This document shows positions 1 to 39,901 of a stretch of 39,901 nt of DNA, one piece after another. A program made the position numbers and the translations under genes. How positions within the stretch are numbered: the first letter of the stretch is position 1; every line of letters begins with the position of its first letter. The DNA comes from Propionibacteriaceae bacterium. GTDB taxonomy: Bacteria; Actinomycetota; Actinomycetes; Propionibacteriales; Propionibacteriaceae. A model generated the notes under the pieces. The model saw only the letters and a program-made list of their open reading frames with translations. It was not told the DNA's origin and made no database searches. Where the stretch lies: NCBI GenBank assembly GCA_009782915.1, contig WRIC01000003.1, positions 79,195-119,095 on the forward strand. The letters run 5' to 3'.

Positions 1-87
1 TAGTTGATTAGTTCGGCTCTGGGCGAAGCTGAACTTTGAACCGTAGATGTGGTCCTCACCAAGCAATCACCTTGCGTCTCCTCCACC

Positions 88-153
88 GTCTCCCTGCGCA
101 CTGCGAGTCGCCCTAGCGGGCTCCGTAGCACAGGCTCCGTCGCAGGGCCCAGA
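88..153. repeat. Dispersed hairpin repeat, long-loop form (copy 1)
   Basis: The unit begins GTCT, has a stem CCCTGCG pairing with CGCAGGG, and ends CCCAGA. The roughly 42-nt loop contains GAGTCGCCCTAGCGGGCTC, itself partly self-complementary. It is the reverse complement of the long-loop copies at 4906-4978 and 6897-6970. Confidence 0.8.
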
Positions 154-228
154 TATCACACTCGCTTGGTTGAGGAGTCCAACGATTTCACCCACCACCA
201 ACAGACTCAGGATTGAGGGACTCTAGTA

Positions 229-270
229 TCTGGATTCCGCGAGTCGCGCTGGCGCGCTCCGCGGAATGAC
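229..270. repeat. Dispersed hairpin repeat (copy 2)
   Basis: The element runs TCTGGA, stem TTCCGCG, loop, stem CGCGGAA, TGAC. The stem differs from copy 1 (TTCCGCG instead of CCCTGCG) but both arms changed together, so pairing is kept. Confidence 0.8.
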
Positions 271-296
271 CAGTTTGTGATGGCTCGTCAGTGATC

Positions 297-334
297 GATC
301 CTGCGAGACGGTTTTCATCTGTCCGCAGGATGAC
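297..334. repeat. Dispersed hairpin repeat, diverged (copy 3)
   Basis: A diverged copy with stem TCCTGCG pairing with CGCAGGA, an 18-nt loop unlike the other copies, and the usual TGAC right end. It lies within 50 bases of the ABC2 stop codon and could serve as its terminator hairpin. Confidence 0.6.
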
Positions 335-345
335 GTGGGATCTGG

Positions 346-2454
346 TTACTCTCCGGAGGCGAACTGGGATTGGTATAGCTGGTAGTAGGCACCCTTGGCG
401 CGCAGCAGCTCCTTGTGGCTGCCTTGTTCGACGATGTCACCGTGTTCCATCACAAGGATCACATCGGCGTCGCGGATGGTGGACAGGCGGTGGGCAATCA
501 CGAAGGACGTACGGTCCTGGCGTAAAGCGCCCATGGCGCGTTGAACCAAGACCTCGGTACGGGTGTCGACCGAACTGGTGGCCTCATCGAGGATCAGGAT
601 CGATGGGTTCGCCAAGAACGCACGAGCAATCGTGATCAGCTGCTTTTCACCAGTGGACACATTCGAGCCCTCCTCATCGATGATCGTGTCGTAGCCTTCC
701 GGCAGGGAGCGTACGAAACGATCCACATAAGTAGCCTTTGCTGCGGCACGAATCTCCTGCTCAGTAGCATCAGGGCGACCGTACGCAATATTTTCGCGAA
801 TCGTCCCATGGAACAGCCAGGTCTCCTGGAGGACCATGCCCACCGAGGAACGCAAAGCCGAACGCGGAACCCAGGCGGTATCCATTCCATCAAGATGGAT
901 CATGCCAGCATCGATGTCATAGAAACGCATGAGCAGATTCACCAAAGTGGTTTTACCTGCGCCAGTTGGACCCACGATTGCAATCGTCTGACCGGGGTGC
1001 GCCACAAGATTCAGGTTCGTGATGAGTGGTTTAGCTGGGGTGTACGAGAAAGCAACATCACTAAACTCCACATGCCCGTGAAGAGGCTCAGGCAGTTCGC
1101 CCGTACCATCGGGGGTTTGCTCCGGTTCATCGAGCACCTCGAAGACGCGCTCCGCGGATGCCACCCCGGACTGAAGCAGGTTCATCATCGACGCGATCTG
1201 GTTGACCGGTTGGGTGAACTGGCGCGAATACTGGATGAAAGCCTGCACACCTCCGAGCGAAATATTGCCCGAAGCGACCCGCAAACCACCGACCACAGCG
1301 ATCACCACATAACCGAGGTTCCCGATGAAACCCATGATCGGCATGATCGAATTCGACAACGCCTGGGCGCCGAAGGCAGCTTCATAGAGTTCCTGGTTTT
1401 TCTCATCAACCGTCCCAGAAATCTCCTCCTGGCGACCAAAGACCTTGACCAAAGCGTGACCGGAGTACGCCTCCTCGATTTCAGCATTCAGCTCACCGGT
1501 GGACGCCCACATGGCAGCGAACTTCTTCTGGGACCTCTTCGCGATCTGCATGACCACCAGGATGGACACCGGTATCGTCACCAACGCCACAATCGTGAGC
1601 AGCCCCGAGATGGTGAGCATCATGATGAGCACGCCAATCACCGTCAACACCGCGGTCATCACCTGTTGGAGGGTTTGCTGCAAGGACTGCGAAATATTGT
1701 CAATGTCATTAGTCACCCGCGACAACAATTCACCGCGAGGTTGATGGTCGAAGTACGACAGGGGTAGCTCATCGAGTTTGCTGGCCATCTGGTTCCTCAT
1801 CGAGAACACCGTACGCTGGACGATCCCATTGAGAATCCACCCCATACAAATCATCACTAGGGCAGCCACCAGATACAAACCAACAGCGAAACCAATGATC
1901 GTCAGCAACCGAGTGAAGTCAATCCCCACACCGGGAGTGAAATCAATGGCAGTGAGCATGTCCAGCATCGATGGCGGGATCGGTGACTCCGCACCTGCAT
2001 TCTGGCTCATCAACTCCATTAACTTCAGGACATCATCCTTGGTCAGGCTATTAGGGTCACACCCCAGTTGGGCACACACTTGAGGCAGGGTCGCGCGTAC
2101 CTCGGGTGAATCGAGTTGATTGCCCACCATCATGCCGATCACACCAGAGAAAATCGTGTCGGTGGCTTTGCCAAGCAGCTTCGGCCCGTACACATTGAGC
2201 CCGACGCCAATCGTTCCAAGGACGAATACCAGAACCAGGCGGATTCGCTCAGGTTTGAGGTACGTGGCGAGGCGCTTCAAACTGGGCCAGAAGTTCACTG
2301 CTTTTTCGGCGGGGGCTCCTCCATGACCACCCATGGGTCCACCACCACGTCCACGACGTTGGGGTCCATGTTTAGGGCGCTCATTGGCTTTACGGACCTC
2401 AGTGGTTTGGCTGTCCGTGGTTTCGATCACGTCGATGTTAGTGTCGGTGCTCAT
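346..2454 (-). CDS. Heterodimeric ABC multidrug exporter, subunit with the competent Walker B (LmrD/TM288-like)
   Basis: A 702-residue half-transporter with a fused membrane domain and ATPase. The N-terminal ~50 residues are polar and rich in Gly and Arg. Six membrane segments follow, with an unusually long external insertion between TM1 and TM2 (about residues 105-180). The ATPase has Walker A GPTGAGKT (495-502), Walker B ILILDE with catalytic Glu624 and switch His655 (IAHR). Its signature motif is VSTGE (599-603) rather than LSGGQ. The partner gene has the opposite defects, so the pair should form one active and one degenerate ATP site, as in LmrCD, BmrCD and TM287/288. It overlaps the partner gene by 4 nt and is the last gene of the TetR-led operon. 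Substrate unknown; drug or toxic-compound export is likely. Confidence 0.93.
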   Translation of the reverse strand: MSTDTNIDVIETTDSQTTEVRKANERPKHGPQRRGRGGGPMGGHGGAPAEKAVNFWPSLKRLATYLKPERIRLVLVFVLGTIGVGLNVYGPKLLGKATDTIFSGVIGMMVGNQLDSPEVRATLPQVCAQLGCDPNSLTKDDVLKLMELMSQNAGAESPIPPSMLDMLTAIDFTPGVGIDFTRLLTIIGFAVGLYLVAALVMICMGWILNGIVQRTVFSMRNQMASKLDELPLSYFDHQPRGELLSRVTNDIDNISQSLQQTLQQVMTAVLTVIGVLIMMLTISGLLTIVALVTIPVSILVVMQIAKRSQKKFAAMWASTGELNAEIEEAYSGHALVKVFGRQEEISGTVDEKNQELYEAAFGAQALSNSIMPIMGFIGNLGYVVIAVVGGLRVASGNISLGGVQAFIQYSRQFTQPVNQIASMMNLLQSGVASAERVFEVLDEPEQTPDGTGELPEPLHGHVEFSDVAFSYTPAKPLITNLNLVAHPGQTIAIVGPTGAGKTTLVNLLMRFYDIDAGMIHLDGMDTAWVPRSALRSSVGMVLQETWLFHGTIRENIAYGRPDATEQEIRAAAKATYVDRFVRSLPEGYDTIIDEEGSNVSTGEKQLITIARAFLANPSILILDEATSSVDTRTEVLVQRAMGALRQDRTSFVIAHRLSTIRDADVILVMEHGDIVEQGSHKELLRAKGAYYQLYQSQFASGE

Positions 2455-4196
2455 GCGAGTGCCTCCTCAGCTGTCATCTGGGATTCCACAATCTCTTGGT
2501 ACGTGGGGCAGGTTTCCAGGAGTTCCTCATGGGTACCATCACCCACGATCCCGCCATCATCGAGAACAATGATCCGATCAGCTCCACGAATCGTGGACAC
2601 CCGCTGGGCGACGATCATCACCACTGAATCCTCGGTTTCCTCATGCAAGGCAGCGCGCAGTTTCGCATCCGTGGCCACATCGAGGGCCGAGAAGGAATCA
2701 TCAAACACATAGATGTCTGGCTTCTTCACCAGCGCTCGGGCGATCGATAATCGTTGCCGCTGACCGCCAGACACGTTCGTACCACCCTGTGAAATGGGTT
2801 CATCCAACCCGGCAGGCATCTGCTCAACAAAGTCACGGGCCTGGGCGATCTCCAAAGCGTGCCAGAGTTCCTCATCGGTGGCATCCGGTTTCCCGTGGCG
2901 CAGATTCGAGGCGACCGTACCCGTGAACAGGTACGGCTTCTGGGGGATCAGGCCAATGCGTGACCACAAGAGTTGCTCATCGATCTGGCGGATATCAACT
3001 CCGTCGAGGCTGACCGTACCCTCGGTGGCATCATAGAGCCGAGGTACGAGATTCACCAGGGTGGTCTTGCCGGAACCAGTGGAACCAATGATCGCCGTGG
3101 TCTGGCCAGGGGTCATCGTGAAAGAGATGTTCGAAATAACCGGCTCATCCGCGCCCGCGTACCTAAAAGCAACATCCTCGAAGACGACGCGGGATTCCCC
3201 CGAGAGTTCCGTGACTGGGTTCTCGGCGGAGACCACTGTGTTCTTCTGGTCGAAAACCTCCATGATCCTCTCCGCGCAGACTGCAGCACGCGGCACCATG
3301 ATGATCATCATCGTCGCCATCATGACCGACATGAGGATCTGCATGAGGTAGGTGATGAACGCGGTCAATCCACCGACTTCCATCTCCATGGCGTTGATTT
3401 GTTTCGCGCCGAACCACATGACCGCAACTGTGGACAGGTTGAGGATGAACATCACCAAGGGGAACATGGTCATCATCAGGCGCCCGACCTTCACCCCAAC
3501 ATCCATCAAATCAGCGTTAGCTTTGCCGAAACGCTGGGCTTCGTGGGGTTCGCGTACGAAGGCCCGTACCACCCTGATCCCGGTGATGTGCTCACGCAGA
3601 ACACGGTTCACGGTGTCGATGCGTTTCTGCATGGATTGGAATAGCGGACCCATCTTGGTGATGATGATCGCCGCCAGCAAACCCAGCAAGCAGACGGCAG
3701 CGAGGATGATCCATGAGAGTCCCCAAGAGGTACGGATGGCCATGATGACACCACCGACCATGGTGATGGGTGCGCCGAAGATGATGATGCAGCTCATCAG
3801 CACGAGCATCTGCACCTGCTGAACATCATTGGTGTTGCGGGTGATGAGTGAGGGTGCCCCGAATTTGTTCATCTCACGGGTGGAGAACGAGAGGACTTTC
3901 TTGAATAGCGCTCCACGAATATCGCGCCCAAACGACATTGCCAACCGCGCTCCGAAGAACACTGCCAAGATCTGGCAGATCACTTGGACAGCAGCAACCG
4001 CGAGCATGACACCACCATGACTCCAGATGTACGCCGTGTCACCCTTGGCGACCCCGTTATCGATGATCTCAGCGTTGAGTCTCGGTAGTTCTAGGCCCGC
4101 AACAGTGGCGCAGAATTGCAGGAAGATGACCACAGCGAGCCACCCCCAATAGGGTTGCAAGTACCTGAAAACCAGGCGGTTCAAGGGGAGTTTCAT
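2451..4196 (-). CDS. Heterodimeric ABC multidrug exporter, subunit with the degenerate ATPase site (LmrC/TM287-like)
   Basis: A 581-residue half-transporter: six membrane segments in about residues 15-300, then an ATPase domain. Walker A is GSTGSGKT (371-378) and the signature is the canonical VSGGQ (475-479). Walker B reads IYVFDD, so the catalytic Glu is Asp500, and the switch His is Gln531 (VAQR). These substitutions fall on the same composite ATP site as the weak VSTGE signature of the neighbouring subunit, the arrangement known for asymmetric heterodimeric exporters. Its start overlaps the tetR stop (ATGA) and its stop overlaps the start of the second subunit, so the three genes are translationally coupled. 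Regulation is expected from the TetR protein and the 20-bp palindrome upstream. Confidence 0.93.
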   Translation of the reverse strand: MKLPLNRLVFRYLQPYWGWLAVVIFLQFCATVAGLELPRLNAEIIDNGVAKGDTAYIWSHGGVMLAVAAVQVICQILAVFFGARLAMSFGRDIRGALFKKVLSFSTREMNKFGAPSLITRNTNDVQQVQMLVLMSCIIIFGAPITMVGGVIMAIRTSWGLSWIILAAVCLLGLLAAIIITKMGPLFQSMQKRIDTVNRVLREHITGIRVVRAFVREPHEAQRFGKANADLMDVGVKVGRLMMTMFPLVMFILNLSTVAVMWFGAKQINAMEMEVGGLTAFITYLMQILMSVMMATMMIIMVPRAAVCAERIMEVFDQKNTVVSAENPVTELSGESRVVFEDVAFRYAGADEPVISNISFTMTPGQTTAIIGSTGSGKTTLVNLVPRLYDATEGTVSLDGVDIRQIDEQLLWSRIGLIPQKPYLFTGTVASNLRHGKPDATDEELWHALEIAQARDFVEQMPAGLDEPISQGGTNVSGGQRQRLSIARALVKKPDIYVFDDSFSALDVATDAKLRAALHEETEDSVVMIVAQRVSTIRGADRIIVLDDGGIVGDGTHEELLETCPTYQEIVESQMTAEEALA

Positions 4197-4813
4197 TCCG
4201 GTTCCTTTCCGGTCAGTGCGCGTACGACCAGGGTCACGGTGGTCTGGGAATCCACCGGATCGATGACCGTGTCAGTCATCACTGAAGCTAAGGCAACAGT
4301 CAGTACGTGTGCTGCTGCCGTGTCGGGGCTGACGGTCAATTCGTGGGTGTTGTAGGTGAGAGTTTGCTCGATGGCAGTTCTGATGACCCCAGTCTGGGCA
4401 GAGAATCTCTGGTGGGGGTGCCCTTGTTTCGGGGGTGTGAACTTGCCAGAGAATCCGTGGGGTGGTTTTCTGTGACTGCGCCCCGCCATGGCAGCCATGA
4501 AGGTGTGGATTCGGGACGCTGACTGTTCAACAATGTGAAAGATCTGCGCAATCTTGTCGGGCAGTGGCGTGGCAGGGTTGATGTTCTGGATGTCACCCAC
4601 CAGATCGCGTACATCCATCACCGAGGATATCGCCGCATGAATGAGGTCTTCTTTCGTGGGAAACACCCGAAAAATCGTCCCCTCAGCAATCCCCGCAGCT
4701 TCTGCGATCCGCTTGGTAGAAACCGTAAACCCTTCTTCTTCCAGCAGAGGTACGGTCGCATCAATGATCTCTTGACGCCGTAACTCACTCGACAAAGGTT
4801 GTGCTCGTACCAC
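4193..4813 (-). CDS. TetR-family transcriptional repressor of the ABC exporter operon
   Basis: About 206 residues. The N-terminal helix-turn-helix matches the TetR family (RRQEIIDATVPLLEEEGF, then KRIAEAAGIAEGTIFRVFPT). The C-terminal ligand domain is not assignable to a ligand. The frame stays open upstream through the operator and into a hairpin repeat, but those residues are repeat-derived and not TetR-like. I chose the GTG at 4813 because a TANNNT box (TAGACT) lies exactly 7 nt before it, which suggests a leaderless message. A TTG at 4795 is the alternative. It is the first gene of the operon with both ABC subunits and very likely represses it and itself through the adjacent palindrome. 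Confidence 0.88.
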   Translation of the reverse strand: MVRAQPLSSELRRQEIIDATVPLLEEEGFTVSTKRIAEAAGIAEGTIFRVFPTKEDLIHAAISSVMDVRDLVGDIQNINPATPLPDKIAQIFHIVEQSASRIHTFMAAMAGRSHRKPPHGFSGKFTPPKQGHPHQRFSAQTGVIRTAIEQTLTYNTHELTVSPDTAAAHVLTVALASVMTDTVIDPVDSQTTVTLVVRALTGKEPE

Positions 4814-4820
4814 GCAGGGT

Positions 4821-4826
4821 AGTCTA
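4821..4826 (-). promoter_or_regulatory. Predicted -10 box of the tetR operon (leaderless)
   Basis: On the minus strand TAGACT is followed by 7 nt and then the GTG start, so transcription would begin at or next to the start codon. No Shine-Dalgarno sequence is visible. The box abuts the operator palindrome. Confidence 0.55.
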
Positions 4827-4846
4827 GTGAGTGAGTACTCACTCAC
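4827..4846. promoter_or_regulatory. Perfect 20-bp palindrome, probable TetR operator
   Basis: GTGAGTGAGTACTCACTCAC is an uninterrupted perfect palindrome, directly upstream of the predicted -10 box of tetR. It would lie between -35 and -10, an ideal autorepression site. It resembles GTGAGTGAGTACTCAC-type operators of other actinobacterial TetR regulators only in general form. Confidence 0.8.
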
Positions 4847-4905
4847 GCAAACTGTCACGGCGAATATGTACCAACCAGCGGGACTCCACCTCGGGCAATC
4901 ATCAG

Positions 4906-4978
4906 TCTGGGCCCTGCGAGTCGCGGAGCCTGTGCTGCGGAGCGCGCTAGCGCGACTCGCAGTGCTCCGCAGGGTGAC
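4906..4978. repeat. Dispersed hairpin repeat, long-loop form (copy 4)
   Basis: TCTGGG, stem CCCTGCG, a long loop containing GCGCGCTAGCGCGACTC, stem CGCAGGG, TGAC. It sits between the tetR operator and the sugar kinase gene, followed 9 bases later by copy 5 in the opposite orientation. Confidence 0.8.
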
Positions 4979-4987
4979 ACCTACCCT

Positions 4988-5029
4988 GTCATTCCGCGGA
5001 GGGCGCAAGCCCGACTCGCGGAATCCAGA
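4988..5029. repeat. Dispersed hairpin repeat (copy 5)
   Basis: GTCA, stem TTCCGCG, a loop with GGGCGCAAGCCC (a small internal hairpin), stem CGCGGAA, TCCAGA. It is inverted relative to copy 4, making a tail-to-tail pair joined at the TGAC ends. The rest of the 4847-5165 intergenic region shows nothing else I can support except a possible TAGGGT -10 at 5155-5160 for the kinase gene. Confidence 0.8.
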
Positions 5030-5165
5030 TATGCAACCAGCAACGGTTGGTGAGTCTGTCGTGGTTGATCATGACACACAGACGCCGGAGGGGTGCGGAG
5101 CAACACTCTTCCCCTACTCTGAAAAGACACTGGTCGGGAGACCCGTGACGTACTAGGGTCAAGAC

Positions 5166-6110
5166 ATGGAAGAGATTTTCACAGGTCCTGAGATCCTGGT
5201 GATCGGGGAATCCTTGATTGATATCGTTCAACGTGAGGGCGCGAAATCCCAAGCCTGCCCGGGTGGTAGTCCCATGAATGTGGCCGTCGGATTAGGACGA
5301 CTGCTTCAGGCGCCCACCTTGGCGACATGGTTTGGCCGTGACAAGTACGGGAAGATGATTCGCAAACATTGCGAGGAATCCGGGGTGAGGATTCTACCCG
5401 GGTCAGACCAGGCCCGGCGTACCTCCACTGCGGTGGCTCAACTCGATGAACACGGCCACGCGACCTACACCTTCGACATTGATATGTCTCTTCCTGCCCT
5501 GCCTGAGAAGATCCCTGCATTGATTCACGTCGGCTCTCTGGGAGCCGTGCTCCAACCTGCACGCGACATCGTGCTCCCCTATTGCCAACGGGCACAGGGG
5601 CAATCCATGATTTTCTTCGACCCCAACTGTCGTCCTTCGATCATGAGATCGCCTGAGACAGTACGCCCGGTGGTCGAAGATTACGTTCGTACCTCAACTG
5701 TGGTGAAAGTCTCCGACGAAGACCTAGCGTGGCTCTACCCATCATCAGCCGATACCTACCAGGACCACGCCAAGCGCTGGCTGGAGGGGGGCACGACTAA
5801 ACTCGTGGTGGTGACCTTGGGAAGCGAGGGCGCCTGGGCGCTGACAGCTCAGTCAGAATTCACTGTTCCCGCTCACACCACCTCAGACGTGATCGACACT
5901 GTTGGTGCCGGTGACTCCTTCATGGCAGGGCTCATCTGGGAGACGATAGCGCAAGGATACCTGGAGAGTTCTTTTGGTTTGGTTCTGGGGGAGGAGCCCG
6001 AAATTGTGGAGTTCATTGTGACTGAGGCGTCAACAATGGCAGGAATAACCGTGTCCCGAGCTGGGGCAAACCCTCCCTGGCTTCGCGAATTGGAAAGTGG
6101 GCAGGCATGA
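5166..6110 (+). CDS. PfkB-family sugar kinase, probable fructokinase
   Basis: A 314-residue cytoplasmic kinase of the ribokinase/PfkB fold. The N-terminal substrate-side signature GGSPMNVAVGLGRL is at 33-46. The C-terminal ATP/anion-hole signature DTVGAGDSFMAGL is at 244-256, with catalytic Asp250. Length and motif spacing are normal for the family. Its stop overlaps the start of the AGE-family isomerase (ATGA), so the two are translationally coupled. With a mannose or related isomerase as partner, phosphorylation of fructose to fructose-6-phosphate is the most economical role. Sugar specificity in PfkB kinases cannot be read from motifs alone, so fructokinase is an inference. A weak TAGGGT lies 5 nt before the ATG and may be a leaderless -10 or a poor ribosome site. 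Confidence 0.85.
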   Translation: MEEIFTGPEILVIGESLIDIVQREGAKSQACPGGSPMNVAVGLGRLLQAPTLATWFGRDKYGKMIRKHCEESGVRILPGSDQARRTSTAVAQLDEHGHATYTFDIDMSLPALPEKIPALIHVGSLGAVLQPARDIVLPYCQRAQGQSMIFFDPNCRPSIMRSPETVRPVVEDYVRTSTVVKVSDEDLAWLYPSSADTYQDHAKRWLEGGTTKLVVVTLGSEGAWALTAQSEFTVPAHTTSDVIDTVGAGDSFMAGLIWETIAQGYLESSFGLVLGEEPEIVEFIVTEASTMAGITVSRAGANPPWLRELESGQA

Positions 6111-7672
6111 TTGTCGTTTCACCGCTGAACAATGAGTTCGCGACCCATGCGACAGAGCTCCTGGATTTTGCTCTCGGTTCGATCTGCGAGGAGGGTGGTT
6201 TCGGATGGTTAGGCGCTGCGGGTACTGTCGACCGTGCTCAGAATCGCCAACTGTGGATCAACTGCCGAATGACCCATGTTGCAGCGATCGGCACCCTCCT
6301 AGGTCACCCTGGGTGTTCAAAGATGCTCGACCATGGGGTACGCGCACTCACTGACCTCTTCTGTGACAATTGCCGAACTCCCACTCCCGTCTCCCTGCGC
6401 AATACTCCCGTCTCCCTGCGCGAAGTCGCAGGGCCCAGAAGACTCGATCCTGAACAACTGCGGAGTCTGGATTCTGCGAGTCGCTCCGCTCCGCAGAATG
6501 ACGTGGTGGATGAGTTCCCGCTAGGGTCCAGTGGGTGGTTTGACACCGTCGACTGGGAGGGGAACCCCACCAACGACACGAAGGCTGCGTACGCTCACGC
6601 GTTCGTGATCCTTGCCGCGTCAAGCGCTGTTGCTGCCGGATCGACGCAGGCCGTACCCCTCTTTGAGGACGCCCTCAGGGTTTCCACCAAGTTTTTCTGG
6701 GATGAGGAGTACGGCATGGTTGTTGAGGAGTGGGACCGCAGTTTCACCACCTGCTCGGATTATCGCGGTGTCAACGCGAACATGCACACCGTCGAAGCCT
6801 ACCTGGCAGCCGCAGACGTGATCGACCTACTCACCCCTCCCTCGTCACCCTGCGCGAAGTCGCAGGGCCCAGACTACGCAGCAGGACAACTGCGGAGTCT
6901 GGATTCTGCGAGTCTCGGAGCCTGTGCTGCGGAGCCCGCTAGGGCGACTCGCAGTGCTCCGCAGAATGACGGGCTGGGTGGGGCTCCACAGAATGACAGG
7001 GCTGGTGTGTGGCGAAACCGTGCTCTGCGGATCACCAACCGGGTGGTCAACCAGGAGGCACGAAACAACGACTGGCGAATCCCGGAACACTTCAACTCTC
7101 AGTGGATCCCCGACCTGGGCTACAACGAGGACACCCCGGCTGATCCTTTCCGCCCCTATGGTGCCACGATTGGTCACGGCTTGGAGTGGGCGCGACTATG
7201 CCTCCAACTGGGTGCAAGCCTTGACAACCCACCCGAGTGGATTCCTGAAGCTGCCGAAGCACTCTATGACCGCGCGCTCAGCGACGGCTGGAACAGCGAT
7301 GGGGCTGAGGGTTTCGTCTACACCACCGATTGGGTGGGTCAACCGGTGGTCCACGAGCGTATGCATTGGGTTCTCGCCGAAGCCATGGGTGCAAGTGCCG
7401 CCCTCACGACCTCGGGGGTACGCGACACCACGAGCGATCTGGAGAGCTGGTGGGCGTACGCCAAGCAACACCTCATCGACCCCGACCATGGCTCCTGGTT
7501 CCATGAACTGGATCGCCACAATCAACCGTCCGCCCTCGTGTGGAGTGGAAAACCCGACATCTATCACGCACTCCAGGCCGTACTCATTCCACGACTCCCA
7601 TTAACTCCAGCTATCGTGCCAGCACTAGCCTCGGGACTCTTGTTTGAGTCAACCCTGGGAACCACAGCGTAG
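6107..7672 (+). CDS. AGE-family sugar epimerase/isomerase (mannose isomerase-like) with two repeat-derived in-frame insertions
   Basis: 521 residues against about 400-420 for the family. Conserved AGE/YihS motifs include LWINCRMTH (49-57), KAAYAHAF (159-166), NANMHTVEA (223-231), GHGLEW with His357 and Glu360, RMHWVLAEA with His420, and GKPDIYHALQA with His487. All barrel motifs are intact and the frame is unbroken. Two segments, about residues 91-138 and 243-300, do not look like AGE protein. They are translations of the dispersed hairpin repeat, share LRSLDSAS and SAPQND, and fall between family motifs. Removing them restores the expected length. The enzyme probably interconverts mannose and fructose (or a related pair) for the coupled PfkB kinase. 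Whether the insert-bearing enzyme is active cannot be told from sequence. Confidence 0.87.
   Translation: MIVVSPLNNEFATHATELLDFALGSICEEGGFGWLGAAGTVDRAQNRQLWINCRMTHVAAIGTLLGHPGCSKMLDHGVRALTDLFCDNCRTPTPVSLRNTPVSLREVAGPRRLDPEQLRSLDSASRSAPQNDVVDEFPLGSSGWFDTVDWEGNPTNDTKAAYAHAFVILAASSAVAAGSTQAVPLFEDALRVSTKFFWDEEYGMVVEEWDRSFTTCSDYRGVNANMHTVEAYLAAADVIDLLTPPSSPCAKSQGPDYAAGQLRSLDSASLGACAAEPARATRSAPQNDGLGGAPQNDRAGVWRNRALRITNRVVNQEARNNDWRIPEHFNSQWIPDLGYNEDTPADPFRPYGATIGHGLEWARLCLQLGASLDNPPEWIPEAAEALYDRALSDGWNSDGAEGFVYTTDWVGQPVVHERMHWVLAEAMGASAALTTSGVRDTTSDLESWWAYAKQHLIDPDHGSWFHELDRHNQPSALVWSGKPDIYHALQAVLIPRLPLTPAIVPALASGLLFESTLGTTA
6389..6502. repeat. Hairpin-repeat pair inserted in frame in the AGE isomerase gene (copies 6 and 7)
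   Basis: A partial left arm (GTCTCCCTGCG at 6389-6399) is followed by a full short-loop unit at 6410-6439 (CCCTGCG-CGAAGT-CGCAGGG). After a 25-nt spacer an inverted unit follows at 6465-6502 (TTCTGCG...CGCAGAA, TGAC). The composite resembles bacterial interspersed mosaic elements. It adds sense codons only and keeps the frame. Confidence 0.85.
6844..6998. repeat. Hairpin-repeat pair inserted in frame in the AGE isomerase gene (copies 8 and 9)
   Basis: A short-loop unit at 6844-6873, then a spacer close to that of the first insertion, then an inverted long-loop unit at 6897-6970. A duplicated right-end fragment (CCACAGAATGAC) follows at 6984-6995. Same composite layout as the first insertion, again in frame and without stops. 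Confidence 0.85.
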
Positions 7673-7768
7673 TGACAACAATGATGTTTTCTTCCGTAGG
7701 GGCACTCTTCACATGACCGCTGATAGAATTCATCAGGGAATCATTCTGGTTGATGAGGAGGAGTCCCC

Positions 7769-8422
7769 ATGAATCAAGAGTTATCTGCTCGTGGTGTGCT
7801 GTTCTCTGAAGGCCACCTCGCCACAGATGATTCTCTCCTGGCCCAAGCACTCACCGGTGACGACACAGCAATATCTCAACTGTGGAACCGCTACTATTCG
7901 ATTGCCACGGTCGAGGCCTCCAAACGTGCCACCAAATCAGCATCACCAGACAAGGTGGTCTTGAAAGGGTTTCGCCGTAGCTTCGCTTCAGCAAAGAAGA
8001 AGAACACCAGCTCGGTGGCCTTTCTCTCCCAATGGTTTTCTTTCCTCGGAGCAGAGCCCCCCAATCTCACTAACCGGGCCGTACTGTGGGCTTTTTATTC
8101 CCTCCCGGTGAGGAATCGGATCATTGCTTGGCGGCACCGCATCGACCAGTGGCCAACACGAAAGCTCGCCCGAGCTGTGGATCTCAATGATTCATCGGCT
8201 CACCTCGTCTTCGACCAGGTGATGCACCAGTTCGCTGGAAATGTTGCCCTCGCCATGGGCCTGCTCGCTGGCCCACCCAATCGCGAACCCTACCTCACCT
8301 CTGAGGGGCAAACCACCGCCCTGTCCCGCGCCTTGCTGGACACCACACCCGAGATCATCGCCGAGTTGGGCCCACGTGTTCCTGTCGAGTACGTGATCAG
8401 CCCTCCGGCACCAGCACTGTAG
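7769..8422 (+). CDS. Diverged ECF sigma factor-like protein
   Basis: 217 residues. Residues about 20-70 (DDSLLAQALTGDDTAISQLW and following) have the cadence of sigma-70 region 2. Residues about 104-150 (AVLWAFYSLPVRNRIIAWRH, then LARAVDLNDSSAHLVFDQV) resemble region 4 with its helix-turn-helix. The acidic region-2 core that normally binds core polymerase and melts the -10 is poorly conserved (SPDKVVLKGFRRSFASAKKK in its place). The last 50 residues are unassigned. The start is well supported by GGAGGAG a few bases upstream of the ATG. A TAGAAT at 7724-7729 could be its -10. No anti-sigma gene is adjacent. It could be a degenerate sigma factor or a regulator derived from one; the family call is moderate. 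Confidence 0.55.
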   Translation: MNQELSARGVLFSEGHLATDDSLLAQALTGDDTAISQLWNRYYSIATVEASKRATKSASPDKVVLKGFRRSFASAKKKNTSSVAFLSQWFSFLGAEPPNLTNRAVLWAFYSLPVRNRIIAWRHRIDQWPTRKLARAVDLNDSSAHLVFDQVMHQFAGNVALAMGLLAGPPNREPYLTSEGQTTALSRALLDTTPEIIAELGPRVPVEYVISPPAPAL

Positions 8423-8457
8423 TTTCCCCATGATTGAAGTAACACCACCCTCTAGTA

Positions 8458-8481
8458 GCCACCCTGATGATAAAGGGTGGC
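8458..8481. terminator. Stem-loop between the sigma-like gene and the DUF4913 gene
   Basis: Perfect 8-bp stem GCCACCCT / AGGGTGGC around an 8-nt loop, lying between two convergent stop codons. No T-tract follows on either strand, so a role as terminator rests on position and stem strength. Confidence 0.5.
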
Positions 8482-8524
8482 ACCCTCATACACGGGAAAG
8501 GGAGTTCTCTATCCCAGATTGCCG

Positions 8525-8962
8525 CTAATAATCGTAGTTATTTCGAACCACTTTCAGGAGTTGCATATCTAACCTTCCTTCCGGCGCTTCGACAACAGGG
8601 AGCCTCCTCAGTTTCGAATTAGGTGAACCCGGAGTTTTTGTCTTCGCATAGAAAGGACCATCCGGGCTGAGGATAACTTTCATATGAGGATCAAGATGGT
8701 CCAAGATCCAGTTGCTTAAAGCAGCCGCATCCCTGCTCACGCGCGCTACTTCATAAGAACGCCACAGAACTTCAAATCGCATACAGACCTCATCCGAATC
8801 CCACCATTCTTCACTCCAAACATTTGTTCTTCCATCAATAGGTCGCAGATACCATGAAGCTATCCATCGAACGAATTCTTCCATCGTGAGATACTTCGCT
8901 GGATCCCAATTAGTATTATTTTCACCTTCGTAATACATTAGATCCCACATAGTGCCCATCAT
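8525..8962 (-). CDS. DUF4913 family protein
   Basis: About 145 residues. The core matches DUF4913: FVRWIASWYLRPIDG, then VWSEEWWDSDEVCMRFEVLW, then LSNWILDHLDPHMKVILSP followed by DGPF. Function is unknown; the family is common on actinobacterial plasmids and integrated elements. The frame is open further upstream to 9013, but AAAGGA stands just before the tandem ATGs at 8962 and 8959, which I prefer. The gene is AT-richer (about 40% GC in a sampled stretch) than the housekeeping genes around it. It is divergent from the putative nuclease gene, with a 239-bp gap between the two starts. I infer it arrived with the defence island. Confidence 0.75.
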   Translation of the reverse strand: MMGTMWDLMYYEGENNTNWDPAKYLTMEEFVRWIASWYLRPIDGRTNVWSEEWWDSDEVCMRFEVLWRSYEVARVSRDAAALSNWILDHLDPHMKVILSPDGPFYAKTKTPGSPNSKLRRLPVVEAPEGRLDMQLLKVVRNNYDY

Positions 8963-9201
8963 TGTCCTTTCACCAGAGTTCAGCCACAATACGAAGTACC
9001 AACGACAAAACACGCCAAGACACGCCGGAAAAAATCGGTCACACGTACGATTTTCGGCACATATTTACTACCATACCTCGACACCTGCTACGCGACTCCC
9101 AACCAGCGCGCTACTGAGGTGTGGAGAACCCCCAAAAGTAATAACACCCACTGCTAGACTTCAAGAGCCATGCAGATATCAACAACGGTCTGGGGGATCT
9201 C

Positions 9202-10329
9202 ATGAATAGATACACCAACGAACAATTGGCACAATATGCATCCGCTCTAGCGAAAGTCGCCTCATTATCAAATCTCTTCTCGGAGAGTAGCACCCCTTTC
9301 ATCCACTATCGAGCGACCGAGTACTTGTATGCGCGAGCCTTCGAAGCAAGAAACCTGGCCCGATCGGATATTGCCATCGATGCAAAACTCGGGACTGTTG
9401 GTGTGGGGTTGAAAACCTTCGTATACAGCAACCGTCCCAAGTACGAGAAGATCGCAGAGTTTAATCGAGATCAACCCAGTTTCAATTCACTTCGCCCTCT
9501 CGACAAGATCAGGAGAATTGCTGAATTACGTAACGAGAGGATTCGCGTTGCGGGGGAAATTGCCAGTGTTCAAACCTTCGTCTACCACTGCATTGCCCGC
9601 AGTCCACGGGCTCTCAGCGTTTTCGAGCAGGAGATGCCATATATCAACCTTGACGATATCGAAATACAGAATTCAAACTCAGGCACCATCAGTTTCTCCG
9701 ATGGCCGAGAAAGCTACCGATTCAATCAATCGAAGAGCACTCTCTTCAAAGAATTCTTCACGCAAACGTACCTCGTGGAACAGCCAGTGAATATCCTCCG
9801 AGACCCCTTTGAGGTCCTCGACTCACTCAACCTTGTGGTGGAGCCAGCCTCGTTCGGGCGACTTGATGTCGAGCAAACCCCCCAAGAGTCTGTCGTACTT
9901 CCTCTCTACAGTACGAGGGGCAAACCATCAGTTGAAGAAAAGAGCGGGCTCAACCAATGGAACGCAAGCGGTCGAGTACGCCACATCGATGAGGTGTACA
10001 TCCCTGTTCCCGCAGTCATTCATCAGAAGTATCCAGGTTTCTTTCCACCACGCTCAGTTCCGTTCGATGTACATTTCCCCAACGGTTCTACACTGTCCAT
10101 GAGCTTATGCCAAGGTAAATCTCATGGAAAGGCGCTGATGAGCAATCCCAATAACACTCTAGGGAGTTGGTTGCTGAGAGATGTCTTGCACCTCGCAGAA
10201 GGAGAACTTGCAACGTACAGTCTTCTGGAAAAGATTGGCATCGACTCCGTAGAAGTGTCCAAGATGGACGATCAATACTATATAGATTTTAAACAGCTGG
10301 GCAGCTACGAGCAGTTCGTGTCGGACTAG
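9202..10329 (+). CDS. Putative type II restriction endonuclease with a B3-like C-terminal domain
   Basis: 375 residues, no signal peptide or membrane segment. The C-terminal ~110 residues (VYIPVPAVIHQKYPGFFPPR onward, then GKALMSNPNNTLGSWLLRDV, GIDSVEV, YYIDF) resemble the B3-like DNA-recognition domain found at the C-terminus of NgoFVII-type restriction enzymes. The N-terminal half has a compact conserved-looking block, SDIAIDAKLGTVGVGLKTF (55-73), whose Asp60, Lys62 and Lys71 might belong to a nuclease site; I cannot assign a PD-(D/E)XK or PLD core with certainty. A GGGGG stretch precedes the ATG at a usable distance. It is convergent with the LexA-methyltransferase gene and shares its stop site, CTAG at 10326-10329. 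By context it is the likely cognate nuclease. Confidence 0.6.
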   Translation: MNRYTNEQLAQYASALAKVASLSNLFSESSTPFIHYRATEYLYARAFEARNLARSDIAIDAKLGTVGVGLKTFVYSNRPKYEKIAEFNRDQPSFNSLRPLDKIRRIAELRNERIRVAGEIASVQTFVYHCIARSPRALSVFEQEMPYINLDDIEIQNSNSGTISFSDGRESYRFNQSKSTLFKEFFTQTYLVEQPVNILRDPFEVLDSLNLVVEPASFGRLDVEQTPQESVVLPLYSTRGKPSVEEKSGLNQWNASGRVRHIDEVYIPVPAVIHQKYPGFFPPRSVPFDVHFPNGSTLSMSLCQGKSHGKALMSNPNNTLGSWLLRDVLHLAEGELATYSLLEKIGIDSVEVSKMDDQYYIDFKQLGSYEQFVSD

Positions 10330-11885
10330 ATGACGCGAAGCATTTGTTCAGCTAAGCGAGCGATCACTGTCACAGTAACCGAGTTTCCTGCCTGTTTGTA
10401 CAACGAGCTATCAGCTATGTCGGGAAGTTTGTAGTCCTCAGGAAAACCCTGGACGCGGAAGCACTCTCGTGGGGTGAGCTTCCTGATTCCTTTCCCATCG
10501 AAAATGATGGGGACGTTGTGACCACCCATACCCATATTGGCCGTCAGCGTGGGGCACACGCCCTTCTTGTTTTTCCGTACGTACTGCCGGCGCCATTGAT
10601 AGACCTCATTCTCTTCTATTACCTCATTTTTCAAGTGATCGTAGAGTGGCTTGTTGTCGTAATAGTATTTTTCCTCGACCTCTATGTCCAGCATGTCTTG
10701 CATGGTCCTCTTGAGTGGCACTGGCTCAGGAAATTCGAACTGTTCGGTTTTGTCAGGATCCTGAAACCCCACAATGTATATACGTTCACGATTCTGAGGC
10801 ACATTCCCGTACGCCATCGAATTAAGCACGCGCGCCTTAACGAAGTAGCCAAGGTCCTGCAGTGTTTCTTCAATGATTCGGTAGGTTTTTCCATTGTCAT
10901 GAGTACGGAGGTTCTTCACGTTCTCCAGGAGGAATCCTGATGGTTGCTTTGCCTTAATAATCCGTGCCACATCAAAGAACAGATTTCCTCGTCCCAGTTC
11001 GTCATCAAATCCATGTCTATACCCTGCTACGGAGAATGCTTGGCAGGGGAAACCACCCAAGACAAAATCACAATCAGGAATATCCTCATCAGGGATTTGA
11101 GTGATATCCTCCACAGTCAGCTTCGGAGCATTGAAGTTCTTGTTGTAGGTGTCAGCACATTTCGGCTCGAAATCATTAGCAAAAACCGTTGAAAAACCAG
11201 CCTTTTCGAAGCCAAGCCGGATGCCACCCACCCCGGCAAAGAGATCCAGTGTCTTCCACTCTTGGGTCGGAACAACCTCTGCCCTGGGTGAGGTGGCCAC
11301 GGCATAATCCCTGATCACTTTCCATACAATCCCCCTGACTTCGATCTCTTTCCTATAGATCGGTAGCATAGACTGATTGGCCGGCTGTAAGCGAAATCCT
11401 TTCTTGTCTCGAAATAGTTTCTTCAAAGTGGCTTGGTCTCCATCGACGATAGCAACAACCGTTTGCCCGTTTTCTGCTGATGTTTGGCGCTTGATCACCA
11501 CAACATCGCCATCGAGTATCCCTTCGTCCATCATGCTATCCCCCACGACTTCGAGGGCAAAAAAGTCTTGATTCTTGGGTAAATTCGGAACCTTCACACA
11601 AGCAACAGCGTCTTCGATAGCTTCAATAGGTAGCCCCGCAGTTATTCGCCCCACGATGGGAACGTCTCTGCTTGCCACATCACTGTCTTCGACCAGTCGA
11701 TACCCACCAAATTCATCTGCTTCCAAAATTCCATCCTCCAGCAGACCTTTCACATGGGTATGCACTGTGGAAACGGACTTGAGCTCCACCGCGACTCGCA
11801 CTTCATCCAGAGTTGGGAAACGTCCATTCTCCATTGAATACTCTCGGATGAAACTGACAATCTGCGCTTTTCGGTTCTTGCTCAC
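10326..11885 (-). CDS. LexA-like repressor/self-protease fused to cytosine-C5 DNA methyltransferase
   Basis: 519 residues in one uninterrupted frame. Residues 1-65 are a LexA winged helix (GRFPTLDEVRVAVELKSVST). Residues 75-192 are an S24 peptidase domain with an Ala83-Gly84 cleavage bond, nucleophile Ser117 (VVGDSMM) and general-base Lys155 (ATLKKLF). After a short linker (about 193-210) comes a complete m5C methyltransferase: motif I DLFAGVGG (214-221), motif IV GGFPCQAF with catalytic Cys281, motif VI ENV (321-323), motif VIII QNRERIY (364-370), a target-recognition region around 375-465, and motifs IX-X (CFRVQGFPEDY; QAGNS at 498-502). All catalytic residues are present. It starts with GTG; an upstream ATG is followed by a stop. 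TAGAGT 6 nt before the GTG suggests a leaderless message. The domain pairing is unusual. Inferred role: protects DNA from the neighbouring nuclease, represses its own promoter, and loses its DNA-binding part on RecA-stimulated self-cleavage. Confidence 0.92.
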   Translation of the reverse strand: MSKNRKAQIVSFIREYSMENGRFPTLDEVRVAVELKSVSTVHTHVKGLLEDGILEADEFGGYRLVEDSDVASRDVPIVGRITAGLPIEAIEDAVACVKVPNLPKNQDFFALEVVGDSMMDEGILDGDVVVIKRQTSAENGQTVVAIVDGDQATLKKLFRDKKGFRLQPANQSMLPIYRKEIEVRGIVWKVIRDYAVATSPRAEVVPTQEWKTLDLFAGVGGIRLGFEKAGFSTVFANDFEPKCADTYNKNFNAPKLTVEDITQIPDEDIPDCDFVLGGFPCQAFSVAGYRHGFDDELGRGNLFFDVARIIKAKQPSGFLLENVKNLRTHDNGKTYRIIEETLQDLGYFVKARVLNSMAYGNVPQNRERIYIVGFQDPDKTEQFEFPEPVPLKRTMQDMLDIEVEEKYYYDNKPLYDHLKNEVIEENEVYQWRRQYVRKNKKGVCPTLTANMGMGGHNVPIIFDGKGIRKLTPRECFRVQGFPEDYKLPDIADSSLYKQAGNSVTVTVIARLAEQMLRVI

Positions 11886-11891
11886 AGCATG

Positions 11892-11912
11892 ACTCTACTA
11901 GAAAAAAGTAGA
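11892..11912 (-). promoter_or_regulatory. Predicted -10 box with overlapping inverted-repeat operator of the LexA-methyltransferase gene
   Basis: Inverted repeat TCTACT - 7 nt - AGTAGA spans 11894-11912 with perfect 6-bp arms. On the minus strand the proximal arm overlaps TAGAGT (11892-11897), a TANNNT -10 box located 6 nt before the GTG start. A dimeric winged-helix protein bound here would block the promoter. The spaced-dyad layout is LexA-like, but the half-site differs from the E. coli CTGT and the actinobacterial GAAC/GTTC types. Confidence 0.6.
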
Positions 11913-11947
11913 AAACTGGAGCGACACAACACTTGGACAACACTAGC

Positions 11948-13129
11948 TTAATACCAGTGGTTTTTCTGCCAGAAGCTCCAGGCGCCACAGGGGGTGCCGT
12001 AGCGGGACTTGATGTATTTCAGGCCCCATGAGATTTGGGTGTTGGCGTTCGTACGGTAGTCGGCGCCGGAGGAAGCCATCTTTGAAGCGGGGAGAGCCTG
12101 GGGAATGCCGTAGGCGCCCGAGGAGGAGTTCTCCGCCCACCAGCGCCAATTCGATTCACGATTCCACAGGTTCACCAGGCACTGGAACTGGGTTTGATTC
12201 TGCCAACCGTACGAGGCCATCATCCCGTAAGCAGCAGATTGTGCTTGGGCGGGAGACAGTTGGCCATTCGACCCGCTGGTCGAACCAGTAGAAGAGTTCC
12301 CGCCCGAAGAATTCCCACCAGAACCCTGCTTCTCGGCAGCGATCTTTGCGTTAATACTCGCCAAATCACTCTGGGCCTGCTTGAGGGTGATCTTCTTGTT
12401 GGCGAGCACCTGCGCTGCGTACGATCTCGCAGCCTGGGCTTCACTCAAAGCCGACGCCATCTCAGCTTCCGCAGCCAGCGCCGCATCGCGTACCGCCTCG
12501 GTTTTCTCCACCTGTATGGTCGCCTCCTGCTTGGCAAGTTCCGCAACCAAACGCGCCGCCTCTCTCTCTTGGCGAGCGGCCTCCAATTCGACCTGGATAG
12601 CGTTCAGGTTCTCCAAATCAACCTGGTTGGTCAGCAGTACGGTATCCGCCCACTGCACCCGGTTAGCCAAATCAGAGGTCGACTCTGAGTTGATGAGCAC
12701 AACAAAAGTCACCAACGGCATAGAGTCTTGAACAATCGAGCGCGCATAGGCGTTGATCCGCTCTTTTTGGACATTAATCTTCGCCTGGCCCGCATTCACC
12801 TTCGCTTGCGCCTCGGCGAGTTTCTGCTCAGCTTCAAACAGGGCCATCGCCTTCTCGGCTTCCACCACGAGTGCGGCTTCCCACTTTTTTGTTGCCTCAT
12901 CGAGTACGCGCTGGGCGTACTCAACTTTCGCCTCAGCCTCGCGTACCTTCGCTTGGGCGGCCTCCACTGCGGTATTGGCATTCTTCACCTGGGATTGTGC
13001 CTGACTGATCGCCGTCTCAGCGCGTTTCTTGGCAGTATTGAGATCCTCAGCTGAGGCACTCGATGTGAACAGGGACACAGCCATCGCCACAGCGCACAAG
13101 ACGCTCATCAGATGGCGTGTTTTCGGCAC
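11948..13129 (-). CDS. Secreted coiled-coil protein with lysozyme-like (aggregation-promoting-factor type) C-terminal domain
   Basis: 393 residues. A signal peptide (basic PKTRH, hydrophobic LMSVLCAVAMAVSLF, cleavage after SASA near residue 27) is followed by a long alanine/glutamate/lysine-rich coiled coil (about 29-275). Then comes a Gly/Ser linker (about 276-292) and a ~97-residue C-terminal domain with the transglycosylase-like block LWNRESNWRWWAENSSSGAYG, probable catalytic Glu325, and a probable disulfide Cys317-Cys381. The layout resembles RipA/PcsB-type proteins and Apf/Rpf-like cell-wall enzymes, so peptidoglycan remodelling outside the membrane is likely. The start GTG at 13129 follows a strong AAAGGAGGGG. 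The open frame upstream of it lacks a signal sequence and is not used here. Confidence 0.85.
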   Translation of the reverse strand: MPKTRHLMSVLCAVAMAVSLFTSSASAEDLNTAKKRAETAISQAQSQVKNANTAVEAAQAKVREAEAKVEYAQRVLDEATKKWEAALVVEAEKAMALFEAEQKLAEAQAKVNAGQAKINVQKERINAYARSIVQDSMPLVTFVVLINSESTSDLANRVQWADTVLLTNQVDLENLNAIQVELEAARQEREAARLVAELAKQEATIQVEKTEAVRDAALAAEAEMASALSEAQAARSYAAQVLANKKITLKQAQSDLASINAKIAAEKQGSGGNSSGGNSSTGSTSGSNGQLSPAQAQSAAYGMMASYGWQNQTQFQCLVNLWNRESNWRWWAENSSSGAYGIPQALPASKMASSGADYRTNANTQISWGLKYIKSRYGTPCGAWSFWQKNHWY

Positions 13130-13363
13130 GTCCCCTCCTTTTTCTTTCCACAGCATTGGGTGGCTCGTGGCTGAGAGAAACACTCTCCCACGAGTCCATT
13201 CACCATAACCTGCGGATCGCAGCTTGGCGAGAAAATGGGGTACGGGCCTATTTCCACGCGGGGAAGGCTCAACATGCACTTGAGGAATCGGGAACAATGT
13301 CAGGGGTCTATGACAGCGATGAGGTCATATCGGAGGAAAGTCGAGGAGTCTTGAAGGGCGCAC

Positions 13364-13369
13364 TACACT
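13364..13369 (+). promoter_or_regulatory. Predicted -10 box of the M13 peptidase gene (leaderless)
   Basis: TACACT ends exactly 7 nt before the ATG at 13377, and no Shine-Dalgarno sequence is present. Same spacing as at tetR and the DUF2207 gene. The rest of the 13130-13376 divergent intergenic region shows no other site I can support. Confidence 0.55.
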
Positions 13370-13376
13370 GGAACCC

Positions 13377-15347
13377 ATGAGCCAGCCCTCCCTCGATTTC
13401 ACCCGATTCAACACCACTATTCACCCAGGTGATGATCTCTTCCGGCACGTCAATGGGGGGTGGCTGGTTGATGCGAAGATACCTGAAGACAAGTCGGCTA
13501 TTGGCGCCTTCGATGATCTTCATGATGATTCTGTCGAAGCTATCAAAGTCATTTGCGAGAACCTGTCCGGGCGTACGTACGACGACTATTCCACCGAGGA
13601 TGCGAAACTGGCTGCCCTGTATCTGTCTTTCATGAATGAGGAACGCTTGGAGGAGCTAGGCGCCAGCCCCCTCACAGCGCTGCTGGCCAAGGTGGAGGCG
13701 ATTGCGACCATCGATGATCTGAGGGACTGGATGGGGTGGTGCATCCTCCACGGCTTGAATTCACTGACTGGTGGTGATGTGGATGCTGACCCTGGCAATC
13801 CGCGCAGACACCTGTTTTTCGTTGGTCAAGGTGGACTCGGGCTACCAGAGCAGTCCTATTACACCGAACCCCAGCATGAAGAGGTACGCGCCCACTACCT
13901 CACCTACATCGCTCGTACTCTTGGGCTGGGAGCTGGAAGGGACACCCCCACTGAACAGGACCACAGTGATGCCCAGGGAGTCTTTGACCTGGAATCCCAC
14001 ATCGCAGTGACCCATTGGGATAATGTGAAAACCCGCGACCTGGCCCAGATGTACAACCTGCGTACCACCGAAGAACTCGCTGGGGAAGCCCCCGGGTTCG
14101 GATGGGAGAGAATCCTGGCTGGCGCTGGGCTAACCAATGATGTAGCCGAGGTGGTGAACTGCCAGCCCAGTTTCTTTGTCGATGTATCGACTTTACTCAC
14201 CGAGGATCGTCTCCCGGTGTGGAAAACATGGGCACGCTTCCACCTGATCTCTGATCTGTCTGATTTCCTGTCCAAGGTTTTTGTGGACAACCACTTTGAC
14301 TTCTATGGACGCATCCTCACCGGTCAGGAACGACTCAAACCCCGCTGGAAGAGGGCAGTGGCTTTCACCGAAGCAGCGATGGGTGAGGCCCTGGGCAAGG
14401 TGTACGTCCGCAAGTATTATCCACCGGAGGCTGCCGCCCGTATGGCCACCCTCATCGAGAATCTGCTGGGCGCCTATCGCCAATCCATCACCGACCTGAC
14501 GTGGATGGGCGAGGAGACAAAGGTGGAGGCCCTGCGCAAACTCGACGGTTTCCGTCCCAAGATCGGCCACCCACCCAAGTGGCGGGACTACTCTGCTTTG
14601 GTGGTCAACCCCGATGATCTGGTAGGCAATGTTCTTGCTGAGGGTCGTTTCACCACCGAGTACGAAGTCAGCAAACTGAGTGTTCCGGTGGACCCGGATG
14701 AATGGATGATGTTCCCTCAAACAGTCAACGCCTACTATCACCCGTTGCGCAACGAAATCGTGTTCCCCGCTGCGATCCTTCAACCCCCTTTCTTCAATCT
14801 GCACGGGGATGATGCCGTCAACTACGGTGGGATTGGTGCAGTCATCGGCCATGAGATCGGGCATGGTTTCGATGATCAAGGATCAACCTGTGATGGGGAG
14901 GGTAAACTCCGCGACTGGTGGACGCCGGAGGATCGCGAGGCGTTCACCACAGCCACACAGGCACTCATCGACCAGTATTCTGCCCTGAGTCCAGCTCAAC
15001 TCCCCGACCAGCATGTCAACGGGGAACTCACTATTGGTGAAAACATCGGTGACCTCGGTGGTTTAGGGATCGCCCTGAAAGCATGGCGTCTCGCTGGTGG
15101 TGACCCCGATGAGGTCATCGATGGTTACACCTGTCTTCAACGATTCTTCCTCAGTTGGGCGGCCTCCTGGAGTTACCACGCCCGCAAAGAGCTTGTCGCC
15201 CAACGACTCGCCACCGACGAGCACGCACCCCCCGAATTCCGTTGCAACCAAGTGGTCCGCAACATCGACGAGTTCTACACCGCCTTCGACGTTGGCCCCG
15301 ATGATGCCCTGTGGCTCCCCCCCGAGGATCGAGTCACCATCTGGTAA
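13377..15347 (+). CDS. M13 family zinc metallopeptidase (PepO/neprilysin-like)
   Basis: 656 residues, the usual size for bacterial M13 endopeptidases. The substrate-binding strand VNAYYHPLRNEIVFPAAIL precedes the zinc motif HEIGH (492-496) with the following GFDDQG. The third zinc ligand and supporting Asp are in ENIGD (555-559). The N-terminal region (FNTTIHPGDDLFRHVNGGWL) is the typical M13_N entry. There is no signal peptide or membrane anchor, so it is probably cytoplasmic and cleaves oligopeptides. It stands alone, divergent from the secreted cell-wall protein gene and convergent with the prenyl synthase/nuo operon across a repeat-filled gap. Confidence 0.95.
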   Translation: MSQPSLDFTRFNTTIHPGDDLFRHVNGGWLVDAKIPEDKSAIGAFDDLHDDSVEAIKVICENLSGRTYDDYSTEDAKLAALYLSFMNEERLEELGASPLTALLAKVEAIATIDDLRDWMGWCILHGLNSLTGGDVDADPGNPRRHLFFVGQGGLGLPEQSYYTEPQHEEVRAHYLTYIARTLGLGAGRDTPTEQDHSDAQGVFDLESHIAVTHWDNVKTRDLAQMYNLRTTEELAGEAPGFGWERILAGAGLTNDVAEVVNCQPSFFVDVSTLLTEDRLPVWKTWARFHLISDLSDFLSKVFVDNHFDFYGRILTGQERLKPRWKRAVAFTEAAMGEALGKVYVRKYYPPEAAARMATLIENLLGAYRQSITDLTWMGEETKVEALRKLDGFRPKIGHPPKWRDYSALVVNPDDLVGNVLAEGRFTTEYEVSKLSVPVDPDEWMMFPQTVNAYYHPLRNEIVFPAAILQPPFFNLHGDDAVNYGGIGAVIGHEIGHGFDDQGSTCDGEGKLRDWWTPEDREAFTTATQALIDQYSALSPAQLPDQHVNGELTIGENIGDLGGLGIALKAWRLAGGDPDEVIDGYTCLQRFFLSWAASWSYHARKELVAQRLATDEHAPPEFRCNQVVRNIDEFYTAFDVGPDDALWLPPEDRVTIW

Positions 15348-15351
15348 AGGG

Positions 15352-15417
15352 GACGGGGCGTTTGTCACACGCCCGCGACGCTGCGTTTGTCACATAGCGC
15401 GTGACAAACGCCCCGTC
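15352..15417. repeat. Inverted repeat of the GACGGGGCGTTTGTCAC family
   Basis: Perfect 17-bp arms (15352-15368 and 15401-15417) begin 4 bases after the M13 stop codon. An inner partial copy, GCGTTTGTCAC, lies at 15384-15394. The same unit recurs at 32076-32182. Its position just after a stop codon would allow it to act as a terminator or mRNA-end hairpin. GGGGACG-type units like this are often REP sequences mobilised in trans by RAYT transposases; none is encoded here. Confidence 0.8.
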
Positions 15418-15451
15418 GCGGGCGTTAGCTGAAGCGCTGCGCCTCCCCTCT

Positions 15452-15583
15452 GTCATTCTGCGCGAAGTCGCAGAATCCAGACTACGCAGTTGCTCTTTGG
15501 TCATTCCGTGCGAAGTCACGGAATCCAGACTCCACAGTTGTTTAAATGTGATGTCTGGACCCTGCGACTACGCGCAGGGTGAC
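15452..15583. repeat. Three dispersed hairpin repeats (copies 10-12)
   Basis: Copy 10 (15452-15481): TTCTGCG-CGAAGT-CGCAGAA. Copy 11 (15500-15529): TTCCGTG-CGAAGT-CACGGAA. Copy 12 (15553-15583, inverted): CCCTGCG-ACTACG-CGCAGGG. Copies 10 and 11 share the loop and flanks but differ at two stem positions, both compensated on the other arm. They lie in the gap between the convergent M13 and prenyl synthase genes. Confidence 0.85.
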
Positions 15584-15673
15584 GGTGGTGGGGGTGTAGC
15601 AGGGTGACGGTGGTGGGGGTGTAGCAGGGTGACGGTGGTGGGAGTGTAGCAGGGTGACGGTGGTGGGGGTTTA
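15574..15673. repeat. Tandem repeat, four 25-bp units
   Basis: Units start at 15574, 15599, 15624 and 15649, each beginning GCAGGGTGACGGTGGTGG. Units 3 and 4 differ by one base or a short end change. The first unit begins inside the right arm of hairpin copy 12, so the array appears to have grown from that repeat end. A further small stem CCCCA/TGGGG (15685-15703) follows. Confidence 0.9.
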
Positions 15674-15727
15674 ACAAACAAATGCCCCAGTGACAAAATG
15701 GGGACGCGGGTGTTTTGGCACGCGCCA

Positions 15728-16705
15728 CTAGCTGGAGCGCAGGACTGCTTGGTCGCAGACCTGGTGGAGGAGGCGCAGGGATGCGCTGTCGGGGAAACCG
15801 ACTAGGTGGGAGCGGGCTGTTTCGGACCACTGGCGTACCTCGGCGCGGGCCTCCTCGACAGCCGGATGGGCGCGCACGAGTGCTAATGCTTCGGGGAGGT
15901 CCTCGTCGGGGACAGGGCCCGCAAGCAACTCCAACAGGCGAGCGTCCTCGTCGCGGTGGTGGGTTTGAATGAGCAGGGTAGTGAGCGTGGGAACCCCCTC
16001 GCGCAGGTCGGTTCCGGGGCCCTTGCCTGATTCCTCGGAGACAATGTCCAACAGGTCATCAGCCAACTGGAATGCCATTCCTAGGTTCTCGCCATACTCG
16101 GTGAGAGCCTCCACCTGATCGGGCTCCAACCCACCAAACCAACCGCCATAACGTGCAGCAGCATTAATCAGGGCCGCGGTTTTCCCACGAATGACCTCCA
16201 GGTGGTGGCTGATCCGATCAACACCAGCCTCGGGGCCCACCATCTCGGCGATCTCCCCTTGGACGAGTCGTGAAATAGTGTGACCCTGGTAGCGGACGAA
16301 ATCCACACCCAAACTCGCCCCCAAAACCGAGGCCTCAGCCAGCAGATAGTCACCGATCATGATTGCTACCGAGTTGCTCCACTTTTGGTGGGCGGATAGC
16401 CCACCGCGGCGCAGTTCGGCTTCATCGATCACATCATCGTGGTAGAGGGAGGCAACATGGGTGAGCTCGACAGCAACAGCAGCACTCACTAAGGAATCCT
16501 CGTCAACTCCCCCAGCCTCAAGACCGAGACCGCCAGCCGCCATGACTAAGGCGGGGCGAAACATCTTGCCCCCAGCTTCCACCAGATAGCGTGATGCCTC
16601 TTCAACAAACTGGTGTGGGGTGGCCAATGTTTGACGCAAGCGTGCTTCAACCCGAGTGGTTAATCCTTCGATCCACTCGGATAGCTGATCATCACTCACC
16701 GCCAC
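15728..16705 (-). CDS. Polyprenyl diphosphate synthase (long-chain, menaquinone side chain)
   Basis: 325 residues of the trans-isoprenyl diphosphate synthase family. The first aspartate-rich motif is DDVID (90-94) within LYHDDVIDEAELRRG, and the second is DDLLD (216-220). GGKMFRPALV (45-54) matches the conserved region that binds isopentenyl diphosphate. Small residues before the first motif (THVASLYHDD) suit a long-chain product, but chain length cannot be fixed from this. The GTG start at 16705 follows AGGAG at good spacing. It begins 9 nt after nuoN, as the last gene of the nuo operon, which fits supply of the isoprenoid tail of menaquinone, the electron acceptor of this complex I. Confidence 0.93.
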   Translation of the reverse strand: MAVSDDQLSEWIEGLTTRVEARLRQTLATPHQFVEEASRYLVEAGGKMFRPALVMAAGGLGLEAGGVDEDSLVSAAVAVELTHVASLYHDDVIDEAELRRGGLSAHQKWSNSVAIMIGDYLLAEASVLGASLGVDFVRYQGHTISRLVQGEIAEMVGPEAGVDRISHHLEVIRGKTAALINAAARYGGWFGGLEPDQVEALTEYGENLGMAFQLADDLLDIVSEESGKGPGTDLREGVPTLTTLLIQTHHRDEDARLLELLAGPVPDEDLPEALALVRAHPAVEEARAEVRQWSETARSHLVGFPDSASLRLLHQVCDQAVLRSS

Positions 16706-16714
16706 AGAAAACTC

Positions 16715-18346
16715 CTAGAGGGCTGCAGGGAGAAGGAACTGAGACACCGCTTGCAGTAGGTCCAGTAATGGACCAGGGACAAGACCGAATCCGAGGGTGC
16801 CCAGCAGACAGATCACGAGAACAATCCATGTTCCCACACCTGGGGTTGCCAGTTCTGCTGTTTCATCGGTGGCTTCACGGAAGAACATCACCTGGATGAC
16901 CCGAATATAGAGATAAACAGCTATAACTGCCAAGAGGACACCCGCCAAAGCTAGCCACCAGAATCCCCCCTGCCATGCGGACACGAAGGCGACATATTTT
17001 CCGACAAAACCAGCGGTCAGTGGAATCCCAGCCATCGACAGCAAGAAAATCATCAAGATGACCGACACCAGCCAGTGTTGTCTTCCGAGTCCCGCCCAAG
17101 CTTCCAGGGTGGTGGCTTCACGTCCTTGGGTACGAACAAGGGTGACGATAGCGAAGGCGCCAAGAGCAGCGAAGCCATAGGCAATGAGATAGAACATGAT
17201 GGAGGCCACTGAACTTGGCCCTGTGAGGCCCCCCAGAGCCACTGTGCTGGAGGCGCCCACCAGTGGGATGAGGATGAATCCTGCATGGGAGATAGCCGAG
17301 TATGCCAGGACGCGCTTGATGTCATTCTGGTTGATGGCCAACAGAACACCCACCGCGATGGTGAGAAGCCCCACACCAGCCAGTACGGGTTGCCAGGTCC
17401 AGCGCATTCCACCCAACCCTGAGTAGAACAACCGCAGGAATCCACCCACAGCAGCTGTCTTGGTCACGATCGACATGAATGCGGTCACTGGTGTGGGTGC
17501 TCCCTGATAGACGTCGGGAACCCAGGAGTGGAAGGGAACAGCACCGATCTTGAACAGCAAACCGATGAGAACCAGACCTAATCCCACCAGGAGTAGGGCG
17601 TCCCCACCGGCAGTAAAGGTGACACCGCCAGCGAGGGCTGTGTAGTTGAAGGACCCGGCGTACCCAAAGAGGAAGGCCACACCGAATAGGAGAACCGCTG
17701 AAGCCATCGCCCCCAGCAGGAAGTATTTCAGGGAGGCTTCCTGGGAGACCACGCGACGATAGCGCGCGAGACCCACCATGACATACAGCGGTAGGGAGAG
17801 GATTTCAATGGCCACAAATAGTACGAGCAGGTCGTTGGCCGCCACCAGGAGCATCCCGCCCGCGAGTGCAAAAATAGCGAGCGGGAAAACTTCACTATGG
17901 GTTAACCCCTCGTTGGTGGCTTCCGTTTCGGCGTGTGATCCTGGAACAGAGGCAGCTGATGGTGTGAAGGCGGTAGCCCCACTGTGGATTCGACGCTCAG
18001 CGAAACCGATGATGGCGATGAGGGCAAACCCGAGCAAGATCAACCAGAATCCTTGAGCGGGCCCATCCACCATGACCGTACCAGACACCATAGAGTCGGC
18101 ATAGGGTCCGGTGGCCGGCATGCGGGAGGGATCCGCGAGACCCGATATTCCCCAATGCAACACCAGTACGGTTAGGGCGCAGCCGAGTCCAAGAACACCA
18201 AGAATGAGTTGTACGAGGAAACGTCCTTTGCGTGGCCAGAATGCTTCGACGAGGATACCCAGACAGGCCACACCCAGCACGATCAGGAAGGGTGTGAGAA
18301 GGAAATAGTCCAACTGTGGTGTGGAAAACTCATAGAGTGTCATCAC
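16715..18346 (-). CDS. nuoN: NADH-quinone oxidoreductase subunit N (membrane antiporter-like)
   Basis: 543 residues and about 14 membrane segments. It has the antiporter-type proton channel signature with the conserved lysine in KIGAVPFHSWVPDVYQGAPT and the following FMSIVTKTAAVGGF. It is one of the three large proton-pumping subunits of complex I. The start overlaps the nuoM stop; either the GTG at 18346 or the ATG at 18343 could be used. A charged loop near residues 125-150 (SVPGSHAETEATNEGLTHSE) is longer than I would expect. Confidence 0.95.
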   Translation of the reverse strand: MMTLYEFSTPQLDYFLLTPFLIVLGVACLGILVEAFWPRKGRFLVQLILGVLGLGCALTVLVLHWGISGLADPSRMPATGPYADSMVSGTVMVDGPAQGFWLILLGFALIAIIGFAERRIHSGATAFTPSAASVPGSHAETEATNEGLTHSEVFPLAIFALAGGMLLVAANDLLVLFVAIEILSLPLYVMVGLARYRRVVSQEASLKYFLLGAMASAVLLFGVAFLFGYAGSFNYTALAGGVTFTAGGDALLLVGLGLVLIGLLFKIGAVPFHSWVPDVYQGAPTPVTAFMSIVTKTAAVGGFLRLFYSGLGGMRWTWQPVLAGVGLLTIAVGVLLAINQNDIKRVLAYSAISHAGFILIPLVGASSTVALGGLTGPSSVASIMFYLIAYGFAALGAFAIVTLVRTQGREATTLEAWAGLGRQHWLVSVILMIFLLSMAGIPLTAGFVGKYVAFVSAWQGGFWWLALAGVLLAVIAVYLYIRVIQVMFFREATDETAELATPGVGTWIVLVICLLGTLGFGLVPGPLLDLLQAVSQFLLPAAL

Positions 18347-19860
18347 CGTTCTCCCTCCACGAGTGCCTCTGGATCGGTCATATCAGCGGCCACCATGTAA
18401 TACTGCGTGGTCACGGCAATCTCATCGAGCGCCGGTTGGGGATAGAACCCCAACACCAGGAAGGCCACGACGAGCGGAATCAAGGCGAGACGCTCACGCC
18501 ACGATAGGTCACTGGTGATATGTTTCTGGGTTGCTTCGGTGACTGACCCGGTCATCATTCTCTGATAGGTCCACAGGATATAGACCGCCGCTAACACCGT
18601 ACCGGGAACAGCAATGGCAGCGATCACTGGATAGCGACTCCAGGTTCCAGCGATAGCCATGAATTCCGAAACGAATGGTGAGGTTCCTGGCAATGCACAA
18701 CAGGCCAAACCAGCGATGAGGGTGAAACCCGCAGCCAGGGGTGCAACCTTGTTGACCCCACCGAAGTGACGAACATCCATGGATCCTCGCCGATATATGA
18801 GGTAACCGACCACCAGATAGAGGGCTCCTGTTGCCAGAGCGTGGTTGACCATATAGAAGATCGCTCCGGAGATTGACTGGCTGGTCATGGCGAAGATGCA
18901 CATGACCATGAAACCAAAGTGGGAGATGGAGGTGTACGCGATGAGCCTCATCAGGTTCTTGGACCCGATAGCTGCGAAGGCGCCATAGAAAATGGAGACC
19001 AGGGCCAGAACCAGGATCACTGGTGTTGCCCACTTGGCTTCAACAGGGAAGATTCCAATACAGATGCGAATCATGCCGAAGGTGCCGAGTTTGTCGAGGA
19101 TGCCCACCATGAGGGCTGCACCACCGGGTGTGGTTTCTTCAGCAGCATCCGGCAACCAGATGTGGGCGGGAACCATGGGGGCTTTGAGCGCGAAGGCCAC
19201 AAAGAAACTGACGAAGATCAGGTGGGTGACCCAGGTGGGATGGAAGGTCATTGCGCCGAGTTCAACAAAACCAAGCGAGATTTGCCCAGTACGCGCCGAC
19301 AGTACGGTCGTACCAATGACCCCAAAGAGCATGATGAGTCCGCCAGCGAGACCGAAGATCAGGAACTTAGCAGCAGCTTGCCCACGTTTGGCTCCACCCC
19401 AGCCACCGATGAGGAAATACATGGGGATCAATGTGGCTTCAAAAAACACATAGAAGATGAGCAGGTCGAAACTCATGAAGGTGAACAGGGAGAAGCTGGA
19501 CACGAGCAACACCAACGCAACGAAGGTCTTCGAGGAGAATCGGCCCGTCTCACCCACCCCGGTCTTCCATTCAGCAATGAGTACGGTGGGAACCAGCAGG
19601 ACGGTGACCAGCACCATCACCAAACCCATGCCGTCGAGATCAAGGCTGTACGAGGAACCCACGGCGGGAAGCCACGGTAGGGATTCTTTGACAGAAATGG
19701 CAGCCATCTTCATATAGGCCACGAGAGCGACGGTGTAACCGAGGCTGATCAGCGAGAAGATGAGTGCCAGGATGCGCCCGGCTTTCTGCGCTGACATAGC
19801 GACGATCAGCGCGCCGAGCAGGGGGATCAGCCCAACAATACTTAGATAGGGGATAGTCAT
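18343..19860 (-). CDS. nuoM: NADH-quinone oxidoreductase subunit M (membrane antiporter-like)
   Basis: About 505 residues with about 14 membrane segments. The conserved channel block KAPMVPAHIWLPDAAEETTP followed by ALMVGILDKLG is intact, and the catalytic Glu of TM5 is in DLLIFYVFFEATLIPMY. It is a central proton-pumping subunit. I prefer the ATG at 19860 because AGGTGAG stands just upstream. A GTG at 19869, directly after the nuoL stop, is the alternative and adds three residues. Confidence 0.95.
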   Translation of the reverse strand: MTIPYLSIVGLIPLLGALIVAMSAQKAGRILALIFSLISLGYTVALVAYMKMAAISVKESLPWLPAVGSSYSLDLDGMGLVMVLVTVLLVPTVLIAEWKTGVGETGRFSSKTFVALVLLVSSFSLFTFMSFDLLIFYVFFEATLIPMYFLIGGWGGAKRGQAAAKFLIFGLAGGLIMLFGVIGTTVLSARTGQISLGFVELGAMTFHPTWVTHLIFVSFFVAFALKAPMVPAHIWLPDAAEETTPGGAALMVGILDKLGTFGMIRICIGIFPVEAKWATPVILVLALVSIFYGAFAAIGSKNLMRLIAYTSISHFGFMVMCIFAMTSQSISGAIFYMVNHALATGALYLVVGYLIYRRGSMDVRHFGGVNKVAPLAAGFTLIAGLACCALPGTSPFVSEFMAIAGTWSRYPVIAAIAVPGTVLAAVYILWTYQRMMTGSVTEATQKHITSDLSWRERLALIPLVVAFLVLGFYPQPALDEIAVTTQYYMVAADMTDPEALVEGER

Positions 19861-19870
19861 CACACTCACC

Positions 19871-21769
19871 TCAGACCAATCGACTCAATAAGAGGAACAA
19901 ACCGAGGAAGACGATACCTATGACCATGGTGAGCCCATAGGTCCGGACGTACCCATTTTGGATGACACGCAATTTCGTGCCCAGCGTTTCAACAAAGCGC
20001 CCGAAACCTTCAATGCCAGGAGTGATTCCTTTCTCGTCGGTGGTCGCCACCGCTCGTGAGAGTAGCTCCGCGGGTTTGACGACCGCATAGTCATTGACCA
20101 CGTCACCGAAGAGATCATTTCGTCCGATAGTGGTGAAGATCGACACCTTCTGTGGGGCAGTATCGGGGATATCCTTCTTGAACAGCAACCATCCCAGGGC
20201 CACTCCACACCCGACAACAGCCATAGTGATCAAACCAATAGGTGTGATCGCTGGAAGCCAGGAGGTGTGTTCACCCACCTCAGCTCCGATGGGTGCCAAC
20301 CAGGAACCAATCCACGAGTTGAGCGCCATACCACCGATGAGCGAGCCGATAGCGAGGAACACCAGGGGAATCCACATCACTGCAGGTGATTCATGGGGAT
20401 GGACACCTTGACGCCAGCGGGACTGACCAAAGAAGGTCATCATCATCAATCGGGTCATATAGAAGGCCGTGACACCTGCGCCGATGAGCGCCAAAACACC
20501 AAGAATCGGTTGCCCATGGAAAGCTGCCTCAATGATGTGATCCTTGGAATAGAACCCAGCAAACATCGGGAATCCGATGATCGCAAGATACCCCATGGCA
20601 AAGGTCACGAAGGTGATGGGGAGCACCTGACGCAAAGCCCCATAGTGGCGCATATCCACATCATCGTTGGTGGCGTGCATCACCGAACCAGCGCCGAGGA
20701 ACATGTTGGCTTTGAAGAACCCGTGGGTGAGCAGATGGAAGATCGCGAATGCATATCCAGCCGGCCCGATGCCAGCAGCCAACATCATGTAGCCAATCTG
20801 GGACATGGTCGAACCAGCCAACACCTTCTTGATGTCGTCCTTGGAGCATCCGATCCAGGCACCCACCAGCAGAGTGACCGTGCCCACGATCGCCACTGCC
20901 AACTGTGCGATCGGGGATTGTTCGAAGATTGCCCCCGAGCGTACGACCAGATAAACCCCAGCGGTCACCATCGTGGCTGCGTGGATGAGGGCGGACACTG
21001 GTGTGGGACCTTCCATGGCATCAAGCAACCAGGATTGCAGGGGAACCTGGGCGGATTTTCCGCAGGCACCCACTAACAGCATGATGCCGATGAAGGTTGC
21101 CCATCCTGGTGAGAGCATGTCCGCCCCAGCGCTCACATCGACAAAGGAGGTCGAGGAGAACATCGCCAACATGGTGAAGGCCGCAATGAGTAACCCCATA
21201 TCCCCGACACGGTTAACGATGAAAGCTTTCTTGCCGGCTGCCGCAGCACTTGGTTTTTCTTGCCAGAAGGAGATCAGCAGGTACGACGCGAGGCCCACAC
21301 CCTCCCAGCCGACAAACAACACGAGATAGTTGTTGGCGAGAACCAGCAGAAGCATGGCCGCGATGAATAAATTGAGGTACGCGAAGAAGCGACGACGATG
21401 GGGATCATGAGCCATGTAACCAAGGGAGTAAATGTGGATGAGTGACCCGACCCCGGTGATCAGTAACACGAAGAGGATCGACAGCGGATCAATGAGCAGA
21501 CCAGCCTCGATCTGCCAGGAACCCGATGAGATCCATGTGTAGAGCGGAATATCGACTGTTCTTTCCCCCACCGGTTTGCCCCACAGATCGAGAAAATACA
21601 TCACAGCGAGAGTGAAGGATGCCAGTGGTGCCAACGTGGCCAGGAAGTGACCAAAAGAGTTGGTGACCTTGCCGAGACTCAGGAGCAGTCCAGCCATGAC
21701 CGCTGGTATGGCAATCAACATCCACACTAAGGAGAAGTCGGTGACCATCAGTGAACTAACCATCATCAC
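19871..21769 (-). CDS. nuoL: NADH-quinone oxidoreductase subunit L (membrane antiporter-like)
   Basis: 632 residues, the usual size for the distal pumping subunit with its long lateral helix at the C-terminus. Hallmarks are [14 protein letters not shown] (TM5 Glu) and [20 protein letters not shown] followed by [16 protein letters not shown]. The start is GTG at 21769 overlapping the nuoK stop (GTGA), or the ATG at 21766. The nuoK end supplies AAGGGG as a possible ribosome site, so translation is coupled. Confidence 0.96.
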
Positions 21770-22062
21770 CCCTTCAACACATTCTCTGCGTCAACCGAGG
21801 TGGATCGACGAGTACGGGTGATCATCACAATGATCGACAGACCAATCACCACTTCTGCAGCAGCAACAACCATGACGAAGAACGCCGCCATCTGGCCATC
21901 CAGGACACCATGGTGGGAGCTGAAAGCCACAAACAGCAGGTTGCAGGCGTTGAGCATGAGCTCCACACACATGAACACTACGAGGGCATTGCGACGTATG
22001 AGGAAACCAATTAACCCGATGGTGAACAAGATGACGGCGAGAACCGCATAGAGACTAGTCAT
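21766..22062 (-). CDS. nuoK: NADH-quinone oxidoreductase subunit K
   Basis: 98 residues, three membrane segments, the normal NuoK size. The two conserved intramembrane glutamates are Glu34 ([12 protein letters not shown]) and Glu70 ([11 protein letters not shown]). I chose the ATG at 22062, which follows GGAGGGG and overlaps the nuoJ stop by 8 nt. The longer frame (to 22125) adds only nuoJ antisense-like basic sequence in another frame. Confidence 0.95.
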
Positions 22063-22909
22063 CGCTCCCCTCCTTGTCATCAGCTTCATCAAGGTCTTCG
22101 TCTTCGTCCTCGTCGAGCTCCCCATCAGCAGTTTCTAAGGCAAGAAGGACTTCGTCGTGGGCCTCCCACAGTTGCTCACCAGTGGCGATTGTCACACGGC
22201 TGGCCAGGATCTCGGAGACAGAATTCTCGGCCACAGAGCCATCGGGGAGAAGAGCGGGTGTCGCAATCGAGTTGTGTCGAGCGAAAACCCCAGAGTTGGG
22301 TTTCGGACCAGGATGTTTCCCCGAAGAGGTGAAAGCCTGCAGACGTTCTTCGGCTCTTTCTTTCTGCCCGATCTTCTTCTTGATTTGTTCAGGGTGGGCG
22401 AGAACCATCGCTGCCACAGCAGCAGTAATGAGCAAGGCGGCTGTGGCTTCAAAAGCTATGACGTACCGAGAGAAAATCAATTCAGCTAATCCTTGAACAT
22501 TTCCCCCAGCAGCAGTGTTGGTCACGTCAACACCGAGGCCCTGGCCAACGACTCCTTGGAGAACACCCAACACCAGCAGGGCTAGGACACCCACCCCCGC
22601 AAGCCCAACGGCCACACGATGACCTTTGAGTGTTTCGGTGATGGAGTCGGTGGAATCCACACCCACGAGCATGATGACAAAGAGGAACAGCATCAGGATC
22701 GCACCAGTGTAAACAATGATTTGAACAGCCATGAGGAAGGGGGCTCCCAGGCTCGCATAGATGACGGCTAGCGAGATCATCACCAGGGCTAGGCAGAGGG
22801 CCGAATACACTGGTTTGGAGAAACTGATCAGCCCAATAGCTCCCAGGATGGCCAAAACCGCGCAGATCCAGAAAACAACCTCCGTACCAGTAATCACCAA
22901 AATACTCAT
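22055..22909 (-). CDS. nuoJ: NADH-quinone oxidoreductase subunit J with long acidic C-terminal tail
   Basis: 284 residues. The first ~170 residues hold the five membrane segments of NuoJ ([20 protein letters not shown] is the conserved TM3 pi-bulge region). The last ~110 residues are a soluble cytoplasmic extension. It is first basic and mixed, then ends in an extreme acidic run ([20 protein letters not shown]). Such tails are not part of the minimal enzyme. The start overlaps the nuoI stop by ATGA. Confidence 0.94.
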
Positions 22910-23475
22910 AGGTCATCACCCCCTTGGGCTACACGCCCGCGCAGGGGAACACGATTGTCTGCTCCAGTGTCGGGCATGCCTAAGAAATACTCGCGCTCAT
23001 CGTCGGAGAGGCGAGGATGGGGGTACGGCGGTGGGCTCATCCCTTCCAGCAGGGGGGCCAGTAGTTCTTCCTTGGTGTAGACCAGGGAGGCTCGAGAGCG
23101 GTCAGCGAGCTTGAACTCGTTGGTCATCGTGAGCGCTCTGGTGGGACATGCTTCGATGCACATCCCGCAGAAGATACAGCGCAGATAGTTGATTTGGTAA
23201 ACCTTGGAATATCTTTCACCGGGGGAATAACGCCTCTGGTCGGTGTTTGCTCCTGCCTCAACATAGATCGCATCAGCCGGGCAAGCCCAGGCGCATAGTT
23301 CACAGCCCACACACTTTTCGAGCCCATCAGGCCAACGATTGAGTTGGTGGCGTCCATGGAAGCGGGCCTCGGTGACTTTTTCTTTACCCTTCTGGGGGTA
23401 TCCCTGGGTGAAGGGTTTGCGGAACATGGTGGCGAAGGTGATCGCAAAACCCTTCCAGGCATCAAAAACACCCAT
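22906..23475 (-). CDS. nuoI: NADH-quinone oxidoreductase subunit I (two [4Fe-4S] ferredoxin domain)
   Basis: 189 residues. Two complete cluster motifs: Cys55, 58, 61, 65 ([12 protein letters not shown]) and Cys100, 103, 106, 110 ([12 protein letters not shown]). These hold clusters N6a and N6b, which pass electrons from NuoG towards NuoB. The intervening [19 protein letters not shown] block is typical of actinobacterial NuoI. It overlaps nuoJ by 4 nt and starts 2 nt after nuoH. Confidence 0.97.
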
Positions 23476-23477
23476 GA

Positions 23478-24851
23478 TCAGGCCCCCTTCCCTGATTCAT
23501 CCGACTCAATGATGTCCCCGGCCGAGTCCACCAGAACCTGGGAGTCGTCCAGCACCTGCCCAGGCATCGGCGGTACGGGGTAGCCGTACTCGAAGGGATC
23601 AAAGACACCCTCGGGAACTTCCGGTACGCGGGAAACCTCGGAGCGTACTCGTGATTTCTTGTCCGGCCACAGAAGCAGGATGAGAAGCAACACCAGCAGG
23701 ACACCTGAGCCAATGAGCAAAACATTGCGGGAGACCAAGGTGGTGCCTGTGACATATTGCGCAACAAAAGGTGTGCAGGCCACGAGCAGTATCCATAGAA
23801 GATTAATCGGGATCAGCCACTTCCAACCGAGGTGCATGAACTGGTCGTAGCGCAATCTGGGCAGGGTTCCACGCAACCACACAAACAGGAAGATGAAACA
23901 CATCACCTTGGCGAAGAACCACACCGGGCCCATCCAGCCAGTATCGATCCATTCCCAACCAGGACGTTGGCTCACCCAAGGCACCAGGGGCCACGGTGCA
24001 TGGTAGCCACCCAGGAACAAGGTGGTGGCCATGCCAGAAACAGTCGCCATGTTGATGTATTCCGCTAGGAAGTAGATGGCGTACCGGAAACCCGAATAGT
24101 CGGTGAGATAACCGGAGACGAGTTCTTGTTCACATTCGACCAGATCGAAGGGGGCGCGGTTGGTTTCGGCCACCATCGAGATGACGTAGATGATGAAACT
24201 CGGGAAGAGAAGGATGGCGAACCAGGAGGGGAATTGGAGCCCAGGCAGGACCGACCAGGTCTCCATTTGCGCATCAACAATGCCGGAGGTGGACATCGAC
24301 GAGGCATACATAAACACCGCCACCAAGGACAGACCCATCGCAATCTCGTAGGAGATCATCTGCGCAGTTGAACGAATCGACCCCACGATGGAGTATTGAG
24401 AGGTGGAGGCCCACCCTGCTAAGACCACCCCATAGATTCCAACAGAAGCAATCGACAAGACAAACAGTACGCCCATGGGTAGGTCGGTGAGCTGGAGGTG
24501 GGTGGTTTGACCAAAGATGGTGACCTCACCACCAATGGGCATGACCGACCAGGCGGTGAAAGCTGCTGTGCCCATGAGGATCGGGGCAAGATTGAACACC
24601 ACCTTGTCAGCACCGGTGGGACGGAAATCCTCTTTGATGAGGGCTTTTGTACCATCAGCAAGAGCCTGGGCCAGACCCAAGGGGCCATTCATGATAGGTC
24701 CCTTGCGTTGCTGCATCTTGCCCACCACACGACGTTCAAACCAGACGTTGAAGATGGTGAAAACCAACAGAACCACAAACAGGCCCAGAACCTTGATGAG
24801 GATGATCCACCATACGTCCGTACCGAAAACCGCCGATTGGTCAGGATTCAT
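23478..24851 (-). CDS. nuoH: NADH-quinone oxidoreductase subunit H (quinone-channel membrane subunit)
   Basis: 457 residues. Eight membrane segments with the conserved quinone-cavity loop [20 protein letters not shown] and [19 protein letters not shown] near the N-terminus. After the last membrane helix (about residue 395) there is a ~60-residue hydrophilic tail rich in Pro and acidic residues that is absent from the minimal E. coli enzyme. It overlaps the nuoG stop by ATGA. Confidence 0.96.
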
Positions 24852-27211
24852 TTCTTGCCTCCCTTCTCAACCAACTCGTTGTCCAAGGAGACCACACTTC
24901 CCAGGTGGGCCCCGATCGAAGACAGAGCCAATCCGGGAGCGTTCGTGGGGAGCCAGATGACCGACTCAACCATGGTGGGCTCAAGCTCCCAAGCGAAACT
25001 CAGCGCCCCATGGGCCCCGCTCACCCGCACAGGAGCACCTTCGATCAACCCAGCGGCCTTGGCTGTGGCTGGAGAAACCCTCGCCAGGATGGGTCGGGCT
25101 GTGGCCTTCAATTGGTCTGCTCCATCCAAGCAATGGGAGTCATCGAGCAGTTCACGCCACGTGGAAACGATGGCTTGATTCTTCGCAAGCTTGGAGGCTT
25201 TGAGTGGCTTCACCTGCGGTGCAGCTGGAGTGGGTCCGCCATAGGCCGGAATACCTTCCCAGGATTCTTTGGCGCCTGCGGAGGTACGGAAACCCAGGGG
25301 TTTGCCCAGGACGTCAGCGAGCTCGGAAAGAATCCTGATGTCGGTGAGTGAGGTGGTGGTAGGTGTCACCACCTGGGAGAGGGACCGTTCCCGATGCTCC
25401 CAGTTGAAGAAGGTGCCATCGGTTTCTTCCAAGGGTGCCACAGGGAATACCACATCAGCGGACTTAGCCACAGTGGACAGGTGGGTGTCGAAACAGATCA
25501 CAAAAGCCTCAGTGAGGTTCTTGATCATGGTTGATGAGCTGATGAAATCTTCCACTTCAACACCACTGACCACCATGGTGGAGGGGTTGGTGGCCCTGCT
25601 GGAGATAGCTGACAGATCGCTCTTCCAGTAGTCGCTGAGTCCCTGCGAATCAGTGGTCGGGTATCCACCGGGAAGTAGTCCGGGCAAACATCCTGCTTTC
25701 AAGGCACCGATCTCACCGGCGCGGCGTGGAATCCAGGCCAAGCGCGCCGGGGAGGAGGTGACCTTCTCGACCAGCGCACTCAAGGCTCCAGGAATCTGGG
25801 CGAGAGTTTCCCCCGCCAAGACGACTGTTCCCTTGGCGAGTTTCAGGTTCCCTATTGCGGTGGGAAGATCACAGGGTTTCACTGGAACAAACTGGGCGCC
25901 CAGTTTGTGGGAACCCCACGAATAGATCGCTGAGAGGGTTTCAACCTTCAAGCCATATTTGCGGACAGCCTTGCGCAGGCGCAGGAAAACAATCGGTGAT
26001 TCGCTTTCCGGTTCACATCCCACCAAGATCACCTTTTTTGCTGACTCCAGCTCAGCGTAGGTCACTGGGTTGGTTTCACCTGCGACACAAGAAGCAAGGA
26101 ACTGGGTTTCCTCGTCAGCCGATGGTCGTGACCGGAAATCGACAGAGTTGGTTCCCACCACCGTACGAGCGAACTTGGAGAACCCGTAGGAGGATTCCAG
26201 TGTTGCTCGCCCCGAGATGAGGAAACCAGTGGAGGCACCCGATTCGCGCAAGGCGTTCGCTGCGGCTTCGATAGCTTCCCCCCACGAGACTTCCACCAGT
26301 GTGCCTGTTTTCTTGTCTCCTTGACGAACCATGGGAGCCGTGATGCGCTGCCCACTGCACGAGCTACGGAAACCATATCGTCCCTTGTCACAGGCCCAGG
26401 CCTCATTGACTTCCGCCTCATGGGCTGCCTTGCGGCGAACCACCTTGCCCGAGCGCGCGTCCACATTCAGTGAACACCCACAAGCGCAGTTCTCGCAGGT
26501 GGTACGGGTGGTGGTGAGGTCGAAGGGACGCCCCGAGAAGCGATAGTCCGCGGAGGTCAGCGCCCCCACAGGGCACAGTTGAACAACATTGCCCGAGAAA
26601 TAGGAATCATAGGGTTTATCTGGGGCGATACTGACCTGCTGGTGGGAACCACGCTCGGTCAATTGGATCATAGGGTCACCCGAAATCTGATCAGAGAACC
26701 GCGTACATCTCGTACACAACACACACCGTTCACGATCCAGCACAATCAGCTCAGACAAGGCGACTGGTTTGGCGAAGGTGTTCTTCTCGCCGTCGAAACG
26801 CTGTTCGGCGCGCCCAGAGACCATGGCCTGATTCTGTAAGGGGCACTCCCCACCCTTGTCGCATACAGGGCAATCCAGGGGGTGGTTCAACAAGATGAGT
26901 TCCATGATGTCTGCTTGGGCTTTCTTCGCCGAAGCGGATGTGACCTGGGTGCCGAGAACCATGCCATCGGCGACCTGGGTCGTGCACGCAGGTTGGGGGG
27001 TGGGAAAACCGCGACCGTTGCCGGCGTCAGTGATCTCCACCAAACACTGGCGGCAAGCCCCCACCGGGTCCAACAGTGGATGATCGCAGAAGCGCGGAAC
27101 ATGAACCCCAGCAGCCTCGGCTGCCCGAATCGCCAGGGTGCCCTTGGGTACGGTGGCCTGGGCGCCATCAATGGTGACAGTGACCATCTCGGCCATAGGA
27201 ACCTCACTCAT
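24848..27211 (-). CDS. nuoG: NADH-quinone oxidoreductase subunit G (iron-sulfur, molybdopterin-fold)
   Basis: 787 residues. The N-terminal [2Fe-2S] ferredoxin domain has Cys42, 53, 56 and 76. The next region has HPLDCPVCDKGGECPLQN (cluster N5 type) and RCVLCTRCTRF (N4). A further CENCACGCSLNV motif at about 236-247 begins the molybdopterin oxidoreductase-like fold. That large C-terminal domain is structural in complex I. The subunit carries electrons from NuoF to NuoI. The start overlaps nuoF (ATGA); a second ATG at codon 6 is possible. Confidence 0.96.
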   Translation of the reverse strand: MSEVPMAEMVTVTIDGAQATVPKGTLAIRAAEAAGVHVPRFCDHPLLDPVGACRQCLVEITDAGNGRGFPTPQPACTTQVADGMVLGTQVTSASAKKAQADIMELILLNHPLDCPVCDKGGECPLQNQAMVSGRAEQRFDGEKNTFAKPVALSELIVLDRERCVLCTRCTRFSDQISGDPMIQLTERGSHQQVSIAPDKPYDSYFSGNVVQLCPVGALTSADYRFSGRPFDLTTTRTTCENCACGCSLNVDARSGKVVRRKAAHEAEVNEAWACDKGRYGFRSSCSGQRITAPMVRQGDKKTGTLVEVSWGEAIEAAANALRESGASTGFLISGRATLESSYGFSKFARTVVGTNSVDFRSRPSADEETQFLASCVAGETNPVTYAELESAKKVILVGCEPESESPIVFLRLRKAVRKYGLKVETLSAIYSWGSHKLGAQFVPVKPCDLPTAIGNLKLAKGTVVLAGETLAQIPGALSALVEKVTSSPARLAWIPRRAGEIGALKAGCLPGLLPGGYPTTDSQGLSDYWKSDLSAISSRATNPSTMVVSGVEVEDFISSSTMIKNLTEAFVICFDTHLSTVAKSADVVFPVAPLEETDGTFFNWEHRERSLSQVVTPTTTSLTDIRILSELADVLGKPLGFRTSAGAKESWEGIPAYGGPTPAAPQVKPLKASKLAKNQAIVSTWRELLDDSHCLDGADQLKATARPILARVSPATAKAAGLIEGAPVRVSGAHGALSFAWELEPTMVESVIWLPTNAPGLALSSIGAHLGSVVSLDNELVEKGGKK

Positions 27212-28524
27212 GAGTCCACCTCCTCGGCCACCGGAAACAAGGCACTGCGATCATAGGGGAGATACTCCCACGCTGGGGTGTGGTATCCCACCTCGAACTC
27301 CTTGCGGAAGTGCTCCACGGCACTCGAGACACACGCCACCGCTCCACCCAGCAGTGGGCAGAAACTCTTCGAATCGATGAGGTCCACCAAGGCAAGCAGT
27401 TTGTCGACATCGCCTTTCCGGCCCTCACCAGCTTCGAGGCGGGTGAGAAGTTGGACAAGCCAATAGGTTCCTTCGCGACATGGCGTACATTTCCCGCAAG
27501 ATTCGTGGGCATAGAACTCCACCCAACGAAGAGTGGTTCGTACCACCGAGACGGTCTCATCGAAAACCTGCATAGCTTTCGTGCCGAGCATCGTGCCCAC
27601 CGCTGCCAAGGACTCAAAATCCATCACTGTGTCCAGATGGTCAGCGGTCAGAAGAGGGGTTGATGAACCACCGGGGGTGAAGAACTTCAACTCGTGGCCT
27701 TCACGGATACCCCCGGCCATCTCCAATAGCTCCCTCATGGTGATCCCGAAGGCAGCCTCGTACTGGCCAGGGCGTTGAACATGGCCCGACAAAGAATAAA
27801 TCGTGAACCCCTGGGATTTTTCCGTCCCCATCGAAGCAAACCAGGCCGCACCATTGTCGATGATTGATGGGACCGAAGCAATCGACTCCACATTGTTGAC
27901 CACTGTGGGGCACTGATAGAGCCCAGCCACTGCTGGGAAAGGTGGGCGCAAACGCGGTTGACCACGCAACCCCTCCAAAGAGTTGAGCAGAGCCGTTTCC
28001 TCACCACAGATATAGGCCCCCGCGCCGGATTGAACAATCACATCCAAGTCAAAACCCGAGCCACAGATATTCTTGCCCAGCAACCCGGCAGCATAAGCCT
28101 CCTCCACAGCTTGGCGCATCCGGCGGATCGGGTGAACCACCTCACCGCGAATATAAATGAAAGCCATGTGAGCATTGATGGCGTACGAGGAGATGATGAC
28201 ACCCTCCAGCAAGGTGTGAGGGCTGGCCATCAGCAGAGGGATGTCTTTACAGGTGCCCGGTTCGGATTCGTCACCGTTGACCACCAGATACTTCGGGTTC
28301 GGGTTATCTTGGGGAACAAAACTCCACTTCATTCCCGTGGGGAACCCAGCCCCACCACGGCCCCTCAACCCCGATTCTTTCACCTCGCCCACGACCGCTT
28401 CCGGGGTCATGGCGAAAGCCTTCTTGATGGCCGTGTAGCCGCCTTGTTTTTGGTAGGCCGCCAGGGTCCACGAGTTGTCGGTTCCCCAATTCTTCGTCAG
28501 TACGGGGGTGAGTTGAGTGGTCAC
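27208..28524 (-). CDS. nuoF: NADH-quinone oxidoreductase subunit F (NADH- and FMN-binding)
   Basis: 438 residues. NADH-binding glycine-rich segment GRGGAGFPTGMKW (55-67), FMN-side motif GAGAYICGEETALL (167-180), and the N3 [4Fe-4S] ligands Cys343, 346, 349 (CGKCTPC) with Cys389. This is the electron entry point of complex I. It starts with GTG, overlapping the nuoE stop (GTGA). Confidence 0.97.
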   Translation of the reverse strand: MTTQLTPVLTKNWGTDNSWTLAAYQKQGGYTAIKKAFAMTPEAVVGEVKESGLRGRGGAGFPTGMKWSFVPQDNPNPKYLVVNGDESEPGTCKDIPLLMASPHTLLEGVIISSYAINAHMAFIYIRGEVVHPIRRMRQAVEEAYAAGLLGKNICGSGFDLDVIVQSGAGAYICGEETALLNSLEGLRGQPRLRPPFPAVAGLYQCPTVVNNVESIASVPSIIDNGAAWFASMGTEKSQGFTIYSLSGHVQRPGQYEAAFGITMRELLEMAGGIREGHELKFFTPGGSSTPLLTADHLDTVMDFESLAAVGTMLGTKAMQVFDETVSVVRTTLRWVEFYAHESCGKCTPCREGTYWLVQLLTRLEAGEGRKGDVDKLLALVDLIDSKSFCPLLGGAVACVSSAVEHFRKEFEVGYHTPAWEYLPYDRSALFPVAEEVDS

Positions 28525-29243
28525 TTCTTACCCCCCTTCGCCTTCGGGGTTTTCTTCGGCGCCGGAGCAGTCCACTTCTTTTTCTCGGCGAGACGTACCC
28601 CTTCGAGGGATGGCTCACCAGCGGAAGGACCCTCGTTTCCTTGACCATCTAAGAATCCTGCGAGCACCTTCTCGGAATCTGCGAGACTCGTCAGCTTGGG
28701 CCCGCGAGTGGAGCGTACCTCGCGACCAGAGCGAAGATCATCTATGAGCTGTTCAGCCTTCTGCGGGGTCATATTGTCCATGAACTCCCAGTTGACCATC
28801 ATCACTGGAGCAAAATCACAAGCCGCATTACATTCAACCTTCTCCAAGGAGAACAATCCATCAGAGGTGGTTTCCCCATCGGTGATCCCCAGCTTGTCCT
28901 CCATGGTTTCCAGCAGGGCATCCCCACCCATGACCGCGCATAGTGCAGTAGTGCAGACACCAATGTGGTGCTTGCCTGCTGGACGGCGTTTATACATGGT
29001 GTAGAAGGTTGCTACCCCCGACACCTGGGCCTGGGTGATCCCCAGGATCTCGGCACACACCTCGATCCCACGCGCCGAAATAAAACCATCAACCGCCTGG
29101 ACGAGATGCAACATCGGCAACAGAGCTGAGCGTGGATGAGGATAACGCTTCGACAAAGCGGTGAGTTGCTTGATCACCGCCTGGTCGATCATGGTCGGTG
29201 GAAGAGCTTCAGTTTCATCATGCTCCATGGCAGAGTCACTCAT
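28521..29243 (-). CDS. nuoE: NADH-quinone oxidoreductase subunit E ([2Fe-2S] N1a)
   Basis: 240 residues. The thioredoxin-like [2Fe-2S] domain has ligands Cys97, Cys102, Cys138 and Cys142 ([17 protein letters not shown]). The last ~60 residues are an extension beyond the fold, ending in a lysine-rich, proline-containing tail ([19 protein letters not shown]). A basic tail here and an acidic tail on NuoJ are notable together. It overlaps nuoD and nuoF by 4 nt each. Confidence 0.96.
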
Positions 29244-30541
29244 CGATCAACACCTCCCAACACAGGGTCGAGGCTCGCAACAGCCACGACAACATCAGAG
29301 AGCATCCCACCCTCACACATCATAGGAACAGCCTGAAGATGATGGAACCCAGGATCCCGCATGTGAACACGGAAGGGTCTGGTTCCCCCATCGGAGACCA
29401 GATGGCAACCCAGTTCACCCTTCGGTGATTCAATCGTTGCATAGACCTGGCCAGCGGGAACCTGGAAACCTTCACTGACGAGTTTGAAGTGGTGGATGAG
29501 CGCTGGCATGGACTGGCCCATCACCTTCTTCACATGGGCTGGCGAATTACCTTGGCCATCAGGCCCGAGACTCAGATCACCGGGTTTGCCGATCTTTGGG
29601 TCTTCGGTCATGATGGGTTGCCCTGTGGTGGCTTGGAGTTTCTCATAACACTGCTCAACGATCTTCAGTGACTCTGCCATCTCGGAGAGCCTCACCCTGA
29701 ACCGCCCGTACGCATCACAGGTATCCCAGGTGATCACATCAAAGTCATAGTTCTCATATCCGCAGTACGGTTGTTTCTTGCGCAGATCCCAGGGGTAACC
29801 AGTGGCGCGCAAGGGTGGCCCTGTCACACCCATGGCTATTGCTTGGGGATAGGACAGGGTTGCCACATCCGACATGCGCCCCTGGAAGATCGGATTAGCA
29901 TTACAGAACCCCGCGTACTCTCGAAGATGCTTGTGCAACCATTCGATGACTGTACGCAAACGGGCCAAACCGTTCTCGGGAAGATCGATGCTCACCCCGC
30001 CGGGACGAATATAGGCGTGGTTCATGCGGGTTCCACACAGGGCCTCAAAGAAGTCGAGGATCATTTCGCGTTCACGGAACCCGATGGTCATCACCGTCAG
30101 CGCACCGATTTCCATTCCACCGGTGCCAATAGCGACCAGATGGTTGGCGATGCGACCCAATTCCATGGCGAGAACGCGCAGAATGTTGGCGCGCTCAGGC
30201 ACCTCAATGCCGAGTAGTTTCTCCACAGCCAAGCAGTAGACCACTTCGTTGAAGATGGGGGCCACATAATCCATGCGAGTGATATAGGTGACACCTTGGT
30301 TCCACGTACGATATTCCATGGATTTTTCGATCCCCGAATGCAGGAATCCAATGCCTGGGCGAATCGACTGGACCGATTCGCCATCAAGTTCGACTTCTAA
30401 GCGAAGGACACCATGGGTGGAGGGATGCTGGGGCCCCATATTGATGACAATGATTTCGTCATTTCGGTTGTGTTGGGCTGCAACCACGTCCTCGAAGTCA
30501 CCACCAGTCACCAGGTATTCTGCGGGAAGAGTCATGGTCAC
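29240..30541 (-). CDS. nuoD: NADH-quinone oxidoreductase subunit D (quinone site)
   Basis: 433 residues, related to NiFe-hydrogenase large subunits. Conserved [20 protein letters not shown] near the N-terminus contains the loop that forms the quinone pocket. The C-terminus ends [18 protein letters not shown], as usual for NuoD. A GTG at 30541 overlaps the nuoC stop; an ATG two codons on (30535) is the alternative. Confidence 0.97.
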
Positions 30542-31053
30542 CGCCTTTCCTCAGGTGGTGGTGTGGTTGCACCTTTAAACTTCTGGGGAACCCCACCCAA
30601 GGGGTAGTCCTTGCGTAGCGGATGACCATCCCAATCATCGGGCATGAGAATCCTTGTCAAATGAGGATGACCTTGGAAGAGTATCCCGAACATGTCCCAG
30701 GTTTCCCGCTCATGCCAATCCACATGGGGATAAATCGAGGTGATGGAATCCAGCACAGGATCATCTTCTGGTACGGCCACCTCTAGGCGAATGCGGTGGT
30801 TGTGGGTCATCGACAGCAGTGAATAAACCACATGGAGTTCATGGCCTTCGTCATGGGGATAGTGAACCCCGGAAACCGACGTACAGGATTCGAATCTCAA
30901 TTCTGCATCATCGCGGGCCACCTTGACCGTGTCCAGGAGTTGTTCTTTTGGTACGACAATAGTCAACTCACCGCGATCGCGGGTGGCATTCTTTTTGAGC
31001 CCCGGAACCAACTTATTGAAACGGTTAATGACGGGAGTGAACCACTTGCTCAT
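30538..31053 (-). CDS. nuoC: NADH-quinone oxidoreductase subunit C
   Basis: 171 residues, shorter than many actinobacterial NuoC proteins (often above 200) but with the full conserved core. The signature [19 protein letters not shown] followed by [19 protein letters not shown] is intact. It is a connecting-arm subunit that contacts NuoD and holds no cofactor. Overlaps nuoB and nuoD by 4 nt. Confidence 0.95.
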
Positions 31054-31601
31054 GGGCGGGGCCCTCCCAAAGCTGGCAGGGCACCGGCTATGATTTTCTC
31101 TTCACGCCCAGTAGCCTGCCTGGCAATATTCTTTCCAATCGGATCCCATTGGACTTCCTGCTTGCGGAGCTTAAAGATCGCATCAATGAGCATGTCAGGG
31201 CGTGGTGGACATCCTGGTACGTAGATATCTACGGGAATGATGTGATCACAGCCTTGAACAATGGCGTAGTTATTGAACAATCCACCCGTCGAAGCACAAG
31301 CACCCATCGAAACCACCCATTTGGGGTTGGGCATTTGGTCATAGACCTGGCGTACGATCGGAGCCATTTTCTGGGAGAGACGACCCGAGACGATCATCAG
31401 ATCAGCTTGGCGTGGTGAGGCCCGGAACACTTCCTGACCCCAGCGACCAGCATCGAATCGTGGCGCGCCGAAGGCCATCATCTCGATAGCGCAACAGGCC
31501 AGGCCCATGGTGGCGGGCCACAGTGATGCTTGGCGTAACCAGCCGAAGACCCCTTCCACAGTGGTCAACAGGAATCCAGGAACCTTGTCTTCTATGCCCA
31601 T
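31050..31601 (-). CDS. nuoB: NADH-quinone oxidoreductase subunit B ([4Fe-4S] N2)
   Basis: 183 residues. The N2 cluster ligands are the tandem Cys36-Cys37 ([10 protein letters not shown]), Cys102 (MGACAST) and Cys131 (VPGCPPRPD). N2 is the last cluster before quinone. It starts 1 nt after the nuoA stop and overlaps nuoC by ATGA. Confidence 0.97.
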
Positions 31602-31602
31602 G

Positions 31603-31962
31603 TCACTCCCAGTTCAAGCCACCGCGGCGAAGGACGTACACGTACGCGATGAACACGGTCACGATAAACAGCACCATCTCCACCACAGCAAAGATCCCCA
31701 TTGAGTGATAGGACACTGCCCACGGATAAAGGAACACTATTTCAATATCAAAAACAATGAAGAGCATCGCGGTGAGGTAATACTTGATGGGAATACGCCC
31801 ACCATCTAGCGGTTGCGGGGTGGCCTCCACCCCACACTCATAGGGCTCATATTTTGCTTTGTTTTTCCGATTCGGACCCAGGACTGTCGAAATCAGGATT
31901 GCAATCGCCATGAATCCTGCGGTCAAACCCAGCAGTGCGACAATCGGCGCATACAGATTCAT
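31603..31962 (-). CDS. nuoA: NADH-quinone oxidoreductase subunit A
   Basis: 119 residues with three membrane segments. The conserved loop [15 protein letters not shown] carries the cysteine typical of NuoA, and [22 protein letters not shown] is the conserved TM2. It is the first gene of the nuoA-N plus prenyl synthase operon, which runs about 16 kb with overlaps or gaps of at most 9 nt. AAGGA lies 8 nt before the ATG. Confidence 0.96.
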
Positions 31963-32075
31963 TCCATGTCCTTCAGATCACGACTTCGTGTGGGCAGTCA
32001 ACACGTCGGTGCCCCTTCGACCATCCTACTGTATCAATCTCGCAGAGCCAGATGCCCAGTATTAATTTGGAGTAA

Positions 32076-32182
32076 AAGGGGACGGGGCGTTTGTCACACA
32101 GCCAGAGTGTGACTCGGCGCCCGGACAGTTCCGTCCCTGTGACAAACGCCCCGTCCCCTTGTGACAAACGCCCCGTCCCCTT
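32076..32182. repeat. Three copies of the 22-bp GGGGACGGGGCGTTTGTCAC-family unit
   Basis: One copy forward (32076-32097) and two inverted in direct tandem (32139-32160 and 32161-32182), all perfectly matched over 22 bp. The first and second can form a long hairpin with a 41-nt loop, which includes a different short segment (GAGTGTGACTCGGCGCCCGG). The family also occurs at 15352-15417. Confidence 0.9.
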
Positions 32183-32187
32183 GGGCG

Positions 32188-32193
32188 TACACT
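32188..32193 (+). promoter_or_regulatory. Predicted -10 box of the DUF2207 gene (leaderless)
   Basis: TACACT is followed by 7 nt and the ATG at 32201; no Shine-Dalgarno sequence is visible. The -35 region would fall inside the last repeat unit (32161-32182), so the repeat may form part of this promoter. Confidence 0.5.
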
Positions 32194-32200
32194 GGTATCT

Positions 32201-34042
32201 ATGAAGCGAGTACTTTGCGCGATTGCTGCCCTGGTTGTTGTGTGTGTTCTGCCGGGAACAGCTCCACGCGCGTTGGCTGACCAGGGGGAAGAAATCACCC
32301 GCTTTGAGGTGGTTGCTGATGTTGATAAGAATGGGACATTCACCGTAACCCAGACTATTGATTATCAATTCACCTACCCGGGGCACGGAATCTATGCTTG
32401 GTACGTCACCCGCCAGGGATTCAATGATGATCAAGATCGACTGATCACGTTCTCGAATTTTTCTGCCACCTCCCCCACCGGTGCCCCCACCAACCTGAGC
32501 AGGGACACCGGAAGCAACCACATCGTCATCAGGATTGGCGACCCGGATCGAACCGTGAGCGGCCTCCAAACCTATGTGCTCACCTACAAGGTCACCGGCA
32601 TTGTTAACCCTGAGGTCGCCGAGACTGGGATGGATGAGATCTATTGGAATGTGATCGGAACGAACTGGGAGGTTCCCATCAGAAACGTGACTATCACCAT
32701 TAATAGTCCTGCCGCAGTGAGCCAGACCACCTGCTACACCGGAGCCAACTACACCAACCCCTGCAGTGCACACTCGTCGGAAGGCTCATCAGCCACCTGG
32801 AAACAAGACTCGTTGAACCCAGGATCGGGAATGGCTGTCGTGGGTGGATGGCCGGCGAAAACCTTCCCCGGCGCCACCATTAATGTTGTCCCCAAAACCC
32901 AAAGCCCCTTCGATGTGGGCTCCACCTCCGGGAAAGCTGCAGCCGGAGGGTCTGGGGTCCTGACCGCCATCGTTGCCTGGGTGTTGACCCGCTTCACCAA
33001 GAAGGGCCGTGACCAGCAGTATGCCGGTGTTATCCCAGGGATGTTACCGGAACCCGGAGTTGATGTTGCCATCAAGTACGAGGAAGTCAAGGATGCCGCT
33101 GTAGCTTTCGCACCACCTGAGGGGATACCTCCTCGCTTGGTTTCGGCTATTGTCCGCGAAGGAGTCGATGACGTTGACATCACCGCGTCGATCATCGACC
33201 TGGCGGTACGCGGATATCTTCACTTTGATCAGGGTCAAGGAAAAGATTTCACCCTCACCCCCGCTCAGGGCTCTCGCCAAGAACTATCGGATGTCGATCA
33301 ACGGATTTACGACAATCTCATGACTAAGGGGCGTCCGATCACCCGTGAGCAGATGGCCAATCAAGAATTCTATTCGAACTACCAGGACATGAAGGCCATC
33401 GTGCAAAAAGAGTTCGACACTCAGCAGTGGTACAAGACGAACCCAAAAATCGTGGTCGGAGGCTACCGCATGCTCGGAGCAATCGTTGCAACAGGCGGCC
33501 CAGCTCTGGCGATGTTTGTGGCAACAAAACTCGGCTCGATGGGTATCCCTGGGTTCGGGTGGATAGCTATCCCCCTCGCCCTGCTGGGCATCGGCATCAT
33601 GGCTGTCGCCAAGCGAATGCCTGTGAGAACCCCACTCGGTTCAGCTATCGCCATCCAGTCATTCGGTTTCAAGAAATACCTCGAAACAGCTGAAGCCACG
33701 CAGATCAAATGGGAAGAAGGCCAAGATATCTTCTCCCAGTACCTTCCGTACGCTATTGGTTTTGGTTGTGCAGAGAGGTGGGCGAAAATCTTTGAGGAAC
33801 TCGTCGCCATGGGAGCTCCCGTGCCACAACCCACGTGGTACACCGGATATGCAGGCTCTCGTCGCCCAGTGTGGTCATCTATTGACCAGTCAGTCAGTGG
33901 GATCGGTTCTTCCATGAGCGAGTCCGTCAGGGCTAATGCTGTCGCTCAAGCCATGACCAGTGGGGGGTCTTCAGGAGGCTCCGGTTTCTCTGGTGGTGGC
34001 TTCGGTGGAGGCGTCGGCGGTGGCGGTGGCGGAAGGTGGTAA
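32201..34042 (+). CDS. DUF2207 domain membrane protein
   Basis: 613 residues. Signal peptide (MKRVLCAIAALVVVCVLPGT, cleavage near ALA-D), then an extracellular beta-rich DUF2207 domain (FEVVADVDKNGTFTVTQTID onward, to about residue 235). A membrane helix follows at about 248-264 and a cytoplasmic winged-helix-like segment (about 300-400). A hydrophobic hairpin comes next (about 423-470), then a domain with GFKKYLETAEATQIKWEEGQ (typical of the family) and a Gly/Ser-rich tail ending GGGGGGRW. The full family architecture is present. Function is not established. Confidence 0.92.
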   Translation: MKRVLCAIAALVVVCVLPGTAPRALADQGEEITRFEVVADVDKNGTFTVTQTIDYQFTYPGHGIYAWYVTRQGFNDDQDRLITFSNFSATSPTGAPTNLSRDTGSNHIVIRIGDPDRTVSGLQTYVLTYKVTGIVNPEVAETGMDEIYWNVIGTNWEVPIRNVTITINSPAAVSQTTCYTGANYTNPCSAHSSEGSSATWKQDSLNPGSGMAVVGGWPAKTFPGATINVVPKTQSPFDVGSTSGKAAAGGSGVLTAIVAWVLTRFTKKGRDQQYAGVIPGMLPEPGVDVAIKYEEVKDAAVAFAPPEGIPPRLVSAIVREGVDDVDITASIIDLAVRGYLHFDQGQGKDFTLTPAQGSRQELSDVDQRIYDNLMTKGRPITREQMANQEFYSNYQDMKAIVQKEFDTQQWYKTNPKIVVGGYRMLGAIVATGGPALAMFVATKLGSMGIPGFGWIAIPLALLGIGIMAVAKRMPVRTPLGSAIAIQSFGFKKYLETAEATQIKWEEGQDIFSQYLPYAIGFGCAERWAKIFEELVAMGAPVPQPTWYTGYAGSRRPVWSSIDQSVSGIGSSMSESVRANAVAQAMTSGGSSGGSGFSGGGFGGGVGGGGGGRW

Positions 34043-34103
34043 CACGGTTCACCTCGGAAATGGTAGAGTTTTTCCCAGCGATCGAGGTGAGGAGGTCGCA
34101 TTT

Positions 34104-34190
34104 ATGTGGCTCCACAAGGGTGTTCACCAAAGCAGAGAGTTGAAAGGGGTGGAGGATGTTTTGCAGGCAATGTGGATTGAACTTTGCTGA
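34104..34190 (+). CDS. Possible 28-residue upstream open reading frame
   Basis: A short frame, MWLHKGVHQSRELKGVEDVL and eight more residues, is preceded by the best ribosome site in the area (GAGGTGAGGAGG) and overlaps the start of the zinc-ribbon gene in another frame. An inverted repeat, TCACCTCG (34049-34056) with CGAGGTGA (34083-34090), could pair with part of that ribosome site in read-through transcripts. It may be a leader peptide controlling the downstream gene by translational coupling, or chance. Confidence 0.3.
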   Translation: MWLHKGVHQSRELKGVEDVLQAMWIELC

Positions 34191-35736
34191 TGACCAATCG
34201 TCATGCCCATCTTGTCAGACTCCAGTAGCCCGATCGAACCCATGGGTTGAGGCATTCCCCGCGGATGGGGAAGCCCTCCCATCGAATCCTTGGGCTGCCG
34301 AGAGTACGTCTGTTGCCCCACCTCCACCACCACCGGCGCCCCCGGTTCCCCTGCCGCCACTACCTCCCGTACCTGAGCCTGTGGCGCCACCGATGCCACC
34401 TGTGGACATGCCTTCCCCCACCCCCACTTGGGGTGCCACCCCACCACCTCCACCACCAGCCACCCCTGTCTGGGATGATCAGTTGCCCGATTTCAATACC
34501 CAAGATGGTTTATCAAAGTTTGAGGAGATCTACGGTGGGGCAACCCCGTCTTTGAGTACGCCACCTCCAAGCGAGCCTCCACCCACGTCGAGTGCACATG
34601 AAGATGCTTACAATCAATTCTTTACCCCTGCACCACAGACACAGAGTTGGGCAACACCTGCTCCCACACCCCCTCCTCCGCCAGCCCCGCCAGCCCCACC
34701 TGCGCCTCCTGCACCTCCTGTGCCTCCTGGGGTGCCCGCACCTCCTGCACCACCGATGCCACCCACCCCTGGTGTCCCACCGGCACCTCCTGCACCACCC
34801 AACCCGTACACTACTGCGACACCCGCCCCAGCGGTTCCACCAGTGGGGTATCCGCCCAGTCCACCAGCAGAACCATCCATGGTGGATCAGCTCATTGCTG
34901 AAACCTCGGGTTCGACTATCCCTCCAACGTGGATGGCGCCCACTGAAACCCAGCCTGTTCCCGCGCAAACACTTCCCGGTCAGCCAGCCCCACCGCCCTA
35001 TCCCGGTGGACCAGCACCAGGGTCGGTGCTCAATCAGATCATCGCTGAAACCACTGGGGAGCACCCCGCCATGGACACCACCGGAACAGAACAATCAGGT
35101 CTTGAACAGATGTTGGGGCTGGCACCCAGTGCCCCAGCCCCTGAGCCTGTGCCACCACCGTCGGTGACCACCTCCTCAGAAACTCCTCGCCTGGATGCTC
35201 TGGTCGGTGACCAGATTCCAGCCCCAGGTGCCCCCCCTCTCCCACCGCAAGGCGCAGTACCTGTTGCGCCAGCGCCCACAGCTGTTGTGCCACCGCCACC
35301 ACTCGATGCGACAGCAGCAATGCCTGCTCCGGTCCTTCCCGCAACTGAACCAGCACCTGCTGGTGGTCCACCGATTTCCCTTCCCGACTCTTTCTTCCGC
35401 ACCGATGGAACCGTAGCTCCTGGGACGGAAGATGGCGGGGTTGCACCACCACAGGTGGGCGAGATTCCCCCTGCTGTTCCCACCGCAGGGATCATGGGAG
35501 CCCCCAGCGGAACCACGGGAGTCTTTGGTGAACCAGAACAGGTCGCACAGATGGAATCGGGAGTCGTCGCTCAAGGGGATGGTGATTTTTCTGCGATCGT
35601 TGAGGGCCGTACCCCTGTTGACCTGGCCTCCAACACTGTCAAGAGGGACCGGACAACACTGCGTATCGTCCTGCTGCTGTCAATCGGGGTTCTCCTGGTT
35701 GCTGTGGCGGCGGCTCTGCTCATTTTCCTCGGGTGA
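34156..35736 (+). CDS. Zinc-ribbon, proline-rich, C-terminally membrane-anchored protein
   Basis: 526 residues. An N-terminal zinc ribbon has Cys3, Cys6, Cys17 and Cys20 (FCRQCG and SCPSCQ). The next ~430 residues are low-complexity, dominated by Pro, Ala, Val and Thr (runs such as PPPPPAPPVPLPPLPP), with two repeats of the type MVDQLIAETSGS / VLNQIIAETTGE and LEQMLGLA. The C-terminus has a basic step (KRDR) and one membrane helix (TLRIVLLLSIGVLLVAVAAALLIF), so it is tail-anchored with the bulk in the cytoplasm. ATG is preceded by AGGGG. No known function; it follows the DUF2207 gene on the same strand. Confidence 0.82.
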   Translation: MFCRQCGLNFADDQSSCPSCQTPVARSNPWVEAFPADGEALPSNPWAAESTSVAPPPPPPAPPVPLPPLPPVPEPVAPPMPPVDMPSPTPTWGATPPPPPPATPVWDDQLPDFNTQDGLSKFEEIYGGATPSLSTPPPSEPPPTSSAHEDAYNQFFTPAPQTQSWATPAPTPPPPPAPPAPPAPPAPPVPPGVPAPPAPPMPPTPGVPPAPPAPPNPYTTATPAPAVPPVGYPPSPPAEPSMVDQLIAETSGSTIPPTWMAPTETQPVPAQTLPGQPAPPPYPGGPAPGSVLNQIIAETTGEHPAMDTTGTEQSGLEQMLGLAPSAPAPEPVPPPSVTTSSETPRLDALVGDQIPAPGAPPLPPQGAVPVAPAPTAVVPPPPLDATAAMPAPVLPATEPAPAGGPPISLPDSFFRTDGTVAPGTEDGGVAPPQVGEIPPAVPTAGIMGAPSGTTGVFGEPEQVAQMESGVVAQGDGDFSAIVEGRTPVDLASNTVKRDRTTLRIVLLLSIGVLLVAVAAALLIFLG

Positions 35737-35755
35737 GGGTCTGACGCCGACCAGG

Positions 35756-36739
35756 TCAGCTAAGAGACCAGCTCCCCAAACCGAGGGGAACAATGTGAAT
35801 CCAGGTCGATCCGGCCTGCAACACCACGGGTTCACCGGTAGCGTCAAAGAACTGCCACAGTGATGCCTGGGAATCCCTCTTCCAGGTAATATCAGCAGAC
35901 ATCTGACCGGAGGCGATGATGCCTTTGCCTTCACCGACGAGATTAGCCCGAGGGATGTCACCCGAAGATCCACCGTCCACCTCAATACCAAGGATGATCA
36001 CATTAGTGAATCCCAGCTGGCCCCCTGCTGGGTTCATGACTACTTGGGCTCCCTCTGAGCGCATCCACTGCCCAGCAGAAATATTCCAATCCCAGGTCGG
36101 TTGGGCCCCACCAGGCAAAGACAGAGAGATCTTCGTGGTCAACAGTCCTTGACGTTGGGCTGTTGCCCCCGTACCACTGGCATCGAAGGTAGCCAAAGGC
36201 TGCGGTGAAACAGCTTCAGGATCTGGCTCATAGTCAGCAGGTGACTGTTCTCCTCGAAGAACAACAAACCCTGAGGGCCACATGGGATCATTGGTGGCTG
36301 TCAAGGTGCCCAGTGAGGAAACCTTGGATGGCATGAAAGAATGAAAAGCGACACACAACCGTGTGGTGTCCTCTCCTGCAGCTTCCTCCACCACAAGATC
36401 AGCTGATTCTAGCCCTGCCAGCGGTCGAGCATCGGGGGAGTTCTCCATTTCCATGACCACAGCTGGTCTGGGTGTGATCTCAGCAAAAACCCCAGTCAGC
36501 GGCCATTCGCCTTGCTGAATCTCGGGGGTGGGTTCTTCTGTTTCTTGGGCTGGAAGGAAAGGAATCTTGGCAATCAGCGGGTCTGCTAAACCAGTAACAT
36601 AGGCTGCAACTCCCCCACCCACCAGTACGGCCAATACAACAACAATAACAATCCAGGCTTTCCCCCCTGAGCGTGTTTCTTCGCTTTGTTCACTGGGTAG
36701 AGCACGTCGTGGTGTGTTGTTCACAATGTTTCCCTTCAT
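35756..36739 (-). CDS. DUF3048 domain membrane-anchored protein
   Basis: About 327 residues. A short cytoplasmic N-terminus and one membrane helix (about 28-48, AWIVIVVVLAVLVGGGVAAYV) are followed by an extracellular DUF3048 domain. It begins RPAVVMEMENSPDARPLAGLESADLVVEEA and continues to the C-terminal half (GEGKGIIASGQMSADITWKR, then GEPVVLQAGSTWIHIVP). It is related to the YerB family of unknown function. I prefer the ATG at 36739 (GGGAG 8 nt upstream); a GTG at 36724 preceded by AAGGGA is a serious alternative. It is convergent with the zinc-ribbon gene (19-bp gap with CTGAC/GTCAG dyad) and divergent from PPDK. Confidence 0.82.
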   Translation of the reverse strand: MKGNIVNNTPRRALPSEQSEETRSGGKAWIVIVVVLAVLVGGGVAAYVTGLADPLIAKIPFLPAQETEEPTPEIQQGEWPLTGVFAEITPRPAVVMEMENSPDARPLAGLESADLVVEEAAGEDTTRLCVAFHSFMPSKVSSLGTLTATNDPMWPSGFVVLRGEQSPADYEPDPEAVSPQPLATFDASGTGATAQRQGLLTTKISLSLPGGAQPTWDWNISAGQWMRSEGAQVVMNPAGGQLGFTNVIILGIEVDGGSSGDIPRANLVGEGKGIIASGQMSADITWKRDSQASLWQFFDATGEPVVLQAGSTWIHIVPLGLGSWSLS

Positions 36740-36892
36740 CCGCGTAACTCCCACAAGGTCATCAGGAGCACGCATGGTGAAATGCCAGATCAACTATTCT
36801 ACTCCACTTCACAACTTTGGATTTTCCTCCAGTCATTCCACCGGTATTCATCAGGAGAAAACTCATAGTGGCCTGCCCCCAGAGCCTTCTCT

Positions 36893-36921
36893 TTGACCCA
36901 CAAATACACCACAGCTATGCA
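36893..36921 (+). promoter_or_regulatory. Candidate promoter of PPDK
   Basis: TTGACC (36893-36898), a 17-nt spacer, and TATGCA (36916-36921). This would give a leader of about 120 nt containing a small stem GGGTGC/GCACCC (36987-36992 and 37004-37009). I saw nothing else in the 36740-37047 divergent gap. Confidence 0.5.
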
Positions 36922-37047
36922 GAGGAGGTAGAGTGGGGGGCAAAACTCATCGGTGCCGGTCGATGCTCCGCCGACTCCGACGTGTTGGGTGCGCCCACGA
37001 GAGGCACCCACCGTTACACCAGGAGCATGAAGATAAGGAGATCTCCG

Positions 37048-39684
37048 GTGACTACTGGCAACCCAACAAAATTCGTCTACGACTTCAGCGAGGGTGATGC
37101 CTCGATGAGGAACCTACTGGGAGGGAAGGGGGCCAATGTTGCCGAGATGACACGCCTTGGCATGCCCGTACCGCAGGGTTTTACGATCACCACCGAAGCC
37201 TGCACCCAGTATTACAACGATGGTGAAACAATCTCAGATTCTATTCGCGCAGAAATCATGGACCATGTTGGTGTCATGGAAGCCGAACAGGGCAAGAAGT
37301 TTGGCGACGCAGACAATCCTCTTCTGGTGTCAGTACGTTCGGGTTCTCGCGCTTCGATGCCTGGAATGATGGACACTATTCTCAACTTGGGTATGAACGA
37401 GACTGTTGTTGAGACGATGATCACAAAGTCGAATAATCCTCGCTGGGCTTGGGACTCGTACCGTCGCTTCATCCAAATGTATTCCGATGTGGTCATGGAG
37501 GTCGGCAAGGCGTACTTTGAACGTCTCATTGATGAGATGAAAGAAAAGCGCGGTGTCACTCTCGATGTTGATCTGACAGCCGAGGATCTCAAAGAGCTCA
37601 CCTATCAGTTCATGGCTGAGTACAAGGCAAGGATTGGTTCGGACTTCCCCTCTGATCCCATTGAGCAGATGTTCGGGGCAATCAAGGCCGTTTTCCGCTC
37701 CTGGAATAACCCTCGCGCTGTCTACTACCGCCGAATGAATGATATCCCCAGCGATTGGGGAACAGCAGTGAACGTACAGTCCATGGTCTTTGGGAACCTG
37801 GGTGAGACTTCTGGTACGGGGGTGGCTTTCTCGCGTAACCCCTCCACTGGTGAAAAAGGTCTCTTCGGGGAGTTTTTGATGAACGCCCAAGGCGAGGATG
37901 TGGTCGCAGGTATCCGTACCCCCGAAAACATCGACAAGCTGAAGGACATCAATGCCGAGGTCTACAACCAGTTCACGGACATTGTTGGCAAACTCGAAGC
38001 CCACTATAAGGACATGCAGGACATGGAGTTCACTATCGAAGATGGAACCCTCTATATGCTGCAAACCCGAAACGGTAAGCGGACAGCTGCGGCTGCGTTT
38101 AGAATCGCCTCCGATCTCGTCGATGAGAAAATGATCGACGAGAAAGCCGCCGTATCCATGATTGACCCGAAGCAGCTCGATGCTCTGCTTCACCCCCAGT
38201 TTGATGCAGCAGAATTGACCGCCGCCACCCCGATCGGAAATGGCCTGCCCGCCTCCCCTGGTGCGGCTACTGGTCAGATCACGTTCACCGCGGAAGCTGC
38301 CACCGAGTGGACCGTCAAACAGGGCAAAGACGTGATCCTGGTTCGACTGGAAACATCACCAGAAGACATCGAAGGGATGCACCATGCCAAAGGTATTCTC
38401 ACCGCCCGCGGTGGGATGACCTCTCACGCTGCTGTGGTGGCTCGTGGAATGGGCACCTGCTGTGTTGCTGGGCTCGGCGACATTCGCTTCGGCGCTGATG
38501 AAACCTCCTTCACCCTCGGTGGCAAAGAATACAAAGAAGGCGACTGGATCTCCCTTGATGGCTCTACCGGCAATGTTTATGGTGAGCAGATCAAAACTGT
38601 TCCAGCCGAAATCGGTGGGGACTTTGCCCGCGTGATGGCCTGGGCAGACAAGTATCGCACCTTGAAGGTACGCACCAATGCTGATACCCCTGCTGACGCA
38701 CGCAAGGCGGTGGAGTTCGGTGCTGAAGGCATTGGCCTGTGTCGAACCGAGCACATGTTCTTCGAACCCGACCGTATTGCCGCTATTCGCGAAATGATTG
38801 TGGCTGACACGGTCGAACAACGCAAGGCTGCTCTCGCCAAACTGCTACCCATGCAGCGTGGTGATTTCGAGGGCATCTACGAAGCCATGGAGGGCCGCCC
38901 CGTGACAGTACGCCTGCTCGATCCGCCCTTGCATGAGTTCCTTCCCACCGATGAGGCCGACATTAAAGCACTCGCTGCGGAAATGAAGATCACAGTTGAT
39001 GACCTGGTAGCCAAGATTGATTCACTGCACGAGTTCAACCCGATGATGGGCCACCGCGGATGTCGTCTGGACGTGACGTACCCTGAAATCGGAGAGATGC
39101 AAACCCAAGCCATCATCGAAGCTGCCATCAATGTGCAAAAGCGCAATCCGCAGTGGACGATTGTTCCCGAGATCATGGTTCCGCTCGTGGGCGAAGTCAA
39201 GGAGCTCGCTTTCGTCAAAGCAATCATCACCGAAACCGCTGACCGTCTCATTGCCGAATCAGGGATCGAGTTGACCTACATGGTGGGTACGATGATCGAG
39301 ATTCCTCGCGCTGCGTTGACTGCTGACCAGATCGCCACCGAGGCAGAATTCTTCTCCTTCGGAACCAATGATCTCACCCAGATGACCTTCGGGTTCTCCC
39401 GTGACGATGCTGGCAAGTTCCTCGACGCGTACTATCAAACACGCATCTACGAGAATGATCCCTTTGCTCGCCTCGACCAGGAAGGTGTCGGCAAACTCGT
39501 GGAAATGTCGGTTGAGCTTGGCAAGAAGACGCGCCCAGACATCAAACTCGGCATCTGCGGGGAACACGGTGGCGATCCATCGTCGGTGGAGTTCTGTCAT
39601 AGGGTCGGTTTGCAGTACGTCTCCTGCTCACCTTTCCGCGTACCCATCGCGAGATTGGCTGCAGCACAAGCCGCTTTGCGCTAG
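37048..39684 (+). CDS. ppdK: Pyruvate, phosphate dikinase
   Basis: 878 residues, the standard length. It interconverts pyruvate + ATP + Pi and PEP + AMP + PPi. The N-terminal ATP-grasp domain starts FVYDFSEGDASMRNLLGGKG and holds VSVRSGSRASMPGMMDTILN. The swivelling phospho-His domain has GGMTSHAAVVARGMG with phosphorylated His460. The C-terminal PEP barrel has LLDPPLHEFLP, MMGHRGCRLDVTYPEI and catalytic Cys837 in CGEHGGDP. The GTG at 37048 is chosen because AAGGAG lies 7 nt upstream and the protein then begins like other PPDKs. The frame is open further upstream, and an ATG at 37027 has its AGGAG too close. In propionibacteria-like organisms PPDK links glycolysis and PEP supply. Confidence 0.97.
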   Translation: MTTGNPTKFVYDFSEGDASMRNLLGGKGANVAEMTRLGMPVPQGFTITTEACTQYYNDGETISDSIRAEIMDHVGVMEAEQGKKFGDADNPLLVSVRSGSRASMPGMMDTILNLGMNETVVETMITKSNNPRWAWDSYRRFIQMYSDVVMEVGKAYFERLIDEMKEKRGVTLDVDLTAEDLKELTYQFMAEYKARIGSDFPSDPIEQMFGAIKAVFRSWNNPRAVYYRRMNDIPSDWGTAVNVQSMVFGNLGETSGTGVAFSRNPSTGEKGLFGEFLMNAQGEDVVAGIRTPENIDKLKDINAEVYNQFTDIVGKLEAHYKDMQDMEFTIEDGTLYMLQTRNGKRTAAAAFRIASDLVDEKMIDEKAAVSMIDPKQLDALLHPQFDAAELTAATPIGNGLPASPGAATGQITFTAEAATEWTVKQGKDVILVRLETSPEDIEGMHHAKGILTARGGMTSHAAVVARGMGTCCVAGLGDIRFGADETSFTLGGKEYKEGDWISLDGSTGNVYGEQIKTVPAEIGGDFARVMAWADKYRTLKVRTNADTPADARKAVEFGAEGIGLCRTEHMFFEPDRIAAIREMIVADTVEQRKAALAKLLPMQRGDFEGIYEAMEGRPVTVRLLDPPLHEFLPTDEADIKALAAEMKITVDDLVAKIDSLHEFNPMMGHRGCRLDVTYPEIGEMQTQAIIEAAINVQKRNPQWTIVPEIMVPLVGEVKELAFVKAIITETADRLIAESGIELTYMVGTMIEIPRAALTADQIATEAEFFSFGTNDLTQMTFGFSRDDAGKFLDAYYQTRIYENDPFARLDQEGVGKLVEMSVELGKKTRPDIKLGICGEHGGDPSSVEFCHRVGLQYVSCSPFRVPIARLAAAQAALR

Positions 39685-39708
39685 AATAAAGCTACACACC
39701 ACAATATC

Positions 39709-39752
39709 CCACAGACCCGGATACCCCCTATCTCCGGGTCTGTGGCCTTTTT
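39709..39752 (+). terminator. Intrinsic terminator of PPDK
   Basis: Perfect 13-bp stem CCACAGACCCGGA / TCCGGGTCTGTGG with an 11-nt loop, followed by CCTTTTT. A classic rho-independent terminator 24 nt after the stop codon. Confidence 0.93.
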
Positions 39753-39901
39753 CAGGATTAAGATGCCAGGGGATTATCGGGGTATAGGACAAAATGTGTG
39801 TCTGTTGGTGGGCGTGTCGGCTAGGTGTTTGATCGTCCTGCCCATCCTTTTCTTGTCCATAGGCCTTCTTCTGCGCTGGTGTGGGTTGTCCAATCGTTGG
39901 G
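39753..39901. other. Unassigned end of window
   Basis: About 150 bases after the terminator. Frames are open to the window edge on both strands, including a hydrophobic one on the plus strand from about 39798, but none is long enough to assign. A gene may continue beyond the window. Confidence 0.4.

Follow-up and report, generated by a model that had tools for sequence, protein, structure and literature searches.

Type II restriction-modification (R-M) systems must spare their own host, and known solutions include controller (C) proteins and methylases bearing small DNA-binding domains. C proteins are separate small helix-turn-helix proteins. In M.SsoII, according to the available text of PMC6100179, residues 1-55 bind a 15-bp palindrome and repress the gene of the methylase itself. 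Systems of the NgoAVII/CglI type combine a PLD nuclease as R protein with an N-protein ATPase/helicase. For LexA, direct-repeat operators have evolved several times in other groups, as described in the available parts of PMC8565304, PMC7739468, and PMC3323433. A literature search of titles and abstract openings returned no description of a LexA-methylase fusion, with an earlier mention possible in Sanchez-Osuna 2017, on LexA in Patescibacteria; the words methylase and methyltransferase are absent from the available text of PMC3765255. Here, we describe such a fusion in a stretch of 39,901 nucleotides from a Propionibacteriaceae bacterium (assembly GCA_009782915.1, contig WRIC01000003.1, positions 79,195 to 119,095), hereafter referred to as the window. 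LexA-methylase fusions beside Type II endonucleases are a recurrent class.

Results

The fusion gene was located at 10326..11885 on the minus strand and encoded 519 aa from a GTG start at 11885; it is read from 11885 to 10326, where its stop codon ends, and the same frame on the plus strand was interrupted by stops across 10326-11885. From the N-terminus, the protein was characterized by a winged-helix DNA-binding domain (11718..11879, minus strand; Pfam LexA_DNA_bind, residues 3-56), which scored barely above the cut-off (25.5 versus 23.7 bits), an S24 self-protease domain (11328..11663, minus strand; Peptidase_S24, residues 75-186, 90.1 bits), and a C5 cytosine methyltransferase domain (10341..11258, minus strand; DNA_methylase, residues 210-515, 304 bits). 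All three scores exceeded their cut-offs. In NCBIfam, the LexA equivalog TIGR00498 was matched at 139.5 bits against a cut-off of 110.95, and TIGR00675 (dcm) at 333.9 bits against one of 100.65. These matches bear out the earlier note, which had described a complete LexA and a complete m5C DNA methyltransferase in a single frame, with all of the motifs that it had named. On the LexA side, we found the predicted cleavage bond Ala83-Gly84 (11634..11639) and the Ser-Lys dyad formed by the catalytic residues Ser117 (11535..11537) and Lys155 (11421..11423), and on the methylase side FAGVGG, PCQ with Cys281 (11043-11045), ENV, QNRERIY, and QAGNS, all encoded on the minus strand. In the AlphaFold model, for which the input alignment contained few relatives of the LexA part, the methylase was predicted with confidence and the LexA part with moderate confidence, and residues 171-207 were of low confidence. 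The best PDB matches of the methylase model in Foldseek were M.HhaI.

A convergent gene (9202..10329, plus strand) encoded a Type II restriction endonuclease (R) of 375 aa (PADLOC REase_II, 293.9 bits), and its end overlapped the stop of the fusion by 4 bp; with an endonuclease gene beside it, the window methylase probably belongs to an R-M system, as had been supposed from the sequence. This R exhibited an NgoAVII-type B3 DNA-binding domain, which it has in common with the R proteins of NgoAVII/CglI, themselves B3 domain REases. Its N-terminal part resembled PD-(D/E)XK enzymes only weakly, and it may equally be a PLD nuclease; no ATPase family that could correspond to the NgoAVII/CglI N-protein was found among the eight window proteins scanned. 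The R and M families also stood side by side in Saccharibacteria TM7i, Priestia, Finegoldia, and Caldicellulosiruptor. When named genomes were scanned with an R alignment, 72 of the best 80 loci (out of 264) had a methylase ORF in the stretch examined. One of these 72 methylases was a LexA fusion and four were RadC fusions, so that a methylase beside this R usually lacks LexA.

The same scan showed that TM7i (CP075337.1) carries the same fusion as the window (67% identical, 346/514 positions), convergent with an R at 55-56% identity. Overall, 23 fusions were identified, including that of the window; the 22 others were from genomes of the phylum of TM7i, which is Patescibacteria in GTDB terms. 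LexA was joined to C5 methylases in 8 of them, to N6/N4 methylases in 13, and to D12 methylases in 2. Samples of 379 genomes of this phylum and 295 genomes of the family of TM7i yielded six more C5 fusions (G501, G715, G580, G642, G1100, and G986). The 16 other long LexA frames of the phylum sample corresponded to 15 fusions (13 N6_N4_Mtase and 2 D12) and one case of adjacent genes. Two candidates, the long frame of G802 and the match in G502, which spans two stops, were each two adjacent genes and were rejected. At least 20 of the 379 genomes in the phylum sample carried a fusion, as did 3 of the 295 in the family sample. What had been taken for a single odd protein is a member of a modular class that recurs, among the groups sampled, chiefly in the phylum of TM7i.

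A 24th fusion, in which LexA precedes an N6/N4 methylase, was found on an IMG/VR contig (L257) and was left out of the 23-fusion counts; it was the only fusion among the best 80 of at least 222 relatives retrieved from IMG/VR with a LexA profile. Scanning IMG/VR with the window fusion returned one R-M system without LexA (L011). In phage records, none of 1513 matches covered 80% of the window fusion and none of 1616 covered 80% of the G1100 fusion; of at least 5000 plasmid records, one covered 80% of the query. Across 396 genomes of the phylum of the window, the fusion was found in the window's own genome only, at E <= 1e-40, a threshold at which LexA joined to other methylases may be overlooked. 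In a search of 57 relatives at E <= 1e-10, a match over LexA and the whole methylase was obtained for the window's genome alone, and the match of one relative (G402, 74-287) crossed two stops. Long LexA frames in relatives G434, G427, and G442 had LexA at their end and were not fusions. Among the matches listed for 398 genomes of the phylum of a Clostridium locus (L036), no LexA open frame exceeded 366 aa.

Residues Ala83, Gly84, Ser117, and Lys155 were invariant in the alignment of all 23 fusions. Since the bond, the serine, and the lysine are kept in 23/23 across three methylase families, the protease appears to be under selection whatever the methylase.

The nearest 3′ ORF, counted only if it reached 100 aa, was convergent and within ~40 bp in 19 of the 23 fusions, on the same strand in three (L167, L180, and L185), and distant in one (L177). 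Based on Pfam or our own R profile, the neighbour matched one of ten endonuclease families in 17 cases: NgoFVII-type (window, TM7i, L166, and L167), MamI (3), MvaI_BcnI (2), BsaWI (2), and, once each, PDDEXK_5, EcoRV, ScaI, HindIII, MutH, and BglII. Several of these ten families have one nuclease fold in common. The L165 neighbour, a PADLOC REase_II, brought the total to 18 of 23. The neighbours of L168, L170, and L183 matched no family in Pfam, the R profile, NCBIfam, or PADLOC, and that of L185 was a second methylase. G1100, the closest fusion to that of the window, was followed on its 3′ side by an unrelated gene that matched no known family, which indicates that the pairing with R is not fixed. 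The earlier note had asked whether a nuclease is always adjacent; adjacency, by family match, was confirmed in 18/23 fusions. In addition, a separate lexA directly preceded a methylase gene in G502 (beside a HindVP-family REase), G802, and G978.

Upstream of the window fusion, we observed a putative operator, the direct repeat TTTCTA-N4-TTTCTA with a period of 10 (11899..11914, minus strand), of which no second perfect copy was found in the window and whose score was reached by none of 200 shuffles. A candidate -10-like hexamer, TAGAGT (11892..11897, minus strand), was located 6 nt before the GTG; TM7i and G1100 show the same 6-nt spacing between hexamer and start codon, an arrangement of the leaderless type. 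Most fusion promoters exhibited a direct repeat TTTC[G/T].. with a period of 10-11, adjoining a TANNNT hexamer. We scored 25 LexA-MTase promoters (23 fusions and the two separate lexA-methylase pairs of G502 and G802) and, as controls, the upstream regions of other ORFs of at least 150 aa in the same loci, which are mechanical ORFs rather than curated genes. A repeat score of at least 9 was reached by 20/25 promoters versus 10/126 controls, and a score of 10 by 13/25 versus 1/126; because the motif had first been picked by eye in the very promoters that were scored, the corresponding p-values are optimistic. Five of the 25 promoters (L167, L169, L171, L173, and L183) were at shuffle level, with at least 23% of shuffles scoring as high, and the best-scoring repeat of L176 was not the promoter-proximal copy.

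The fifth base of the repeat tracked the HxH residue of the recognition helix, as counted over the 25 promoters with kinship ignored: Q, E, N, or Y occurred with G (12/12) and F or T with T (5/5), while H occurred with either base (3 G, 2 T); in three promoters, no repeat qualified. Between the window (T, T) and its sister, G1100 (Q, G), helix residue and repeat base differed together. Several standalone lexA promoters of the phylum of TM7i showed a TTCG direct repeat with a period of 11, as judged by eye, with scores not above those of shuffles. The Gram-positive LexA box GAAC-N4-GTTC was not found within one mismatch in 11886-11947, and its 20 matches in the whole window were at chance level. 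Taken from sequence, these repeats support a putative autorepression by the fusion at its own promoter. The operator repeat was not found at the window endonuclease gene, and transcription of that gene is probably independent.

The fusion, R, and a gene for a DUF4913 protein (8525..9013, minus strand), relatives of which occur on actinobacterial plasmids, made up a low-GC island (8423..11947) between two collinear convergent genes. The GC content of the three genes was 45-49%, versus 57-60% for five flanking genes. In G401, the nearest genus member by its M13 gene, the flanking genes were collinear (56-83% identity), DUF4913, R, and the fusion were absent from the site, and the two flanking matches ended ~70 bp apart. 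Neither R nor the fusion was found at this site in the four relatives examined, one of which (L255) is without the left flank. The pair and the DUF4913 gene thus appear to be an insert acquired horizontally. Searches of the window genome yielded two S24 proteins and a single C5 methylase. The separate LexA of the host grouped with LexAs of the same order, and the closest of the eight plasmid-record matches listed for it were from Streptomyces and Kitasatospora, which points to an actinobacterial host. No RecA was found in the assembly of the window genome (93.5% complete); as it was present in 18/18 other members of the genus, this is likely an assembly gap. It was also present in 7/7 C5-fusion-bearing genomes of the phylum of TM7i that were searched.

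In a LexA tree of 58 rows, the LexA parts of the eight C5 fusions formed one group (100/96), in which the window was sister to G1100 (100/95) and then to TM7i (100/93). Nineteen of 20 standalone LexAs of the phylum of TM7i formed a separate group (99/86), and the fused LexA parts also lay apart from actinobacterial LexA. One standalone LexA (L192), whose four scanned neighbours included no R-M gene, grouped with a fused one, so that fused LexAs are not a clean lineage. All fused LexAs together grouped weakly (85/45) and to the exclusion of the D12 fusion L177; a single fusion event or several may fit this tree. The methylase tree, restricted to 39 of 87 rows (those of at least 400 bits and all C5 fusions), agreed for the window, G1100, and TM7i (99/94, 100/97). 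In G642, the methylase was far from the others and the LexA close to that of G501, which suggests that methylases may have been exchanged under one LexA module.

The fusions nearest to that of the window were those of TM7i and its family. Leucobacter is an actinobacterium. According to the available text of PMC8672522, TM7i lives on Leucobacter. Most likely, the system was transferred from a Saccharibacteria-type donor into the present actinobacterium, which is the simplest reading under uneven sampling, and the DUF4913 relatives on actinobacterial plasmids hint at a plasmid step.

Discussion

Autoregulation combined with a damage switch is the natural reading of this gene, because an endonuclease is adjacent, the cleavage residues are kept in 23/23 fusions, and a putative operator lies at its own promoter. 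In our view, the fusion is likely to be a damage-responsive, autorepressing methylase that serves as the modification partner in a Type II R-M system obtained by horizontal transfer. Intact fusion dimers would bind the TTTC.. direct repeat at their own promoter and hold the methylase low. In two-hybrid work, LexA accepts partners fused to its C-terminus, so that a methylase in this position need not prevent binding. RecA filaments would form after DNA breaks, including those that the partner endonuclease introduces where methylation is incomplete, and the S24 domain, judging from its conserved residues, would then cut the Ala83-Gly84 bond. Cleavage would split the DNA-binding domain from the methylase, open the promoter, and take the 84-519 methylase fragment off the operator. 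Release and derepression together would raise methylation until self-cutting ends, in the manner of a restriction thermostat. A naive recipient would lack the repressor and so would express the methylase early.

The LexA part could instead serve as a DNA-binding autorepressor and nothing else, its protease being an unused relic; the N-terminal domain of M.SsoII does repress its own gene (available text of PMC6100179), and repeats exist at the fusions' own promoters. An unused protease should, however, decay somewhere, and the Ala-Gly bond, the serine, and the lysine were invariant in every fusion over three methylase families, which makes this an unlikely account. Cleavage might also have the opposite outcome, destabilizing the methylase so that methylation falls, leaving a damaged or infected cell to be killed by the endonuclease. 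LexA fragments are degraded in E. coli, and the methylase fragment might meet the same fate instead of being set free. According to the available text of PMC3874152, loss of methylation can make an R-M system lethal to the cell. Derepression would nevertheless work in the opposite direction, and the cut lies 126 residues before the methylase domain (84 versus 210), with the low-confidence stretch 171-207 of the model between them, so that the methylase need not be harmed; we consider such a suicide response decidedly unlikely.

That the fusion acts as the cell's global SOS repressor, with the methylase riding along, would agree with the TM7i genome, in which no S24 protein other than the fusion was found. 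In that genome, however, the exact operator occurred only at the fusion's own promoter, and the two further matches with three mismatches were close to the backward control (one match). The host of the window has its own LexA, the fused LexA lies apart from 19/20 standalone LexAs of the phylum of TM7i and from actinobacterial LexA, and R-M neighbours dominate, all of which renders this role highly improbable. An assembly artefact or chance frame joining a lexA and a methylase gene, the error that the earlier note had raised against the junction, has practically no probability left, since an independent genome, TM7i, shares the fusion (67% identical over both domains), 21 other genomes carry in-frame LexA-methylase fusions, and no supporting point was found.

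Beyond the window, we lean slightly towards a general class, as yet without a name, of Type II R-M systems gated by damage, in which a Patescibacteria LexA is placed on three methylase families beside at least ten endonuclease families and the methylase would sense and correct the breaks made by its partner; one member would have crossed from a Saccharibacteria-like epibiont to an actinobacterium, TM7i's kind of host. If this is true, the union of a methylase with a self-cleaving damage sensor would tie protection to the very damage caused by its failure, a feedback loop that did not turn up in the titles and abstract openings searched. It could account for the ability of reduced-genome epibionts to harbour restriction systems without harm, would be a closed-loop Type II counterpart of restriction alleviation, and would make LexA a portable control cassette. 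The 23 fusion sequences make the damage-gating idea directly testable.

Among known systems, the fusion resembles MTases of the SsoII/Ecl18kI type, which also have an N-terminal DNA-binding part on a C5 methylase within an R-M system (available text of PMC6100179). In the SsoII type, a short N-terminal domain is the sole regulatory part, with no protease and no damage input, whereas the window fusion contains a full LexA with its self-protease and a putative direct-repeat operator, and the LexA module is found on three methylase families. With C-protein Type II systems, it would have in common a dedicated transcriptional control of the R/M balance, as described in the available text of PMC6237814; unlike in those systems, the regulator here would be the methylase itself, and is probably cleavable. 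Compared with LexA, the SOS repressor of the S24 family, the fusion has all of the catalytic and DNA-binding parts and passes the equivalog cut-off, but it differs in its C-terminal methylase, its R-M context, and a phylogenetic group that is mostly its own.

Window genome and insert

A genome search did not find RecA in the assembly to which the window belongs, which is 93.5% complete; RecA was present in all 18 of the 18 other members of the genus. The low-GC insert that carries the LexA-methylase fusion also contains a DUF4913 gene (8525-9013), whose relatives sit on actinobacterial plasmids. Elsewhere in the window, dispersed repeats of approximately 37-78 nt each, in both orientations, were observed at 98-139, 227-270, 4904-5031, 6410-6980, and 15452-15593, some of them within an epimerase-like gene (6107-7672). 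These repeats are REP-like. A tandem repeat with a 25-nt unit (15574-15673) was located 3' of the M13 peptidase gene.

Fused and unfused LexA-methylase loci

Because one fusion, joining LexA to an N6/N4 methylase (locus L257, 773-2218), sits on an IMG/VR contig, viral or plasmid-like elements may be further vehicles for the LexA-methylase class. Another LexA-N6/N4 fusion (L172, genome G613) was accompanied by an MvaI/BcnI-type restriction endonuclease and by a divergent C5 methylase of the window's family, which was itself without LexA. At L167, the NgoFVII-type endonuclease adjoining the fusion was broken into two ORFs (5563-6570), and restriction may therefore have been lost in this system. 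The LexA-D12 methylase fusion at L177 had no close 3' ORF, and a gene encoding a PD-Lambda-3_B-like protein (2995-3864) was divergent from it.

The same pairing exists in unfused form at L345 (3400-5204; genome G978), where a separate lexA of 206 aa is followed by a C5 methylase gene, the stop of the first overlapping the start of the second. One standalone LexA (L192, genome G680; 3791-4399 in L256) grouped with one of the fused LexA proteins; it was flanked by regulator and dehydrogenase genes, and none of the four neighbours scanned was an R-M gene.

LexA-less relatives and RadC fusions

Very-short-patch repair endonuclease genes were found adjoining LexA-less relatives of the window system at L022 (5264-5686) and L025 (1675-2106). 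RadC, comprising UPF0758_N and RadC JAB domains, was joined to the window-type methylase family, adjoining relatives of the window's endonuclease, at 4 of the best 80 of 264 endonuclease loci (L047, 2218-3975; L059, 2230-3966; L071, 2232-3965; and L078, 2237-3955). These four methylases formed a single clade in the methylase tree. RadC is a second repair protein, besides LexA, that is joined to these methylases.
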